Below are positions 1 through 64,000 of a stretch of 64,000 nt of DNA, one piece after another. The notes beneath the pieces were generated by a model. That model saw only the letters and a program-made list of their open reading frames with translations, was not told the DNA's origin and ran no database searches. The number at the start of each line of letters is the position of its first letter. Positions within the stretch are counted from its first letter, which is position 1. Location: positions 992,001 through 1,056,000 of the forward strand of contig NZ_CP021138.1 in assembly GCF_002162035.1 (NCBI RefSeq), read 5' to 3'. The translations under genes and the position numbers were made by a program. Source of the DNA: Sulfuriferula sp. AH1. GTDB lineage: Bacteria; Pseudomonadota; Gammaproteobacteria; Burkholderiales; Sulfuriferulaceae.

Positions 1-459
1 CAGCGCAGAGTTGACTTCGAAACTGGGATTCTCGGTGGTGGCGCCGATCAGGGTGACCAGGCCGGATTCGACGAACGGCAGCAGCGCATCCTGCTGCGCC
101 TTGTTGAAGCGGTGGATTTCGTCGACGAACAGCAAGGTGTGGCGGCCGTGTTGCTGCAGCGTTTGTTCGGCCTGCTCCATCGCGGCGCGGATATCCTTGA
201 CTCCGGCAAATACCGCCGACAGCGCGATGAAGGTGCAGTCGAAAGCATCGGCGGTGAGGCGCGCCAGCGTGGTTTTGCCGACACCGGGCGGCCCCCACAG
301 GATCATCGAATGCGGCTTGCCCGAGGCGAAGGCCAGGCGCAGCGGTTTGCCCTCGCCGAGCAGGTGGCTTTGGCCGATGACCTCGTCGATGCCGCGCGGC
401 CGTAGGCGCTCGGCTAGCGGCGCATGGTCTGGAATTCTATGAAATAAATCGTCGCTCAC
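1..459 (-). CDS. rarA: Replication-associated recombination protein A (RarA/MgsA), N-terminal part
   Basis: AAA+ ATPase of the RarA/MgsA/WRNIP1 family, which acts at stalled replication forks and lies in the clamp-loader lineage. Only the first 153 codons are present; the gene runs off the left edge. The translation has the Walker A motif GPPGVGKT at about residues 56-63 and a Walker B LLFVDEIH at about 109-116, followed by the sensor region [10 protein letters not shown]. The start is a GTG at 459-457 that overlaps the lolA stop codon (GTGA), so the two genes are translationally coupled. The lolA-rarA order is common in proteobacteria. The identification is firm from the motifs, but the C-terminal tetramerisation part is not visible. 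Confidence 0.93.
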
Positions 460-1073
460 TTGCTGTCTGATATCACATCGACCCCGGGTGGCGGGGTGAA
501 CTTGAAGGTGCTGGCAGGCAGTTTTGGATTGCGCTCCAGATGGCTGAGCTTGAGTACGGTGGTGAGGCCGAAATTGTCGCGTATCTTCATTTCCGCCAGT
601 GTGCGCTGGTTAAATCCCATCAGTATCTGATTGAAGCTGCCGTCCTTGTCCTTCGGCGTGGCGCTGAGCCAGGTCAGACCGTCATGCGTGCCGGCATCGG
701 CCAGCACATAGAATTTTTCAATCTCGTTGTTGCCTGCGAGCAGCGCCGCGGGGCTGCTGCCGAGCGCCTGATCCAGCTGCTTGATGGTGACTTGCTCGAG
801 GTCGACATCGTACAGGTAGATTTTGCTGCCATCGCCGACGATGAGCTGTTCAAACGGTTTTTGGTAGGCCCAGCGGAATTTGCCCGGGCGCGAGAATGCC
901 ATGGTGCCGCTGGTTTGCTGTTTGGTCGTGCCGTTCTTGTCGAGTACGGTCTGACTGAAGTCGGCCTTTGCGGTTCGGGTATCGGCGATGAAGGCTTTGA
1001 GAGCGTCAATACCATTGGCGCCGGCACTGGCAGTATAAAACAAGAGGGCGGCAAGCAGACTGAGTTTTTTCAT
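456..1073 (-). CDS. lolA: Outer-membrane lipoprotein carrier protein LolA
   Basis: Periplasmic chaperone that takes lipoproteins from the LolCDE complex and delivers them to LolB at the outer membrane. It has 205 residues, the normal size for the family. An N-terminal signal peptide ([19 protein letters not shown]) is clear, followed by a LolA beta-barrel sequence with the family-typical stretches [14 protein letters not shown] and LSATPKD. It sits 14 bp downstream of ftsK and overlaps rarA by four bases, so ftsK-lolA-rarA is probably one transcript. Confidence 0.95.
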
Positions 1074-1087
1074 AAATGGATACCGGT

Positions 1088-3373
1088 TTATTCGCGATGT
1101 TGACCAATGACTTCCCGATTGCCGTTGCTTTGCATCGGGCTGACGAGCCCGGCGCTTTCCATGGCTTCGATCAGGCGTGCAGCCCGGTTGTAGCCAATGC
1201 GCAGATGGCGTTGTACGGCGGAAATGGAGGGACGGCGGGTGCGCAGTACCAGCGCAACGGCTTCGTCGTAGAGTGGATCAGATTCGGCATCGCCGCCACC
1301 GCTTTCGCCTGCGGCTTCGTTGTCTTCCGGCGTGTCGAGGATGCCTTCGATGTAATTGGGTTCGCCCATCTGCTTGAGATAATCGACCACTTTGTGCACT
1401 TCGTGATCGGCGACGAACGCGCCGTGTACGCGCTGCGGATAGCCGGTGCCGGGCGGCAGATAGAGCATGTCGCCCTGGCCGAGCAGGGCTTCCGCGCCCA
1501 TTTGATCGAGAATGGTGCGCGAATCGATTTTGCTGGAGACCTGGAACGCGACGCGGGTCGGCACATTGGCCTTGATCAGGCCGGTAATGACGTCCACTGA
1601 CGGACGCTGGGTGGCGAGAATGAGGTGCACGCCTGCAGCACGTGCTTTTTGTGCCAGCCGGGCGATCAGCTGTTCCACCGATTTGCCGACCACCATCATC
1701 AGATCGGCCAGTTCGTCGATCACCACCACGATCAGCGGCAGATCGTCGAGCGGCTCAGGGTTGTCCGGGGTGATGCTGAACGGATGGGTAAGGGGCTTGC
1801 CGGCTTTTCTAGCTTCGGCGAGTTTCTGGTTGTAGCCCGCCAGATTGCGCACGCCGAGTGCGGACATCAGCTTGTAGCGGCGTTCCATCTCGGCCACGCA
1901 CCAGTTGAGCGCGGCGGCGGCCTGGCGCATGTCGGTGACCACGGGCGCGAGCAGGTGCGGGATGCCGTCGTAAATCGACAGCTCCAGCATTTTCGGATCG
2001 ACCAGGATGAGCCTGACCTGATTGGCGTCAGCCTTGTACAGCAGGCTCAGGATCATCGCGTTGATGGCGACGGATTTGCCCGAGCCGGTGGTGCCTGCCA
2101 CCAGCACGTGCGGCATCTTGGCGAGGTCGGCGACCACCGGGTTACCGGCGATGTCCTTGCCCATGGCCATGGTCAGCGGGCTGTTCATGTCGTGATAGAT
2201 CTTGGCTTCGAGGATCTCCGACAGGCGCACGATTTCGCGTTTGGGGTTGGGGATCTCAAGCGCCATCGTGGTTTTGCCGGGGATGGTCTCCACCACGCGA
2301 ATACTGACCACCGACAGCGCACGGGCGAGATCTTTGGCCAGATTGAGTATCTGGCTGCCTTTTACGCCGGAGGCAGGTTCGATTTCGTAGCGGGTGATGA
2401 CCGGGCCGGGCAGGGCGGCGACCACGCGGGCTTGCACATTGAATTCGCCCAGCTTGCGTTCGATCAGGCGCGAGGTAAATTCCAGCGTGTCAGCGGTGAG
2501 GCTTTCCACTGGCGGGCTGGCGGGGTCGAGCAGGTGCAGCGGTGGCAGCGGCGAATCAGGCATTTCGGCAAACAGCGGTGCCTGTTTTTCGATTTCGACG
2601 CGTTCGGATTTGATAATGATGGGCGAGGGCGTTTCGATGATGACCGGTTCCTGGTGCTCCATGCGCTGCTTCTGCACCTGTACGACTTCCTTGCGCTGGC
2701 GCGTGGCGCTGGCGCCAGCGCGTTTGATGCGCCAGTTATCCAGTGTTTGCACTGCCCACAGCCAGCCGCGTTCCATCGCTGCACCGGTGGATTCCGCTAC
2801 GCCGATCCAGGAAATGCCGCTGAACAGGCTCCAGCCGACCGCGATCAGCACCAATAGCGCCAGCGTGCCGCCGGTAAAACCGAGCAGTTGGGTGACGGTG
2901 TCGCCACTCAGGGCGCCGATGATGCCGCCTGCCTGTTCGGGAAGATAATGCCCTATGCTGTGCAGGCGTGCAGATTCGAGTCCGCTGCTGGCGAGTATCA
3001 GCACGACGAAACCGGCGCCGCGAATAAAAGCCGGCCGGCGGTCGGCTTCCGTCTCGGGTTGCTGTTGCAGCTGATGGTAACCGCGCCAGGTATTGAAGCC
3101 GGCCAATACGATCAGCCAGCCACTTGAAAAACCGAATAACGCCAGCAGTATATCCGCTATATAGGCGCCGAATGTGCCGCCCAGATTCTGGATGGCGGCT
3201 TTGCTGCTGTGCGACCAGCCCGGATCGCTTGGCGTATAGCTGAATAGAATCAATGCCAATCCCAGCGCGATCATCGCGCTGAGCAACCAGCCGGTTTCGC
3301 GCAGCAAACCGCTGACTTTGGGCGGCAGCGGTTTGCGTGGAGTTGTAGTAGTGCGGCGACGTGGAGTAAACAT
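1088..3373 (-). CDS. ftsK: DNA translocase FtsK
   Basis: Septal DNA pump that coordinates chromosome dimer resolution with cell division. The 761 residues begin with about four membrane segments (residues 25-190), then a short proline-rich linker, the alpha/beta RecA-like motor with Walker A GTTGSGKS at about 427-434 and Walker [15 protein letters not shown], and a C-terminal gamma winged-helix domain (about 690-755) that reads KOPS sites. It is much shorter than E. coli FtsK because the linker is short, as in many betaproteobacteria. A MITE-like element ends 11 bases upstream of the start codon, counted from its first conserved base, and no good Shine-Dalgarno is visible in those bases, so native upstream control may have been displaced. 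Confidence 0.97.
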
Positions 3374-4718
<1,345 letters not shown>

Positions 4719-4724
4719 AACGTC

Positions 4725-5282
4725 ATGGCAGGTAAACACCTACCTGCATCCCTCACCCCTGACGATCTTGCGCTGTTCCAGGCAGCCGTCAGGGATGCCC
4801 AACCTATCGCCGCTCATGGGCGTATCGAACCTGATCCGGTAGCAACACCCCCCATTCCCAAAAGTCTATTGCGCGACGAGCAGCAAGTGCTGGCCGACAG
4901 CCTGTCCGATTACATCGGCTGGGACGACGGACTGGAAACCGGCGAGGAGCTGGTGTTCATCCGTCCCGGTTTGCGTCGCGATACGCTGCGCAAACTGCGC
5001 CGCGGGCACTGGATATTGCAGGGCGAACTGGATCTGCATGGCATGGTCAGCGTGGAGGCGCGACAGGCTGTGGCGGCCTTTATCGCGCATTGCAGCAAGC
5101 GCGGGCTGCGTTGTGTGCGGATTATTCATGGCAAGGGCCTGGGTTCCAGGAATCGTGAACCGGTGCTGCGCACCAAGGTCAAGCATTGGCTGATGCAGAA
5201 GGATGAAGTATTGGCATTTTGTCAGGCGCGCGCAGTCGATGGCGGCAGCGGTGCGGTAGTCGTATTGTTGAAATCAAGTTAA
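4725..5282 (+). CDS. Smr-domain protein
   Basis: Small MutS-related (Smr) endonuclease-type protein of 185 residues. The C-terminal half carries the domain hallmarks LDLHG and IIHGKG, typical of YdaL/SmrA-type stand-alone Smr proteins with nicking or RNA-cleaving activity. The N-terminal ~90 residues are poorly conserved and charged. It begins six bases after trxB and is followed twelve bases later by the peroxiredoxin gene, so it is probably co-transcribed. Its substrate cannot be told from sequence. Confidence 0.85.
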   Translation: MAGKHLPASLTPDDLALFQAAVRDAQPIAAHGRIEPDPVATPPIPKSLLRDEQQVLADSLSDYIGWDDGLETGEELVFIRPGLRRDTLRKLRRGHWILQGELDLHGMVSVEARQAVAAFIAHCSKRGLRCVRIIHGKGLGSRNREPVLRTKVKHWLMQKDEVLAFCQARAVDGGSGAVVVLLKSS

Positions 5283-5294
5283 CGAGGAGTGAAT

Positions 5295-5750
5295 ATGCAA
5301 ATTGATGATTTTGAATTGCCAGCAACAGGTAATAAGACGTTCAAGCTGAGCAATGCGCGCGGCAAGAAGCTGGTGGTGTATTTTTATCCCAAGGACGATA
5401 CCCCTGGATGCACGGTGGAAGGCTCCGATTTCCGTGACCTGTATGCCGGGTTTCAGCAGCTCGGCTGCGAGATCGTGGGCATTTCGCGTGACAGTGTCCA
5501 ATCCCATGAGAAGTTCAAAGCCAAGCTCAATGTGCCGTTCGACTTGCTTGCCGATGAAGACGAGAAGGTGTGTGAATTGTTTGGTGTCATGAAATTAAAG
5601 AATATGTATGGTAAAGAAGTGCGTGGTATCGATCGCAGTACGTTTTTGTTTGATGAAGCCGGAAAAATAATACAGGAATGGCGCAGCGTGAAATCGGCTG
5701 GCCATGCCCAAGCAGTTCTGGATGCCCTTAAATCCCTTCAGGAGAATTAA
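5295..5750 (+). CDS. bcp: Thioredoxin-dependent peroxiredoxin (Bcp/PrxQ type)
   Basis: Thiol peroxidase that reduces peroxides using thioredoxin. It has 151 residues from the ATG at 5295. An in-frame GTG at 5289 is less likely because the GAGGAG ribosome-binding site at 5284-5289 sits five bases before the ATG. The peroxidatic cysteine lies in DDTPGCTVEG (about residue 39), the Bcp signature. Placement two genes after trxB is functionally sensible, since TrxB recycles its reductant. Confidence 0.94.
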   Translation: MQIDDFELPATGNKTFKLSNARGKKLVVYFYPKDDTPGCTVEGSDFRDLYAGFQQLGCEIVGISRDSVQSHEKFKAKLNVPFDLLADEDEKVCELFGVMKLKNMYGKEVRGIDRSTFLFDEAGKIIQEWRSVKSAGHAQAVLDALKSLQEN

Positions 5751-7151
5751 ATGCCACGTAAAACCCCGGCGGTGATTAAGCTGTTTGTATTGGATACCAA
5801 TGTGCTGATGCATGATCCAACCAGTCTGTTTCGGTTTGAAGAGCATGATGTGTTTTTACCTATGGCGACACTCGAAGAACTGGACCAGCACAAGATAGGC
5901 ATGACCGAAGTCGCGCGCAATGCGCGGCAGGCCAGCCGCTTTTTGGACGAGATCGTATCGGGGTGCGAGACTGGCATCGAGTCGGGTATCTCGCTGTCCA
6001 GCAAAGGGCGCAAAGGTGCGATAGGGCGACTGTTCCTGCAGACCCGCGCCATCCAGGGTTCGTTGCCGGCCAGCCTGCCTTCCAGCAAGGTGGATAATCA
6101 GATACTCGGCGTGCTGCTGAGCTTGCGTCAGGAACAGCCGGGCCGTCCGGTGATACTGGTGTCCAAGGACATCAACATGCGTATCAAGGCGCGCGCGCTG
6201 GGGCTGCTCGCAGAGGATTATTTCAATGACAAGGTGCTGGAAGACACCGACCTGCTATATGCCGGCGTGCGCGAGCTGCCAGCCGATTTCTGGGACAAGC
6301 ACGGCAAGGGCATGGAATCCTGGCAGGTGGAAGGCCGTACCTGGTATCGCATCAAAGGGCCGCTCGTATCCAGCTTGCTGGTCAACGAATTCGTGTATCT
6401 GGAAAGCGGGACGCCGTTCCATGCCATCGTCAAGTCAGTCGACGGCAAGGTCGCCGAGCTGCAAACCATCAAGGATTACGGCCATCAGAAAAACAATGTC
6501 TGGGGTATCGCCGCGCGCAACCGCGAGCAGAATTTCGCACTGAATGTGCTGATGGACCCGGAGATCGATTTCGTGACTTTGCTCGGCCAGGCCGGTACCG
6601 GCAAGACCTTGCTGACGCTGGCTGCCGGATTGATGCAAACGCTGGAGCACAAGCGTTATTCCGAGATCATCATGACCCGGGTGACGGTGCCGGTGGGCGA
6701 AGATATCGGTTTTCTGCCGGGCACTGAAGAGGAAAAAATGAGCCCGTGGATGGGTGCGCTGGAAGACAACCTCGATGTGCTGAACAAGACCGATGAAGCG
6801 GCAGGGGACTGGGGTCGTGCCGCGACGCAGGATCTGATACGCACCCGCATCAAGGTGAAGTCGCTGAATTTCATGCGCGGACGGACTTTTCTGAACAAAT
6901 ACCTGATTATCGACGAAGCGCAAAACCTGACGCCCAAGCAGATGAAGACCCTGATCACCCGCGCCGGTCCGGGGACCAAGGTGGTCTGTCTGGGCAATAT
7001 TTCGCAGATCGATACGCCTTATCTGACCGAAGGCAGCTCCGGCCTGACTTATGTGGTGGATCGTTTCAAGGGCTGGCCGCATGGCGGGCATATCACGCTG
7101 GCGCGCGGCGAACGTTCGCGTCTGGCGGATTATGCCGGGGAAACCCTTTGA
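5751..7151 (+). CDS. PIN domain-PhoH family ATPase (YlaK/PhoH2-like)
   Basis: Fusion of an N-terminal PIN nuclease domain (about residues 10-135, opening with VLDTNVLMHDP) and a C-terminal PhoH-type P-loop ATPase (Walker A GQAGTGKT at about 278-285, Walker B YLIIDEAQNL). The 466-residue length fits the PIN-PhoH (PhoH2) class, for which RNA helicase and RNase activities have been reported. It starts directly after the bcp stop codon, and its own stop overlaps the TTG start of the barnase gene (TTGA), so an RNA-acting protein is coupled to a secreted RNase and its inhibitor. Confidence 0.93.
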   Translation: MPRKTPAVIKLFVLDTNVLMHDPTSLFRFEEHDVFLPMATLEELDQHKIGMTEVARNARQASRFLDEIVSGCETGIESGISLSSKGRKGAIGRLFLQTRAIQGSLPASLPSSKVDNQILGVLLSLRQEQPGRPVILVSKDINMRIKARALGLLAEDYFNDKVLEDTDLLYAGVRELPADFWDKHGKGMESWQVEGRTWYRIKGPLVSSLLVNEFVYLESGTPFHAIVKSVDGKVAELQTIKDYGHQKNNVWGIAARNREQNFALNVLMDPEIDFVTLLGQAGTGKTLLTLAAGLMQTLEHKRYSEIIMTRVTVPVGEDIGFLPGTEEEKMSPWMGALEDNLDVLNKTDEAAGDWGRAATQDLIRTRIKVKSLNFMRGRTFLNKYLIIDEAQNLTPKQMKTLITRAGPGTKVVCLGNISQIDTPYLTEGSSGLTYVVDRFKGWPHGGHITLARGERSRLADYAGETL

Positions 7152-7597
7152 GGCGATGGGGATGGGCATGGCTGGCGGCGGCGTTTATCAGTTCAACAGC
7201 GTTTGCCGCGCCATGCCGCGATGAAGTTCACCGGGTAAATTTTTCACTTCGTCCTATAATAGATGAAGTTGAGTTAACCGATATTCTGAACCGGTTAAAC
7301 GCAACCCATAATCGTTACCTGCCCGACAAGTTTGTTACCAAGCGGGCCGCCGTTGCCGCGGGCTGGCAGCGCGGCCATGCATTATGGGATGCGCCTTTGC
7401 TCAAAGGTAAAAGTATCGGAGGCGACAGGTTTGACAACCGCGAACGGCAGCTATCGGCCGGGCAATGGCGGGAAGCGGATCTGGATTACAAGGGAGGGCA
7501 TCGTGGCGCGAAACGTCTGATTTTTTCGCTTCAGGGACGGCGCTTTATTACGGTGGATCATTATCAAACTTATACGGAGATACCAGCCTGCCAATGA
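7148..7597 (+). CDS. Secreted guanyl-specific ribonuclease (barnase family)
   Basis: Predicted extracytoplasmic RNase of 149 residues. A signal peptide (MRRWGWAWLAAAFISSTAFA) precedes a barnase domain with GGDRFDNRE, WREADLDY and DHYQTYTEI. The catalytic trio matching barnase Glu73, Arg87 and His102 is kept as Glu109, Arg123 and His138, so it should be active. Cys23 and Cys148 could form a disulfide. The start is TTG overlapping the upstream stop, preceded by a GGGG-A run at 7137-7141; no ATG exists in frame before the domain. The downstream gene encodes barstar and overlaps by four bases. Confidence 0.9.
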   Translation: MRRWGWAWLAAAFISSTAFAAPCRDEVHRVNFSLRPIIDEVELTDILNRLNATHNRYLPDKFVTKRAAVAAGWQRGHALWDAPLLKGKSIGGDRFDNRERQLSAGQWREADLDYKGGHRGAKRLIFSLQGRRFITVDHYQTYTEIPACQ

Positions 7598-7860
7598 AAA
7601 CCTGTTATTTAAAAAACCTGACCAGCCTGAAAAGCTTTTATGAGCAAATTGCGTTTTCTTTTGATTTTCCGTCTCATTTCGGACGCAACATGGATGCTTT
7701 ATGGGATACGCTGACCGATGTCGAAGGACCGTTGGAGCTGATCTGGGAGCAACCGGGCGTCAGTCGTGATGCAATGGGCGAAGATTACTGGCTGCTGCTG
7801 GAAATACTTGCCGATGCAGTCGCGGAGCGGGATGACTTCAGCTTTACCTTGCGCGCCTGA
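7594..7860 (+). CDS. Barstar-family ribonuclease inhibitor
   Basis: Cytoplasmic inhibitor of 88 residues that should protect the producer from the RNase encoded just upstream. The ATG overlaps the barnase stop (ATGA), giving the coupling expected for a toxin-immunity pair. The barstar signature FGRNMDALWDTL includes Asp34 and Asp38, which correspond to the barnase-binding Asp35 and Asp39 of Bacillus barstar. A longer in-frame extension upstream exists but reads through the barnase gene and is not the likely start. Confidence 0.92.
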   Translation: MKTCYLKNLTSLKSFYEQIAFSFDFPSHFGRNMDALWDTLTDVEGPLELIWEQPGVSRDAMGEDYWLLLEILADAVAERDDFSFTLRA

Positions 7861-7880
7861 GTTTGCGGTTAGCATAAAAA

Positions 7881-7946
7881 AACGTCTATCCGCCAGCACG
7901 ACAGGTAGACGTTCGGAAAAAGTACGACCGGGATGGGCTGTACTTT
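7881..7946. terminator. Two adjacent inverted repeats between convergent genes
   Basis: Between barstar (plus) and sqr (minus). AACGTCTA at 7881-7888 pairs with TAGACGTT at 7906-7913, flanked by A-runs on both sides (7876-7882 and 7917-7921). AAAGTAC at 7919-7925 pairs with GTACTTT at 7940-7946. The first could end transcription from the sqr side, where the A-run reads as U. A weaker hairpin with CAGCAG/CTGCTG arms lies around 7951-7987. This is a plausible bidirectional terminator. Confidence 0.5.
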
Positions 7947-7994
7947 AAAGCAGCAGTGGGCCGTCTTTTTGGGGCGGTTACCTGCTGTTATGCG

Positions 7995-9263
7995 TTATTT
8001 CAATTTCTTGATGCCCATCGCACCGAGCACGTATTTTTCATAAATAGGTTCGGTCGTGCCTTTCTTCATTTTGCGGATGAAATATTTTTCAAACGCAATT
8101 TTGGCCAGATGTACCCATTTCCCTTCTTTAAACCAGTTGACGTTGCGCGGAGGAATCTGCGGCAGCGCGACAAACGCTGCGCCGGCATCCCCGAAATCGG
8201 CCAGACAGATCGCATTCCATGTTGCCTTTTCGCTGGGTTCCTTGCCATCCAGTGCATTGCGGATGTTATGCGCCGTGGCGGTGACCATGCTTTCTATCAT
8301 GTAGCCTGTCTTCGGTGTGCCGGTAGGCACGGGCGTGGTCTCTACCGGCGGTATGGCGACGCATACGCCGACCGAATAGATGTTCGGATATTTCGGATTG
8401 CGCTGATAAGGATCTGCAATGATGAAACCACGCGGATTGGTGAGGCCCTCGATGCCGAAAACGGCATCTATGCCCTTGAATGCAGGCAGCATCATCGAAT
8501 AGCCGAACGGCAGTTCGTGTTCCTTTTTTACGCTGCCGTCGTCGTTGTGCTCGGTAACGAACATTTTGCCGGCTTCGACTTTGGTGACTTTGGCGTTACA
8601 TATCCATTTGATATGGCGGTCGCGCATGCTGGATTCGAGCATACCCTTGGAATCGCCTACGCCACCCAAACCGAGATGGCCGATATAGGGTTCGGCAGTG
8701 ACGAAGGTCATGGGCACCTTGTCGCGGATCTTGCGTTTGCGCAAATCCGTTTCCATGATGAAAGCGTATTCGTAAGCTGGGCCATAGCAGGATGCGCCTT
8801 GCACGGCGCCGACGACGATGGGGCCCGGCTGGGCGCAGAAATTTTCCCATTCATTCGCGGATTTTTCCGCGTGGTCGACGCTGCATACCGAATGGGTGTG
8901 GCCTTGGGGCCCTAATCCGGGGACTTCATCAAAGGCAAGCTTGGGGCCGGTCGCGATCACCAGATAATCGTAATCGATGACTTGTCCATCGACCAGTTCG
9001 ACCTGATTCCGATCCGGATGCAGACGTGCGGCGCCGCGCGGAATGAATTTGATGCCCTTTCTTTCCAGATAAGGCGCGACCGGGAAGGTTACTTCCTCGC
9101 GGCTGCGCCATTTGACGCCGACCCAGGGGTTGGATGGCGTGAATTGAAAAGTGTCGGTGTTGGAGATGACGGTAACGGTATCCTCCGGGCGCGCCAGTTC
9201 TTTCATTTCATAAGCCATCGGCATGCCGCCTATGCCGGCGCCTAAAATTACGATGTGTGCCAT
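7995..9263 (-). CDS. sqr: Sulfide:quinone oxidoreductase
   Basis: Membrane-associated FAD enzyme that oxidises sulfide and passes electrons to quinone. It has 422 residues from the ATG at 9263, chosen over an upstream in-frame ATG because AAGGA precedes it. It closely resembles the Acidithiobacillus ferrooxidans enzyme as I recall it: FAD-binding GAGIGG at the N-terminus, QFTPSNPWVGV, GGVGDSKG and a basic C-terminus typical of membrane anchoring. The three catalytic cysteines are kept as Cys127 (CSVDHA), Cys159 (GASCYGPAY) and Cys353 (WNAICLAD). It is divergent from a sigma-54 activator, and a sigma-54 promoter faces it. Confidence 0.93.
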   Translation of the reverse strand: MAHIVILGAGIGGMPMAYEMKELARPEDTVTVISNTDTFQFTPSNPWVGVKWRSREEVTFPVAPYLERKGIKFIPRGAARLHPDRNQVELVDGQVIDYDYLVIATGPKLAFDEVPGLGPQGHTHSVCSVDHAEKSANEWENFCAQPGPIVVGAVQGASCYGPAYEYAFIMETDLRKRKIRDKVPMTFVTAEPYIGHLGLGGVGDSKGMLESSMRDRHIKWICNAKVTKVEAGKMFVTEHNDDGSVKKEHELPFGYSMMLPAFKGIDAVFGIEGLTNPRGFIIADPYQRNPKYPNIYSVGVCVAIPPVETTPVPTGTPKTGYMIESMVTATAHNIRNALDGKEPSEKATWNAICLADFGDAGAAFVALPQIPPRNVNWFKEGKWVHLAKIAFEKYFIRKMKKGTTEPIYEKYVLGAMGIKKLK

Positions 9264-9309
9264 TGCGGTATCCTTATTCTGATTTGGAATGTTGCCAACG
9301 CTAATACTT

Positions 9310-9325
9310 AGCGGATTTTGTGCCA
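9310..9325 (-). promoter_or_regulatory. Sigma-54 (-24/-12) promoter for sqr
   Basis: Read on the minus strand this is TGGCAC-AAAAT-CCGCT. The -24 half is a perfect TGGCAC, and the GC of the -12 half has the exact invariant spacing (GG and GC ten bases apart); only the TT before GC is off consensus. It lies about 47 bases upstream of the sqr ATG, giving a predicted leader of roughly 36 bases. The neighbouring gene encodes a sigma-54 activator, which strengthens the call. Confidence 0.75.
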
Positions 9326-9385
9326 TGATTTCAATATAATGAATTTAAAGTATTTTTTGTTATGTTCAGATTTTGAAATAAAATT

Positions 9386-9438
9386 TGTCATGACAGAGTG
9401 TCTGGTTATGACTTATGCTGAGCCATCTTGTCATGACA
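9386..9438. promoter_or_regulatory. Paired palindromes, candidate enhancer sites
   Basis: The perfect 10-bp palindrome TGTCATGACA occurs twice, at 9386-9395 and 9429-9438, 43 bp apart (about four helical turns). Both lie 60-120 bp upstream of the sqr -24/-12 element, the usual position for dimers of a sigma-54 enhancer-binding protein. The second copy falls inside the regulator frame if its first ATG is used, but upstream of it if the TTG at 9457 is the true start. Confidence 0.65.
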
Positions 9439-10824
9439 TCATGTCAGAGGAAGAAATTGAAAAAACTCGGTCCGGAATTAAATTCATTGCTGGAAGTGCA
9501 TGCGCATCCGTTTGTGCTGATTGATGCCAATTATCGAATAGTCGGGGCGAATCAGGCCTATTGCGATAATTACGGCATGGCACGCGAGCAGATCGTCGGT
9601 CAGCGCTGTCACGAAGTGTCGCATCGCTCGGCCGTGCCGTGTCATCAGAATGGCGAGGACTGCCCGCATCAGGCCGTATTTAGCAGCGGCAAGGAACACG
9701 AAGTGATTCACACGCATTTTGACCGGCATCATCGTCCCGAGTATGCGCGGATCAAGGGGTATCCGATATTCGATGAGGCGGATGTGCGTTATCTGGGCGA
9801 GGCGGTGATGCCGATAGTGAGCCCGGATGAAATGAATTGCGATGAAATGCGCATGGTGGGCAGCTCGCCTGCATTTCTGCATTGCGTGGAGATGTTGTCG
9901 ATGACCGCGCAATCGGAAGCCTCGGTGTTGTTGCTGGGGGAAAGCGGCGTCGGCAAGGAGCTGGCGGCGCAATATCTGCATAAGCGTTCCCGCCGGCGGG
10001 ACAAGCCGTTCGTGGCAATCAACTGCGCTGCGATTGCCGAAACCATGTTTGAGGACGAACTGTTCGGGCACGAGCGCGGCGCATTCACCGGCTGTATCGG
10101 GCGCAAGCAAGGTTTGTTCGAATTGGCCAACGGCGGCACGCTGCTGCTGGACGAAGCCGGAGAGATTCCTCTGGCGATGCAGGCCAAGTTGCTGCGTGTG
10201 CTGGAGAGCGGTGAATTCCGTCGGGTGGGCGGTACCGAAACCTTGCGCACCGATGTGCGTATCGTGGCCGCGACCAATCGCAATCTGCTGGAAATGGCGG
10301 AGTCCGGCCAATACCGGCTGGATTTATATTATCGTATCGCTGGCATCGACCTGCGTTTGCCGAGTTTGCGCGAACGTCGCAGCGACATCCCGGCGCTGGC
10401 CGAAGCCATGCTGAAACGGATTACCGCATCCGGTACCCCGCGCTGCAAGTTGACCGATGATGCAATCGCCAAATTAACGCAATACGATTTTCCCGGCAAT
10501 GTGCGCGAGCTGCGCAATATCCTGCTGAAAGCGGTAGCGATGTGCCGTCACAGTGTCATCAGCGCGGATAATATCGTGTTGGGCAGGCAGGCGGCCGAGA
10601 CTGACCGGCGCCTAGCCACGGCTGAGCAAGCTGCGCCGGTATTGCCTCAGGCTGTTTCCGATGTGCATCAGGCCGTGTCCGGCATGCCGATAGCGGAACT
10701 CGAAGCCAGATATATTGCGGACTTGCTGCAGATTCATCATGGGCATCGGCGTAATGTGGCTGATATACTGGGAATCAGCGAGCGTACTTTGTACCGAAAA
10801 TTAAAATTGTACAACCTGTCATAG
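9415..10824 (+). CDS. Sigma-54-dependent activator (PAS-AAA+-Fis HTH), probable sqr regulator
   Basis: NtrC-family transcription activator of up to 469 residues. An N-terminal PAS sensor (about 22-135) has a histidine- and cysteine-rich loop with Cys65, Cys76 and Cys83. The AAA+ domain follows (Walker A GESGVGKE at 175-182, the sigma-54 contact loop GAFTG at 222-226, Walker B GTLLLDEAGE at 241-250), then a C-terminal Fis-type helix-turn-helix (about 445-466). It lacks a receiver domain, so it probably senses a ligand directly. The start is uncertain: ATG at 9415, or TTG at 9457 with AGAGGAA at 9446-9452, which would give 455 residues. The likely target is the divergent sqr. Confidence 0.88.
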   Translation: MLSHLVMTSCQRKKLKKLGPELNSLLEVHAHPFVLIDANYRIVGANQAYCDNYGMAREQIVGQRCHEVSHRSAVPCHQNGEDCPHQAVFSSGKEHEVIHTHFDRHHRPEYARIKGYPIFDEADVRYLGEAVMPIVSPDEMNCDEMRMVGSSPAFLHCVEMLSMTAQSEASVLLLGESGVGKELAAQYLHKRSRRRDKPFVAINCAAIAETMFEDELFGHERGAFTGCIGRKQGLFELANGGTLLLDEAGEIPLAMQAKLLRVLESGEFRRVGGTETLRTDVRIVAATNRNLLEMAESGQYRLDLYYRIAGIDLRLPSLRERRSDIPALAEAMLKRITASGTPRCKLTDDAIAKLTQYDFPGNVRELRNILLKAVAMCRHSVISADNIVLGRQAAETDRRLATAEQAAPVLPQAVSDVHQAVSGMPIAELEARYIADLLQIHHGHRRNVADILGISERTLYRKLKLYNLS

Positions 10825-10881
10825 CATTATGGATCATGCTATTGGCTTGTATGTATTTGAATAATTAGAACGGATTTTACT

Positions 10882-12357
10882 TTGACAAAAATAACGCGAG
10901 AGACGGTTCAGGACTCGCTCGACCCGACAGATTGGCAGGATTTACGCGAACAAGGCCATCGCATGCTGGATGACATGCTCGATTATCTGAAGCAGATCCG
11001 GCAACGACCGGTCTGGCAACCCGCCCCGCAAGCTGTGCGGGAAGTCTTCCGGCAACCGTTGCCTCAGGCTTCAGGCGACCTGGCTGCGGCACATGCAACC
11101 TTCATGCACGATATTCTGCCGTATGCGGTGGGTAATGCGCATCCCGGCTTCATGGGCTGGGTACATGGCGGCGGTACTCCGGTCGGCATGCTGGCGGAAA
11201 TGCTGGCGGCGGGATTGAATGCCAATCTCGGCGGCCGCGATCAGATTCCGGTTGAGGTCGAATGGCAGATAGTGCGCTGGATGCGGGAGTTGTTCGGCTT
11301 CCCCGATACTGCCAGCGGCCTGTTCGTCACTGGCACCTCAATGGCGAATCTTATTGCCGTGCTGGTGGCGCGAACCGCTGTGCTGGGCGGCGCAGTGCGC
11401 TATCAGGGCATGGCATCCGGAGGCAAGCGCCTGACCGCCTATACTTCGGCTGGTGCGCATGGCTGTATCGCTCAGGCGATGGATCTGACCGGGCTGGGGA
11501 TGGATGCGCTGCGAGTGATTCCGGTCGATGAACGATTCCAGATGGATATCGCCGCGCTGACTGCCGCGATTGCGCAAGACCGGGAACAGGGGTATACGCC
11601 GTTTTTCATCGCCGGAACTGCCGGCTCGGTGGACGTAGGCGCCATCGATGACCTGACTGCATTGGCCGATCTCGCGCAAAAGGAAGCGCTGTGGTTTCAC
11701 ATTGATGGCGCGTATGGTGCGCTGGCGATGTTGTCACCCGAACTGGCGCCGCGATTGGCAGGTCTGGAGCGTGCGGATTCGGTGGCGTTCGATTTTCACA
11801 AATGGGGGCAGGTGCCCTACGATGCCGGATTTATTCTGGTGCGCGACGGCACCTTGCACTACGACGCCTTTGCCTCTCCTGCGGCCTATCTGCGCCGGGA
11901 AACCTGCGGCATGGCAGCAGGTTCGCCATGGCCATGCGATTTCGGCCCCGATCTGTCGCGCGGATTCCGGGCGCTTAAAACCTGGTTTACCTTGCAAGTC
12001 TACGGTGCCGAGCGGCTGGGTATGAGCATTGCGAAAACCTGTGCCCTTGGGCAATACTTGAAACAGCGCATTGAGGCGACGCCTGCCCTCGAGCTATTGG
12101 CACCGGTAGCGCTGAATATCGTTTGTTTCCGCTATCGTTGCGATGACGCCGACAGGGTGAATGCAGCGATCGTCATCGCTATCCAGGAATCAGGCATAGC
12201 CGCACCATCTACCACCACCATTAACGGCAAGCTGGCTATTCGCGCCGCAATTGTCAATCATCGTACCGACACCGTGGATATCGATGCCTTGATCGATGCC
12301 GCGCTCAAGTTCGGCGAAAGCATTGCACATAACAGGAATGACCATGGAACTGAATGA
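10882..12357 (+). CDS. PLP-dependent group II decarboxylase
   Basis: Cytoplasmic amino-acid decarboxylase of the aromatic-L-amino-acid/glutamate decarboxylase superfamily, 491 residues. The PLP lysine is Lys307 in DFHKWGQVPYDAG, the PLP-ring aspartate is Asp275 in HIDGAYG, and the phosphate-binding GTSMANL starts near residue 151. The substrate is not clear; the family includes decarboxylases for aromatic amino acids, 2,4-diaminobutyrate and cysteine sulfinate. The start is TTG at 10882 with only a weak ribosome-binding site, but no ATG precedes the conserved region. It is the first gene of a three-gene overlapping operon, 57 bp after the sigma-54 activator. Confidence 0.85.
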   Translation: MTKITRETVQDSLDPTDWQDLREQGHRMLDDMLDYLKQIRQRPVWQPAPQAVREVFRQPLPQASGDLAAAHATFMHDILPYAVGNAHPGFMGWVHGGGTPVGMLAEMLAAGLNANLGGRDQIPVEVEWQIVRWMRELFGFPDTASGLFVTGTSMANLIAVLVARTAVLGGAVRYQGMASGGKRLTAYTSAGAHGCIAQAMDLTGLGMDALRVIPVDERFQMDIAALTAAIAQDREQGYTPFFIAGTAGSVDVGAIDDLTALADLAQKEALWFHIDGAYGALAMLSPELAPRLAGLERADSVAFDFHKWGQVPYDAGFILVRDGTLHYDAFASPAAYLRRETCGMAAGSPWPCDFGPDLSRGFRALKTWFTLQVYGAERLGMSIAKTCALGQYLKQRIEATPALELLAPVALNIVCFRYRCDDADRVNAAIVIAIQESGIAAPSTTTINGKLAIRAAIVNHRTDTVDIDALIDAALKFGESIAHNRNDHGTE

Positions 12358-13561
12358 GCTGGAACAGCCTCCCCTGATTGGGTTGCCGAGTTTAATGCGG
12401 ATGTCTCTGCAGGGTGTCGATCTCGCGCCATTGGCAACCGATCTGATCGCCTATGCCAACGCGCATCCGGAGGCAGCCAATGTGCTGATGGATCTGGCGG
12501 TGATTCTGCAATTCAAACAGAATCGCGAGCTGGCTTTGCAGGTGCAGGCGGAAGCGCTCAAGCTGCAGAAGGTCTATCGATTGCCTTTCAACGGCGAGCA
12601 GGTTCGTTTGCGCGTGCTGGCGCTGGTAGCGCCGGGTGACTTGATGTCGAATACGCCGATAGAAGTTCTGCTGGAAGACACCGATGTGCTGCTCAACCTG
12701 CTTTATGTGGCGCCGGATCTGCCTTTTCCGGCGGAATTGCCCGAGCATGATGTGGTTTTTGTCGCGATCGGCGAATCGGATCACAACCGGCTGATCCTGG
12801 GATTCGTTGCGTCGTTTATCCAGCAATGGCCGCGTCCGGTATTGAATGCGCCTGACAAAATCGGGGCGCTATCGCGCAATGCCGCCAGCGCCTTGCTTAG
12901 CGGGGCCACCGGGTTGGTCATGCCCAGCACCGCAAGGGTTGAAAGGCAGGTGCTGGCGCAACTGGCCAGCGCTGAATTAAGGATGGCTGCGGTGATCGCT
13001 GACGGCGATTTCCCGGTCATTGTGCGTCCGGTCGATTCGCATGCGGGGCAGGGTTTGATGAAGCTGGATAGTGCCGGCGATATCGATGCATATCTGCGGA
13101 GCCGGACCGAAGACGAATTCTATATTTCACGTTTTGTGGATTATAGCGGTGCCGACGGATTGTTCAGGAAATACCGGATCGTGTTGATCGGCGGTCGGCC
13201 GTATGTCTGCCATATGGCATTGTCCAGGCACTGGATGGTGCATTATCTCAACGCGGAGATGACGGACAAGCCGGAGAATCGGGCTGAAGAAGCCCGATTC
13301 ATGGCGAATTTTGATGAGGATTTTGCGCGCCGGCACGCGGCTGCTTTTCAGGCCATATATGAACGGGCCGGCCTCGATTATCTGGGTATCGACTGTGGCG
13401 AAACGGCGGATGGCGCGTTACTGATATTCGAGATAGACAGCAATATGATCGTCCATGCGATGGATCCGGTGGACATGTTTCCTTACAAACAGCCACAGAT
13501 GCATAAGGTTTTTTCCGCTTTTCACGCGTTGCTGGTGAATGCCGTTGACCGTCAGAACTGA
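12344..13561 (+). CDS. ATP-grasp protein with helical N-terminal region
   Basis: A 405-residue protein starting at the ATG at 12344 (AGGA ribosome-binding site just upstream), inside the end of the decarboxylase gene. Residues ~15-75 are helical and resemble a short tetratricopeptide segment. The C-terminal ~200 residues look like a RimK-like ATP-grasp fold: VIVRPVDSHAGQGL, the lid region FYISRFVDYSGADG, RKYRIVLIGGRPYVCH and the metal-binding end LLIFEIDSNMIVHA. ATP-grasp enzymes join a carboxylate to an amine or thiol through an acyl-phosphate. Here it could condense the product of the neighbouring decarboxylase, but that is inference. Confidence 0.75.
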   Translation: MELNELEQPPLIGLPSLMRMSLQGVDLAPLATDLIAYANAHPEAANVLMDLAVILQFKQNRELALQVQAEALKLQKVYRLPFNGEQVRLRVLALVAPGDLMSNTPIEVLLEDTDVLLNLLYVAPDLPFPAELPEHDVVFVAIGESDHNRLILGFVASFIQQWPRPVLNAPDKIGALSRNAASALLSGATGLVMPSTARVERQVLAQLASAELRMAAVIADGDFPVIVRPVDSHAGQGLMKLDSAGDIDAYLRSRTEDEFYISRFVDYSGADGLFRKYRIVLIGGRPYVCHMALSRHWMVHYLNAEMTDKPENRAEEARFMANFDEDFARRHAAAFQAIYERAGLDYLGIDCGETADGALLIFEIDSNMIVHAMDPVDMFPYKQPQMHKVFSAFHALLVNAVDRQN

Positions 13562-15098
13562 TGTGACTATCCCTGCTACTGTAGTATTGCTGGCGGCCGG
13601 CGGCGATGCCCGTATCGCGCTGGATGCGGAGGACGGGCGCAATAAATACGGTTGTCGGGTCTATCCTGATGCCGCGTTGATTGCGTTTGGCTCGTCAACC
13701 GCTTCTGTGATCTCCGAACAGGGTTTTGCTGCTGCCGACAGGTTGCGGGACGAATTGGCACGCAATGCGGCTATCGAGCCGCCAGCCGTCAGCTATGCGC
13801 GCAAGCTCGATGCGATGCGCATGGAACTGGCTGCGCTGTGCGGCATTGCGGATTTGCCGGGTCTTGAAATCGTGTTTGCTGCATCGGGTACCGACAGCCA
13901 TTTGATTGCAGCACAACTGATGTGCCAACAGGGACCGTTATGCGCGATCATGGTGGAGGAGGGCGAAACCGGCAGAGGGGTGCCGGCCGCTTTGGCAGGC
14001 AGGCATTTCAGTACGCGTACGGCGTTATCCCGGAATGTTGCTGAAGGCGATGCTATTGCCAATGATGAGATCGCTGTGGTGACGATTGCGATGCGCCTGG
14101 CCGATGGCACTCCGCGCGCTGTTGAGGCGATGGATGCCGAGGTTGCTGCGCGGGTGCATGAGGCCGTGGCGGCAGGCCAGCGGGTGCTGTTGACACTGGT
14201 CGATGTGTCCAAGACCGGCATGATCATGCCGGGTACGGTCTGCGTGTCTGCGTTGCATCGGCAGTATCCGGGGCAGGTAGAAGTACTGGTGGACGCCTGT
14301 CAGTTCCGAATTGCGCCATCGACTTTGCGTGCTTACTTGCAGCAAGGCTTCATGGTGGCCGTTACCGGTTCAAAATTCATTACCGGCCCGACTTTCTCCG
14401 GTGCGCTGTTGGTTCCGTCGCCTGTGACTGAATGCATGCAGCGGCATGCTGTGCCTTCCAGCTTGCGTGCCTATTCGGCTCCCGCCGACTGGTCGAGCGG
14501 ATGGAACACCGCAAAACTGGATGCGGAGGGCGCCAATTATGGTTTGCTGTTGCGCTGGGAAGCGGCTTTGACGGAATTGCGCCTGTTTCGCGCGATACCG
14601 GAGCGGGATGTCGGCAGTTTTTTGCAGGCCTTTGCAGCGGCGGTGTTGCAGAAACTCGACAGCGATCCCGCATTTGAGGCGCTACCCGTGCCGGAGCTGA
14701 ATCGCGCTCCCATTTCTGATGGAACGAGCTGGGACAGCTTGCCTACCATTTTCCCTTTCCTGCTTTACCGGGTGCGTGCGACTGGAACTCGTCAGCCACT
14801 CGATTGCGACGAAATGATGTGCATTTATCAGTTGTTGCAATGCGATTTGAGCGTGGATGCACGTCTGTTTGCCGTTACAGCAGGTAATCCGTTGCTGGCC
14901 AGTCGTGTGCAACTGGGTCAGCCTGTGGATTATGGCGTGCGTGACGGGGTACCGGTAAGCGCGCTGCGTCTGAACGTCAGCGCAAGGCTGATTGTCGAGG
15001 CTTTGTCGCCGCAGGGTCCGGGTGCGGCTATCGTGATCGGGCGGGCACTCGCCGCATTGGACAAAATCGCGCTTTTGCTGCACGCAAATCCTGTTTGA
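13539..15098 (+). CDS. PLP-dependent aminotransferase-fold protein of unknown substrate
   Basis: A protein of 519 residues with the fold-type I PLP pattern: ASGTDSH near 115-121, the PLP-ring aspartate Asp252 in LVDACQ, and the probable Schiff-base lysine Lys279 in VTGSKFITGPTFSG. The Gly-Pro-x-Phe-Ser-Gly segment after the lysine recalls class V/kynureninase-like proteins, but I cannot name a characterised homologue. It overlaps the ATP-grasp gene by 23 bases; GTG at 13563 is an alternative start. It completes an operon of two PLP enzymes around a ligase. Confidence 0.7.
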   Translation: MPLTVRTDVTIPATVVLLAAGGDARIALDAEDGRNKYGCRVYPDAALIAFGSSTASVISEQGFAAADRLRDELARNAAIEPPAVSYARKLDAMRMELAALCGIADLPGLEIVFAASGTDSHLIAAQLMCQQGPLCAIMVEEGETGRGVPAALAGRHFSTRTALSRNVAEGDAIANDEIAVVTIAMRLADGTPRAVEAMDAEVAARVHEAVAAGQRVLLTLVDVSKTGMIMPGTVCVSALHRQYPGQVEVLVDACQFRIAPSTLRAYLQQGFMVAVTGSKFITGPTFSGALLVPSPVTECMQRHAVPSSLRAYSAPADWSSGWNTAKLDAEGANYGLLLRWEAALTELRLFRAIPERDVGSFLQAFAAAVLQKLDSDPAFEALPVPELNRAPISDGTSWDSLPTIFPFLLYRVRATGTRQPLDCDEMMCIYQLLQCDLSVDARLFAVTAGNPLLASRVQLGQPVDYGVRDGVPVSALRLNVSARLIVEALSPQGPGAAIVIGRALAALDKIALLLHANPV

Positions 15099-15176
15099 GT
15101 CGATTCAAATAAGACAGTCAGCCGTCAGGCGTATTGCTTGGGTTCAGGGCAATGTGAGTGTTTGAAATGTGCAAAT

Positions 15177-15228
15177 TTAACAAATATAAATATTTTGTGC
15201 TATATTGACATTTAATCCTGGATTAAAT
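15177..15228 (+). promoter_or_regulatory. Promoter and operator of the toxin-antitoxin pair
   Basis: A -35 TTAACA (15177-15182) and -10 TATATT (15201-15206) are 18 bp apart. They are followed by a perfect 19-bp palindrome ATTTAATCCTGGATTAAAT at 15210-15228, which covers the expected transcription start. A GAGGAG ribosome-binding site at 15232-15237 precedes the antitoxin ATG by six bases. The palindrome is the natural candidate for autorepression by the Xre-type antitoxin. Confidence 0.7.
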
Positions 15229-15243
15229 GATGAGGAGTATCCC

Positions 15244-15603
15244 ATGAGTTTGGCGCTTGTACCCGATACTGAAAAATCCAGTGTCCTCACAGAAGCTTTG
15301 GCTAATGCCGGCAAGCACTTGGGTATGAATCAGTCAGACCTCGGCGAAGTGATAGGCAAAAATCGCACTGCGATCAGCCGCGGCGACATCGACCCTGACA
15401 GCAAGGCCGGGGAGCTGGCGTTGTTGTTCATCCGCTGTTATCGCTCGCTTTTTGTGCTGGTCGGAGGGGATTTTCAGCAGATGCGGCACTGGATGCAGAC
15501 TGAAAACCTGCATACAGGCGGCATTCCGCGCGAGCAGATCAAAAGCGTACAAGGCCTGACCACGGTGCTGGAATATCTGGATGCCATGCGGGGCAAGCTG
15601 TAA
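15244..15603 (+). CDS. Xre/MbcA/ParS-type antitoxin
   Basis: Antitoxin of 119 residues in the Xre-MbcA-ParS class. The N-terminal helix-turn-helix reads LGMNQSDLGEVIGKNRTAISR, and the C-terminal half has the MbcA/ParS toxin-binding sequence, ending LTTVLEYLDAMRGKL. The start at 15244 has a strong GAGGAG site; an upstream in-frame codon at 15205 would lie over the promoter. It is immediately followed by the RES toxin. In this family the antitoxin usually represses its own promoter and neutralises an NAD-degrading toxin. Confidence 0.9.
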   Translation: MSLALVPDTEKSSVLTEALANAGKHLGMNQSDLGEVIGKNRTAISRGDIDPDSKAGELALLFIRCYRSLFVLVGGDFQQMRHWMQTENLHTGGIPREQIKSVQGLTTVLEYLDAMRGKL

Positions 15604-16350
15604 GTGGTCGATTGGTCTCTTTGTCTGGCAGAAGCCGAATTGCGCAGTCTGTCAGGCGTGCTGTTGCGGCTGGTAGAGAGCCAGGAGCAGGTTGCGACCA
15701 ACCAGCTGGTCAGTTCGCTGGAGCGGCAATTGGTGCTGGAGGATATGCTGGAGGCGACAAAACCGCGTCTGCGTGCGGAAACCAGGGGGCTTCACTACCT
15801 GCTGGCGACACCGTTTCGCTATCCGCCATTGAAACACGGTTCGCGTTTCAGCACGCGTAACGCACCAAGCCTGTTTTACGGGGCGCTGGAAACCGGCACG
15901 GTGCTGGCAGAAGCTGCCTATTACCGATTCCTGTTCTGGTACGGCATGGCGACGCCGCCTGCGGGCAAACTTGATACGCAGCATACCCTGTTTGGCGCCG
16001 AATACCGCACAGGGAAGGGGCTGCAGCTACAAGCCTTGCCGTTCGCAAGTTATCGTGAAGTGCTGACCAGTCCATCGGATTACGGACCGACTCAGGTGCT
16101 CGGTGCCGAGATGCGCACAGCCGGGGTCGAGGCATTCGAATTCATCTCTGTGCGCGATCCGGAAGGCGGCATCAATGTCGCTTTATTCACGCCTGCGGCG
16201 CTAGGCGCAAAGGCTCCGGTGTTTCAGGAACCGTGGTTATGTGAGGTAACTGCAGAACGGGTTCGTTTTCATGCTGCGCATAGTCGCACGCTGTACACGT
16301 TTCCCATCGAGGTGTTCCTGGTTGAGGGTAAATTACCGCAAGCTGCCTGA
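15604..16350 (+). CDS. RES-domain toxin (NAD+-degrading type)
   Basis: Toxin partner of 248 residues. The RES domain carries its defining segments: the arginine in GSRFSTRN, the glutamate/tyrosine-rich ETGTVLAEAAYYR, and the serine/aspartate context at SPSDYGPTQVLG. Characterised RES toxins (MbcT, Res of Photorhabdus) deplete NAD+ by glycohydrolase or phosphorolysis activity. It starts with GTG directly after the antitoxin stop. It is somewhat longer than compact RES toxins because of about 70 extra N-terminal helical residues. Confidence 0.88.
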   Translation: MVDWSLCLAEAELRSLSGVLLRLVESQEQVATNQLVSSLERQLVLEDMLEATKPRLRAETRGLHYLLATPFRYPPLKHGSRFSTRNAPSLFYGALETGTVLAEAAYYRFLFWYGMATPPAGKLDTQHTLFGAEYRTGKGLQLQALPFASYREVLTSPSDYGPTQVLGAEMRTAGVEAFEFISVRDPEGGINVALFTPAALGAKAPVFQEPWLCEVTAERVRFHAAHSRTLYTFPIEVFLVEGKLPQAA

Positions 16351-16430
16351 ACGATGCAGATCAAGGCCGCCTGTCCGACCTTAATCTGTTCTTTCATAAG
16401 TTATCCGGCAGAATTTTTATTGTCGTGAGG

Positions 16431-17633
16431 TTACCAGTTGGTTTCACGCTCGGCAGTGGCGGATATTTTGTGTATGGATAAGTCCGCACCGTTGTACTCG
16501 TCCTCCTGATTGAGGCGTATCCCCAGCGTGGCTTTGAGTACGCCATAAACGACGAACCCGCCTGTCAGCGCGACGGCAATAGCCCCCAGGGTGCCTAACA
16601 GTTGCGACATGAATGCGACGCCGCCTAAGCCGCCAAGAGCAGGCAAACCAAAGATGCCGGCAGCCAGACCACCCCAGGTGCCGCACAATCCATGCAGCGG
16701 CCATACCCCGAGTACGTCATCGATTTTCCATCGGTTCTGGGTCACCGTAAACATCCACACAAATAAGGCACCGGCGATGCCGCCGGTAATCAATGCGCCC
16801 AGGGGGTGCATCAGATCGGATCCCGCGCATACTGCGACCAGTCCAGCCAGCGCGCCGTTATGAGTGAAGCCGGGGTCGTTACGACCGACGAGCAATGCCG
16901 CAAGCGTGCCGCCTACCATTGCCATCAGTGAGTTAACCGCAACCAGACCGCTGATTTTGTCTATGGTTTGAGCAGACATGACATTAAAGCCGAACCAGCC
17001 CACTATCAGAATCCAGGAGCCAAGTGCCAGAAATGGAATGCTGGAGGGCGGATGGGCGGCGATGTCGCCATTCTTACGGTAACGGCCATGGCGCGCACCG
17101 AGCAGCATGACAGCGGCCAGCGCGATCCAGCCGCCCATGGCATGCACAACGACGGAACCGGCAAAATCATGGAAATTTGCGCCGAATTGCAATTTCAGCC
17201 AGTCCTGAATGCCGAAATGATTATTCCAGGCGATACCTTCAAAGAACGGGTAGACGAAGCCGACCAGTAAAAATGTGGCAGCGAGTTGCGGACCGAATTT
17301 GGCGCGTTCGGCGATGCCGCCGGAAATGATGGCCGGTATGGCGGCCGCAAAGGTGAGCAGAAAGAAGAATTTGACCAGTTCGTAACCGTCTTTTGCCATC
17401 AATGTATCGGCGCCATGGACAAAGTGGACGCCATAGGCAACCCCGTAACCGATAAAGAAATAGGCGATGGTGGATATCGAAAAGTCGGCGAGTATCTTGA
17501 CCAGGGCGTTGACCTGATTCTTGCGACGGACGGTACCGACTTCAAGAAAGGCAAAACCCGCATGCATGGCCAGTACCATGATGGCGCCGAGTAAGATGAA
17601 TAATACGTCATTGCTTATTTTGAGATGATCCAT
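16431..17633 (-). CDS. amt: Ammonium transporter Amt
   Basis: Trimeric inner-membrane ammonium channel. It has 400 residues and about eleven membrane segments. The start is the ATG at 17633, preceded by AGGAG; a longer frame upstream has no translation signal. Conserved pieces include GFAFLEVGTVRRKN, DFAGSVVVHAMGG (pore histidine context) and WPLHGLCGTWGG (second pore histidine). No glnK gene is adjacent. A sigma-54 promoter and two NtrC-like sites upstream point to induction under nitrogen limitation. Confidence 0.95.
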   Translation of the reverse strand: MDHLKISNDVLFILLGAIMVLAMHAGFAFLEVGTVRRKNQVNALVKILADFSISTIAYFFIGYGVAYGVHFVHGADTLMAKDGYELVKFFFLLTFAAAIPAIISGGIAERAKFGPQLAATFLLVGFVYPFFEGIAWNNHFGIQDWLKLQFGANFHDFAGSVVVHAMGGWIALAAVMLLGARHGRYRKNGDIAAHPPSSIPFLALGSWILIVGWFGFNVMSAQTIDKISGLVAVNSLMAMVGGTLAALLVGRNDPGFTHNGALAGLVAVCAGSDLMHPLGALITGGIAGALFVWMFTVTQNRWKIDDVLGVWPLHGLCGTWGGLAAGIFGLPALGGLGGVAFMSQLLGTLGAIAVALTGGFVVYGVLKATLGIRLNQEDEYNGADLSIHKISATAERETNW

Positions 17634-17661
17634 ACGGGCTCCTGAATGAGTCCCGTATATA

Positions 17662-17677
17662 AGCAATATTTGGGCCT
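17662..17677 (-). promoter_or_regulatory. Sigma-54 promoter of amt
   Basis: On the minus strand it reads AGGCCC-AAATA-TTGCT, with the GG and GC doublets at the invariant ten-base gap and a full TTGC -12 half. Transcription would start near 17652, about 20 bases before the amt start codon. Confidence 0.75.
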
Positions 17678-17727
17678 GATTTTTTTCGTTTAAAAAACAA
17701 TAGGGATTGTTTTCTGCTAAATGATCG

Positions 17728-17775
17728 TGCACCTATATAGTGCATTTGCCTATCGATAGGCACTATTTTAGTGCA
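17728..17775. promoter_or_regulatory. Two NtrC-like binding sites upstream of amt
   Basis: TGCACCTATATAGTGCA at 17728-17744 and GGCACTATTTTAGTGCA at 17759-17775 both match the NtrC-type TGCAC-N7-GTGCA dyad. They are 31 bp apart centre to centre, three helical turns. They lie roughly 50-110 bp upstream of the -24/-12 element, a normal enhancer position. Between them sits another perfect palindrome, CCTATCGATAGG (17749-17760). Confidence 0.7.
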
Positions 17776-17829
17776 AAATAATCCATATCCTTTGATACAA
17801 GGATAATTTAACAGCGGGGATGAGGAGTG

Positions 17830-18633
17830 TTAGTGCTTTGGAGGGTCGATGCCATCAAGCTCGCGTTCCATTTCCTCTTCGGAAAGCGGCTGGTAGCTAT
17901 CGGTAGCCGGAGCAGGCCGGCTAACCAGGCTGGCAACGATAATGCCAAGCTCGTAGAGCAGCCAGAGTGGAACGGCTAGCATGGTCTGCGAGACCACATC
18001 CGGCGGGGTGAATATCGCACCGATGATAAAGGCCCCGACAATGACGTAAGGGCGGATTTCACGTAATTTGGCGACGCTGACCAGACCGATCTTGACCAGC
18101 AGGACAACGACGACGGGTACCTCGAAAGTAATGCCGAATGCCATGAACATGGTGAGCACGAAATCGAGGTATTTGCTGATGTCGGTCATCACCGCAACGC
18201 CCACCGGCGCAACCCCGGCGATAAAACCGAATACGATAGGGAAGACGAGGAAGTAGGCGAAAGACATGCCGCAGAAAAACAGCAACACGCTGGCGATAAT
18301 CAGCGGGATGCCAAGACGTTTCTCATGCGAGTACAGGCCGGGCGCAATGAATGCCCATATTTGATAGAGAATGTAAGGCAATGCGATCAGGAATGCCGCC
18401 ATCATGGTGACCTTGATAGGCACAAAGAATGGCGCGGTCACCTCGGTCGCAATAAGCTGGCCGCCTTTAGGCAAAGCATGGAGCAGTGGTCTGGCAAGCA
18501 GTGTATAAAGATCGTTCGCCCAATGAAACAAGCCCAGGAACACCAGGATGACTGATAACACCGCACGCAATAAACGATCGCGTAATTCAACCAGATGAGA
18601 GATGAATGTGTCCTGCGATTCGGGTGTGCTCAT
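17830..18633 (-). CDS. tatC: Sec-independent protein translocase TatC
   Basis: Polytopic inner-membrane receptor of the twin-arginine translocase, 267 residues with six membrane segments. The family N-terminus SHLVELRDRLLRA is present, and the C-terminal tail is hydrophilic. Its start overlaps the tatB stop by four bases. It is the last gene of the his-hinT-tatABC run. Confidence 0.97.
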   Translation of the reverse strand: MSTPESQDTFISHLVELRDRLLRAVLSVILVFLGLFHWANDLYTLLARPLLHALPKGGQLIATEVTAPFFVPIKVTMMAAFLIALPYILYQIWAFIAPGLYSHEKRLGIPLIIASVLLFFCGMSFAYFLVFPIVFGFIAGVAPVGVAVMTDISKYLDFVLTMFMAFGITFEVPVVVVLLVKIGLVSVAKLREIRPYVIVGAFIIGAIFTPPDVVSQTMLAVPLWLLYELGIIVASLVSRPAPATDSYQPLSEEEMERELDGIDPPKH

Positions 18634-19052
18634 GCTGTGTGATTGGTTTTATGTGGGTCGGTGTCAGAATGGGATGCAGGGTCCGGCATCGGCTCCAGAG
18701 CTAATTCACGCTGAGGATTTTCAGGTGTGGCGGTCAGTGTTTGCTCGGTATTGGGCAGTTCCAGTTGGGCAGGATTTGCGGCAGATTCAATGCTGTGTTG
18801 AACCTGATTGATTTCACCGGCGATGTGTTGCCCGGTTTCCTGCAGACTGTCCTTGAATATCTGCCCGCTTTTGCGCAGCTCATCCAACTGGATTTCCTGG
18901 CTGATATCTGATTTTACCGCGGCAACATAGCGTTGCATGCGTCCAAGCAACAAGCCGGCAGTACGGGCGACTTTGGGAAGTCGCTCGGGGCCGATGACAA
19001 TGAGCGCAACGACGCCGATCACCAACAGTTCGGAAAAGCCAACATCAAACAT
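18630..19052 (-). CDS. tatB: Sec-independent protein translocase TatB
   Basis: TatB subunit of 140 residues. The N-terminal membrane helix MFDVGFSELLVIGVVALIVIG with the conserved Glu near residue 8, then GPERLP and an amphipathic helix, define the family. A long, poorly conserved acidic and proline-rich tail follows. With TatC it forms the twin-arginine signal receptor. Eight bases separate it from tatA. Confidence 0.96.
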   Translation of the reverse strand: MFDVGFSELLVIGVVALIVIGPERLPKVARTAGLLLGRMQRYVAAVKSDISQEIQLDELRKSGQIFKDSLQETGQHIAGEINQVQHSIESAANPAQLELPNTEQTLTATPENPQRELALEPMPDPASHSDTDPHKTNHTA

Positions 19053-19060
19053 GTTGCGCC

Positions 19061-19273
19061 TTATGCTTTGGTTTTTTCTTTGACTTCGCCGTCTATGGTA
19101 TGGCCGGTGTCCTGGCTGTCGATTTTGCCCTGTTCGCCTTCTTTCATGGCGTCTTTAAAACTTTTAACGGCACCGCCTACGTCGCCGCCGATATTACGCA
19201 GTTTTTTCGTACCGAATATCACTAAAACGATGGCTAGTACGATTAACCAATGCCAAATGCTAAAGCTGCCCAT
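19061..19273 (-). CDS. tatA: Sec-independent protein translocase TatA
   Basis: Pore-forming TatA subunit of 70 residues. A short membrane helix ([17 protein letters not shown]) is followed by the hinge [19 protein letters not shown] amphipathic helix, typical of TatA rather than TatB. It is 12 bp downstream of the HIT-family gene and begins the tatABC block. Confidence 0.96.
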
Positions 19274-19285
19274 GATAGCTCCTTG

Positions 19286-19624
19286 TTAGGTACGCGCCAG
19301 CTTGCCGCCGCCGCCAAATATGTGGATATGCAGGTGGAATACTTCCTGTCCACCACCGTGCCCGGTATTGATCATGGTACGAAAACCCGTCTCCAGACCA
19401 TGCTTGCGGGCAAGTTCAGGTGCTAATAATAACATCCGCCCAAGCAAATTCTGATGTTTATTCCCGCATTCAGACAAAGATACTATATGTGTCTTGGGAA
19501 TAATTAATATATGAACCGGGGCGATCGGATGGATGTCATGAAATGCGAGCAATTCATCATCTTCATATACTTTATTGCTGGGTAAGGCACCGTCTACGAT
19601 TTTGCAAAAGATGCAATCATTCAT
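19286..19624 (-). CDS. hinT: HIT-family nucleotide-binding protein (HinT)
   Basis: Histidine-triad purine nucleoside phosphoramidase, 112 residues. The triad is seen as [11 protein letters not shown], and the N-terminus has the CIFCKIVDG zinc/loop motif. It is coupled to hisE (four-base overlap) and precedes tatA, the usual betaproteobacterial arrangement. Confidence 0.95.
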
Positions 19625-19944
19625 ACATTGTCCTTGCGCGCGGCCTTTTCAGTATGCCCGGATACGCCTTCGCGGCGGGCCAGCTCATTAAGTACGTCCT
19701 GCGGTCCCAATCCCTGCTGCGCCAGCAATATCATGCTGTGGAACCATAAATCAGCTACTTCATAAACGATATGCTGTTTATCCCCGTCCTTGGCCGCCAT
19801 GATGGTCTCGGCTGCTTCTTCAGCCACTTTTTTGAGTATGGCATCCAGACCTTTGGCATACAGGCTGGCGACATACGACGAACTAGGTTCGCTGGATTTT
19901 CGTGACTCCAGGGTCGCGGCTACACGGGTTAGTATATCGCTCAT
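19621..19944 (-). CDS. hisE: Phosphoribosyl-ATP pyrophosphatase
   Basis: Second step of histidine biosynthesis, hydrolysing PR-ATP to PR-AMP. It has 107 residues, with [11 protein letters not shown] and the metal-binding [17 protein letters not shown] followed by [13 protein letters not shown]. Here hisE is separate from hisI rather than fused as in enterics. Both ends overlap neighbours by four bases. Confidence 0.96.
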
Positions 19945-20336
19945 TGCTTATAAATCTCTGACGGGTCTTTCAATACGGGTTCGGTGATTACCCATTCATG
20001 GTTCTCCAGTTTCTGGAAGAAACAGTCATGCCGACCGGTATGACAGCTGATCCCGCCTATTTGTTCTATTTTCAGCAGGATGACGTCTTCATCGCAATCC
20101 AGCCGGATTTCGTGAACTTTCTGGATGTGACCGGATTCTTCGCCCTTATGCCAGAGCTTTTTGCGTGAGCGTGACCAATACACGGCTTCGCCTGATTCGA
20201 CTGTGCGCTTGAGTGCGTCACGGTTCATCCACGCCACCATCAGCACTTCATTGCTGGCGGCATCCTGAGCGATTGCCGGTACCAGGCCGTCACTCGACCA
20301 ATTGACTTTATTTAACCAATTGTCTTGCGTGCTCAT
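19941..20336 (-). CDS. hisI: Phosphoribosyl-AMP cyclohydrolase
   Basis: Third step of histidine biosynthesis. The 131-residue stand-alone enzyme carries the zinc/magnesium motifs [18 protein letters not shown], the aspartates in [12 protein letters not shown] and the cysteines in [13 protein letters not shown]. It overlaps hisF and hisE by four bases each. Confidence 0.97.
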
Positions 20337-21094
20337 AGCCGCACCTCTATGCCGTTCTGCAGCATGTGCAGTTTGGCTTCGTGTATGGAGAATTCGCCAA
20401 AGTGAAAGATGCTCGCTGCCAGTACGGCATCGGCATGTCCCTGAATGACGCCGTCAGCGAGATGTTGCAGGGTGCCTACACCGCCGCTGGCGATGACAGG
20501 AATGCCGACTGCATCGGATACTGCACGGGTAAGCGGGATATTGAAACCGCTTTTGGTACCGTCGCGATCCATGCTGGTGAGCAGGATTTCGCCCGCACCC
20601 AGATTCTGCATCTTGATGGCCCATTCTACGGCATCCAGACCGGTGGCGTTGCGTCCGCCGTGGGTATAGACTTCCCAGCGGCCTTCGGCATTGGCTTTGG
20701 CATCGATGGCCACCACGATGCATTGCGAGCCAAAACGCGCAGCGGCATCGGCAACCATTTGCGGGTTGCTGACTGCGGTGGTGTTGATACTGACCTTGTC
20801 CGCACCGGCGTTGAGCAGACGGCGCACATCGTTGACTTCGCGTACGCCACCACCGACGGTGAGCGGTATGAAGACTTCGGAGGCAACGGCCTCGATGATC
20901 GGCAGAATCAGGTCGCGTTGATCCGAGCTGGCGGTAATGTCGAGAAAAGTCAGTTCGTCAGCGCCTTCGCGGTCGTAACGGCGCGCGATTTCAACCGGAT
21001 CGCCTGCGTCACGCAAGCCGACGAAGTTGACGCCTTTGACGACGCGCCCGGCGTTGACATCCAGGCAGGGGATAATGCGTTTAGCGAGTCCCAT
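20333..21094 (-). CDS. hisF: Imidazole glycerol phosphate synthase cyclase subunit
   Basis: TIM-barrel subunit that makes IGP and AICAR from PRFAR using ammonia from HisH. It has 253 residues. The catalytic Asp is in the N-terminal [16 protein letters not shown] and the second in [14 protein letters not shown]. The ATG shares its first base with the last base of the hisA stop (TAATG), so the two are tightly coupled. Confidence 0.97.
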
Positions 21095-21837
21095 TATGCG
21101 CCCGACAGCTCATCGGCGAGTGCCTGGGCAGCAGTGAAATCCAGCGTGCCTTCGTAAATCGCGCGTCCGGTGATGGCGCCCATAATGCCTTCGTGTTCTA
21201 CTGCGCACAGCTTGCGTACATCGTCCAGATTGGTAATGCCGCCGCTCGCAATCACTGGAATGGTGAGCGCCTGTGCAAGCTTGACTGTGGCTTCGATGTT
21301 GACGCCGGAGAGCATGCCGTCGCGACCGATGTCTGTGTAAATCACGCCTTCCACACCGTAATCCTGGAATTTCCTTGCCAGATCGATGACGTCATGGTGA
21401 GTAAGTTTGGACCAGCCATCTACCGCCACTTTGCCGTCTTTTGCATCCAGGCCGACGATGATCTGGCCCGGGAAAGCGTTGCAGGCATCATGTAAAAACC
21501 CCGGGGTTTTGACTGCGGCGGTGCCGATGATGACATAGCGTATGCCGCTGTCGAGATAGCGGGAAATGGTATCCAGATCGCGGATGCCGCCGCCAAGTTG
21601 TACCGGAACGTCAACGCCGACAGCGTCAACAATGGATTTGATGGCCTTGCCATTGACCGGTTTGCCGGCAAAGGCTCCGTTGAGATCGACCAGGTGCAGA
21701 CGTTTTGCGCCTTGAGCCAGCCAATGCCGTGCCATCTCGGCGGGATCTTCGGAGAATACGGTGGATTCTTCCATTAAACCTTGTTTAAGGCGTACACAGT
21801 GACCGTCTTTAAGGTCAATAGCAGGGATAATCAGCAT
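21094..21837 (-). CDS. hisA: ProFAR isomerase
   Basis: TIM-barrel isomerase of histidine biosynthesis, 247 residues. It shows the HisA N-terminus [19 protein letters not shown], the phosphate-binding VQLGGGIRD and [15 protein letters not shown]. It lies 32 bp downstream of hisH, the widest gap inside this his block. Confidence 0.97.
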
Positions 21838-21869
21838 GATAAGAAGGAGTGGAAATCAATAAAAACAAG

Positions 21870-22565
21870 TTATAGTGAACATTCGGTATTGAAGGTATCG
21901 CACTGGTTAGGCGCTATATTACCATCCCATGTCACAAAATTGCCAAGCAAGGTGAGTCCGGCGGTTTGGCTTTTTTCGGGGTGAAATTGCACCGCAAAAA
22001 TATTGTTGGCAGCAACTGCGCAGGTAAACGGGAAAGGGTACAGCGTGAATGCCGACACCAGATCCGGGTTGCCGGCTTCCACATAATAGCTGTGCACGAA
22101 GTAAAAGCGGCTGCCGTCGGCTATGCCGTTCCACATTGGGTGCGGCACTGCCTGATGCACTTCGTTCCAGCCGATATGCGGCACTTTGAGGCGGTTATTC
22201 TGATTGTCGAACATGGCTTCGTCCGGGAAGCGTAATACGCGTCCGGGCAAGATGCCCAATCCAGTGGCATCGCCTTCTTCGCTGTGTTCGAACAGCATTT
22301 GCATCCCGAGGCAGATGCCGAGAAAGGGTTTGCTGGCGGCGGCCTGCTTAACCACGTCAATCAAGCCGCGCTGCTTCAGTTCGGCCATGCAGTCACCCAT
22401 GGCACCGACCCCTGGAAATACCACGCGGCCGGCATTGAGTATGGTCTCAGGGTCGGAGGTAACAACAATGCTGGCGGCAGGGGCAACGTGTTCCAGGGCT
22501 TTGGACACCGAACGCAAATTACCCATGCCGTAGTCAATTACAGCGATATCGATATTTGCTGCCAT
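21870..22565 (-). CDS. hisH: Imidazole glycerol phosphate synthase glutaminase subunit
   Basis: Class I glutamine amidotransferase that feeds ammonia to HisF. It has 231 residues, slightly longer than usual. The nucleophile elbow is PFLGICLGMQMLF, the catalytic His-x-Glu is in AVQFHPEKS, and the N-terminus reads IAVIDYGMGNLRSV. One base separates it from hisB. Confidence 0.97.
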   Translation of the reverse strand: MAANIDIAVIDYGMGNLRSVSKALEHVAPAASIVVTSDPETILNAGRVVFPGVGAMGDCMAELKQRGLIDVVKQAAASKPFLGICLGMQMLFEHSEEGDATGLGILPGRVLRFPDEAMFDNQNNRLKVPHIGWNEVHQAVPHPMWNGIADGSRFYFVHSYYVEAGNPDLVSAFTLYPFPFTCAVAANNIFAVQFHPEKSQTAGLTLLGNFVTWDGNIAPNQCDTFNTECSL

Positions 22566-22566
22566 A

Positions 22567-23154
22567 TTATAAGCAACCTTTGGTAGACGGCATCACGCCA
22601 CCCATGCGCGGATCGGGTTCCACCGCCATGCGCAGTGCGCGGCCAAATGCCTTGAATATGGTTTCGGCCTGATGGTGGGCGTTGTCACCGCGCAGGTTGT
22701 CGATATGCAGGGTGACGCCAGCGTGGTTGATGAAGCCCTGAAAGAATTCATGGAACAGGTCCACGTCAAACTGGCCTATCGCAGCGCGGGTAAAGTCGAC
22801 GTGATATTCCAGTCCCGGGCGGCCGGACAAATCGAGTACTACGCGTGATAACGCTTCGTCCAGCGGCACGTAGGCATGCCCGTAACGGCGCACTCCTTTT
22901 TTGTCGCCGATCGCTTTGGCGAAGGCCTGACCCAGCGTAATGCCGATGTCTTCGACTGTGTGGTGTGCGTCGATATGCAAATCGCCGGCCGCGTCGATTT
23001 CTATATCCATCACGCCGTGACGTGCGATCTGGTCGATCATGTGGTCGAGAAACGGCACGCCGGTATTGAAACGGCTGGTGCCGGTTCCATCCAGGTTGAG
23101 TTGAACACTGATCTGGGTTTCCAGCGTGTTGCGGGTGACTTGAGCTGTACGCAT
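22567..23154 (-). CDS. hisB: Imidazoleglycerol-phosphate dehydratase
   Basis: Sixth step of histidine biosynthesis, 195 residues: the dehydratase domain alone, without the phosphatase domain fused in enterics. Metal-binding motifs [14 protein letters not shown] and [16 protein letters not shown] are both present. It lies 20 bp downstream of hisC. Confidence 0.97.
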
Positions 23155-23174
23155 GATAAATGTGTATATTTGGG

Positions 23175-24245
23175 CTAATTGTTAGATTGCAATATATCAG
23201 TTAATGCTGTTATCAGGGTATGACATTGTTCATCCGTGCCTATTGTAATCCGCATAAACGGTGCGATGCGGGCCGGATTGCGAAAATGTCGTACGATAAT
23301 GCTGCGTTCTCGCAGTTTGGCGGTAAGCTCTGCGCCATCATGTTGTGGATGGCTGGCAAACACGAAATTCGCCGCGGATGGCAAAACGATAAAACCGAGC
23401 CCGGTCAAATCTGCAATGAGCCGTTCGCGCGTCTGCTTGATGTGCGTGCAAGTTTCCTCGAAATAGTCGCGATCCTGTATAGCCGCAGTCGCGCCTATTT
23501 GCGCCAGTTTGCCTAGCGGGTAGGAATTGAAGCTGTCTTTCACCCGCGTCAGCCCCGCGATCAGTTCGCTGTCGCCCACGGCATAGCCGACGCGTAAACC
23601 CGCCAAGCCGCGCGATTTTGAGAAAGTGTGCACAACCAGTAATTGCGGGTACCGGTTAATCAGTTGCACCGCCGATTCAGCGCCAAAATCGACATAAGCT
23701 TCGTCAATGACCACCACTGAATCGGGATTCGCCTGCAACAGGCGTTCGATGTCAGACAACGCAACCGGGCAACCGGTCGGCGCATTGGGATTGGGGAAAA
23801 TAATGCCGCCATTGGGGCGAATGTAGTCGTTCACCCGGATCTGGAAGGTCTCGGTAAGCGGGATGGCAGTGTGCGCTATTTGGTACAGACGGCAGTAAAC
23901 CGGATAAAAGCTATAGGTGATATCCGGGAAAAGTATGGGAAGCTCGTGCTTGAGCAGGGCATGGAAAGTATGCGCCAGCACTTCATCGGAACCGTTGCCG
24001 ACAAAGACATTGTCGCTGCTTACACCATGATAATCGGCAATAGCCTGTGTTAAAGCCGAGCTATTGGGGTCGGGATAAAGCTGTAACTGGTTGGGGATGT
24101 TCTCATGGAATGCCTCGGTGACCCGCGGGCTAGGCGGATAGGGGCTTTCGTTGGTATTGAGTTTGACCAGATTATCCAGCTTGGGTTGCTCTCCCGGTAT
24201 GTAAGGGGTGAGCGTGTGGGTGACCGCACTCCAGAAACGACTCAT
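23175..24245 (-). CDS. hisC: Histidinol-phosphate aminotransferase
   Basis: PLP-dependent aminotransferase of 356 residues. The family signatures are [12 protein letters not shown] near the N-terminus, [24 protein letters not shown] and the PLP lysine in [15 protein letters not shown]. It sits three bases after hisD. Confidence 0.97.
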
Positions 24246-24248
24246 GGG

Positions 24249-25553
24249 CTAATCCTGCGTCATGCGGAATTCTGCCGAGCGCGCGTGCGCTTGCAGACCT
24301 TCGCCATAAGCCAATGTGGCCGCAATATTGCCCAGAACGTTCGCGCCTGCAGCCGATACCTGAATCAGGCTGGAACGTTTCTGGAAATCGTAAACGCCCA
24401 GTGGACTGGAGAAACGCGCAGTACGCGAGGTCGGCAATACGTGATTAGGGCCGGCGCAATAATCGCCCAACGATTCGCACGTGTTGCGGCCCATGAAAAT
24501 CGCACCCGCGTGGCGGATTTTCTTCGCCCATGTTTCCGGTTCGTCGAGCGACAGTTCCAGATGTTCCGGCGCGATGTGATTGGCGATAGCCACGGCTTCG
24601 TCCAGATCGCGTACCGTGATCAAAATGCCGCGGTCGCGCAGGGAAGCCGTGATCACGTCGCGGCGCGGCATGTCCGGCAATAATTTATTGATGCTGGCAA
24701 CGACCTGGTCGATATAGGCCGCATCCGGGCAGAGCAGTATCGATTGGGCAAGCTCGTCATGTTCGGCTTGCGAGAACAGGTCCATCGCGATCCAGTCAGG
24801 ATTGGTTTTGCCGTCGCAGATGATCAGGATTTCGGAAGGCCCGGCCACCATGTCGATGCCGACCGTGCCGAATACGCGGCGCTTGGCAGCAGCGACATAG
24901 GCGTTGCCCGGCCCGACGATCTTGTCGACCTGGGGGATGGTGGCTGTGCCGTAAGCCAGTGCGGCAACTGCCTGCGCGCCGCCAATGGTAAATACACGGG
25001 TGACGCCGGCTACCGCAGCGGCGGCCAGCACCAGTTCGTTCTGTACGCCGTCCGGGGTTGGCACCACCATGATCAGTTCGGCCACGCCTGCGACCTTCGC
25101 GGGAATGGCATTCATCAGCACCGATGACGGATAAGCTGCCTTGCCGCCGGGTACATACAAGCCCACGCGGTCCAGTGCGGTAACCTGCTGGCCTAAAACG
25201 GTACCGTCGGCTTCCTGATAAGTCCATGACTGCATCACCTGATGCTCGTGGTAATCGCGCACGCGTTTGGCGGCAGTTTCCAGCGCAGCCCGTTGTTCGG
25301 CTGGCAAGTTGTCCAGCGCGCCTTGCAGTCGTGCGATAGGCAGTTCCAGTTCGGCCATGCTGGAGACGTCGAGACGATCAAAGCGTTTGGTATATTCCAG
25401 AACTGCGGCATCCCCTTCGCGGCGAACATGACGCAAAATGTCTTCGACAGTGCGCTCGATAGCAGCATCCTGTTCGCCTTCGAAGGCGAGCAAACGATCC
25501 AAGTCAGCCTGAAACCGGGCAGATTGGGTAGTGAGTTTTTGAATGTTCAACAT
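24249..25553 (-). CDS. hisD: Histidinol dehydrogenase
   Basis: Zinc- and NAD-dependent enzyme for the last two steps of histidine synthesis. It has 434 residues from the ATG at 25553; an in-frame ATG eleven codons earlier is possible but unlike the family N-terminus ([10 protein letters not shown]). Motifs include [48 protein letters not shown] and the zinc region SQAEHDE. It is the first gene of the his run: hisG, which often precedes hisD in Betaproteobacteria, is not upstream, and the next gene is divergent. Confidence 0.97.
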
Positions 25554-25769
25554 GAGCGACAATCCGGGGAAATATGCAGTAAACAATTTATCATTATACC
25601 GATAAAATCAGGCAAATCGAGGAAGGTCGCTGCGAATATTGCTGATCAAGCCGGCTGCCAGCCGGGACTGATTGTGATTGACAAATATAGTTATGTTATT
25701 TTACCGCCGGGCTGCTAATGTATAGTTTGGAATGTCCCATTTTAATATTAATCAGGAAGGGATTGAAGG

Positions 25770-26501
25770 ATGAAGCGTTTAGTATGGTTGATGGCTCTGG
25801 TGTTGATGAGCAATTTCGCGCTTGCTGCCGATTATGCGCGCGAGAAAAAATGGGCGGATGAAGTCGTGCCGGGCGTAGTGGCAGGTGATCCGGTATATCT
25901 CGAGCAGCCTGACGGACATAAATTCTTAACGTTGTACACGCCGGCCAAAGATGCCAGGGCGGCGCTGATAATCGTGCACGGCATGGGAGTCAATCCGGAC
26001 TGGGGTTTGATCGGTGTATTGCGCAGCCAGTTGCCGGATCGGGGCTATACTACCCTGTCGATACAAATGCCTGTGCTGGCAAGCAATGCAAAGGCTACCG
26101 CCTATCCAGCCACCTTCCCTGAAGCAGTGCAGCGATTGAATATCGCCGTGGATTTCCTTAAGGCCAAGGGTTATACCAAAATCGGCCTGGTATCGCACAG
26201 TATGGGTTCGCGCATGAGTGCAGTGTATATGACAGGCAAACCCGATGCGGCGGTCAAGGCCTGGGTGGCTATCGGCATGGCTGATCGCGTCGATTACCGT
26301 AAAGTGGGTGTGCCGGTATTGGATCTGTATGGCGAGAATGACCTGCCTGATGTGCTGAAAAATGCCAGGGCGCGTAAGACGGCATTGCAAGGCAAGACAG
26401 GCTCGAAACAGGAAATGGTGGCACATGCCGATCATTTCTTTGACAATATGGATGAGCAGCTGGTGAACATTGTGAGCAAATATTTGGACCAGCAGTTCTA
26501 A
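25770..26501 (+). CDS. Exported alpha/beta-hydrolase-like protein (DUF3530 type)
   Basis: Predicted periplasmic protein of 243 residues with a signal peptide (MKRLVWLMALVLMSNFALA). The fold is alpha/beta hydrolase: an oxyanion-region IIVHGMGVNPDW, the nucleophile elbow LVSHSMGSR, an acidic residue in LDLYGENDLP and a late histidine in MVAHADHFFDN. The substrate is unknown. GGAAGG and AAGGATG provide the ribosome-binding site. Divergent from hisD with a 216-bp gap that contains a CCGGCT-GCC-AGCCGG hairpin near 25653. Confidence 0.8.
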   Translation: MKRLVWLMALVLMSNFALAADYAREKKWADEVVPGVVAGDPVYLEQPDGHKFLTLYTPAKDARAALIIVHGMGVNPDWGLIGVLRSQLPDRGYTTLSIQMPVLASNAKATAYPATFPEAVQRLNIAVDFLKAKGYTKIGLVSHSMGSRMSAVYMTGKPDAAVKAWVAIGMADRVDYRKVGVPVLDLYGENDLPDVLKNARARKTALQGKTGSKQEMVAHADHFFDNMDEQLVNIVSKYLDQQF

Positions 26502-26540
26502 ATTTGGCCATTTCATATAGCGAATTCAAGGAGGAAAACG

Positions 26541-27155
26541 ATGCGTACCTGGATGAAATTTTTTATGTTGTTGTTGATTTTGAGTCTGAGCGGCTGTGGC
26601 TACAATACCTTTCAGACCAGTGATGAGCAGGTGAAAGCAAGCTGGGCTGAAGTGCTTAATCAGTACCAGCGCCGGGCGGATCTGGTGCCGAATCTGGTGA
26701 ATGTGGTCAAGGGTTACGCCTCCCATGAGAAGGACGTGCTGACGCAGGTCACCGCCGCACGTGCCCGTGTCGGCCAGATTCAGGCTACGCCGGAGCTGAT
26801 CAACGATCCCGCGGCTTTCGCCAAATTTCAGGCGGCGCAACGCGACATGAGCGAATCGCTGGGGCGCCTGATGCTGGTGGCTGAAAACTATCCGCAGCTG
26901 AAGGCCGATGGGGTATTCCGTGATCTGCAGGCGCAACTGGAAGGTACCGAAAACCGTATCGCCGTGGCGCGTAAACGCTATATTGAAGCGGTGCAGGTAT
27001 ATAACAACGCCGTGCGACAGTTCCCGAGCAACCTCACTGCGATGGCGTTTGGCTACAAGGTGAAACCGAGCTTCACGGTCGAGAACGAAAAGGAAATCTC
27101 CAAGGCGCCCAAGGTCGATTTTAGCGCACCGATTAATCCGGCCCCGGCGCAATAA
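26541..27155 (+). CDS. LemA family lipoprotein
   Basis: LemA protein of 204 residues. The N-terminal lipobox LSLSGCGY predicts a lipid-anchored protein with the coiled helical LemA domain outside the cytoplasm. Conserved segments are SWAEVLNQYQRRADLVPNLV, ENYPQLKAD and RKRYIEAVQVYNNAVRQFP. A strong AGGAGG site precedes the ATG. It forms a small operon with two TPM-domain genes, the usual partners of LemA; the molecular role is not settled. Confidence 0.92.
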   Translation: MRTWMKFFMLLLILSLSGCGYNTFQTSDEQVKASWAEVLNQYQRRADLVPNLVNVVKGYASHEKDVLTQVTAARARVGQIQATPELINDPAAFAKFQAAQRDMSESLGRLMLVAENYPQLKADGVFRDLQAQLEGTENRIAVARKRYIEAVQVYNNAVRQFPSNLTAMAFGYKVKPSFTVENEKEISKAPKVDFSAPINPAPAQ

Positions 27156-27161
27156 CCGATT

Positions 27162-27998
27162 ATGAAGCGTTGGCTGCTTGCGCTGCTGGCCTTGCTTGCA
27201 GTGTCATGGTTTACCTCTGCAATGGCGGAGGTAGCTGTGCCTGCGCTCAAGGCACGTGTAACCGATCTTACCAATACCCTGACACCTGCCCAGGCAGCCG
27301 GTATCGAGCAGCAATTGCTGGCGCTGGAGCAGCGCAAAGGCAGCCAGATCGCAGTGCTCATCGTGCCCACTACTCAGCCCGAAGCCATCGAGCAATACAG
27401 TTTGCGAGTAGCGGAGGCGTGGAAGCTGGGGCGTAAAGGGGTGGATGATGGCGCGTTGCTGCTTGTTGCCAAGAACGATAGGGCATTGCGGATCGAGGTT
27501 GGCTACGGTCTGGAAGGTGTTATTCCGGATGCTGTGGCCAAGCGAGTGATTGCTGAAACCATCGTTCCGCATTTTCAGCAAAACGACTTTGCTGGCGGCA
27601 TTGAGGCCGGGGTGAGCCAGCTGGTCAAACTGGTTGACGGCGAGCCTTTGCCGCCGCCGGCAAAACAGTCGCGGCAGAATAATGGCGATCCGATGGGTAC
27701 CTTGTTTATTATGGCGATCGCCGCAGTCGTTGTCGGCCAGGTGCTGAGCGCTGTGTTCGGCCGTTTGCTGGGCTCCGGCCTCGCGGCCGCCGCCGTGGGC
27801 GGCCTGGGGTGGCTAGTGCTGGGTTCGGCGTTGATGGCAGGGCTGGCTGCGCTGCTGGTGTTTTTTTTCGTTCTTTCCGGGATCAATCCGATGCAGTTTA
27901 TGGGTGGTTTCGGCGGCGGTGGTCGCTCCGGTGGTTCGGGCGGGTTCGGCGGGGGCGGCGGAGGTTTTGGCGGTGGCGGTGCATCGGGGAGATGGTGA
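27162..27998 (+). CDS. TPM-domain membrane protein (YgcG-like)
   Basis: A 278-residue protein with a signal peptide, an extracytoplasmic TPM domain (about 28-160, with LTNTLTPAQA, GSQIAVLIVPTTQPEAIEQ and LRIEVGYGLEGVIPDA), a hydrophobic hairpin at about 180-245 and a glycine-rich tail ending in FGGGGASGRW. It is six bases after lemA. LemA-TPM pairs are widespread and linked to envelope functions by context only. Confidence 0.9.
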   Translation: MKRWLLALLALLAVSWFTSAMAEVAVPALKARVTDLTNTLTPAQAAGIEQQLLALEQRKGSQIAVLIVPTTQPEAIEQYSLRVAEAWKLGRKGVDDGALLLVAKNDRALRIEVGYGLEGVIPDAVAKRVIAETIVPHFQQNDFAGGIEAGVSQLVKLVDGEPLPPPAKQSRQNNGDPMGTLFIMAIAAVVVGQVLSAVFGRLLGSGLAAAAVGGLGWLVLGSALMAGLAALLVFFFVLSGINPMQFMGGFGGGGRSGGSGGFGGGGGGFGGGGASGRW

Positions 27999-27999
27999 T

Positions 28000-28506
28000 A
28001 TGACATTCCTGCGTATATTCAAGCATTTGCTGCATCAACCCGTGCTGGTACATCGGGCGTTTCCTGCCAGGACGATGCATGCCATCGAATCCGCTATCCA
28101 TATTGCCGAACAGCGACATGCCGGTGAATTGCGCGTGGCGATCGAAGGCGCGCTGGAGCTGCCCGAGCTGCTGCGTGGCCTGAGTGGGCGCGAGCGCGCG
28201 CTGGAGGTCTTCTCCAATTTGCGCGTATGGGATACCGAAGCCAATAACGGCGTGCTGATTTACCTGCTGCTGGCCGACCGGGATGTCGAAATCATCGCTG
28301 ATCGAGGCATACACCAGCGCATAGCGACGGATGAGTGGGGTAAGGTATGCCGGGCGATGGAATCCTTGCTGCGGCAAGGTCAATATGAGGCCGCGGTACT
28401 GCAGGGGGTAGCGCTGGTAGGCGCGCTGTTGCAGCAGCATTATCCCGCAACCGGCGCCAAGCATAATGAGCTGTCCAATCGGCCGGTGGTGGTTAAACGG
28501 GCATGA
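28000..28506 (+). CDS. TPM-domain protein, short form
   Basis: Second TPM-family protein, 168 residues, without signal peptide or membrane segment. Its start ATG lies one base after the previous stop. The TPM core is visible in GELRVAIEGALELPELLRG, VWDTEANNGVLIYLLLADRD and VEIIADRGIHQRI. The lemA-TPM-TPM triplet is a recurrent arrangement in Proteobacteria. Confidence 0.85.
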   Translation: MTFLRIFKHLLHQPVLVHRAFPARTMHAIESAIHIAEQRHAGELRVAIEGALELPELLRGLSGRERALEVFSNLRVWDTEANNGVLIYLLLADRDVEIIADRGIHQRIATDEWGKVCRAMESLLRQGQYEAAVLQGVALVGALLQQHYPATGAKHNELSNRPVVVKRA

Positions 28507-28609
28507 CTGGTATATTGAAAGCTTAACGCATTCAGGATGTGCGTCATGTCGCAGATTGTTGACGCTGGATCCCCCCGGTTAATGGGATGTGGACAAATAA
28601 CCCGCAATT

Positions 28610-31297
28610 ATGAAAATCCACCAGTTGCCGCCTTTGGATGCTATCGCGAGTCTCAAGAGCAGCGAGGATGGGCTGTCTCAGGCAGAAGCTGGACGCCGGT
28701 TGCATGAGTTTGGTCTGAATCAGGTGGAAGCCATTGCGCACGAACATCTGGTGCTGCGTTTCCTTAAAAACTTTACCCATTTTTTCGCAATTATTCTGTT
28801 GCTGGCCGCTGTACTGGCATTTGTCGCAGAATGGCATGATCCGGGCCAGGACATGGCTACCCTGGGGTTTGCCATACTCGGTGTGATTGTGGTGAATGGC
28901 CTGTTTTCTTTCTGGCAGGAATTTCGTGCAGAAAAAACGCTGGTGGCATTACGCAAGCTGTTACCCCAACAGGTGAAGGTCATGCGTGATGGCGCGCTTG
29001 TTCAGTTATTGGCGGAACAGCTGGTGCCAGGGGATATCGTGGTATTGGCGCAAGGCGATAATGTTCCGGCGGATTGCCGACTGATCGAGGCGTTTGGGGT
29101 GAAGGTCAATACTGCGACGATAACCGGCGAATCGCTGGCCAAATCGCGGCAGGCGGAAGCTTCCGGTGAAGAAATGCTGTTTCGCAGTAAAAACGTGTTG
29201 CTGGCAGGCACTTCTCTGGTATCGGGGGAGGCCAGGGCGCTGGTGTTTGCCACCGGCATGCGTACCGAGTTCGGCAAGATTGCACACTTGACCCAGACTG
29301 CAGAGATCACGCTGTCGCCGTTACAGCTGGAAATTGCCAGACTGAGTCGCTTTGTAGCATTGCTGGCAACACTGATTGGGGTCGTGTTCTTTGTTATCGG
29401 CGAAGCGATAGGCTTTACTTTCTGGCAAAATTTTATTTTTGCGATCGGCATCATCGTCGCGAATGTGCCGGAGGGGCTGCTGCCTACAGTCACCCTGGCG
29501 CTGGCCATGGCGACGCAGCGTATGGCCAGGCGGCATGCGCTGGTCCGGCACTTGCCTTCAGTGGAAACGCTGGGGGCGGTAACCGTTATCTGCACCGACA
29601 AAACGGGCACGCTCACACGCAATCGGATGATGGTGAAATCAGTTTTTCTGGCGAATGCAGCTTATGCTCCTGACGTGTTGCAGCAACAGACTGAATTGAC
29701 AGCGCATTATCGTCACTTCTTGCTCACTGCGAGCTTATGTCAGGATTTGCAGGAAACTGTGCAACGCGGCAAGTCAACTTGGCTTGGCGATCCCATGGAA
29801 ATTGCGCTGATGGAGATGTCGCACAGTGTCATGCCCGAGCAGCCGCATTACCTGCGGATTGACGAGATTCCCTTCGATACCGATCGTATGCGCATATCTA
29901 CCTTGCATCAGACTCCTGACGGGTTAATGCTGTATTGCAAAGGTGCGCCGGAAATGGTGCTGCCGCTGTGCCAGAGTATCCTGCTGGCTGATGGCGTCGC
30001 CCCGCTTACCCCTGAGCTGAAAGCCGGCCTGATTGAGCATCAGAATAAAATGGCAGAGGCAGGGCTGCGTATACTTGCTTTCGCCTATCGGGAAGTTTCG
30101 TCTGGATATGGCGATGTCAAACAGCTGGAGCAGAATCTGGTTTTCAGCGGATTGGTCGGCCTGGAAGATCCGCCTCGTCCCGAGGTGGCGGCAGCGATAC
30201 AGAAATGCGAGGCTGCCGGCATCAAGGTAATCATGATTACCGGTGACCATCCTTTTACTGCCGCTGCCATTGCCCGTGAGATAGGGCTGGTGCAGACAGA
30301 GCATCCGGTCATTCTCACCGGCGACATGGTCTCCAGACTGTCGACGACCCAACTTCAGCTGACGCTGGATGCGCCGGAAATTATTTTTGCCCGGGTGCGT
30401 GCCGATCAGAAAATGCGTATCGTCAATATTCTCAAGCAGAAACAGCATATCGTGGCGGTGACGGGCGATGGGGTGAATGACGCACCTGCATTGAAAAGCG
30501 CGCATATCGGCATCGCCATGGGCATTGCCGGCACCGATGTGGCTAAGGCATCCGCCGATATGATCTTGCTGGACGATAATTTCGCCAGCATCGTCAGCGC
30601 GATTGAAGAAGGGCGTGCGGTTTTCGACAATATCCGCAAATTTCTGACTTACATCCTGACCTCCAATATCCCTGAGCTCATTCCTTATCTGGCCTTTGCA
30701 CTGTTCAAGATCCCGCTGCCGCTGACGATCATACAGATACTGGCAGTGGATCTGGGTACGGATCTGATGCCGGCATTGGGTCTGGGGGTGGAACAACCCA
30801 GCCCGGGGGTGATGCAGCGCCCGCCAAGAGCACGGCAGGATCGGCTGATCAACTGGCCTTTGCTGATGCGTGCTTATCTGTTTCTTGGCTTGCTGGAGGC
30901 GACGGCAGCCATGGCCGCATTTTTCTTCGTATTGCACTTGGCCGGATGGCAGTACGGTCAGGATCTGGCGCACAATGATCCGCTGTATCTGCAAGCCACC
31001 ACTGCATGCCTGAGTGCCATTATCGTCATGCAGGTGATGAACGTGTTCTTGTGCAGGAGCTCGCGCTTGTCGATTTTCACCACGGGTTTGGGCGGCAATC
31101 GCCTGTTGTTGTGGGGAGTGGCGCTGGAAATGTTACTGATATTGCTGATTGACTATACCCCATGGGGTCATGACGTTTTCGGCACTGCGCCAATTGCGCT
31201 GCGCGTCTGGCTGTTCATTCTGCCTTTCGCATTGGGCATGCTGCTGCTGGAGGAGCTGCGCAAGCGGGTGGTGCGGAAATTTTACCGGCAGGCATAG
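28610..31297 (+). CDS. P-type ATPase, P2C (Na,K-ATPase-like) cation pump
   Basis: Inner-membrane cation-transporting ATPase of 895 residues with about ten membrane segments. The phosphorylation motif is DKTGTLTRN with Asp330; TGES and GDGVNDAP are also present. The TM4 motif VANVPEGLLPTVTLALA (Glu288) and the TM5-TM6 stretch SNIPELIPYL...AVDLGTDLMPA match animal Na,K-/H,K-ATPases more closely than SERCA. That suggests Na+ or K+ rather than Ca2+, though the ion is not proven. No beta subunit is nearby. The gene stands alone after the TPM genes. Confidence 0.9.
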   Translation: MKIHQLPPLDAIASLKSSEDGLSQAEAGRRLHEFGLNQVEAIAHEHLVLRFLKNFTHFFAIILLLAAVLAFVAEWHDPGQDMATLGFAILGVIVVNGLFSFWQEFRAEKTLVALRKLLPQQVKVMRDGALVQLLAEQLVPGDIVVLAQGDNVPADCRLIEAFGVKVNTATITGESLAKSRQAEASGEEMLFRSKNVLLAGTSLVSGEARALVFATGMRTEFGKIAHLTQTAEITLSPLQLEIARLSRFVALLATLIGVVFFVIGEAIGFTFWQNFIFAIGIIVANVPEGLLPTVTLALAMATQRMARRHALVRHLPSVETLGAVTVICTDKTGTLTRNRMMVKSVFLANAAYAPDVLQQQTELTAHYRHFLLTASLCQDLQETVQRGKSTWLGDPMEIALMEMSHSVMPEQPHYLRIDEIPFDTDRMRISTLHQTPDGLMLYCKGAPEMVLPLCQSILLADGVAPLTPELKAGLIEHQNKMAEAGLRILAFAYREVSSGYGDVKQLEQNLVFSGLVGLEDPPRPEVAAAIQKCEAAGIKVIMITGDHPFTAAAIAREIGLVQTEHPVILTGDMVSRLSTTQLQLTLDAPEIIFARVRADQKMRIVNILKQKQHIVAVTGDGVNDAPALKSAHIGIAMGIAGTDVAKASADMILLDDNFASIVSAIEEGRAVFDNIRKFLTYILTSNIPELIPYLAFALFKIPLPLTIIQILAVDLGTDLMPALGLGVEQPSPGVMQRPPRARQDRLINWPLLMRAYLFLGLLEATAAMAAFFFVLHLAGWQYGQDLAHNDPLYLQATTACLSAIIVMQVMNVFLCRSSRLSIFTTGLGGNRLLLWGVALEMLLILLIDYTPWGHDVFGTAPIALRVWLFILPFALGMLLLEELRKRVVRKFYRQA

Positions 31298-31338
31298 CCA
31301 TGAAGCTACCAGTTTAATCCGGCATGTTGTCGAGGGGG

Positions 31339-32310
31339 CTACGAGGGCTTGTTTTTCCAGTCCGGCATCCATATTCGAAAAAAACGCGCGAGTCCGCTTG
31401 CAGCAGCACAGGACAAGCCGGCCACGCCGACTCCGCCAACGCCGTCCAGCACGTAATGCCAGCCCAGCATCACTGTCGATATCCAGGCCAGAAGAAAACC
31501 CGGCACGGATATCCATAAGCTGCTTCGCCATTCTTTACCTAATGCCCATACGAGCATAGCGGTCATGCCAACGTGCAGGCTTGGCATCGCCATAGTGCCC
31601 GGATAATAACCGGACTGGGCAATTTGGCCGGTCATATAGAGGCGCAACTCATCTTGCCATGCCTGACTTTGCGTTCCTTGCAGATGAAATAATTCGGGGT
31701 GATAAAATGCCGGTCCTGCGGTCGGGAACGCAAGTGCCGCCGAGCGGGTAAGGAAGTAGGCGATGACCAGCGCCATAAGAATATTCAGGTAGCGGTCCAT
31801 TTTTCCGTGTATCACTAACAACGCAAGTCCCAGTATCATGCTTGTCCAGAATAAAACGTAAATTTCATCCCATAGCCACGGAATGTTCAGGGGCGAGCTG
31901 AGGAGCAGATCAAAGATCGGACGCTCAATCGACCATAAGAGTTTGTCGTACCAGACGTTGGCGCCGGTTCGATACAGCTCTACCAGATTCGAGGCCGAGG
32001 TCATTCCATAAACAGCGACCGTGAACGCAAACCCGCTCGTGACGAGACTCATGTTCATGGAGTTCCATAAACCCTTGACGTCGAGCTGTCCGGTAATTCT
32101 GTCTACATAATGATGAGTGCGAATCAGGGCAACTGCGGCGAAAATGGCGCACAGCGTGAATACGAAACTGATTAGCATATCCGCTACGAACAGCATTCTC
32201 TCCTCACCCCAATAAGGTATGGCAAAACGTCCTGCCATGAGGGTGGAGAGCCATGTGAGTACACTTACCGTGACGAGCAGAGGAAGTGTGCTGCTAATCG
32301 TTTTTTTCAT
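31339..32310 (-). CDS. PAP2-superfamily membrane phosphatase
   Basis: Integral membrane protein of 323 residues from the ATG at 32310, with about seven membrane segments. The phosphatase signature is split as PSLHVGMTAM and LGWHYVLDGVGG, as in PAP2/inositolphosphotransferase (Aur1-like) proteins. A partial first motif may lie in the RYLNILMALVIAYF region. It probably acts on a lipid phosphate or pyrophosphate; the substrate is not predictable. Convergent with the P-type ATPase gene, 41 bp apart. Confidence 0.8.
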   Translation of the reverse strand: MKKTISSTLPLLVTVSVLTWLSTLMAGRFAIPYWGEERMLFVADMLISFVFTLCAIFAAVALIRTHHYVDRITGQLDVKGLWNSMNMSLVTSGFAFTVAVYGMTSASNLVELYRTGANVWYDKLLWSIERPIFDLLLSSPLNIPWLWDEIYVLFWTSMILGLALLVIHGKMDRYLNILMALVIAYFLTRSAALAFPTAGPAFYHPELFHLQGTQSQAWQDELRLYMTGQIAQSGYYPGTMAMPSLHVGMTAMLVWALGKEWRSSLWISVPGFLLAWISTVMLGWHYVLDGVGGVGVAGLSCAAASGLARFFRIWMPDWKNKPS

Positions 32311-32478
32311 CGGCGTTGCCCTGTCAAGATAAGGCTGTGCTATCTGGATATGAGGTGACTTGATAATCAAGGCAGAACTTTTCTCCTGCGGGGGATGCCC
32401 AGTGCAAAACATGCAACCGTTCCGGATCAGCAGCAGTTAATGCTTAGGCGGTTTTGACGTATTGATAAAGCATTGCGT

Positions 32479-33588
32479 CTATTGTTTTGCGCCTAGTGTC
32501 ACTGCGCGTTGTTGTGTGTCTTCGCCCGTTTTCTTCGCAGCAACATCATCCCATTGCGCGCTTACCCAGCCTGCCAGATTGCTTAGTGTCATTTCGCCGA
32601 GTGCGTCAATCCAGGCGCTGTTTTCATTCAGTGCCGGTATGTAATGAAATTCGCCGCCGCCCGCTGCGAGAAATTCGTTTTTCACTTCCATCGCGATTTC
32701 TTCCAGGGTTTCCAGGCAGTCGGCGACGAAGCCGGGGCAGACCACGTCGACACGACGGGTTTTGGCTTTGCCCAGCTCGGCCAGGGTAGTCGCCGTATAC
32801 GGCTTGATCCACTCGGCACGGCCAAAACGGGACTGGAAGGTAACGCGATATTGATTCTTTGCCAGTCCGAGCGCTTCGGCCAGCAGGCGTCCGGTTTTAT
32901 GACATTCACAATGGTACGGGTCGCCCTTGTCCAGCGTGTAGCGCGGCACGCCATGGAAACTCATGATCAGGATGTCGGGGCGGCCATTGCGCATCCAGTA
33001 ATGCTGGATGTTGCCGGCCAGTGCCGCGATGTAGCCGGCATCGTCATGAAAGTGCCGGATGGTGCGCAGCGCAGGCTGGGTGCGTTTGGTGAGCAGATGC
33101 TGGTATACCGCATCGAGTGCCGAGGCAGTGCTGCTGGCGGCATACTGCGGATAGAGCGGGATGGTGAGGATGCGGTCACACCCCTGTTCGCTCATGCGGG
33201 TCAGTGCGCTGTCTACCGAGGGGTTGCCATAGCGCATCGCGTAATCGACGACAAAAGGCGATTTGATCCGCTGACCTAGCCAGCCTTGCAGCAGTTTGGC
33301 CTGTTTCTCGGTATGAAAACGTAAGGGCGAACCTTCGCGTTTATCCCAGATACTGGCATATTTTTCTGCGGATTTTTGCGGACGGGTCTGCAGAATGATC
33401 CCGTTCAGGATCAGCCACCACAGCGCGCGCGGGATTTCGACCACGCGCGGGTCGGACAGGAACTGTTTGAGATAGGGTTTCAGCGCCTGTTTGCTGGGTG
33501 CGTCCGGAGTACCCAGATTGAGCAGTAATATGCCGGTCTTGGCAGTGGTGCCGTGAGTATGGCTGGGTTCGGTCTGGTAGCGGGGCAT
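32479..33588 (-). CDS. hemH: Ferrochelatase
   Basis: Inserts Fe2+ into protoporphyrin IX to make protohaem. It has 369 residues. The family features are the N-terminal [13 protein letters not shown], the metal-site histidine in [20 protein letters not shown] and the glutamate in [15 protein letters not shown]. It lies six bases after hrcA, with which it is probably co-transcribed. Confidence 0.97.
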
Positions 33589-33594
33589 GTAGGC

Positions 33595-34611
33595 TCAATG
33601 AAAGGAAAGGGCGTTGGATAACAGTTTGGCGGTGATGTCGACGATGGGTACCACACGTTCATAAGCCATGCGGGTAGGCCCGACGACACCGAGCGTGCCG
33701 ACGATTTCGCCATTGACCTGATAGGGTGCGGTGACGACGCTGCATTCATCGAGCGGAATGACTTCCGATTCGCTGCCTATGAAAATTTGTACGCCTTGGG
33801 CTTGCTGGCTCAGGTCCAGCAACTGCATCAGCGAGGTTTTTTGTTCGAATAAATCGAATAGCCGCCGGATGCGTTCCATATTGGAAAACGCTTCCACTTT
33901 GAGCAAATTGCGCTCACCGGACAATACCAGACCTTCGTTGTTTTGTGTCAGTGCTTCAGTGCTGGCGGTGAGCGCCTGATTCATCAGGCCGTTAATGTCC
34001 TGATGCAGCGATTTCAGCTCGGCTTGCATGCGCTGGCGTACGCTGTCGAAGGTGGTGCCCGCATAATGCTGATTGAGCAATTGTGCTGCCTGGATAAGTT
34101 CTGCGGAAGTGTAGTTACGGTCGGTGCTGAGCACGCGGTTTTGTACTTCGCCGTCAGTGGTGACGATGATCAGCAGTACGCGTTTTTCGGCAAGTCGCAT
34201 GAATTCGAGCTGGCGGAATGCCGCATTGCGACGTTTGGGGATCATCACCACACCGGCAAACTGAGTCAGCTGCGACAGCAATTGCGAGGCATGGGTGACC
34301 ACGCGTTGCGGGTCGTCGGTATGTAACTGGGCTTCCAGATGATCTATTTCGATGCTGTCCAGCGGCTTTACTGTCATCAGGCTGTCGACAAAGACGCGAT
34401 AGCCTTGCACCGTTGGGATGCGCCCGGCGGAAGTATGCGGACTGGTGACCAGTCCCATCGCTTCCAGATCAGCCATGACATTGCGAATGGAGGCCGAGCT
34501 TAAATCCAGCGCTGAATAGTGCGACAGCGTGCGCGAGCCTACCGGCTGGCCGTCGGCAATGTAACGTTCGACCAGGGTTTTTAGCAGTATTTGTGCGCGT
34601 TCAGTTAACAT
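33595..34611 (-). CDS. hrcA: Heat-inducible transcription repressor HrcA
   Basis: Repressor of heat-shock genes through CIRCE operators, 338 residues. An N-terminal winged helix ([40 protein letters not shown]) is followed by the GAF-like and insert domains. No CIRCE inverted repeat is visible upstream of hrcA in this window, so its targets must lie elsewhere. Divergent from nadK with a 74-bp gap. Confidence 0.96.
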
Positions 34612-34685
34612 GATTGTTATTGTACAAAAAATTACATGGTCATGCGGTATATCCAGCGCAGCATGTCGTCGTTATAATCAGAACT

Positions 34686-35558
34686 ATGTCCGAATTATTT
34701 AAAACCATTGCCCTTGTCGGCAAATACGATAGCCCGGAGATGAGCGAAACTCTGCCGCGACTGGCCGATTTTCTGCGTGAACGGGATTACGAAGTGCTCA
34801 TTGCACATAATACCGCCGATCAGCTCGGAATGGTCAAACATCCCACCGCAGAAATGACGGAAATCGGCGATCGCGCCGATCTGGCTGTAGTGCTGGGCGG
34901 CGATGGCACGATGCTGTCGATTGCACGCATGTTGGTCGGACATGATATTCCGCTGGTCGGCATCAATCAGGGGCGGCTGGGATTCCTGACCGATGTCCCC
35001 GCTGAATCCATGCTGGAAGATATGGCCGCCATTCTGGATGGGGAGTTTGTTGCCGAAAAACGCTTGTTGCTGAATACGACGATATTGCGGCAGGGGCAAA
35101 CCATTTTTTCCGCATGTGCATTTAACGACGTGGTGGTGAGTAAAGGTTCGACCGGACGCCTGATCGAATTTGAAGCCGTGATTGACGGCGAATTCGTGTA
35201 TAGCCAGCGTTCCGATGGTCTGGTGATCGCCACGCCTACCGGATCGACCGCCTACGCTTTGTCGGCAGGCGGTCCTATTCTGCATCCGACGCTGGAGGCC
35301 TTTGTGATGGTGCCGATTTGTGCGCATACATTGGCGGCGCGGCCTATCGTGGTAAATAGCCATTCAATCGTCGAATTGCATTTGAACTATGCCGATGATG
35401 CCCGGGTGCATTTTGACGGGCAGCGCCATTGCGATATTCAGATCGGCGATGTAGTGCACGTCACCCGCGCGCCTAAAGCGATCCGATTACTGCATCCCAA
35501 GGATTACAGCTATTACCGCACCTTGCGCGAGAAGCTGTATTGGGGGAAAAAACTGTAA
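34686..35558 (+). CDS. nadK: NAD kinase
   Basis: Phosphorylates NAD to NADP. It has 290 residues from the ATG at 34686; an upstream in-frame codon would run into the hrcA control region. Motifs: the GGDGTML catalytic loop, GRLGFLTD, ATPTGSTAYALSAGGP and NSHSIVELHLN. Its stop overlaps the recN start (TAATG). Confidence 0.97.
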   Translation: MSELFKTIALVGKYDSPEMSETLPRLADFLRERDYEVLIAHNTADQLGMVKHPTAEMTEIGDRADLAVVLGGDGTMLSIARMLVGHDIPLVGINQGRLGFLTDVPAESMLEDMAAILDGEFVAEKRLLLNTTILRQGQTIFSACAFNDVVVSKGSTGRLIEFEAVIDGEFVYSQRSDGLVIATPTGSTAYALSAGGPILHPTLEAFVMVPICAHTLAARPIVVNSHSIVELHLNYADDARVHFDGQRHCDIQIGDVVHVTRAPKAIRLLHPKDYSYYRTLREKLYWGKKL

Positions 35559-37225
35559 TGTTGCGTCAGCTTAACCTGCGGGATTTCGTTATTGTCGATA
35601 CGCTGGATCTGGTATTTGAATCCGGGTTCACGGTGCTGACCGGAGAGACGGGAGCAGGAAAATCCATCCTGGTCGATGCGTTGGCACTGGCCTTGGGAGA
35701 GCGCGGCGATGCGGGCGTGGTGCGCGCAGGCGCTGCGCGTGCGGAAATCAGTGCCGAGTTCGAGGTGGCCGATTTGGTTGCATTGCAGACGTGGCTGACC
35801 GAAAACGAGCTGGACGACGACGGTAACTGCTTGTTGCGTCGCGTCATTGACAATAGCGGGCGTTCGCGCTGCTTTATTAACGGACGGGCTGTCAGTACGC
35901 AGCAGTTGCGCGAGGCGGGCGAATTTCTGGTGGACATTCATGGGCAGCACGCGCATCAATCATTGCTTAAAGCGGCGGCACAGCGTGAATTGCTGGATGA
36001 TTATGGTCGCCTGAACGATTTGGTCCGGCAGGTGGCGCAAGGCTACCGGTATAGTCGCAAGCTGGATGAGCAACTCGCCGCATTGCGCGCGGATAGTAGC
36101 GCGGTTGAAGTCGAGCGCGAGCAGTTGCAATGGAAAACTCAGGAACTGAACGCACTGCAGTTTGAGCTTGCCGCATGGGAAGAGCTGCAGAATGAGCATC
36201 GGCGCCTGGCCAACGCAGTTAATCTGGGCGATGGTGTGGCCTTCGCCCTGGATATTCTGTCGGAAGGCGAAGCGACTGCGCTGGAGCAGATTCATGCCGT
36301 CACTTCAAAACTGGCCGCTCTGGCTGAATACGATAGCGAGCTGCAAGCGACATCGGACCTGATCGAGTCCGCCGCCGTGCAGTTGCAGGAAGCCAGCCAT
36401 ACCCTGCGGCGCTATGCGGATCATCTGGAAGCGGACCCGGCGCGCCTGCTGGAAGTGGAACAGCGTATCGAGCAAGTGCTGGATACCGCACGCAAATACC
36501 GGGTCAAGGTCGAACAGCTGCCTGAAGTGCTGGACGTCGCACAGCAGCGTTTGAATGAGCTTGAGCGTTGTGCCGATTTTGGAAAGCTGGAGGCAGAGGC
36601 GAAAGCCGCACGCGACGAATGGCTGGCGGCCGCACAGCAGCTCAGTGCTGCGCGCAAACAGACTGCAACGGCATTATCTCGCATTGTCACGGCTACCATG
36701 CAGCAACTGGCGCTATCCGGCGGACAATTCAGCATAGTGCTGACGCCGTTGCCGGACGGCAGCGCGCATGGGCTGGAGCAAGTGGAGTTTCTGGTCGCAC
36801 CGCATGCGGGTGCTGAACCCAAGGCCTTGGCCAAAGTGGCTTCGGGCGGCGAATTGTCGCGTATCAGTCTGGCGCTGCAAACGGCCGTCAGTCAGGTGGC
36901 TGGCGTGCCGACGCTGATTTTCGACGAAGTGGATGTCGGCATCGGTGGCGGCGTGGCGGAAATTGTTGGTCACCTGCTCAAGGATCTGGCGGTCAGCCGC
37001 CAGATCCTGTGTATCACTCATTTGCCGCAAGTCGCCGCTGTAGGCGAGCATCATTTGCAAGTCAGTAAAGCCAGCCTCGATGGCAGTGTGGTGAGCCGGA
37101 TTGCGCCGCTCGCTCAGGATGACAGGGTGGATGAGATCGCCCGCATGCTGGGAGGCGTGACGATCACCGCAACAACCCGGCAGCATGCCTGCGAGATGCT
37201 GGGCATAACGCGCGCAGCAGGCTGA
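35558..37225 (+). CDS. recN: DNA repair protein RecN
   Basis: SMC-like ATPase in double-strand-break repair, 555 residues. Walker A GETGAGKS lies near residue 30, a central coiled-coil region spans about 160-370, the signature KVASGGELSRISLAL is near 430 and Walker B LIFDEVDVGIGG near 455. The start codon ATG at 35558 shares its A with the nadK stop. No LexA box is expected inside this coupled arrangement and none was seen. Confidence 0.97.
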   Translation: MLRQLNLRDFVIVDTLDLVFESGFTVLTGETGAGKSILVDALALALGERGDAGVVRAGAARAEISAEFEVADLVALQTWLTENELDDDGNCLLRRVIDNSGRSRCFINGRAVSTQQLREAGEFLVDIHGQHAHQSLLKAAAQRELLDDYGRLNDLVRQVAQGYRYSRKLDEQLAALRADSSAVEVEREQLQWKTQELNALQFELAAWEELQNEHRRLANAVNLGDGVAFALDILSEGEATALEQIHAVTSKLAALAEYDSELQATSDLIESAAVQLQEASHTLRRYADHLEADPARLLEVEQRIEQVLDTARKYRVKVEQLPEVLDVAQQRLNELERCADFGKLEAEAKAARDEWLAAAQQLSAARKQTATALSRIVTATMQQLALSGGQFSIVLTPLPDGSAHGLEQVEFLVAPHAGAEPKALAKVASGGELSRISLALQTAVSQVAGVPTLIFDEVDVGIGGGVAEIVGHLLKDLAVSRQILCITHLPQVAAVGEHHLQVSKASLDGSVVSRIAPLAQDDRVDEIARMLGGVTITATTRQHACEMLGITRAAG

Positions 37226-37243
37226 CCAGCCGTAGCATACCCA

Positions 37244-37669
37244 TTAAATTCCCTGCGACTTCAACCATTGTTTCAGGCCGTTTGCATCCAGTGCACCGGA
37301 CATTCTGGCGTGCTCTTTTCCGTTCTTGAATAGGATCAGGGTAGGGATGCTGCGTATTTGATAACGCGCAGCCAGGGTCTGTTCGGCTTCGGTTTCCACC
37401 TTGGCGAAACGGACATTGGGAGCCAGTTCTGCACCGACTTGCTTGAATGTAGGCGCCATCATCTTGCAGGGCCCACACCAGCTTGCCCAGAAATCAACCA
37501 GTACCGGCAACTCATTGCGGCCAATAAAACGGTCGAAATAAGCGGTGTTCAGATCAACAGGCAGGCCTTGATGAATAGGTTGCGCGCATTTGCCGCATTT
37601 GGGCTGCTCGTTCAGACGTTGTTCGGGAATGCGGTTGATTGCAAAACAATGAGGGCAAACGAGTTCCAT
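37244..37669 (-). CDS. trxC: Thioredoxin 2 (TrxC type, zinc-containing)
   Basis: Cytoplasmic thioredoxin of 141 residues with an N-terminal zinc ribbon (CPHC at 5-8 and CGKC at 25-28) and the redox motif WCGPC at 64-68. The ATG at 37669 has a GGAG site seven bases upstream; a longer open frame runs back through the second MITE and is spurious. It is convergent with recN. Unlike thioredoxin 1, TrxC is typically oxidative-stress related. The MITE starts 45 bp upstream, so the element may carry or separate its promoter. Confidence 0.93.
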   Translation of the reverse strand: MELVCPHCFAINRIPEQRLNEQPKCGKCAQPIHQGLPVDLNTAYFDRFIGRNELPVLVDFWASWCGPCKMMAPTFKQVGAELAPNVRFAKVETEAEQTLAARYQIRSIPTLILFKNGKEHARMSGALDANGLKQWLKSQGI

Positions 37670-38019
37670 GATTTTTCTCCATATGGGCAAAATAAAAAAC
37701 ATCCCGATACCTAAGGAAGCACTGATTTCGTTAAACATGGATTGCGTTCAAACTAAAACAGGCTTGATCAAGGCGCAAGTCACAACTCGATCTGCGATGC
37801 CAAGGCGTGCAACGCAGAGCAAGCCAGTTTTCGTTTGGGCTCGCCGGAACGGGTATTGCGAGCTACAAGCGGCGCCGGAAGCCGCTTGTGCAGAATGACT
37901 GTACGGCGTGTCTTCCTTCTTGCCCGGGTATTCGCAATGCCCCGTCGCAACCATATTTGACGAAATCAGTGCTTCCCTAAAGATATGGGATGTTTTCGTT
38001 TTTACAAGAGAATCCGGCC
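37670..38019. other. trxC-grxC intergenic region
   Basis: This gap of 350 bases contains the second MITE-like copy (37715-37976) and little else. It separates trxC from the co-oriented grxC gene. Short frames inside the element on both strands mirror those of copy 1 and have no ribosome-binding sites or family resemblance. Only 43 bases remain between the element and the grxC stop. Confidence 0.7.
37715..37976. mobile_element. MITE-like element, copy 2 (262 bp)
   Basis: Diverged copy of the element at 3385-3653. The terminal inverted repeats (left 37715-37740, right 37951-37976) match each other in 24 of 26 positions and begin with the same GGAAGCACTGATTT. It is flanked by perfect CTAA repeats (37711-37714 and 37977-37980), a clean 4-bp YTAR-type target duplication. 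The internal core GCGATGCCAAGGCGTGCAAC is identical in both copies. No transposase is present. Confidence 0.88.
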
Positions 38020-38274
38020 TTAACCTGCCAACAACGGATCCAGTCCGCCTGCGCGATCCAGAGCCGACAAATCGTCGAAACCGCCGACGTGGGTGTCGCC
38101 TACATAAATTTGCGGCACGGTACGGCGTCCGGTGCGGGTCATCATTTCTTCACGACGGCCTGGTTCAAGATCGACCCGGACTTTGGTAACTGCGACCCCT
38201 TTGCCGAGCAATAAGCGCTCAGCCATGACGCAGTAGGGGCATACTGCGGTGCAGTACATGGTAACTTCAGCCAT
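38020..38274 (-). CDS. grxC: Glutaredoxin 3
   Basis: Dithiol glutaredoxin of 84 residues with the active site CPYC (12-15), TVPQIYVGDTHVGGFDDL for glutathione binding, and no extra domains. Its ATG shares a base with the stop of the rhodanese gene (TAATG). In many Betaproteobacteria secB follows grxC; here a MITE and trxC follow instead. Confidence 0.95.
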   Translation of the reverse strand: MAEVTMYCTAVCPYCVMAERLLLGKGVAVTKVRVDLEPGRREEMMTRTGRRTVPQIYVGDTHVGGFDDLSALDRAGGLDPLLAG

Positions 38275-38684
38275 TATTTTACCGTCGGTAAACCGGCTTG
38301 CTGCCAAGCCAGGATGCCGCCTTTCAAATTGTAAACCTTGGTAAAGCCGTTTTTCCGCAATACGCCGCATGCCGTGGAAGAACGGGCGCCGGAGCGGCAA
38401 TTCACAACGATAGCCTGGTCTTTGTATTTTTCCAGCGGTTTCAGGCTGTTAGCGAGTTGCCCGACCGGAATGTGTTTGGCGTCGGCAATGTGGCCGCTGC
38501 TGAATTCATTGGCTTCGCGTACGTCGAGCACGATGGCGTTTTCGTGATTGATGAGCTGAACTGCGCCCGTCGTATCGACTTCCGAGGTACCGCTAATCTT
38601 GCCGCGCAAGCTTGGGAATATCAGCATGAAACCTGAAAACACGGCCAAAACGATCAGCCAAATGTTGTGTTGTACAAAATCCAA
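38274..38684 (-). CDS. Membrane-anchored rhodanese-like protein
   Basis: A 136-residue protein with one N-terminal membrane helix (about 8-25) and a rhodanese domain with active-site loop CRSGAR (Cys96). Such proteins carry persulfide sulfur or bind thiosulfate or sulfite. It is coupled to grxC downstream and lies ten bases after a DUF2892 gene. In E. coli YgaP the rhodanese and DUF2892-like membrane parts are one protein, which suggests a functional pair here. Confidence 0.9.
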   Translation of the reverse strand: MDFVQHNIWLIVLAVFSGFMLIFPSLRGKISGTSEVDTTGAVQLINHENAIVLDVREANEFSSGHIADAKHIPVGQLANSLKPLEKYKDQAIVVNCRSGARSSTACGVLRKNGFTKVYNLKGGILAWQQAGLPTVK

Positions 38685-38693
38685 AATACGCTC

Positions 38694-38912
38694 CTATAAT
38701 CCGCAGCCTGATTTTACCCCTGCCTTTTTCAGCATGATGTCCATGGGGCAGAAACGGGTGATGCCACTTTGAAATAAATTAAACCCGACAAAGGCGGTAA
38801 ACCAGAGCCAGCTAGGGCTGCTCAAGTTTGCCGTACCAGCAGAGTGTGCCAGTGCCAATGATAGCATGATGAAAAAGCCAGCGATAATACGGACGATACG
38901 TTCTACGGTCAT
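38694..38912 (-). CDS. DUF2892 membrane protein (YgaP C-terminal-like)
   Basis: A 72-residue protein with two membrane helices and the DUF2892 features RIAGFFIMLSLAL and FNLFQSGITRFCPM, with a conserved cysteine near residue 56. It starts at the ATG at 38912 with AAAGGAAA upstream; a longer open frame in the same phase overlaps the RND gene and is not coding. It lies 20 bp after the RND permease and 9 bp before the rhodanese gene. Confidence 0.85.
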   Translation of the reverse strand: MTVERIVRIIAGFFIMLSLALAHSAGTANLSSPSWLWFTAFVGFNLFQSGITRFCPMDIMLKKAGVKSGCGL

Positions 38913-38932
38913 GATGTTTCCTTTGGTTAAAA

Positions 38933-41900
38933 TCAAGCGGTTTTTTCGAGTCGGCGTTCCCACAGATAGTACATGAGGGGAATGACGACCAGGGTTAATA
39001 CAGTGGAGGCGAAGGTGCCAAAAATCAAGGATACCGCCAAGCCGCCGAATACCGGGTCGGTGATCATGATAGCCGAGCCCAGAATAATCGCCAGTGCGGT
39101 GAGCATGATCGGACGGAAACGCACGGCGCCGGCTTCGATCACCGCCTGCTCCAGGCCATAGCCTTGTTTGCGGTAGTCGATGATGAAATCGATCAGCAGC
39201 AGGGAGTTGCGCACCACCACGCCAGCCAGGGCGATCACACCGATCATCGAGGTGGCGGTAAATGCCTGCTGAGTGATCCAGTGACCGGGGAATACACCGA
39301 CCAGCGTCAGCGGTATCGCGCCCATCACGATCAGCGGCATCACGAAGGACTTGTAATAGCCGACCAGCATCAGGTAGATGAAGACCAGTGCGACGATGAA
39401 GGCCGAACCCAGATCGCGGAACACATCGAGCGTGAGGCGCATCTCGCCGCCCCACAGCAAATGATAGCCGACGACATCGTCGGGCTGGGCTTCACCGAAA
39501 CCGAGATTGCCGGTTTTGAAAGTGACGCCATTGGACAGCATCTTGCCATCCAGCATCTTGTCGAGGGCAAGCACGGCATAGACCGGGCTGGATTTCAGCA
39601 GTTCGCCGCCGACCATGACCACAGGATGCTGGTCGCGATCGTAGATCGGCTTGTCCTGCGTCGTGCGTTCGATGGTCGCGATTGCGGATAACGGAACCTG
39701 CTGCCCCATCATGTTGGTGATGCGGATCGACAGGATCTGCTCGGGCGTCTGCCGTTGACTGCGCGGCAGGCGTATCGTCAGGTTGACCGGTTCACGGCTG
39801 TCATCGACGTGTACCGTACCGATGTTGAAGCCGGAGACATAATCGTGCAGCAGTTTCGCGACCTGACCAACGGCAACGTTGGAGAGCGCGGCTTTTTCCT
39901 TGTCCACTTTGATACGGAAGGAATCCACGGTGCTGGTAACCGTATCATCGGCGTTGATGATGCCGTATACCTTGGCGAAATCGCGATCGACGTCAGCGGC
40001 TGCGCTACGCAGCTTGTTGTAATCCGGGCCGTATAACTCGGCCAGAATCTGCGATTGCACTGGCGGTCCCGGCGGCGTTTCATAGAGTTTGATTTTGGCG
40101 CGAGGGAAGGCCTGACGTACCGGATTTAACGTCACATCCAGGTTCTGCACGATCTGATGGGATGAAGTCGAACGTTCATGCTTGTTGGTAAGGTTCACCC
40201 GCAATTGCGCGATATTGTCGCCGCGCTTGAGCATGTCGCCACGCACCAGCGCCGCAAAATCGACCGGCGCCGTCATGCCGAGAAAGGTCTGGTAATCGGT
40301 TACAAACTCTGTCTTTGCCAGCACATCACCTACCGCACGCGCTACGCGATCGGTTTCCGCGAGCGTGCTGCCTGCCGGCGTATCCACTTGCAGCAGGAAG
40401 GTGTTGGTGTTGTCATTCGGTAGCATTTTCAGCTCTACGCCCATGGCCGATAACGGGCCGTTGATGCCGGAAGGGCGGATGAACTGCCAGGCAGGCTGGA
40501 TCATCGCGGCTATCAGCAAACCTACGACCACGATGAATAGCAGATTGCGTTTGCCGCTGTGCCGGATGAGCGGGGTGATGACTGCAACGTAGGCGCGATG
40601 CAGCGGATCCTTGGGATCGGCCGCTTTGTCTTCCAGCGCCGGTCTGTCGGTCAGTGATTTTGCTGCCTTGCCCGCCAGCCAGCGGTTAGCCGCCCAGGGC
40701 ACGACCATGTAAGCGATAAACAGGGATGCGATCATCGCCACGGGTACGTTGAACGGAATAGGCTGCATGAACGGACCCATCATCCCGGTAACGAACGCCA
40801 TCGGCACAAAGGCGAGGATGACGGCAATGGTGGCGATGTTGGTCGGATTGCCGATCTCATTGGTCGCGGTGACAAGGGCCTCCTTGAAATTCTTGCCGCC
40901 GCCGTGATGCATGTGCCGGTGAATGTTTTCTACCACCACGATCGCCGCGTCAACCAGCAGGCCGAGCGACAGGATCAGCGCGAACAGGGTGATGCGGTTA
41001 ATGGTCTGCCCGGCGATAAGGCCGACGGTCAGAACCACGAACAAAATCAGCGGTACGGTGAGGGTGACGATGGCGGCTTCGCGCCAGCCGAGGAAAAATA
41101 CCAGTATCACCACCACCGAGCCGATGGCAATGCCCAGATGCTCCATCAAGGTATTGACTGCGTCGTCGGCTTTCGCGCCGTCGTCGCGCGTTACGCTTAC
41201 CGTTACCCCCTCAGGGATGGCGTTGCGCTTGAGACCATCGAGCTTCTTGAGTACCGCATCCGCCACGACAACGGCGTTCGTACCTGCTTTTTTGGCGATG
41301 GCGATGGTGACGGCAGGCGCTTCACCGCGATAGATGTGTTGGGCTGCGGCCGGACCGAAGGCAAAACGGCTGACCTCATCGGTTTCCGTTGCGCCATCCT
41401 GAATCTCGGCGACATCCTTCAGGTATATGGGTTTGCCATTCGGGGCGCCGATGATGATTTGTCCGACTTCACGCGCATCGCCGACGAAACCCGACAGGCG
41501 CAAGGGCTGATCGCGGTTGTTGTCGACCAGCGTGCCGATGGGCAGCGATACGTTCGCACCTTGCAGCATCCTGTCGACCTGATCGAGACTGAGGCCGGCG
41601 GCGGAAAGCCTTGCAGGATCGATCCAGACGTTTACGGCACGTTGCGCGCCGCCTGTCAGCTGGGTGAACGATACGCCGGGGACGTTGCGCAGCTGTTCCA
41701 GGACGCGCGCCGAGATGTCACGGAGCTGGAGGTCGTTGAGTGTGTCGGAGCTCAATGTGAGGGTGAGGATGGGCACGTCGTCGACATTGATAGGCTTGAC
41801 CAGCGGTTGCATGGTGCCGGCCGGCAGGCGGTCCAGATTCTGCATCAATTGGTTGTAGAGTTTGACCAGGCTGCGTTCCTGATCCTGGCCGACATCGAAT

Positions 41901-42214
41901 TGCACTGTAACCACCCCGTAATCCGCCGCGGCATAGCCGAAGGTATGCTTGACCCCGGATTGTGAATTCATGATGGCTTCCAGCGGCTTGACCACCAGAT
42001 TCTGGATTTCGCTAGCCGATGCGCCGGGTTTGGCGACGATGATGTTGGCAGCCGGAACCACGATTTGCGGATTGTATTCACGCGCGGTGACGAACAAGGC
42101 CATTATTCCGGCCAGACTGATCGCCAGCATGATCATGGCGGTGATTTTGGATTCCAGAAAGACGCGGGCGATTTTACCTGCGATATTGAGATTGGCTGGT
42201 TGCTGTTCAGACAT
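38933..42214 (-). CDS. RND efflux transporter, permease subunit
   Basis: Inner-membrane proton-driven pump of 1093 residues with the RND layout of 12 membrane segments and two large periplasmic loops. Visible landmarks are the N-terminal ITAMIMLAISLAGIMALF, the TM4 stretch LFALILSLGLLVDAAIVVVENIHRH with its acidic relay residue, and the second-half GVVVRNSLLLIDF and VRFRPIMLTALA. The CusA-type methionine relay is not obvious, so a drug or organic substrate is as likely as a metal. Its start overlaps the adaptor stop by eight bases. Confidence 0.93.
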   Translation of the reverse strand: MSEQQPANLNIAGKIARVFLESKITAMIMLAISLAGIMALFVTAREYNPQIVVPAANIIVAKPGASASEIQNLVVKPLEAIMNSQSGVKHTFGYAAADYGVVTVQFDVGQDQERSLVKLYNQLMQNLDRLPAGTMQPLVKPINVDDVPILTLTLSSDTLNDLQLRDISARVLEQLRNVPGVSFTQLTGGAQRAVNVWIDPARLSAAGLSLDQVDRMLQGANVSLPIGTLVDNNRDQPLRLSGFVGDAREVGQIIIGAPNGKPIYLKDVAEIQDGATETDEVSRFAFGPAAAQHIYRGEAPAVTIAIAKKAGTNAVVVADAVLKKLDGLKRNAIPEGVTVSVTRDDGAKADDAVNTLMEHLGIAIGSVVVILVFFLGWREAAIVTLTVPLILFVVLTVGLIAGQTINRITLFALILSLGLLVDAAIVVVENIHRHMHHGGGKNFKEALVTATNEIGNPTNIATIAVILAFVPMAFVTGMMGPFMQPIPFNVPVAMIASLFIAYMVVPWAANRWLAGKAAKSLTDRPALEDKAADPKDPLHRAYVAVITPLIRHSGKRNLLFIVVVGLLIAAMIQPAWQFIRPSGINGPLSAMGVELKMLPNDNTNTFLLQVDTPAGSTLAETDRVARAVGDVLAKTEFVTDYQTFLGMTAPVDFAALVRGDMLKRGDNIAQLRVNLTNKHERSTSSHQIVQNLDVTLNPVRQAFPRAKIKLYETPPGPPVQSQILAELYGPDYNKLRSAAADVDRDFAKVYGIINADDTVTSTVDSFRIKVDKEKAALSNVAVGQVAKLLHDYVSGFNIGTVHVDDSREPVNLTIRLPRSQRQTPEQILSIRITNMMGQQVPLSAIATIERTTQDKPIYDRDQHPVVMVGGELLKSSPVYAVLALDKMLDGKMLSNGVTFKTGNLGFGEAQPDDVVGYHLLWGGEMRLTLDVFRDLGSAFIVALVFIYLMLVGYYKSFVMPLIVMGAIPLTLVGVFPGHWITQQAFTATSMIGVIALAGVVVRNSLLLIDFIIDYRKQGYGLEQAVIEAGAVRFRPIMLTALAIILGSAIMITDPVFGGLAVSLIFGTFASTVLTLVVIPLMYYLWERRLEKTA

Positions 42215-43298
42215 TGCCGGCCCCCGAACTGACGACCTTGTCGCCGGATTGCAGGTTGGCTGGCGCCGGGCTGACCACGCGTTCCCCGGTGCTTAGGCCG
42301 GACTGGATATCGGTCAGGCCGTTGCTGGTGTCGCCGACGCGTACCATGCGATAGTGGGCGATGTTCTGCCTGTCGACCACGAATACGCCGGTGATGCCGG
42401 CACGGTCGAGTACCGCGCTGGCGGGGACGCGCAAGCTGGAACGCTCGCCGATGGCGAAACCGACTTGTACGAACATGCCGCTTTTGAGCGTGTGGCCGGC
42501 GGGCAAATCAATCTTGACCTGATAGGTACGGCTCATCGGGTCGGCAGCAGGTACCAGTTGCGCGACTTTGCCGGTGAGTGCAGTTGTCTGACCGCCCACG
42601 CTCAGGCTTGCCGGCGAACCCGGTTGCAAATGGGCATAGACATCGGCGGATACCTGGGTTTGTACTTGCAGTTTATCGGGGTTTTCCAGCATCAGGACGG
42701 GGTGGCCCGGTGCAGCAAGGTCGCCCACGTTGGCCAGCTTCTGGGTGATGATGCCCGCAAAAGGTGCGGTGAGCGTGGCATAGCGCATTTGCGCGTTCGC
42801 CGTGTTCACCCCGGCTTGTGCAGCTGCGGCCTGTTGTTGTGCGATCTGGTATTGCAGGCGGATTTTGTCCCATTGCGCCTTGGGAATGGCTTCTTCCTTG
42901 TACAAAGCGCCAAAGCGTTCGTAGTCGTTCCTGGCATCGGCCAATGCGGCTCGCGCCTGAGCGAGACCTGCGTTGGCCTGGCTGACCTGGCCCTGAATAT
43001 CGGCTGGATCGACGGAGAACAGGCGTTGACCAGCTTTGACTTTCTGGCCGACATCGACGTTGATTTCGCGTATGAATCCCATCAGGCGGGAGGCGATCTG
43101 GGCTTGCTGCTGGGCCACGACATTGCCAGGAGCGGTGACTATGATGGCGGTATTGCCCGGATTGACGAGGACGACATTGGCCTTGACCGTGTTCGTCACT
43201 TCAGTAGCAGCATGATCGGCTGGTTTCTCGCTACATCCGGCCAGCAATAACATGGCGGCAACAGCGATGACAATAGGTTTTGCAAGTAGATGGTTCAC
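42207..43298 (-). CDS. RND efflux periplasmic adaptor (membrane fusion protein)
   Basis: Lipoprotein adaptor of 363 residues. The start is GTG at 43298 with a CAGGAG site; the signal ends in the lipobox LLLAGCSE. The lipoyl/hairpin region (QIASRLMGFIREINVDVGQKV to about residue 160) contains the coiled hairpin, followed by the beta-barrel domain (LVPAADPMSRTYQVKIDLP). It lies 13 bases downstream of the outer-membrane factor gene. Confidence 0.93.
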   Translation of the reverse strand: MNHLLAKPIVIAVAAMLLLAGCSEKPADHAATEVTNTVKANVVLVNPGNTAIIVTAPGNVVAQQQAQIASRLMGFIREINVDVGQKVKAGQRLFSVDPADIQGQVSQANAGLAQARAALADARNDYERFGALYKEEAIPKAQWDKIRLQYQIAQQQAAAAQAGVNTANAQMRYATLTAPFAGIITQKLANVGDLAAPGHPVLMLENPDKLQVQTQVSADVYAHLQPGSPASLSVGGQTTALTGKVAQLVPAADPMSRTYQVKIDLPAGHTLKSGMFVQVGFAIGERSSLRVPASAVLDRAGITGVFVVDRQNIAHYRMVRVGDTSNGLTDIQSGLSTGERVVSPAPANLQSGDKVVSSGAGNV

Positions 43299-43311
43299 AA
43301 TCGGCTCCTGT

Positions 43312-44709
43312 TTATAATTGGTCAAATTCGAGCTGGCCCAGTGCGAGCTTGAGGCTGGCACGCTGTATGGCGAGATCGTATTCAGCGGCGACGACGTCTG
43401 CGCGCGCTTTATCGAGTTGCGCTTGTGCGCCGAGTTGTTCGGTAATGGTTGCTACCCCGTTGGCATAACGCTTGTTGACCAGGGCGGCGGCTTCTTCGGC
43501 CTGTTCACTGGCGAGCTTGCGTGCTGTCAGGCGCTGTTCCGCTTCGTTTGCCTTGCGCCGCGCATCTTCTACCTGATAGGCAATGCCTGCCTCGGCTTGA
43601 GCGAGTTTCGCTGCCACCTCATCCTGCGCTGCACGCGCACGGGCGACGCTGGCCGAAGTGACGCCGCCGTCAAAGGCCGTCCAGGAGACGGAACCGCCGA
43701 CGGTATATGAATTGGCGCTGAAACCCAATCGCGGGTCGTTCCATTCCTGTCGCAGCATCAAGCCCACTTGCGGTTTATAGGCGGCCCGGGCCACGCCGAC
43801 ACTGGCCTGGCTGGCGGCCACCTGCTGTCGCAGTGCATTGATGCCGGGGTTGTTGGCAACGGCGGTCTGGCGAAGTGTTTCGGTCGTCGCCGTAGTTGGC
43901 GTGACGTTGACGGGTGCGCCTACGTCCAGGGGTTGCGATAACGGGATGCCTAGCAGCAGATGCAGTTGATCGAGTGCGCTGCTGACAGCGTTTTCAGCCT
44001 GCGCGCGTTGTACGCGGATATCCTCGAGATGTACTTTTGCCGAGAGCAGATCGCTTTTCACGATAACGCCGCCTTTTACCAGGCTTTCCATCGTTTTGAC
44101 TTGAGATTCGGCTGCGGCTTCGCCTTGTTTGGCCACATTCAGATAGGCGCGCGCGGTATGTACGCCCTGATAGGCTTGCAACACCTGGAAAATGACGCGC
44201 TGGCGAGCGGCTTCGTCGCCGTTGCGCGCGGCTTTGATATAGGCCTGGGCTTGCTGGATGCCGCCGCTGATCATGCCGCCGGTATAAATGGGCAGCTGGA
44301 CCTCAAGACGTGTGTTGAAATTACTGGTGAATCCGGGATAATTCAGTGCCTCTGGCGCAACTGACGCACTGGCCGGCCCCAGGTACTGGGTCGCGCCGAA
44401 ATCATTGAAGGTGGCGTTGCGTTGCGATAGTTTCATGCCAAACGCAGTCAATGCATCATTGGAGCCAGCCGCATTCAGCGATACCGTCAGTTTCGGCATG
44501 CGGCTGCCTTGAACCTGATTCAATCCGGCCTCGGCCTGATCGATTTGGGATCGACTAACACTCAGGTCGAAATTTTGTTTTAATGCAGTATCGACGCACT
44601 GAGCGAAGCTCAGGGTTTCAGCGGAAGCGGAAGCGGACCAGAGAAGGCTGACAGACAGCGCTAATGCGCTTAGCGCCATTTTGTGGCGAATCATGACGTG
44701 TGGTTTCAT
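43312..44709 (-). CDS. TolC-family outer-membrane efflux protein
   Basis: Outer-membrane channel of the tripartite pump, 465 residues with a signal peptide ending ASASAE. It shows the two-repeat TolC pattern (LSFAQCVDTALKQNFDLSVSRSQI and the second-half VANNPGINALRQQVAASQASVGVARAAYKPQVGL). In-frame ATGs at 44694 and 44679 are alternative starts. It is the first gene of the RND operon; upstream lie two inverted repeats that may be operators, but no local regulator gene is present. Confidence 0.92.
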   Translation of the reverse strand: MKPHVMIRHKMALSALALSVSLLWSASASAETLSFAQCVDTALKQNFDLSVSRSQIDQAEAGLNQVQGSRMPKLTVSLNAAGSNDALTAFGMKLSQRNATFNDFGATQYLGPASASVAPEALNYPGFTSNFNTRLEVQLPIYTGGMISGGIQQAQAYIKAARNGDEAARQRVIFQVLQAYQGVHTARAYLNVAKQGEAAAESQVKTMESLVKGGVIVKSDLLSAKVHLEDIRVQRAQAENAVSSALDQLHLLLGIPLSQPLDVGAPVNVTPTTATTETLRQTAVANNPGINALRQQVAASQASVGVARAAYKPQVGLMLRQEWNDPRLGFSANSYTVGGSVSWTAFDGGVTSASVARARAAQDEVAAKLAQAEAGIAYQVEDARRKANEAEQRLTARKLASEQAEEAAALVNKRYANGVATITEQLGAQAQLDKARADVVAAEYDLAIQRASLKLALGQLEFDQL

Positions 44710-44760
44710 CGTATAGCTTCAACCTATGACATAGGGGTTCAAAAATACACATTGAATACT

Positions 44761-44820
44761 ACCAGCATCGTTATTTTTATGCTGGTGAGGAAATATATTA
44801 GAATTTAATTATATTCTAAT
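44761..44820. promoter_or_regulatory. Two inverted repeats in the RND/helicase divergent promoter region
   Basis: ACCAGCAT at 44761-44768 pairs perfectly with ATGCTGGT at 44779-44786. ATTAGAAT at 44797-44804 pairs with ATTCTAAT at 44813-44820, with an 8-bp AT-only spacer. Both lie between the divergent outer-membrane factor and DEAD-box helicase genes. The second has the size of a TetR/MarR-type operator. Neither has a T-run that would make it a clear terminator. Confidence 0.5.
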
Positions 44821-44929
44821 TATTTGGCCGCTAGCAAGACTATTACACGATATAAATGCAATCGTGTCATACGATAAATGGCGGGATGCTGTAAAATGAT
44901 TGATTATTCGATTGAATCAGGAGCAACGC

Positions 44930-46279
44930 ATGGCTTTTTCAGATCTCGGTCTAGTACCTGAGATACTTCGCGCGGTTGAAGAATGTGGCTATACCGAACC
45001 TACGCCGGTGCAGGCGCAGGTGATTCCGGTGGCCTTGACCGGATGCGATGTGATGGCGGGGGCCCAGACCGGTACCGGTAAAACGGCCGGTTTTACTCTG
45101 CCCATGCTCAGCCGTCTTGCGCCTTTTGCTACGCATAGCCCGTCGCCTGCGCGCCATCCGATCCGTGCACTGATCCTGGTTCCTACCCGCGAACTTGCAA
45201 TGCAAGTGGAAGAGAGCGTGCATACCTACGGCAAACACCTGCCGTTACGTACGACTGTCGTGTATGGCGGTGTGAACATGAATGCGCAGATCGCTATCCT
45301 GCGCGGCGGTATCGATATTCTGGTCGCTACGCCAGGGCGATTGCTCGATCATGTGCAGAACAAGACGATTAACCTGTCACAAGTGCAAATGCTGATTCTG
45401 GATGAAGCCGATCGCATGCTGGACATGGGTTTCATGCCCGATCTGCGGCGCATTATCGAATTGCTGCCGGCCGGCCGGCAGAATCTGATGTTCTCGGCGA
45501 CGTTCTCCGGCGAAATCAAGAAGCTGGCTGACAGCATCATGAACAAGCCGCAGCTGATCGAGGTGGCGCGCCGTAACACCGCAGCCGAAACGGTCAGGCA
45601 GGTAGTGCATCCGGTACACAAGGAACGCAAGCACGCGTTGCTGACGCATTTGATCAAGTCGCGCCAATTGCGTCAGGTGCTGGTGTTTTGCGGTACCAAG
45701 CTGGGGGCCAATCGGCTGGCGCAGCATTTAAGCCGCGACGGCATTCCGGCCAACGCGATTCATGGCGACAAGACTCAGCAGGCGCGCGTTGAAGCGCTGG
45801 ATCAATTCAAGCAGGGCGCCATCCAGGTGCTGGTTGCCACCGATGTGGCGGCGCGGGGTATCGATATCGATCAGCTGCCATTTGTGGTGAATTATGATTT
45901 GCCGCATGCCGCAGAAGATTATGTGCATCGTATCGGACGTACCGGACGTGCGGGTGCCTCGGGTGAGGCATTGTCGCTGGTGTCGGAAGAAGAGTTGCGT
46001 TATCTGGCCGATATTGAAAAATTGCTCAACATGAAGATTTCCGCTGAAATCGTTCCCGGTTTCGAGCCTGCACTCGGTGCGATGCCGGAGCCGGTGCGGA
46101 TCCAGCGCCAACGGACTGAACGCGCTCCGCGTCCGCTTGCTGCGGACACGGTTCTTGTCCCTCGCCGCGAACGGACCGAGACCGAGGTGCCGGATACTCC
46201 TCTGACCGAGCGTGCCAAAGAGCCTAATCGTCGCAAGCAGGTCGCCGCATTGTTTTTACCGCCAGTTGCCCGTAACTAA
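44930..46279 (+). CDS. DEAD-box RNA helicase (RhlE type)
   Basis: ATP-dependent RNA helicase of 449 residues, started at the ATG at 44930 with AGGAG upstream. Motifs run in order: the Q motif region YTEPTPVQAQ, AQTGTGKT, PTRELA, TPGR, VLILDEADRML as ILDEADRMLDMG, SAT, then ATDVAARGID and HRIGRTGRAG. The C-terminus is arginine-rich and short, closest to RhlE-like enzymes of ribosome assembly and mRNA turnover. Confidence 0.92.
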   Translation: MAFSDLGLVPEILRAVEECGYTEPTPVQAQVIPVALTGCDVMAGAQTGTGKTAGFTLPMLSRLAPFATHSPSPARHPIRALILVPTRELAMQVEESVHTYGKHLPLRTTVVYGGVNMNAQIAILRGGIDILVATPGRLLDHVQNKTINLSQVQMLILDEADRMLDMGFMPDLRRIIELLPAGRQNLMFSATFSGEIKKLADSIMNKPQLIEVARRNTAAETVRQVVHPVHKERKHALLTHLIKSRQLRQVLVFCGTKLGANRLAQHLSRDGIPANAIHGDKTQQARVEALDQFKQGAIQVLVATDVAARGIDIDQLPFVVNYDLPHAAEDYVHRIGRTGRAGASGEALSLVSEEELRYLADIEKLLNMKISAEIVPGFEPALGAMPEPVRIQRQRTERAPRPLAADTVLVPRRERTETEVPDTPLTERAKEPNRRKQVAALFLPPVARN

Positions 46280-46281
46280 GC

Positions 46282-46605
46282 ATGGAGTGGGGCATACTGG
46301 CCATCGTCCTGGTCTTGGCATGGTTCTGGCTGGATAGCATGAAATGCAACGACATCGCGGTCACCGCAGCCCGGCGCGCGGCGCATTTGTCCGGTGTGCA
46401 GTTGCTGGATGACACGGTGGCACTGGATAAAATTCGTCTGGCGCGGGATAGGGATGTGGGAGTGGGTTTGCGGCGCATCTATCGTTTTGAGTTCAGCGAC
46501 ACCGGCGACAATCGTCGCGGCGGTGTCGTTGTATTGCATAATGCCAAGGTGGAAACGGTTAATCTGGGAAATGTATGGGCAGTAACCCCAACTACTGTTG
46601 ATTAG
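46282..46605 (+). CDS. DUF3301-family small membrane protein
   Basis: A 107-residue protein with one N-terminal membrane helix (MEWGILAIVLVLAWFWL) and a soluble domain containing LARDRDVGVGLRRIYRFEFS. It fits the DUF3301 family found next to other genes in Gammaproteobacteria and Betaproteobacteria; the function is unknown. It starts two bases after the helicase stop and overlaps the convergent MBL gene by 14 bases. Confidence 0.8.
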   Translation: MEWGILAIVLVLAWFWLDSMKCNDIAVTAARRAAHLSGVQLLDDTVALDKIRLARDRDVGVGLRRIYRFEFSDTGDNRRGGVVVLHNAKVETVNLGNVWAVTPTTVD

Positions 46606-47548
46606 CCTCGATTTCCAGTATCGCCAGACTGATATGCTTGCCTAGCTGTTCGGTGAATCCGGGCAAATTGCTGAATTTTTTCAGCTTGGCAGCGACGGCA
46701 TCCTTCATTTCATAATCGCTCTTCCCGGCATCGTACTGTTCCTTCACTGCCGCATACAGCGTGCTCAGATATTCACGATAGCGTTTGACGATGGCTACCT
46801 TGCCCGTCTGGCCATGTCCGGGCACGTAATGCTTGTCATGCAGGCCGATGGCGCGGTCGCAAGCGGCGATGCTGCCCTTGAAGGTGGCATCATCCAGGCG
46901 GGCAATATAGTTATTCAGCACATTATCCCCGGTAAATAATACCGAATCTTCAACGACTTCGATCATGATATCGGTTTTGCTGTGGGCATTTTCCGGTGCG
47001 TAAACATGAAAATGCATGCCGCCCGTCTGGATGGTCTGGTCGTCTACCACCGGTATGGTGGGAATGACGGCCCGGGTGGAGGCGGTGTAATTGTCTGTCA
47101 GCTTGTTGACCAGCGCGACCCATTCTTCCGCTCCCCCCTCCTGGGCCTTGCGTATCATTTCGGGATGAGCGACCAGCTTGGCATCCGGATAAGCTTGAGC
47201 GATGGCCTGATTGCCCAGCCAATGATCGCCATGGATATGGGTATCAAATACGTAAGTGACCGGTAGCGCGGTATGTTTGGCGATTTGTCGCAGCACCATG
47301 CGCCCGGCCTCCAGGCTGGCACCCGGATCGATGACGACTACACCGTCCTTGGTAATGATAAAGCCGGGATTGTTCATGAAACCCTGGTTTTGCGGCGAAG
47401 GCTGGCCCAGCGGGCCGTGTATTACGTAGGTGTGAGCAGCGATTTTCTGAGCAGGATAATCACGGACAGGGTTGTCGTCTGCAAAAGCGCTCGCCGGCAA
47501 CAATAGCGCACCCATCAGCGCATAACCAAGTTGTTTGAAGAGTTTCAT
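46592..47548 (-). CDS. Exported MBL-fold metallo-hydrolase
   Basis: A 318-residue protein with a signal peptide (MKLFKQLGYALMGALLLPASAFA) and a metallo-beta-lactamase fold: metal motif FDTHIHGDHWLGN (HxHxDH), second-shell histidines in LVAHPEM and the late YVPGHGQTG. The resemblance is to SoxH-like and quinoprotein-relay-type periplasmic hydrolases rather than true beta-lactamases; the substrate is unknown. It is downstream of a ferredoxin-reductase-like gene in the same direction, with a 68-bp gap. Confidence 0.82.
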   Translation of the reverse strand: MKLFKQLGYALMGALLLPASAFADDNPVRDYPAQKIAAHTYVIHGPLGQPSPQNQGFMNNPGFIITKDGVVVIDPGASLEAGRMVLRQIAKHTALPVTYVFDTHIHGDHWLGNQAIAQAYPDAKLVAHPEMIRKAQEGGAEEWVALVNKLTDNYTASTRAVIPTIPVVDDQTIQTGGMHFHVYAPENAHSKTDIMIEVVEDSVLFTGDNVLNNYIARLDDATFKGSIAACDRAIGLHDKHYVPGHGQTGKVAIVKRYREYLSTLYAAVKEQYDAGKSDYEMKDAVAAKLKKFSNLPGFTEQLGKHISLAILEIEANQQ

Positions 47549-47616
47549 ATGCTTTGACCTGAGTAAATGCGGAACAAATGATGCGTCATATCGACGTCGG
47601 TGTGGATGGTATGTTG

Positions 47617-48327
47617 TTACCACCACTTTTCGTAAATGATACGGCTGGCAGGCACGCCGATACTGGTAAGTACCGCACCGGCATCCTCTACCATGCCTTG
47701 CGGACCGCATAAGTAATACAAGGTATCGTCACTCATTCCGGCCTCGCGCAGCAGTTGCGCATCTATGCGCCCGCTGCGCCCCTGCCATTTGGCATCAGGT
47801 TGCGTGAGGGTGATGAGATGATGGCAATTGGGCTGTTGGCTCAGTGCTTCGATATCGGCCTGGAACAGATATTCATCGGCGTCAGGAATGCTGTAAACCA
47901 GCGTGACATCGGTTTGCGGTACTGCTGCAGCAATGTAGCGGAAAATACTGATGAGCGGGGTGACGCCCACCCCGGCGCCAACCAGTACCACGCGATGGCT
48001 CATCTCCGGTTGATAGACAAAGACGCCCTGACCATCGGAAATCCGCACGGTATCGCCGATTTTGGCATCTTCATGCAGCCAGCGCGTTACCGGATGGCGT
48101 GTACTGGATTTGACCGCCAGTTCTATGCCGCTGCCGGACTGATGCGGTGAGGAGGTCATGGAATACCCGCCCACTTCGGTTTTGCCATTCACATTGGCGT
48201 ATAGGTCTATCCATTGTCCGGCCAGATAACGAAAAGGTTGCTGACCGTAATCCAGCTGGAAAATTTTGACGCTGGGCGAGGCTTGTTGTATTGATGTAAT
48301 CGTGGCAGTGTGCATGCGGTTATTCAA
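47617..48327 (-). CDS. FAD/NAD(P)-binding oxidoreductase (ferredoxin-reductase fold)
   Basis: Reductase of 236 residues with an FAD-binding beta-barrel (FRYLAGQWIDLYA, YSMTSSP) and a NAD(P)-binding domain (LVGAGVGVTPLISIFRY, LCGPQGMVEDAG). It has no ferredoxin or globin domain, so it needs an external acceptor. The start is uncertain: TTG at 48327 overlaps the msrB stop (TTGA), while ATG at 48315 gives 232 residues. Context (msrB upstream) suggests a redox-repair or stress role, by inference only. Confidence 0.85.
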   Translation of the reverse strand: MNNRMHTATITSIQQASPSVKIFQLDYGQQPFRYLAGQWIDLYANVNGKTEVGGYSMTSSPHQSGSGIELAVKSSTRHPVTRWLHEDAKIGDTVRISDGQGVFVYQPEMSHRVVLVGAGVGVTPLISIFRYIAAAVPQTDVTLVYSIPDADEYLFQADIEALSQQPNCHHLITLTQPDAKWQGRSGRIDAQLLREAGMSDDTLYYLCGPQGMVEDAGAVLTSIGVPASRIIYEKWW

Positions 48328-48722
48328 GGTTGGGGTTCAAATTCAAGTGAAGCAGAGTTAATGCAATAGCGTAACCCAGTTGGGGGTGGTCCGTCATTAA
48401 AAACATGCCCTAAATGGCTGTGGCAATGTCGGCAAAGGACTTCTGTGCGTGCCATCATCAGACTGTGATCGACACGTTCTTCTATCGCCTCCGGGTTGGC
48501 GGATTGCCAGAAGCTGGGCCAGCCGCTGCCTGAATCGTATTTATGAGCGGCGTCAAATAATGTTTCCCCACATACGGCGCAATGATAGGTGCCGGCTGCC
48601 TTATGGTCCCAGTATTTGCCGGTAAAGGCGCGCTCGGTGCCGTGTTCGCGGCAAATGTGATACTGCTCGGGGGACATGCGTGCTCGCAGTTCTTCGTCAT
48701 CGGGAATAGGTCGTGTCGGCAT
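48324..48722 (-). CDS. msrB: Peptide-methionine (R)-S-oxide reductase MsrB
   Basis: Repairs methionine-R-sulfoxide in proteins. It has 132 residues from the ATG at 48722, preceded by AGAGGAGA. Zinc cysteines are CAVC (48-51) and CRHC (97-100). The catalytic cysteine is Cys120 in RYCINSASL, and the substrate pocket includes GSGWPSFW. Divergent from the EncFtn-type ferritin-like gene. Confidence 0.95.
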   Translation of the reverse strand: MPTRPIPDDEELRARMSPEQYHICREHGTERAFTGKYWDHKAAGTYHCAVCGETLFDAAHKYDSGSGWPSFWQSANPEAIEERVDHSLMMARTEVLCRHCHSHLGHVFNDGPPPTGLRYCINSASLEFEPQP

Positions 48723-48808
48723 TTTCACTGTCTCCTCTCTGATTGACAAATGGGGGGCTGTAACTTAGTGTAACGAAGCATGTGCATTGCATTATAAGGG
48801 GAATTGGA

Positions 48809-49102
48809 ATGGCAAACGAAGGCTATCATGAAGCACTGGAAAAATTAAGCGATGCAACTCAGGATATGCACCGGGCGATTACTTCTTTAATGGAAGAGCT
48901 GGAAGCGGTTGACTGGTATAACCAGCGTGTCGATGCCTGTACCGATCCGGAGCTCAAGGAAATTCTCATGCATAATCGCGATGAAGAAAAAGAGCATGCC
49001 GCCATGGTGCTGGAATGGATCCGGCGTCGCGACCCGGTGCTGGATCACGAGTTGCGCGATAACCTGTTTAAAACCGGCAAGATCGCCGGGCAGCATGATT
49101 AA
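48809..49102 (+). CDS. EncFtn-type ferritin-like protein without encapsulin
   Basis: Small ferritin-like protein of 97 residues. The sequence MEELEAVDWYNQRVDA and HNRDEEKEHAAMVLEWIRR matches the encapsulated-ferritin (EncFtn) family, with the metal-site residues corresponding to Rhodospirillum EncFtn kept as Glu30, Glu60 and His63 plus Trp36/Tyr37. Two such chains form a ferroxidase centre. The protein ends about ten residues after the last helix with no recognisable encapsulin-loading peptide, and no encapsulin shell gene is in the window. An AAGGGGAA site precedes the ATG. Confidence 0.85.
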   Translation: MANEGYHEALEKLSDATQDMHRAITSLMEELEAVDWYNQRVDACTDPELKEILMHNRDEEKEHAAMVLEWIRRRDPVLDHELRDNLFKTGKIAGQHD

Positions 49103-49143
49103 TCGGCTGCTTGCTCGGCGCTGAATTGAATCACTCTGCTGCG

Positions 49144-49905
49144 CTATTGCGCGGCATGCCAGGCTCGTATTGCAGCCAGATTGACATAAGGCTCGCCATG
49201 CAAGCTGCCGCTGATTATTTGCGGCGCGGCACCGGTTTCGCCCATGTCACTGACGACAGCGGCTGCGCCGCTGAAATCATGATTCTGCGTGTAGTCATTG
49301 ATGGTGACGAGCGTCTTTAATCCGGCGCCCAGGCTGGAACGAATGCCGTTTTCCGAGTCTTCGAAAGCGAAGCAGGCTTCGGCGGGCAGTCCCATCTGCT
49401 GCATCGCCCATACGTAAATGTCGGGCGCCGGTTTCTTTGCAGGAATGATATCGCCTGCGGCGATGACTTCGAACCAGTCCGCTGCATCGTCAGCCATGCT
49501 GTATTTAAGCAATGCAGTGACGTTTTCCGGTGTGGTCGTGGTCGCGATTGCCAGACGCAAACCGGCATCGCGGGCTTCCTGTATCAGCCGTTTTACGCCA
49601 GGCCGCAACGGAATGCCGCCTTGTTGCAGCATATCGGTATAGTGGCGAGTTTTGGCGCGATGCAATTCCACAACCAGATCATTGAAGTCGGCGGGCGGCG
49701 TATAGTCGGGGCGGAATGACTCGACATAGTATTTCATGCGCTCCTTGCCACCGGTAACGGCGAGCAATTGCCCATAAAGGGCGACATCCCATTCCCAGTC
49801 CAGTCCGTATTCGCGGAAGGCAGCATTAAAAGCGACGCGATGGCCGTCGCGCTCGGTGTCGGCAAGCGTGCCGTCAACGTCAAATATGAGAGCTTGTAAT
49901 TGCAT
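49144..49905 (-). CDS. cbbY: CbbY-type HAD phosphatase
   Basis: HAD-superfamily phosphatase of 253 residues. The nucleophile motif is IFDVDGTLADTE, then TGGKERM, LAIATTTTPENV (motif II), PAKKPAPDIYVWAM (motif III) and CFAFEDSENGIRSS (motif IV). The GGKER and DVDGTLA pattern matches CbbY, which removes the Rubisco inhibitor xylulose-1,5-bisphosphate. That is consistent with Calvin-cycle autotrophy, although no other cbb gene is in the window. Confidence 0.85.
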   Translation of the reverse strand: MQLQALIFDVDGTLADTERDGHRVAFNAAFREYGLDWEWDVALYGQLLAVTGGKERMKYYVESFRPDYTPPADFNDLVVELHRAKTRHYTDMLQQGGIPLRPGVKRLIQEARDAGLRLAIATTTTPENVTALLKYSMADDAADWFEVIAAGDIIPAKKPAPDIYVWAMQQMGLPAEACFAFEDSENGIRSSLGAGLKTLVTINDYTQNHDFSGAAAVVSDMGETGAAPQIISGSLHGEPYVNLAAIRAWHAAQ

Positions 49906-49994
49906 TTATGTTCATCCTTGTTGCTCTTGGAGCAGATTTCTGATATTAAAGTAGTTTGCCTTTTTTAGTTCAATCGGAAGCGACATAAAATACT

Positions 49995-50414
49995 ATGGCC
50001 ACAGAATTTACTAAATTTACTCCCTATACTCCCAAAGCTGATGAAGAGTATATGAATGCAGCACAACTTCTTCATTTTCGCAAAATACTTGAGGCTTGGA
50101 AAGCGGAGTTGTCGCAAGACATCGATGGTACCATTCATGCCATGCAAGAAGACGCAACCTTGTTCGCCGATCCGAACGACCGTGCCAGTCAGGAATCCGA
50201 CATGGCTCTGGAATTACGCAACCGCGACCGTGAGCGTAAATTGATCAAGAAGATCGATGAGACGCTTGCCAAGATCGATCACGATGAATACGGGTATTGT
50301 GAAGCCTGTGGCGTTGAAATCGGCTTGAAACGGCTGGAAGCGCGCCCGACAGCAACCCTGTGCATAGATTGCAAAACTCTGGATGAGTTCCGCGAGCGTC
50401 AGGTCGCCCGCTAA
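49995..50414 (+). CDS. dksA: RNA polymerase-binding transcription factor DksA
   Basis: Secondary-channel regulator that works with ppGpp. It has 139 residues. The coiled-coil tip reads ADPNDRASQE, with Asp59, Asp62 and Ala64 equivalent to the functional DxxDxA tip of E. coli DksA. The zinc finger has Cys102, Cys105, Cys123 and Cys126, so it is the zinc-dependent paralogue. Confidence 0.96.
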   Translation: MATEFTKFTPYTPKADEEYMNAAQLLHFRKILEAWKAELSQDIDGTIHAMQEDATLFADPNDRASQESDMALELRNRDRERKLIKKIDETLAKIDHDEYGYCEACGVEIGLKRLEARPTATLCIDCKTLDEFRERQVAR

Positions 50415-50433
50415 ATCGATTTTGTGAGGCAAT

Positions 50434-50865
50434 ATGAGCGAATTTGAAACCAGGCTGGACGGTTTGTTATATAGCTTGTTGTCGTGGGATCAACTGACAG
50501 CATTCTGGCCACGTGTGGACGTCAATGCCGGCTGGTATCTTTATGCGGTGGGGCAGAACGTGCCGGATGCGCCGGCCAGCGGTCAGCAAGTAAGTGATTT
50601 TATCCAGCAAATCGATGCGCTGTTGCGGAAAGAGCACGAAGAAAAATATTGCGGTATCGTCTATGCCGATGATCTGCAAAGTCCGCAATTTATCGTGATT
50701 TACGATCCGCATCATCTTGGTGTCTCATGCGGATCCAGCAAGGACAGAGTATTGCCCGGCTGGGTGATGAGTCAGGTAGCGCCAACCGATTTGCAACCCA
50801 GGATCGTACCGAATAATCGCAAGCGCTGGTGGGAAAATTTCCTCGGTGAAAAAGTGGCAGAATAG
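50434..50865 (+). CDS. Conserved hypothetical protein after dksA
   Basis: A 143-residue soluble protein that I do not recognise. It starts 19 bases after dksA with a GAGG site and is probably co-transcribed. The sequence is rich in aromatic residues (FWPRVDVNAGWYLYAVGQ, CGIVYADDLQSPQFIVIYDP) with two cysteines, and ends in a basic/tryptophan cluster (NNRKRWWENFLGEK). There is no signal peptide or membrane segment. A strong terminator follows. Confidence 0.8.
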   Translation: MSEFETRLDGLLYSLLSWDQLTAFWPRVDVNAGWYLYAVGQNVPDAPASGQQVSDFIQQIDALLRKEHEEKYCGIVYADDLQSPQFIVIYDPHHLGVSCGSSKDRVLPGWVMSQVAPTDLQPRIVPNNRKRWWENFLGEKVAE

Positions 50866-50915
50866 TTACTTGTCCTCAGCTGGGTTCGAACCGGTTTAGT
50901 CACTGGACAGAATGC

Positions 50916-50957
50916 AGGCAACAAAAAAGCAGCCAACTGGCTGCTTTTTTGTTGCCT
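50916..50957. terminator. Strong bidirectional terminator
   Basis: A perfect 20-base inverted repeat pairs 50916-50935 with 50938-50957, with A6/T6 tracts inside the stem, so it works as a rho-independent terminator in both directions. It separates the plus-strand dksA operon from the minus-strand pnp gene. Confidence 0.92.
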
Positions 50958-50969
50958 GCTATGGCTGCA

Positions 50970-53090
50970 TTACTGTTCAGCAGCCGGTGCTTCTTCTTCC
51001 TTCTTCGGTGCTTCGATCAGCGCTTTCATGGAAAGACGCAAACGGCCTTTCTCGTCGGCTTCCAGTACTTTGACCGTAACCGGTTGGCCTTCCTTGAGGT
51101 AGTCGCTTACCGCATTGACGCGTTCATGGGCGATTTGCGAGATATGCAGCAAACCATCCTTGCCTGGCAATACGGTGACGATCGCGCCAAAATCCAGTAG
51201 TTTGATAACCGTACCTTCGTAGGCTTTACCGACTTCGACTTCGGCAGTGATTTCGGAGATGCGTTTTTTCGCGATCTCCCCGGCTTCTTCGCTGGTACAA
51301 GCGATTTTGACGGTGCCGTCTTCGCCGATATCAATCTGGGTGCCGGTTTCTTCGGTGAGCGCGCGGATAACTGCACCGCCTTTGCCGATAACGTCACGGA
51401 TTTTCTCCGGATTGATCTTCATGGTGATGATGCGCGGCGCATAAGCAGACATTTCCACACGCGGCGAATCAACAACGCTCCTCATCAGGCCAAGAATATG
51501 CATGCGGCCTTCCTTGGCCTGATCCAGTGCGGCCTTCATGATTTCCTTGGTGATGCCGGTGATCTTGATGTCCATTTGCAATGCGGTGATACCGGCTTCG
51601 GTACCGGCTACCTTGAAGTCCATGTCGCCGAGGTGATCTTCGTCGCCGAGGATGTCGGTCAACACCGCAAAGCGGTTTTCTTCCTTGATCAGGCCCATGG
51701 CGATACCGGCAACGTGCGCTTTCATCGGCACGCCTGCATCCATCAGTGCCAGGCAGCCGCCGCAAACGGAAGCCATTGACGATGAGCCGTTGGATTCGGT
51801 GATTTCAGAAACCACGCGCATGGTGTAGCCGAAGTCTTCGCGGCTTGGCAGCATTGCTGCGAGTGCGCGCTTGGCCAGACGGCCGTGGCCGATCTCACGA
51901 CGCTTCGGTGTGCCGACGCGACCGGTTTCGCCGGTAGCATACGGAGGCATGTTGTAATGCAGCATGAAACGGTCGCTGTATTCGCCTTGCAGTGCATCGA
52001 TTTTCTGTTCATCGCGGCCGGTGCCGAGAGTGGCAATGACCAGCGCCTGGGTTTCGCCGCGGGTAAACAGGGCGGAGCCATGCGTGCGCGGCAATACGCC
52101 GGTGCGGATGGTGATCGGGCGCACGGTGCGGGTATCGCGACCGTCAATACGGGGTTCGCCATTCAGGATCTGACCACGAACGATTTTGGCTTCGAGGTTA
52201 TGGAAAATATCGCTGATTTCGTTGACAGCCAGTGTATCCATATCCGCAGTAACGAGCTGTTCCATCACGCGGCTGCGTACGGCTTCGATTTCCTGCGAGC
52301 GAGCGCCTTTTTGGCGGATGTTGTATGCCTGGATCAAGCCGGCTTCGGCAGCTGCGGTGACTTTGGCAATCAATTCCACATTGGCTGCAGGTGCTTCCCA
52401 ATTCCATGGTTCGGGATTGACTTCATCGGCCAGTTCGTTGATGGCGTTGATCGCCGCCTGCATTTGCTGGTGACCGTACACAACAGCGCCCAGCATGATA
52501 TCTTCCGGCAGTTCCTGCGCTTCGGATTCGACCATCAGTACCGCTTGTGCAGTACCGGCAACAACCAGATCCATTGCGGAATTGGGCAATTCGCTTGCCA
52601 GCGGGTTCAGCACATATTCGTTGTTGATGAAGCCTACGCGCGCAGCGCCGATGGGGCCGGCGAAAGGGATGCCGGATACTGCGAGCGCAGCGGAAGCACC
52701 GATCAGCGCAGGAATGTCGGAGTCAACTTCAGGGTTGCTCGATAACACGGTAGCGATGATCTGAACTTCGTTGTAAAAGGCTTCAGGGAATAATGGACGC
52801 AGCGGGCGGTCGATCAAGCGTGAAGTGAGCGTTTCTTTTTCCGAAGGTTTGCCTTCGCGTTTGAAGAAACCGCCAGGAATTTTACCTGCAGCATAGGTTT
52901 TTTCCTGATAATCGACGGTCAGCGGGAAGAAATCCTGGCCGGCTTTTACTTCTTTTTTGCCAACGACCGTTACTAAAACGACGGTGTCGTCCATGCTGAC
53001 TAATACTGCGCCACCAGCCTGGCGAGCGATTTCGCCGGTTTCCAGGGTGACGGTGTGGCGACCGAATTGGAACGATTTGGTAATCTTCAT
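50970..53090 (-). CDS. pnp: Polyribonucleotide nucleotidyltransferase (PNPase)
   Basis: Phosphorolytic 3'-5' exoribonuclease of the RNA degradosome, 706 residues. It has two RNase PH domains (the second with [20 protein letters not shown]), a KH domain ([20 protein letters not shown] near 570) and a C-terminal S1 domain ([21 protein letters not shown]). The C-terminal tail is short and acidic/alanine-rich. A strong hairpin precedes it. Confidence 0.97.
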
Positions 53091-53115
53091 TGTTATCCTT
53101 TAGAGTTCAAACAAA

Positions 53116-53145
53116 ACCGCCCCGCGTTCATAAGGGCGGGGCGGT
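53116..53145. promoter_or_regulatory. GC-rich hairpin between rpsO and pnp
   Basis: ACCGCCCC at 53116-53123 pairs with GGGGCGGT at 53138-53145. On the minus strand it is followed by TTTTGTTT, so it may act as an rpsO terminator or attenuator. In E. coli the pnp leader has an RNase III-cleaved hairpin used for autocontrol; a similar role here is an inference from position. Confidence 0.65.
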
Positions 53146-53176
53146 ATGTATTTAGACGATGATTATCGCCTGATAA

Positions 53177-53446
53177 TTATTTACGCAGACCAAGCTTGGT
53201 GAGCAGATTACGGTAGCTGTCATTGTTGGTGCGCTTCAGGTAGTCAAGCAATTTACGGCGACGGCTAACCATTTTTAACAAGCCACGACGTGAATGGTGA
53301 TCTTTGGAATTGGCCTTGAAGTGCTCGGTCAAGTCATTGATGCGTGCGGTCAGCAGTGCGACCTGAACTTCGGAAGAGCCTGTATCGCCTGCAGCGTGTT
53401 GATATTCTGCAACGAGTTGCGCTTTTTGTTGGGCAGTAACAGCCAT
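53177..53446 (-). CDS. rpsO: 30S ribosomal protein S15
   Basis: Small ribosomal subunit protein of 89 residues, the exact bacterial length. It shows the S15 signature [23 protein letters not shown], then [20 protein letters not shown]. Upstream of pnp as in most Proteobacteria. Confidence 0.98.
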
Positions 53447-53535
53447 GTTTTTCTCCTGATGAGATTAAAAATCGCGAAGCGCTTCGGCTGAAGGATGCGC
53501 TTCGTTCGCAAGAACTGCATTATAACCAGAAAATG

Positions 53536-54891
53536 TCATTTTTTCAAACGATTGGATGCGTGTAATTTCCTTACCTGTACATCCGCACTGTCGTGAGCGA
53601 AATGGATGCTGAGTTTTTCGTGCACGCTGATCTGAGTGGCGTCGCGGATGATGTCGCCTTGTTCATTGCGCACCATGCTGTAACCGCGCGCAAGTACGGC
53701 AGTCGGGCTGAGGTGTTTCAAGTGGCTGTTGATGCGATCCAGTGCTGTCAGCCGTTGCGCCAGCTGATGGTGCATGGCCAGTTGCAGCCGGCTTTGCTGC
53801 TGCTGCAATGCCTGTATATAAATGCCAGGATCGGGAAGCTGGTGTTTTAGTCGCTGCACGAGCTGCCGGTACCGCCAGATACGTTGCTGGCTGGCGCTTT
53901 GATAAGCGTGGCGCAAACGGCTGGCGAGGTGATTGGCCTGCGCTTGCTGGGCACCCAGTTTCTTTCCGGGATGAATAAGGCGCTGCCCGAGGTGAGACAG
54001 CTGTTGCTGTTGCTGGAACAGACTGTGGCGTAACTGGCGGATCAGGCGCGCCCGGAGCATATCCAGTGATTGCAATAACTGATTGCGATCAGGACTGGCG
54101 AGCACGGCCGCTGCCGTAGGTGTGGGCGCGCGCAGATCGGCAACGAAGTCGGTTATGGTGAAATCCGTTTCGTGTCCGACACCGCTGATGATGGGAATCG
54201 GACTGGCTGCGACTGCCCGAGCGACGGTTTCGTCATTGAATGACCATAAATCCTCTATGCTGCCGCCGCCGCGGCAGATGATGAGTATATCGCATTCGGC
54301 ACGCTGATAGGCCGCATTCAAGGCTGTAACGATTTGAGCCGCAGCTGTCGCGCCCTGTACCTGGCATGGATAAAGTATGACGGGCAGTCCAGGCATTTTG
54401 CGGTTGAGCGTGGTTAATACGTCGCGTAACGCCGCAGCCTGGGGCGACGTAATGATGCCGATACGCCGCGGCATCGCCGGAATGGCGCGTTTGCGGGTAT
54501 CGGCAAACAGGCCTTCCTGCTCCAGCTGGCGCTTGAGGCGTTCAAACGCTTCAAACAGCATGCCCAGCCCGGCCCGGCGCAAGGTGTCGACCTGTAACTG
54601 GAATTCGCCGCGCGGCTCATATAAACCGGGCGTGGCGCGTACCTCAACCTGCATGCCATTTTCAGGTTGCCAGTCTACATATTGATTGCGTCCGCGAAAC
54701 ATGACGCAGCGTACTTGCGCGGTAGTGTCTTTTAGCGAGAAGTACCAATGCCCGGACGCTGCGCGGGTCAGATTGGAAATTTCACCGGCAACCCAGGTAA
54801 GCGGGATTGTGCTTGCCAGTGTTTGCTGTATCAGGCGGTTAAAGGCGCTGACAGCCAGTATAGGAATTGTGGGTGTGAAATTCATCTGCAT
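53536..54891 (-). CDS. xseA: Exodeoxyribonuclease VII large subunit
   Basis: Catalytic subunit of ExoVII, 451 residues. An N-terminal OB-fold (SNLTRAASGHWYFSLKD) precedes the catalytic core with PRRIGIITSPQAAALRDVL, RGGGSIEDLWSFNDE, SGVGHETDFTITDFVADLRAPTPTAAA and the long glutamine-rich coiled coil (about 270-390). An in-frame ATG two codons later (54885) is equally possible as the start. The small subunit xseB is not adjacent. Confidence 0.96.
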   Translation of the reverse strand: MQMNFTPTIPILAVSAFNRLIQQTLASTIPLTWVAGEISNLTRAASGHWYFSLKDTTAQVRCVMFRGRNQYVDWQPENGMQVEVRATPGLYEPRGEFQLQVDTLRRAGLGMLFEAFERLKRQLEQEGLFADTRKRAIPAMPRRIGIITSPQAAALRDVLTTLNRKMPGLPVILYPCQVQGATAAAQIVTALNAAYQRAECDILIICRGGGSIEDLWSFNDETVARAVAASPIPIISGVGHETDFTITDFVADLRAPTPTAAAVLASPDRNQLLQSLDMLRARLIRQLRHSLFQQQQQLSHLGQRLIHPGKKLGAQQAQANHLASRLRHAYQSASQQRIWRYRQLVQRLKHQLPDPGIYIQALQQQQSRLQLAMHHQLAQRLTALDRINSHLKHLSPTAVLARGYSMVRNEQGDIIRDATQISVHEKLSIHFAHDSADVQVRKLHASNRLKK

Positions 54892-55411
54892 GAGGTGGGT
54901 ATTGTCAAGTCTTTTCCACAGTAATTTAAATTTAATCCGGATTTTTTAAAAAGTTCTTGACGGCGAGCATGTTTATTAACTTGTTGATTTAAATGTATAA
55001 ACTAATGTGATAAAAAATAAGCTGGCGCCAAAAAGTCTTATTGGCGTGAGACTTAACGCGTTGTTAAACATTTTATCCACAAAGTTATCAACAGAATATG
55101 TGGGTAACTGAGAAAAAGCCTTATAGGCAACGGACTTAGCGCTCGCCAGTGAAATTTCACCTTTTTTTATGGTGCCATGTCAAGGATTTTCCACAGATGG
55201 GAACACTAGGTAAGATTTTTTCTTACTGAAACTTGACATTAGGAAGTATTTTTAAGTGTATGTTTATATTTAATATGTTTTCGAAATAAAAAATAAGCTA
55301 CAAATAAAAAGCCTTATCAGCGCGGAACTTAACGGCTTGGTGAACACGTTACCCACAAAGTTATCCACAGATAATGTGGGTAACGTGTAAAACCCTTTGT
55401 CTGCTAATGGC
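54892..55411. other. Gene-free AT-rich region with DnaA-box clusters
   Basis: These 520 bases between xseA and purT (both minus strand) hold no credible gene. I count eight 9-mers identical to, or one step from, the DnaA box TTATNCACA: 54912-54920, 55073-55081, 55085-55093, 55099-55107 (reverse), 55187-55195, 55349-55357, 55361-55369 and 55375-55383 (reverse). AT-rich tracts lie at 54921-55020 and 55200-55310. The layout recalls a replication origin or a DnaA-titrating locus. Confidence 0.75.
55010..55139. repeat. DnaA-box repeat unit, copy 1
   Basis: First copy of a ~130-bp direct repeat. Aligning it by hand at a fixed offset of 276 bases to 55286-55415 gives about 94 identities in 130 positions with no gaps; identity is higher in the core (55051-55108, about 48 of 58). 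It contains TTATCCACA, TTATCAACA and the reverse box TGTGGGTAA. Confidence 0.8.
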
Positions 55412-55415
55412 TTAG
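55286..55415. repeat. DnaA-box repeat unit, copy 2
   Basis: Second copy of the repeat; its last bases reach into the purT stop codon. It carries TTACCCACA, a consensus TTATCCACA and the reverse TGTGGGTAA. In this copy the outer boxes form a perfect 14-base inverted repeat (55344-55357 with 55375-55388) that encloses the consensus box. Confidence 0.8.
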
Positions 55416-56569
55416 ACCTTGCTGGTAGTGACCAGACTGGCTGCCAGTTTGGCCCGTGTACGCGCTTCGTCGGCATTTTCTGCGCAGGCGAGCGCCACGC
55501 CCATGCGCCGGCGTACAAATGAAGCCGGCTTGCCGAACAGGCGAATACTGCTGCGTGGTACATTCAACGCAGCAGCAACGCCGTTGAATGCAATGGCATC
55601 CGCATCCATGCCGCCATAAATGACTGCCGATGCACCGGGTTCGCGCAAGCGGGTATCGACAGGCAGGCCGAGGATAGCGCGTGCATGCAACTCAAATTCG
55701 CTCTGGTATTGGCTGCACATGGTGACCATGCCGGTATCGTGCGGACGTGGCGAAACTTCGGAAAACCACACATTATCACCTTTGACGAATAGCTCAACCC
55801 CGAACAAACCGCGCCCGCCGAGATTTTCGGTTACGCGCAACGCGATATTCTGCGCTCGCGCCAATGCCGTGGCAGACATCGCCTGCGGTTGCCAGGATTC
55901 GACATAGTCGCCTTTGACTTGTATGTGGCCGACAGGCTCGCAGAAACTGGTTTCCACTTCACCCGAGGCGCCGATGGCGCGCACCGTGAGCAAGGTGATT
56001 TCATAATCGAAGTTGATGACGCCTTCGACTATGACCAGACCCTGATCGACACGCCCGCCGCTGGCTGCGTATTCCCAAGCCGTTGCAACGTCATCAGCGC
56101 TTTTCAGGAAGGACTGTCCTTTGCCGGAGGAGGACATCACCGGCTTGACGATGCAAGGGAAGCCGATATGTGAGTCGATAGCATCGCGCAGTGCACCCAA
56201 ACTGTCGGCAAAGCGATAGGGCGAGGTGGGAAGTCCCAGCGTTTCGGCAGCCAGCCGACGGATGCCTTCACGATTCATCGTGAGCTGGGTCGCACGTGCG
56301 GTCGGAATGACTTGGCTCAAGCCGGCCTGCTCTATAGCTTGTAATTCATCGGTTGCAATGGCTTCGATTTCGGGCACGATGAAATGCGGACGTTCCTGTT
56401 CCACCAATGCGCGCAACGCAGCGCGATCCGTCATGTCGATGACATGGGCGCGGTGGGCGAGCTGATGCCCGGGGGCATTGGCATAGCGATCGACGGCGAT
56501 GACTTCCACGCCCAGGCGCTGCAGTTCGATGATGACTTCTTTACCTAATTCACCGCTGCCTAGCAGCAT
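55412..56569 (-). CDS. purT: Formate-dependent GAR transformylase PurT (N-terminus apparently frameshifted)
   Basis: ATP-grasp enzyme that formylates GAR using formate and ATP in purine synthesis. The 385 residues from the ATG at 56569 align with E. coli PurT from [12 protein letters not shown] onward; [31 protein letters not shown] and [14 protein letters not shown] are intact. The expected extra N-terminal residues (MQIGTPLSP, then AATRV) are encoded at 56610-56570 but in two frames, because the stretch is 41 rather than 42 bases. Either one C was lost from a C-run (56585-56588) in the genome or the sequence has an error; translation may start at the internal ATG. Confidence 0.9.
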
Positions 56570-56610
56570 GACGCGAGTGGCGGCGGGGAGAGCGGGGTTC
56601 CGATTTGCAT
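56570..56610 (-). other. Out-of-frame remnant of the purT 5' end
   Basis: On the minus strand ATG at 56610 opens M-Q-I-G-T-P-L-S-P, the usual start of PurT proteins. That frame hits a stop in the codons after the C-run. The adjoining frame encodes A-A-T-R-V leading into the intact gene. Adding one C to the run of four would restore one continuous PurT reading frame. Confidence 0.7.
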
Positions 56611-56620
56611 GATGAGCGAT

Positions 56621-57001
56621 TCAGTTTAATTGATTGTGTGAAATGGATTTAATTTTGGCAGCGATGTCCGGCGGTGCTTCGGTTAAAATCGCGCTCATGC
56701 CGAGCCGGGCGCGTTCATCGCCCTGATTCGCCGCCTGTTCAAATAGCTGGTAGGCATATTCGTAGTTTTGCGGTAAGCCGATGCCGCGATAAAACATCAA
56801 ACCCAGATTGAACTGAGCTTGCTTGTCGCCCTGGTCGGCTGCCGCACCGTACCATTTGGCGGCTTCCATATAATCCTGCGGTGCGTCCTTGCCTTCGAAA
56901 TAAAGAACGCCCAGATTGTATTGCGCGTTAACATCGCCCGCCTGAGCTGACTCCATGAGTTGTTTGAGCGGGGCGTAGCCGGCTAATTCGAGTATATCCA
57001 T
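56621..57001 (-). CDS. Sel1-like repeat protein
   Basis: Soluble protein of 126 residues made of about three Sel1-type repeats: GDVNAQYNLGVLYFEGKD, GDKQAQFNLGLMFYRGIG and GDERARLGMSAI. Sel1 repeats are alpha-helical protein-binding modules. No signal peptide is present, so it is probably cytoplasmic. It sits upstream of purT on the same strand; a partner cannot be inferred. Confidence 0.85.
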   Translation of the reverse strand: MDILELAGYAPLKQLMESAQAGDVNAQYNLGVLYFEGKDAPQDYMEAAKWYGAAADQGDKQAQFNLGLMFYRGIGLPQNYEYAYQLFEQAANQGDERARLGMSAILTEAPPDIAAKIKSISHNQLN

Positions 57002-57081
57002 GATGGCTGAGATAAAGCTGTAAGAGCCCGAAGTGTAATCAAAACAAGGGTGCGAGACAAGGATTAGCCGTACTCCCGGTG

Positions 57082-57090
57082 TGGTATAAT
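57082..57090 (+). promoter_or_regulatory. Extended -10 promoter of miaA
   Basis: TGGTATAAT is a perfect TATAAT with an upstream TG at extended -10 spacing, 31 bases before the miaA ATG. The -35 (near TTAGCC at 57064) is weak, which fits an extended -10 promoter. Confidence 0.6.
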
Positions 57091-57121
57091 GTTAACTAAC
57101 TTATTGAATTTTATGTAAATC

Positions 57122-58090
57122 ATGGCCGAATCAAATAACGTCGATACAATGTTGCCACCCGCGATCCTGTTGATGGGGCCGACCGCTTCGGGTAAAACCG
57201 CCGCCGCCGTTGCGCTATCGCGAACGTTTCCTCTGGAAATCATCAGCGTGGATTCGGCATTGGTATACCGTGACATGGATATCGGTACGGCCAAGCCGGA
57301 TGCGGCGACGCTGGCGACAGCGCCGCATCACCTGATCGATTTGATCGCACCTACCGAAGTTTACTCAGCAGCACAGTTTCGTGCCGATGTATTGCCGTTG
57401 ATGGCCGATATTACCGCGCGCGGTCGTGTGCCGTTACTGGTGGGCGGTACCATGCTGTATTTCAAGGCATTGCGCGAAGGCTTGTCCGATCTGCCACAAG
57501 CCGATGCCGGGCTGCGCGCCGAAATTGAGCGTGATGCGGCTGAACGTGGCTGGCCGGCCCTGCATCATGACCTGGCGCAAGTCGATCCGATGACGGCTGC
57601 GCGGTTGCAGCCAACTGACAGTCAGCGCATCCAGCGCGCGTTGGAGGTAGTACGTTTAACCGGCAAACCGATGTCGGCAGCATGGGCGCAAGGCCGTGAG
57701 GCGGCATTGCCTTATCGAGTGCTGCCGCTGGCGCTAATGCCATCTGATCGGCAGGTTTTGCATAAGCGTATTGCGCAGCGGTTTGATGCCATGTTGGGCA
57801 TGGGGTTGCTCGAAGAGCTAACCGGCTTGCGCGAGCGCTACGAACTTCATCCCGATCTGCCTTCCATGCGTTGTGTCGGATATCGTCAGGTCTGGTCGTA
57901 TCAGGAAGGTGAGTATGGCTACGATGAAATGCGTGATCGTGGCATCTTCGCCACCCGTCAATTAGCCAAGCGTCAGCTTACCTGGTTGCGCAGCATGGCC
58001 GATGCTGTGATGCTGGATTGCCTGGATGAACATATTGAATTGTTGTTGAAGGAGCAGGTGGATGGTTTTTTGGATGAGTACAGATATTAA
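57122..58090 (+). CDS. miaA: tRNA dimethylallyltransferase
   Basis: Adds the dimethylallyl group to A37 of tRNAs reading UNN codons. It has 322 residues. It shows P-loop [47 protein letters not shown] and [12 protein letters not shown]. MutL and hfq, frequent neighbours of miaA, are not in this window. Confidence 0.97.
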
Positions 58091-58245
58091 AACTGCAAAT
58101 CGCTCTAATTTTAGATCGTAGAATAGCAGGCATGGTTACACACAAACTAAAAGGCACAATGCCATTGTGGCAACATCGTGCATGATTTTGGCAGGGTTAA
58201 TTTATAGTTGACCGGTCTGATTCAATTCCATAAAGAGGAAACGTC

Positions 58246-59229
58246 ATGTTCAAAGGAATCCTTATTACCAGAGGCGAGACTGGTTATCTGGCCCAGTTGC
58301 AAAATATCGACGACGCTATGCTTGCAGAAGGCGATGTCATGGTTCGTGTCGATTGGTCTACGCTCAATTACAAGGATAGCCTCGCAATTACTGGCAAATC
58401 TCCCGTTGTTCGTCGCTTCCCGATGGTACCAGGCATTGACTTCGCCGGAACAGTGATCGAGAGTACCCATTCTGCTTGGAAACAAGGTGACTGTGTCATC
58501 TTAAACGGATGGGGGGTCGGAGAAACACATTGGGGTGGCTTGGCCGAAGTTGCCAGAATCAAAGGTGAATGGCTGCTTCCCCTGCCAAGAACATTTACTG
58601 CCCGTCAGGCGATGTCCATTGGCACCGCCGGTTACACGGCCATGCTTTGTGTGCTGGCACTGGAAAAACATGGCATCAAGCCGGAGGATGGAGAGATTCT
58701 GGTTACAGGTGCCAGTGGGGGTGTAGGTAGTGTGGCTATTCTGCTTCTTGCCAAGCTGGGTTATCAGGTGACGGCATCTACTGGACGTGTATCCGAAGCG
58801 GATTATCTCAGCAGGCTCGGTGCAAGCTCTATCATCCCCCGTAATGAACTCTCGACCCAAGGTAAATCCCTTGGCAAGGAACGCTGGGCTGGGGTCATCG
58901 ATACCGTAGGCAGCCATACCTTGGCTAATGCGTGCGCGACAACCAAGTACCGAGGTGCTGTCGCTGCCTGTGGTCTGGCCGGTGGTATGGATTTCCCTTC
59001 AACGGTAGCCCCTTTCATCCTGCGTGGTGTAACACTCTACGGTATCGACAGCGTCATGGCGCCTCTGTCAGTGCGGCAGGAGGCATGGAGCCGTCTTGAG
59101 CGTGATCTTGATATTGCCAAATTGGACAGTATCGCCTGGGAAATCGGTCTGTCTGAGGCAATTTCAGCAGCGAGTGAATTGCTGGAAGGAAAGGTGCGCG
59201 GGCGTGTTGTGGTTGATGTGCGCCGGTGA
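58246..59229 (+). CDS. acuI: Acryloyl-CoA reductase-type MDR oxidoreductase (AcuI/YhdH)
   Basis: NADPH-dependent medium-chain reductase of 327 residues. The YhdH/AcuI pattern is clear: [33 protein letters not shown] without zinc ligands, [25 protein letters not shown] and the C-terminal [11 protein letters not shown]. AcuI enzymes reduce acryloyl-CoA to propionyl-CoA; the physiological substrate here is not established. It stands alone, 155 bp after miaA. Confidence 0.88.
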
Positions 59230-59357
59230 TTTTGTTTGTAATGTATCTTTGACGTTTATTTGGGGAGACACGATAGCAAGTATCGCCTGGCTTTCAGATA
59301 ACGGCTGCCCATGAATGGCGGCATGTTTTATATTCTTTATGCATGCCAATAATTCCA

Positions 59358-60086
59358 TCACCAAACACTGAGATATTCATGCCACTGCGGCGTATCCAGC
59401 TGAATCAGGCTATTCTTCACCAGTTTACATTCGGCTTCGTATTGGGTCGGCGTGATAGCGCTGCGCAGGTGCCGGAAACGCAAGTAAATCAGGTAGGTAT
59501 TGAGTGCGTCGATTTCGCTGCGTTGTCTTATCTGGTCGAGTTTGCCTGCCCGCCAGTCTGACCATATCTGATTGGGTTCGATGTCGGCTGTGGCAGGCAG
59601 GCCGCACAAACGGGCGATGTCGTAGCGCGACGCCCGGACTTGCGGTTGATGGCAGGACAGTTCGTTTACCAGACTGACATGCTGCTCGCGTTTGCTGACA
59701 TCCCACTGGCGAGGGGCGCTGAGTTGGTGAATAAGGGCGCGATAACCGAGCAGGGGCAGGTCGAATCCGGCGCCATTCCATGACACCGACTGCGGCTTGT
59801 ATTTTTCAACTGCATCGAAAAGATGCTGGATCAGCATGGCTTCGGTCTCGTTCGGCGTGCCCAACGAACGGATATGGAAATGTTCATCATCGCGCACGGC
59901 GCAGGCAATCGCGGCAATGCGATGCAGGTGCAGCGGCAGGTGATCCTGTACATGGCTTTGGCGCCCCTGCTGGAAGGCGATTTCGGCGAGCTGTTCTGCG
60001 TTGGCGTGTGCGCCGGTACCATACACGGTACGCAAACCTTCAGTGTCGGGAATGGTGATGATGTTAAAGGCGAGAATGGGTGTCAT
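59358..60086 (-). CDS. PolB-type 3'-5' exonuclease homologue with altered first motif
   Basis: A 242-residue protein of the stand-alone PolB-like exonuclease family (DNA_pol_B_exo2). Family features include HLPLHLHRIAAIACAV, SWNGAGFDLPLLGYRALIH (Exo II) and EIDALNTYLIYLRFRHLR (Exo III-like). The first motif, normally FDIETIPD with catalytic Asp and Glu, reads FNIITIPD here, so both metal ligands are gone (Asn and Ile). Nuclease activity is therefore doubtful, while the remaining fold is well kept. Single gene, convergent with acuI. Confidence 0.82.
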   Translation of the reverse strand: MTPILAFNIITIPDTEGLRTVYGTGAHANAEQLAEIAFQQGRQSHVQDHLPLHLHRIAAIACAVRDDEHFHIRSLGTPNETEAMLIQHLFDAVEKYKPQSVSWNGAGFDLPLLGYRALIHQLSAPRQWDVSKREQHVSLVNELSCHQPQVRASRYDIARLCGLPATADIEPNQIWSDWRAGKLDQIRQRSEIDALNTYLIYLRFRHLRSAITPTQYEAECKLVKNSLIQLDTPQWHEYLSVW

Positions 60087-60150
60087 GCTGTTTAACCATG
60101 AGCGGAAAGGGGTATTTTAGCACCCGTGACCGGGTTTCTGGCGAGCCGTG

Positions 60151-61506
60151 TCACAAGCCGGCGGTTTCCGCTATTACCAGGGCGTTGATCATGGCGAGAT
60201 TGACTTCAACCGGGTTGATCAGGCAGCGCGCTGCGTAATCCTCGAGAGGACCCTGGTCGCCATTCTCGGCAGCTCGCGTCAGAATGAGCATCAGTCCGTT
60301 GATGCCCTTGTGTTCGAGCAGTGCGTCGTGGATATCAGGGCTGAGCCTGAGCGGAGCGATAAGCTGGGGCAGAGGGAAGCCGGTCAGTTTGTCGATGACG
60401 GATAACAGTCCCAGCAGGTACATGGCTTGCGGGTCGGTTCGTTGCAGGCTCTTGTGCGCCATGGCTTCGAGAAAGAAAGCCCGGCTCAGTCCGCACTTGA
60501 GCAGGTTCAGCGTATGCGGACTGGCGTCTACACTGGTGTGCAGCAGCAATGTGAGCCAACGATACAGGCCATCATGTTTGAGCAGTTGCAATGCCTGGGC
60601 CAGTGAGCCGATGGTGCTGCCGTTGTCGTCCAGGGTGTTGGTATAGGCGATCAACTGGTAGCCGAGTCGCGCATCGAGTTTGATCAGGGCTTCGAGCTCA
60701 GCCAAATCGTGGCGGGCAAGCACGCGATCCATCAGCTCGAGCAAGCGCAGACGACTGATTTCGGCAGGTCTGGTCGTCAGCGGAGGCTCGTGATCGAAAT
60801 AGCTGCCCTGAAATTCCTCGAATTTCAGCTTGATGCATAAATCCAGTGTTTCCTGGCAGCGTATATTGGATGCGATCAAGGTCTGCATGCCGTGATGACG
60901 CAGCGTGCTGGCGGCGGTTTCCAGTTCCGTGGCATTGAGCGAGCCGACATCCAGCCGCGCCTGTTTGATGAGGCCGCATATGGCAGAGGGAATGGTTGCA
61001 CCGTAGCGGTAATTGAGCAGGATGCGAAAGCCGTTTTTCTGGTGCTGCTTGAGTTTTGGCAGCAAGGGCGTGAGGTGGTTCGCATCAATGTCCAGCGCGA
61101 AAACGACATGGCGCGGCGGCAAATAACTGATATCCTCGGACAGCAAAGTCGCAGCATCGATGCTGACGAGCAATGGCTGACGCGGCTGCTTGCCGTCTTC
61201 GGTCAACGAAAATACACCGGCGATCACCGTGGTGTCATCACTCTGGCGCAATTGGCTGGCGTTTTTCCGGTCTTCGGGGTAGGTAAGGCGTATGCGCGGG
61301 CTGAGTTCGGTCGCCGTTATCTGCCTTGATTTGTCGTAGATCGGCTGCTGCATCAGCAGACGATCAAGAATTTCTTCCTGGCGGGATTTGTTGCCGCTGG
61401 TGGCTATCGGCAGGACATGCGTAGCGGTGCGATCATGTTCGCTGGCATTGGTGTTGATATTGCGTTCTTTTTTCGATTCTTTTACGGATGAGGTCGGTTC
61501 CATCAT
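60151..61506 (-). CDS. EAL-HDOD signalling protein (YuxH-like, degenerate EAL)
   Basis: Cytoplasmic protein of 451 residues. After a ~40-residue variable N-terminus comes an EAL-like domain (QQPIYDKSRQITATEL to FEEFQGSYFDHE, about 52-240) and a C-terminal HDOD domain (about 245-445). The EAL catalytic glutamate and metal residues are not all recognisable, so it probably does not hydrolyse c-di-GMP and acts as a sensor or adaptor, as proposed for YuxH/CdgJ-type proteins. Its stop lies 64 bp upstream of the exonuclease gene on the same strand. Confidence 0.83.
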   Translation of the reverse strand: MMEPTSSVKESKKERNINTNASEHDRTATHVLPIATSGNKSRQEEILDRLLMQQPIYDKSRQITATELSPRIRLTYPEDRKNASQLRQSDDTTVIAGVFSLTEDGKQPRQPLLVSIDAATLLSEDISYLPPRHVVFALDIDANHLTPLLPKLKQHQKNGFRILLNYRYGATIPSAICGLIKQARLDVGSLNATELETAASTLRHHGMQTLIASNIRCQETLDLCIKLKFEEFQGSYFDHEPPLTTRPAEISRLRLLELMDRVLARHDLAELEALIKLDARLGYQLIAYTNTLDDNGSTIGSLAQALQLLKHDGLYRWLTLLLHTSVDASPHTLNLLKCGLSRAFFLEAMAHKSLQRTDPQAMYLLGLLSVIDKLTGFPLPQLIAPLRLSPDIHDALLEHKGINGLMLILTRAAENGDQGPLEDYAARCLINPVEVNLAMINALVIAETAGL

Positions 61507-61545
61507 GCCTCCATTTTTATAATGATAGCACCGGCTTGCCTGATG

Positions 61546-62169
61546 CTAATTGTTTTTTATCAGGCTGCCGTCATGAAACATCAGATTCGCATGGCTATCC
61601 GTGCCGCGTCGCTCTATGGTGATGCGGGAGATGGCGGCGCTGCCGACCTGGATGCGATAAGCGTTGGCAGCCGGCATGCCTAATACATGGGCCAGGATCA
61701 TGCGGATGACGCCGGCATGACAGACGACAAGTAAATGCTGTCCATCATGCCGGGCTGCCAGTTCATCCCATGCCAGACTCACGCGCTGATAGAAATCCGC
61801 TATGGTTTCCGCACCGGGAGGGCGGTAGGCGACCGGATTGCGTTTGAAATTGAACAGCAGGTCGGCATCGTTGATGCTGATCTCGGCGGCAGTCAGACCT
61901 TCCCATGCGCCAAAGCCCACCTCACGCAGTCGAGGCTCCTGACTCAGCGGAATATCGTGCTGCTGTGCCAGGCTGAGCGCGAATTCATGGCAGCGCGACA
62001 AGGGCGAGCTGATTATGTGCTGCCATTTATCAAAGCTGCCGACGGCGTTGCGCATTTGCATCCAGCCTTTTTCCGAGAGCGGATCGTCGATCTGGCCGCG
62101 GTATTTACGCCCGCCAACGGGTTCGCCGTGACGGATGATATCTATGGTGGTGAGCGAGGTAAGAGGCAT
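61546..62169 (-). CDS. Histidine phosphatase family protein
   Basis: Phosphoglycerate-mutase-fold phosphatase of 207 residues. The catalytic histidine is in DIIRHGEPVGG, followed by PLSEKGWMQM, ISSPLSRCHEFA, LREVGFGAWEG and the second histidine in LLVVCHAGVIRM. The set resembles CobC/alpha-ribazole phosphatase-like proteins, but no cobalamin genes are nearby, so the substrate is left open. Confidence 0.85.
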   Translation of the reverse strand: MPLTSLTTIDIIRHGEPVGGRKYRGQIDDPLSEKGWMQMRNAVGSFDKWQHIISSPLSRCHEFALSLAQQHDIPLSQEPRLREVGFGAWEGLTAAEISINDADLLFNFKRNPVAYRPPGAETIADFYQRVSLAWDELAARHDGQHLLVVCHAGVIRMILAHVLGMPAANAYRIQVGSAAISRITIERRGTDSHANLMFHDGSLIKNN

Positions 62170-62209
62170 TTGGGTTAGAATGACTGAATTAATAATATAG
62201 AGGGAGTGA

Positions 62210-62581
62210 ATGATGCAACGTCCTGTTTTATGGCGCTGGCTGGCCGGTTTTATCCTGGTTCCGGTATTGCTGTTCGCCGTTTACACCTGGGTGGTTTTGC
62301 ATTGGTCCTATTCATCCGGCGAGCGTGCCGGCTATGTACAGAAGTTTTCCAAAAAAGGCTGGATCTGCAAAACCTGGGAAGGCGAGTTGGCGATGGTTTC
62401 CATGCCCGGCACCATGAGCGAAAAATTTGATTTTACCGTGATTGACGATACGGTTGCCGACAAGATCAATAAAAATTTGGGCAAGCGCGTGAGTCTGGAT
62501 TATGAACAGCACAAGGGCGTGCCTTCCAGCTGTTTTGCCGAAACCGAATATTTCGTGACTGATGTGCGCGTGGTCGAATGA
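62210..62581 (+). CDS. Hypothetical single-span membrane protein
   Basis: A 123-residue protein with one N-terminal membrane helix (about 11-30) and a soluble part containing GERAGYVQKFSKKGWICKTWEGELAMV and SLDYEQHKGVPSSCFAETEYF, with two cysteines. I know no function. An AGGGAGTG site precedes tandem ATG codons (62210 and 62213). It overlaps recJ by four bases (ATGA), so it is translated together with it. Confidence 0.8.
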   Translation: MMQRPVLWRWLAGFILVPVLLFAVYTWVVLHWSYSSGERAGYVQKFSKKGWICKTWEGELAMVSMPGTMSEKFDFTVIDDTVADKINKNLGKRVSLDYEQHKGVPSSCFAETEYFVTDVRVVE

Positions 62582-64000
62582 GCGAAGCCAATATCGTCGT
62601 GCGCGAATTCCCGGCTGAACATGCGCAACAACTGAGCGCTGCCGGCGTACATCCGGTTCTGGCCAGGATATACGCCGCACGCGGCATACAGCAGGCCGAT
62701 CAACTGGATACCGGGTTATCGGGTCTGCTGCACTTCGGGACGATGAAGAACATTCTCGCAATGGCGGCGCGGCTGGCCGATGCGGTCGATCGTCAGCAGC
62801 GCATTCTGGTCGTTGCCGATTACGATGCGGATGGCGCGACCGCGTGTACCGTCGCGGTGCGCGGGTTGCGTCTGCTGGGGCTGACGGCGGAGTTTCTGGT
62901 GCCGAACCGGTTTGAATACGGTTATGGCCTGACTCCCGAGATCGTTCAGCTCGCAGCACAGCAGCATCCTGACATCATCGTTACCGTGGATAACGGCATC
63001 GCCAGCATTGCCGGCGTACAGGCAGCGCAGGCGCTGGGTATCGAGGTGCTGGTCACCGACCACCACCTGCCCGGCGACAGCTTGCCTGACGCGTTGATCG
63101 TCAATCCCAATCAGCCGGATTGCCCGTTCCCCAGCAAGCATCTGGCCGGCGTCGGAGTCATGTTTTATGTATTGCTGGCGCTGCGCGTTGAATTGCAGGC
63201 GCGCGGTGCGTTCGCCGATCGAGTAGCGCCGAATCTGGCCGTTTTGCTCGATATCGTAGCACTGGGGACGGTCGCCGACGTGGTCAGGCTGGATGACAAT
63301 AACCGCATTCTGGTCGAACAGGGTTTGCGCCGTATGCGTCAGGGACGTGCCTGTGCCGGCATCCGGGCATTATTCAATGCGGCTGCCCGGCCTATCGCCA
63401 CCGCCACTGCCGCCGATCTGGGCTTCATGATCGGGCCGCGGCTGAACGCCGCCGGACGTCTGGAAGACATGTCGCTGGGCATTGCCTGCTTGTTGAGCGA
63501 GGACGATGCTGCTGCCGAAATCATGGCGCAACGCCTGCATGCCCTCAATGCCGAACGTCGCAGCATAGAAGCCGATATGCAAGCGCAAGCCCTGGCCAGC
63601 CTGGAGCATATCACCACTACCGAGAGTTACAGTCTGGCCATGTTCGACCCGGATTGGCACCAGGGCGTCATTGGCATCCTCGCGTCGCGGCTCAAGGACA
63701 AATTCCATCGGCCGGTGATCTGCTTTGCCCGCGGCAATAACGGCGAAATCAAAGGCTCTGGCCGTTCCATCGGACCGTTGCATCTGCGCGATGCGCTGGA
63801 TATCGTCTCCAAGCGGGCGCCGAATCTGATTTTGAAATTTGGCGGACACGCCGCTGCTGCGGGTTTGTCCATCCGCGAGACGGATTTCGCCGAGTTCGTC
63901 AGTCTGTTCGAGCAGACGGTGCAAGGCCTGTTAAGCCCGGCTGATCTGGCACGGACGATTCCTACCGATGGCAGTCTGGCGCCGAATGAACTCAATGTTG
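62578..64000 (+). CDS. recJ: Single-stranded-DNA-specific exonuclease RecJ (3' end cut by the window)
   Basis: 5'-3' ssDNA exonuclease of recombination and mismatch repair. The first 474 codons are visible. DHH motifs include LVVADYDADGATA, IVTVDNGIA, LVTDHHLPGD and the fourth ALGTVADVV; the DHHA1 part contains FMIGPRLNAAGRLEDM, WHQGVIGILASRLKDKF and GSGRSIGPLHLRDAL with KFGGHAAAAGLSI. The gene starts within the stop codon of the upstream membrane protein. Confidence 0.96.
   Translation, partial: MSEANIVVREFPAEHAQQLSAAGVHPVLARIYAARGIQQADQLDTGLSGLLHFGTMKNILAMAARLADAVDRQQRILVVADYDADGATACTVAVRGLRLLGLTAEFLVPNRFEYGYGLTPEIVQLAAQQHPDIIVTVDNGIASIAGVQAAQALGIEVLVTDHHLPGDSLPDALIVNPNQPDCPFPSKHLAGVGVMFYVLLALRVELQARGAFADRVAPNLAVLLDIVALGTVADVVRLDDNNRILVEQGLRRMRQGRACAGIRALFNAAARPIATATAADLGFMIGPRLNAAGRLEDMSLGIACLLSEDDAAAEIMAQRLHALNAERRSIEADMQAQALASLEHITTTESYSLAMFDPDWHQGVIGILASRLKDKFHRPVICFARGNNGEIKGSGRSIGPLHLRDALDIVSKRAPNLILKFGGHAAAAGLSIRETDFAEFVSLFEQTVQGLLSPADLARTIPTDGSLAPNELNV

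Follow-up and report, generated by a model that had tools for sequence, protein, structure and literature searches.

The non-coding gap of 520 bp between xseA and purT in Sulfuriferula sp. AH1 (54892-55411 of the window, by which we mean the whole analysed stretch of 64,000 nucleotides, bases 992001-1056000 of the 2,877,007-bp chromosome) is probably a tandemly doubled DnaA-reactivating sequence (DARS) of the DARS2 type that would reactivate ADP-DnaA, as suggested by its core geometry, its IHF consensus and its conservation. The gap contains eight DnaA boxes, which are arranged in two tandem units of ~275 bp. A sequence-only reading of the same DNA had offered oriC or a datA/DARS-like site as explanations. 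The DARS-like part of that proposal is strongly supported, as a prediction from sequence, by the order, orientation and exact spacing of the boxes, the IHF site and the conservation, while the oriC part failed and a datA-like or titrating role fits more poorly.

Structure of the tandem element

The two genes that flank the gap were identified by NCBIfam as xseA and purT, the same neighbours that had been named from the letters alone, and all features are listed in Table 1. Two ungapped copies of 137 nt were found by the repeat search (55010-55146 and 55286-55422) with an identity of 72% (98/137) and an offset of exactly 276 bp, which is the offset described in the sequence-only reading. The three boxes per copy, two forward and one reverse, the two extra TTTTCCACA sites nearby and the 14-base inverted repeat around a consensus box in copy 2 (arms 55344-55357 and 55375-55388, enclosing the box at 55361) were likewise recovered as that reading had reported them. 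Its unit length of ~130 bp holds for the ungapped core part and not for the whole unit, as a gapped alignment pairs 54903-55152 with 55178-55431; the true unit is longer because the TTTTCCACA sites form part of the repeat. The layout of each unit, measured from start to start, is an outer box TTTTCCACA, 161-162 bp, a box, 12 bp, a box, 14 bp and a reversed box.

Table 1. Positions of the tandem element, its flanking genes and the related loci (window coordinates unless a locus is named)
Feature	Position	Strand	Remark
xseA, exodeoxyribonuclease VII large subunit	53536..54891	-	NCBIfam; core upstream of gene
purT	55412..56569	-	NCBIfam; core downstream of gene
Unit 1 of tandem element: three-box core preceded by a spacer with predicted IHF site and by the outer box	54903..55177	+	
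Unit 1 outer single DnaA box TTTTCCACA	54912..54920	+	161 bp before core
Unit 1 predicted IHF site AATCAACAAGTTA	54977..54989	-	0 mismatches to WATCAANNNNTTR; -96 from core; position conserved
Unit 1 core box TTATCCACA, equivalent of DARS box III	55073..55081	+	
Unit 1 core box TTATCAACA, equivalent of DARS box II	55085..55093	+	12 bp on
Unit 1 core box TTACCCACA, equivalent of DARS box I	55099..55107	-	14 bp on, reversed
Unit 2 of tandem element, aligned part	55178..55431	+	
Unit 2 outer single DnaA box TTTTCCACA	55187..55195	+	162 bp before core
Unit 2 weak IHF-like site	55253..55265	-	2 mismatches; also at -96
Unit 2 core box III TTACCCACA	55349..55357	+	
Unit 2 core box II TTATCCACA	55361..55369	+	
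Unit 2 core box I TTACCCACA, reversed	55375..55383	-	
14-nt perfect inverted repeat, boxes III and I with flanks around box II	55344..55388	.	repeat search
DARS-type core arrays upstream of xseA in Oxalobacteraceae, six to eight cores each, many extra copies with IHF consensus at -30 instead of -97	L063:1264-2792; L100:1536-2774; L064, L069, L072, L074, L077, L082, L104		
Class loci with core beside priA	L170, L171, L173-L175, L182, L184, L185, L187-L190, L192-L194		

TTWTNCACA sites are about as numerous in the window (4) as in its shuffles (3.78), yet all four lie within 460 bp. Allowing one mismatch to the DnaA-box consensus, which agrees with a passage of PMC4585315, 8 of the 17 boxes of the window sit in the 520-bp gap. 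The window has two instances of the three-box geometry at ≤6/27 mismatches, against none in 50 mononucleotide shuffles of it, a control that, like those for the box pairs and for the IHF and outer-box counts given below, preserves single-base composition only.

Comparison with known DnaA-regulating sites

The boxes of E. coli MG1655 DARS1 lie at 813107(+), 813121(-) and 813133(-) and those of DARS2 at 2969135(+), 2969149(-) and 2969161(-), with distances of 14 and then 12 bp in each. Both window units, read on the minus strand, have the same order, orientation and 14/12 spacing, so that each holds three boxes with box I opposed to boxes II and III at the DARS1/DARS2 distances. The identical spacing of the two E. 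coli sites and the opposed box I are described in a section of PMC5742627, and the primers of the published DARS2 box I-III replacement, as given in part of PMC4585315, abut the E. coli triplet as judged by eye. The main core of DARS2 was found by geometry alone, with 5/27 mismatches. Model R1, which has 39 positions and was built from 49 cores (33 from the first locus set and 16 from xseA loci, none of them from E. coli), matches DARS1 across all three boxes with 23.7 bits (E 9.5e-7 in 30 kb). Against the DARS2-type reading, R1 missed the main core in the DARS2 stretch and matched only two 14-bp pieces elsewhere in it.

DARS2, in the rppH-mutH interval, shares with the window site the order, orientation and 14/12 spacing of the core as well as a non-coding position between oriC and the terminus; the window gap itself lies 1.047 Mb from dnaA. 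DARS2 and unit 1 also agree in the side and orientation of an IHF-like site, which lies 9 bp further out in unit 1 (-96) than in DARS2 (-87). The IHF site at a set distance, by which the DARS2 subtype is recognised, was found here as a consensus match that is perfect in unit 1 and has two mismatches in unit 2, the latter counting against the DARS2-type reading. Unlike DARS2, the window element is doubled and located upstream of xseA, and its outer region carries a DnaA box where DARS2 has Fis sites and further boxes, this outer box, as a further point against the reading, being oriented opposite to the nearest consensus box of E. coli DARS2. Fis sites (FBS2-3, located beyond the IHF site) are needed by E. 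coli DARS2. Two IHF-like 13-mers were observed 3 bp apart in E. coli DARS2, with the outer one at -87, and IBS1-2 are described likewise in a section of PMC4245941; according to the same section, shifting the IHF sites towards FBS2-3 by 5 bp hurt more than a 10-bp shift, and only partial activity remained after shifts towards the core. A degraded second three-box match with 7/27 mismatches was also seen ~300 bp from the core of E. coli DARS2 (L116:3452-3486), a sequence hinting at an old doubling.

DARS1, in the bioD-uvrB gap, has the same core, and the IHF-like sequence that it has at -99, unlike that of unit 1, carries 2 mismatches. Its gene neighbours differ from the xseA and purT of the window, and part of PMC5742627 reports that DARS1 works in vitro without added factors. 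The window site adjoins xseA and purT and neither uvrB nor mutH, and orthology by place with the E. coli sites was therefore not found.

A datA-like or passively titrating site is an unlikely alternative, in which the eight boxes, with IHF bending the outer box to the core, would bind ATP-DnaA and either hydrolyse its ATP or soak it up. The outer box, the IHF-like site and the core follow in that order in each unit, and the up to eight successive cores of the Oxalobacteraceae described below would hold many DnaA molecules, as titration would have it. DnaA boxes also surround an IHF site in datA (figure legend of PMC5742627), and of the datA arrangement, boxes 2, 3 and 7 around one IHF site, a box and an IHF-like site are present in the gap, the spacing to datA boxes 3 and 7 aside. 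Against this, the head-to-head three-box core of fixed spacing is the mark of a DARS; the datA stretch contained no three-box core with ≤6/27 mismatches, its best match having 8/27, and R1 matched datA only around single boxes. The Vibrio crtS site, which may share an xseA neighbourhood with the window site, was compared by description. It is a chromosome I site whose effect on an initiator is likened to DARS (part of PMC3937223; name from a section of PMC6090056), but unlike the DARS2-type reading of the gap it acts through RctB, and its DnaA box has three mismatches (the same part of PMC3937223).

Conservation, phased IHF site and gene neighbourhoods

A set of 80 loci, picked by xseA and not by boxes and including many closely related ones, contained 350 ordered box pairs ≤60 bp apart against 11.4 in block shuffles, with peaks at 14 bp in opposite orientation (130 pairs), 12 bp in the same orientation (59, with 18 more counted the other way) and 26 bp in opposite orientation (27). 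Of the 79 testable loci (L068 is without upstream DNA), 51 have a core (≤6/27 mismatches) in the 600 bp before xseA, always in one orientation, while control stretches starting 800 bp inside xseA had a core in 0/79. The strict core was missing in 28/79, which weighs against the reading; 17 of these 28 belong to Burkholderia or Paraburkholderia, where a partial match is still there; two others among the 28 (L045 and L094) have only about 210-218 bp of upstream DNA.

Within the genome of the window R1 has three strong matches, namely the two window units and 2,804,620-2,804,656, followed by a next best with an E of 0.036. A dispersed repeat, the case of an element at many loci that the sequence-only reading had held against itself, is ruled out by these three strong matches at two loci. 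Taking the order as Burkholderiales and the class as Gammaproteobacteria (GTDB, as inferred in the analysis), R1 matches were obtained from 144/150 order genomes, a partly circular count wherever a genome had given training cores, and from 123/140 class genomes and 82/120 genomes sampled from the phylum (27 of these 82 from the own class), the last two surveys being mostly independent. Stricter filters were applied in surveys of >40 genomes. Strong core matches in other classes, up to 11 per genome, were seen in the phylum survey (e.g., L201-L205 and L207), in which many genomes had none.

The IHF consensus (WATCAANNNNTTR, ≤1 mismatch), which agrees with a passage of PMC10380432, was observed at -100 to -94 in 26 of the 32 units first examined. 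On the minus strand it was found at -100..-94 for 83 of 111 distinct cores outside the Oxalobacteraceae set versus 1.1 expected, in a band that was picked after the first 32-unit scan and on partly overlapping loci. Matches at -99..-94 numbered 28 for 34 cores in the first locus set, 15 for 20 in the order loci, 17 for 28 in the class loci and 29 for 119 in the xseA loci with the Oxalobacteraceae arrays. An outer plus-strand DnaA box (≤2 mismatches) at -175 to -151 accompanies 30/32 units versus 1.4 expected, and with ≤1 mismatch 20/32 versus 0.1 expected, the minus strand giving 1. A short conserved TT(A/G), not part of any selection, also precedes the core by ~20 bp in many of the loci, L005-L016 among them.

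The number of cores varies. Two tandem cores are located upstream of xseA in five same-genus loci (L005-L008 and L012) and a single core in eight other loci (L009-L011, L013-L016 and L021), while up to eight cores were found there in the Oxalobacteraceae genera Janthinobacterium, Duganella and Rugamonas (L063 and L100), with 103-nt repeats spaced 144-202 bp in the L100 array. Among 90 Oxalobacteraceae cores from 22 loci, a set assigned by record title that leaves out the likewise titled L047 (one core, counted with the rest) and L052 (none), the IHF consensus lies at about -30 on the plus strand in 52 and at about -97 in 8. The -97 site is on the xseA-proximal copy in L063, L069, L072, L074, L077, L082 and L100. 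In these arrays the coordinates of the TT(A/G) at -20 are those at which the -30 IHF consensus ends.

The positions of the cores were tallied for 150 listed order matches of a longer list, using the xseA and hemE rows of the matched genomes (hemE of G099 and G103 is absent). Sixty of these 150 listed matches sit 157-458 bp upstream of xseA, all in the orientation of the window, 29 sit 62-763 bp downstream of a hemE match, and 61 are elsewhere; 25 of the 29 listed hemE-linked cores are oriented opposite to the hemE site of the window genome. That site, the third core of the genome (L034:1513-1547; G000:C1:2804620-2804656), lies between hemE and fau, whose ends converge there, and is 72 kb from dnaA; its outer box is at -165 and its IHF site, with one mismatch, at -97. 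Nine of the 30 order loci L138-L167 contain hemE, and priA is found across the core in eight of the nine, the exception being the window genome's own, where no priA match was obtained in the 11-kb stretch near hemE. In the class, priA stands beside the core in 15 of the best 29 loci (L168-L196) out of 123 genomes matched, 14 being without it, and it was named by NCBIfam in five loci. The E. coli priA-rpmE neighbourhood has no core in 7 kb, and the priA placement is therefore not common to E. coli. Across the 59 loci L138-L196, no match to uvrB, mutH or rppH was present within about 1.5 kb, and from a panel of E. coli and window-genome genes only xseA, hemE, purT, fau and zapA were matched, the zapA match being below its cut-off.

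These neighbourhoods also bear on the idea that the gap is a DnaA-controlled promoter region of xseA, through which the expression of exonuclease VII would follow the cell cycle. The position of the core 157-458 bp upstream of xseA, always in one orientation, in the 60 listed matches speaks for such control. A core between the converging hemE and fau ends is placed where a promoter is not expected, and the hemE-fau and priA sites (15 of the best 29 class loci) therefore disfavour a dedicated xseA promoter role. In addition, a crude scan of the gap for promoters and terminators returned none, with 0 sigma-70-like promoters versus 1.7 in shuffles, and we regard xseA control as quite improbable.

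The location of the gap on the chromosome was compared with dnaA and with the GC skew, taken from 20 sampled stretches together with the window and the dnaA locus. The dnaA gene is at the chromosome start, 1.047 Mb from the gap, which corresponds to 0.73 of the half-chromosome, and two exact DnaA boxes lie just downstream of dnaA, in a region that the sequence-only reading had singled out for a look. Among the sampled stretches, those at dnaA and 60 kb have a slightly negative skew, all those from 200 kb to 1.39 Mb a positive one, and those from 1.46 Mb onwards a negative one up to the chromosome end. The sign thus turns once no more than 0.2 Mb from dnaA and a second time in the interval 1.39-1.46 Mb. 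The gap is thus neither near dnaA nor at the skew minimum, and oriC is ruled out by the dnaA position and by the sampled skew, which has no sign change at 1.047 Mb. That the gap is a chromosomal origin or the relic of one is hardly credible, although DnaA boxes, AT-rich tracts and the IHF consensus occur together in it, since dnaA with boxes of its own sits at the chromosome start and the skew turns elsewhere.

Distribution and proposed action

The kind of element is already known, in the literature covered mostly from work on E. coli with comparisons in its close relatives. New here are the locations beside xseA and priA, the phasing of the IHF site, the doubled unit and the Oxalobacteraceae arrays of up to eight cores. 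Conservation of the DARS2 core in E. coli-related gammaproteobacteria is stated in sections of PMC4245941 and PMC8682772, a section of PMC5742627 briefly mentions beta- or gammaproteobacteria, one of PMC6090056 places DARS-like sequences in V. cholerae, and one of PMC10380432 speaks of 'many proteobacterial species' and gives no locations there. No betaproteobacterial, xseA-linked or priA-linked DARS was found in the literature covered, where priA was not a search name and the founding paper (doi 10.1101/gad.1775809) was outside the scope.

There is about an even chance that the DARS2-type site with its phased IHF consensus is an ancestral control element in beta- and gammaproteobacteria, standing beside replication and repair genes (priA in much of the class and xseA in the order), that the sites at uvrB and mutH in E. 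coli and its relatives came later, and that multiplication of the unit tunes the supply of ATP-DnaA. In such a history the copy number would have become two in the five same-genus genomes, AH1 among them, and up to eight in the Oxalobacteraceae, where the extra copies would be a compact variant with IHF at -30. The exact-spacing core and phased IHF site in most sampled order and class genomes offer ready sites to delete, move or multiply. With them it could be tested how general DnaA reactivation is as an arm of the cell-cycle clock, and what effect the number of sites has.

In the proposed action of the DARS2-type element, the three core boxes would bind ADP-DnaA, and the head-to-head pair of boxes I and II, with its 14-bp spacing, would force an inverted contact between the AAA+ domains of the DnaA molecules by which ADP is loosened; part of PMC8682772 describes that boxes I and II help head-to-head ADP-DnaA dimers from which ADP dissociates. 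Apo-DnaA would then leave, reload ATP and supply the following round of initiation at oriC, at a distance of 1.05 Mb, while IHF at -96 of unit 1 would bend the spacer towards the outer box and so gate the activity. We infer the ADP release, the IHF gating and the effect on initiation by analogy with the E. coli work. As to why there are two units, our guess is either dose or one IHF-gated unit alongside one that is less IHF-dependent.

The proteins DnaA, Hda, IHF-alpha and IHF-beta are present in the genome above the NCBIfam cut-offs. Two DnaA-like AAA+ matches of identical score were also encountered at G000:C1:604373-604672 and 1809173-1809472 (L002 and L003), and both are perhaps IstB helpers of one insertion element.
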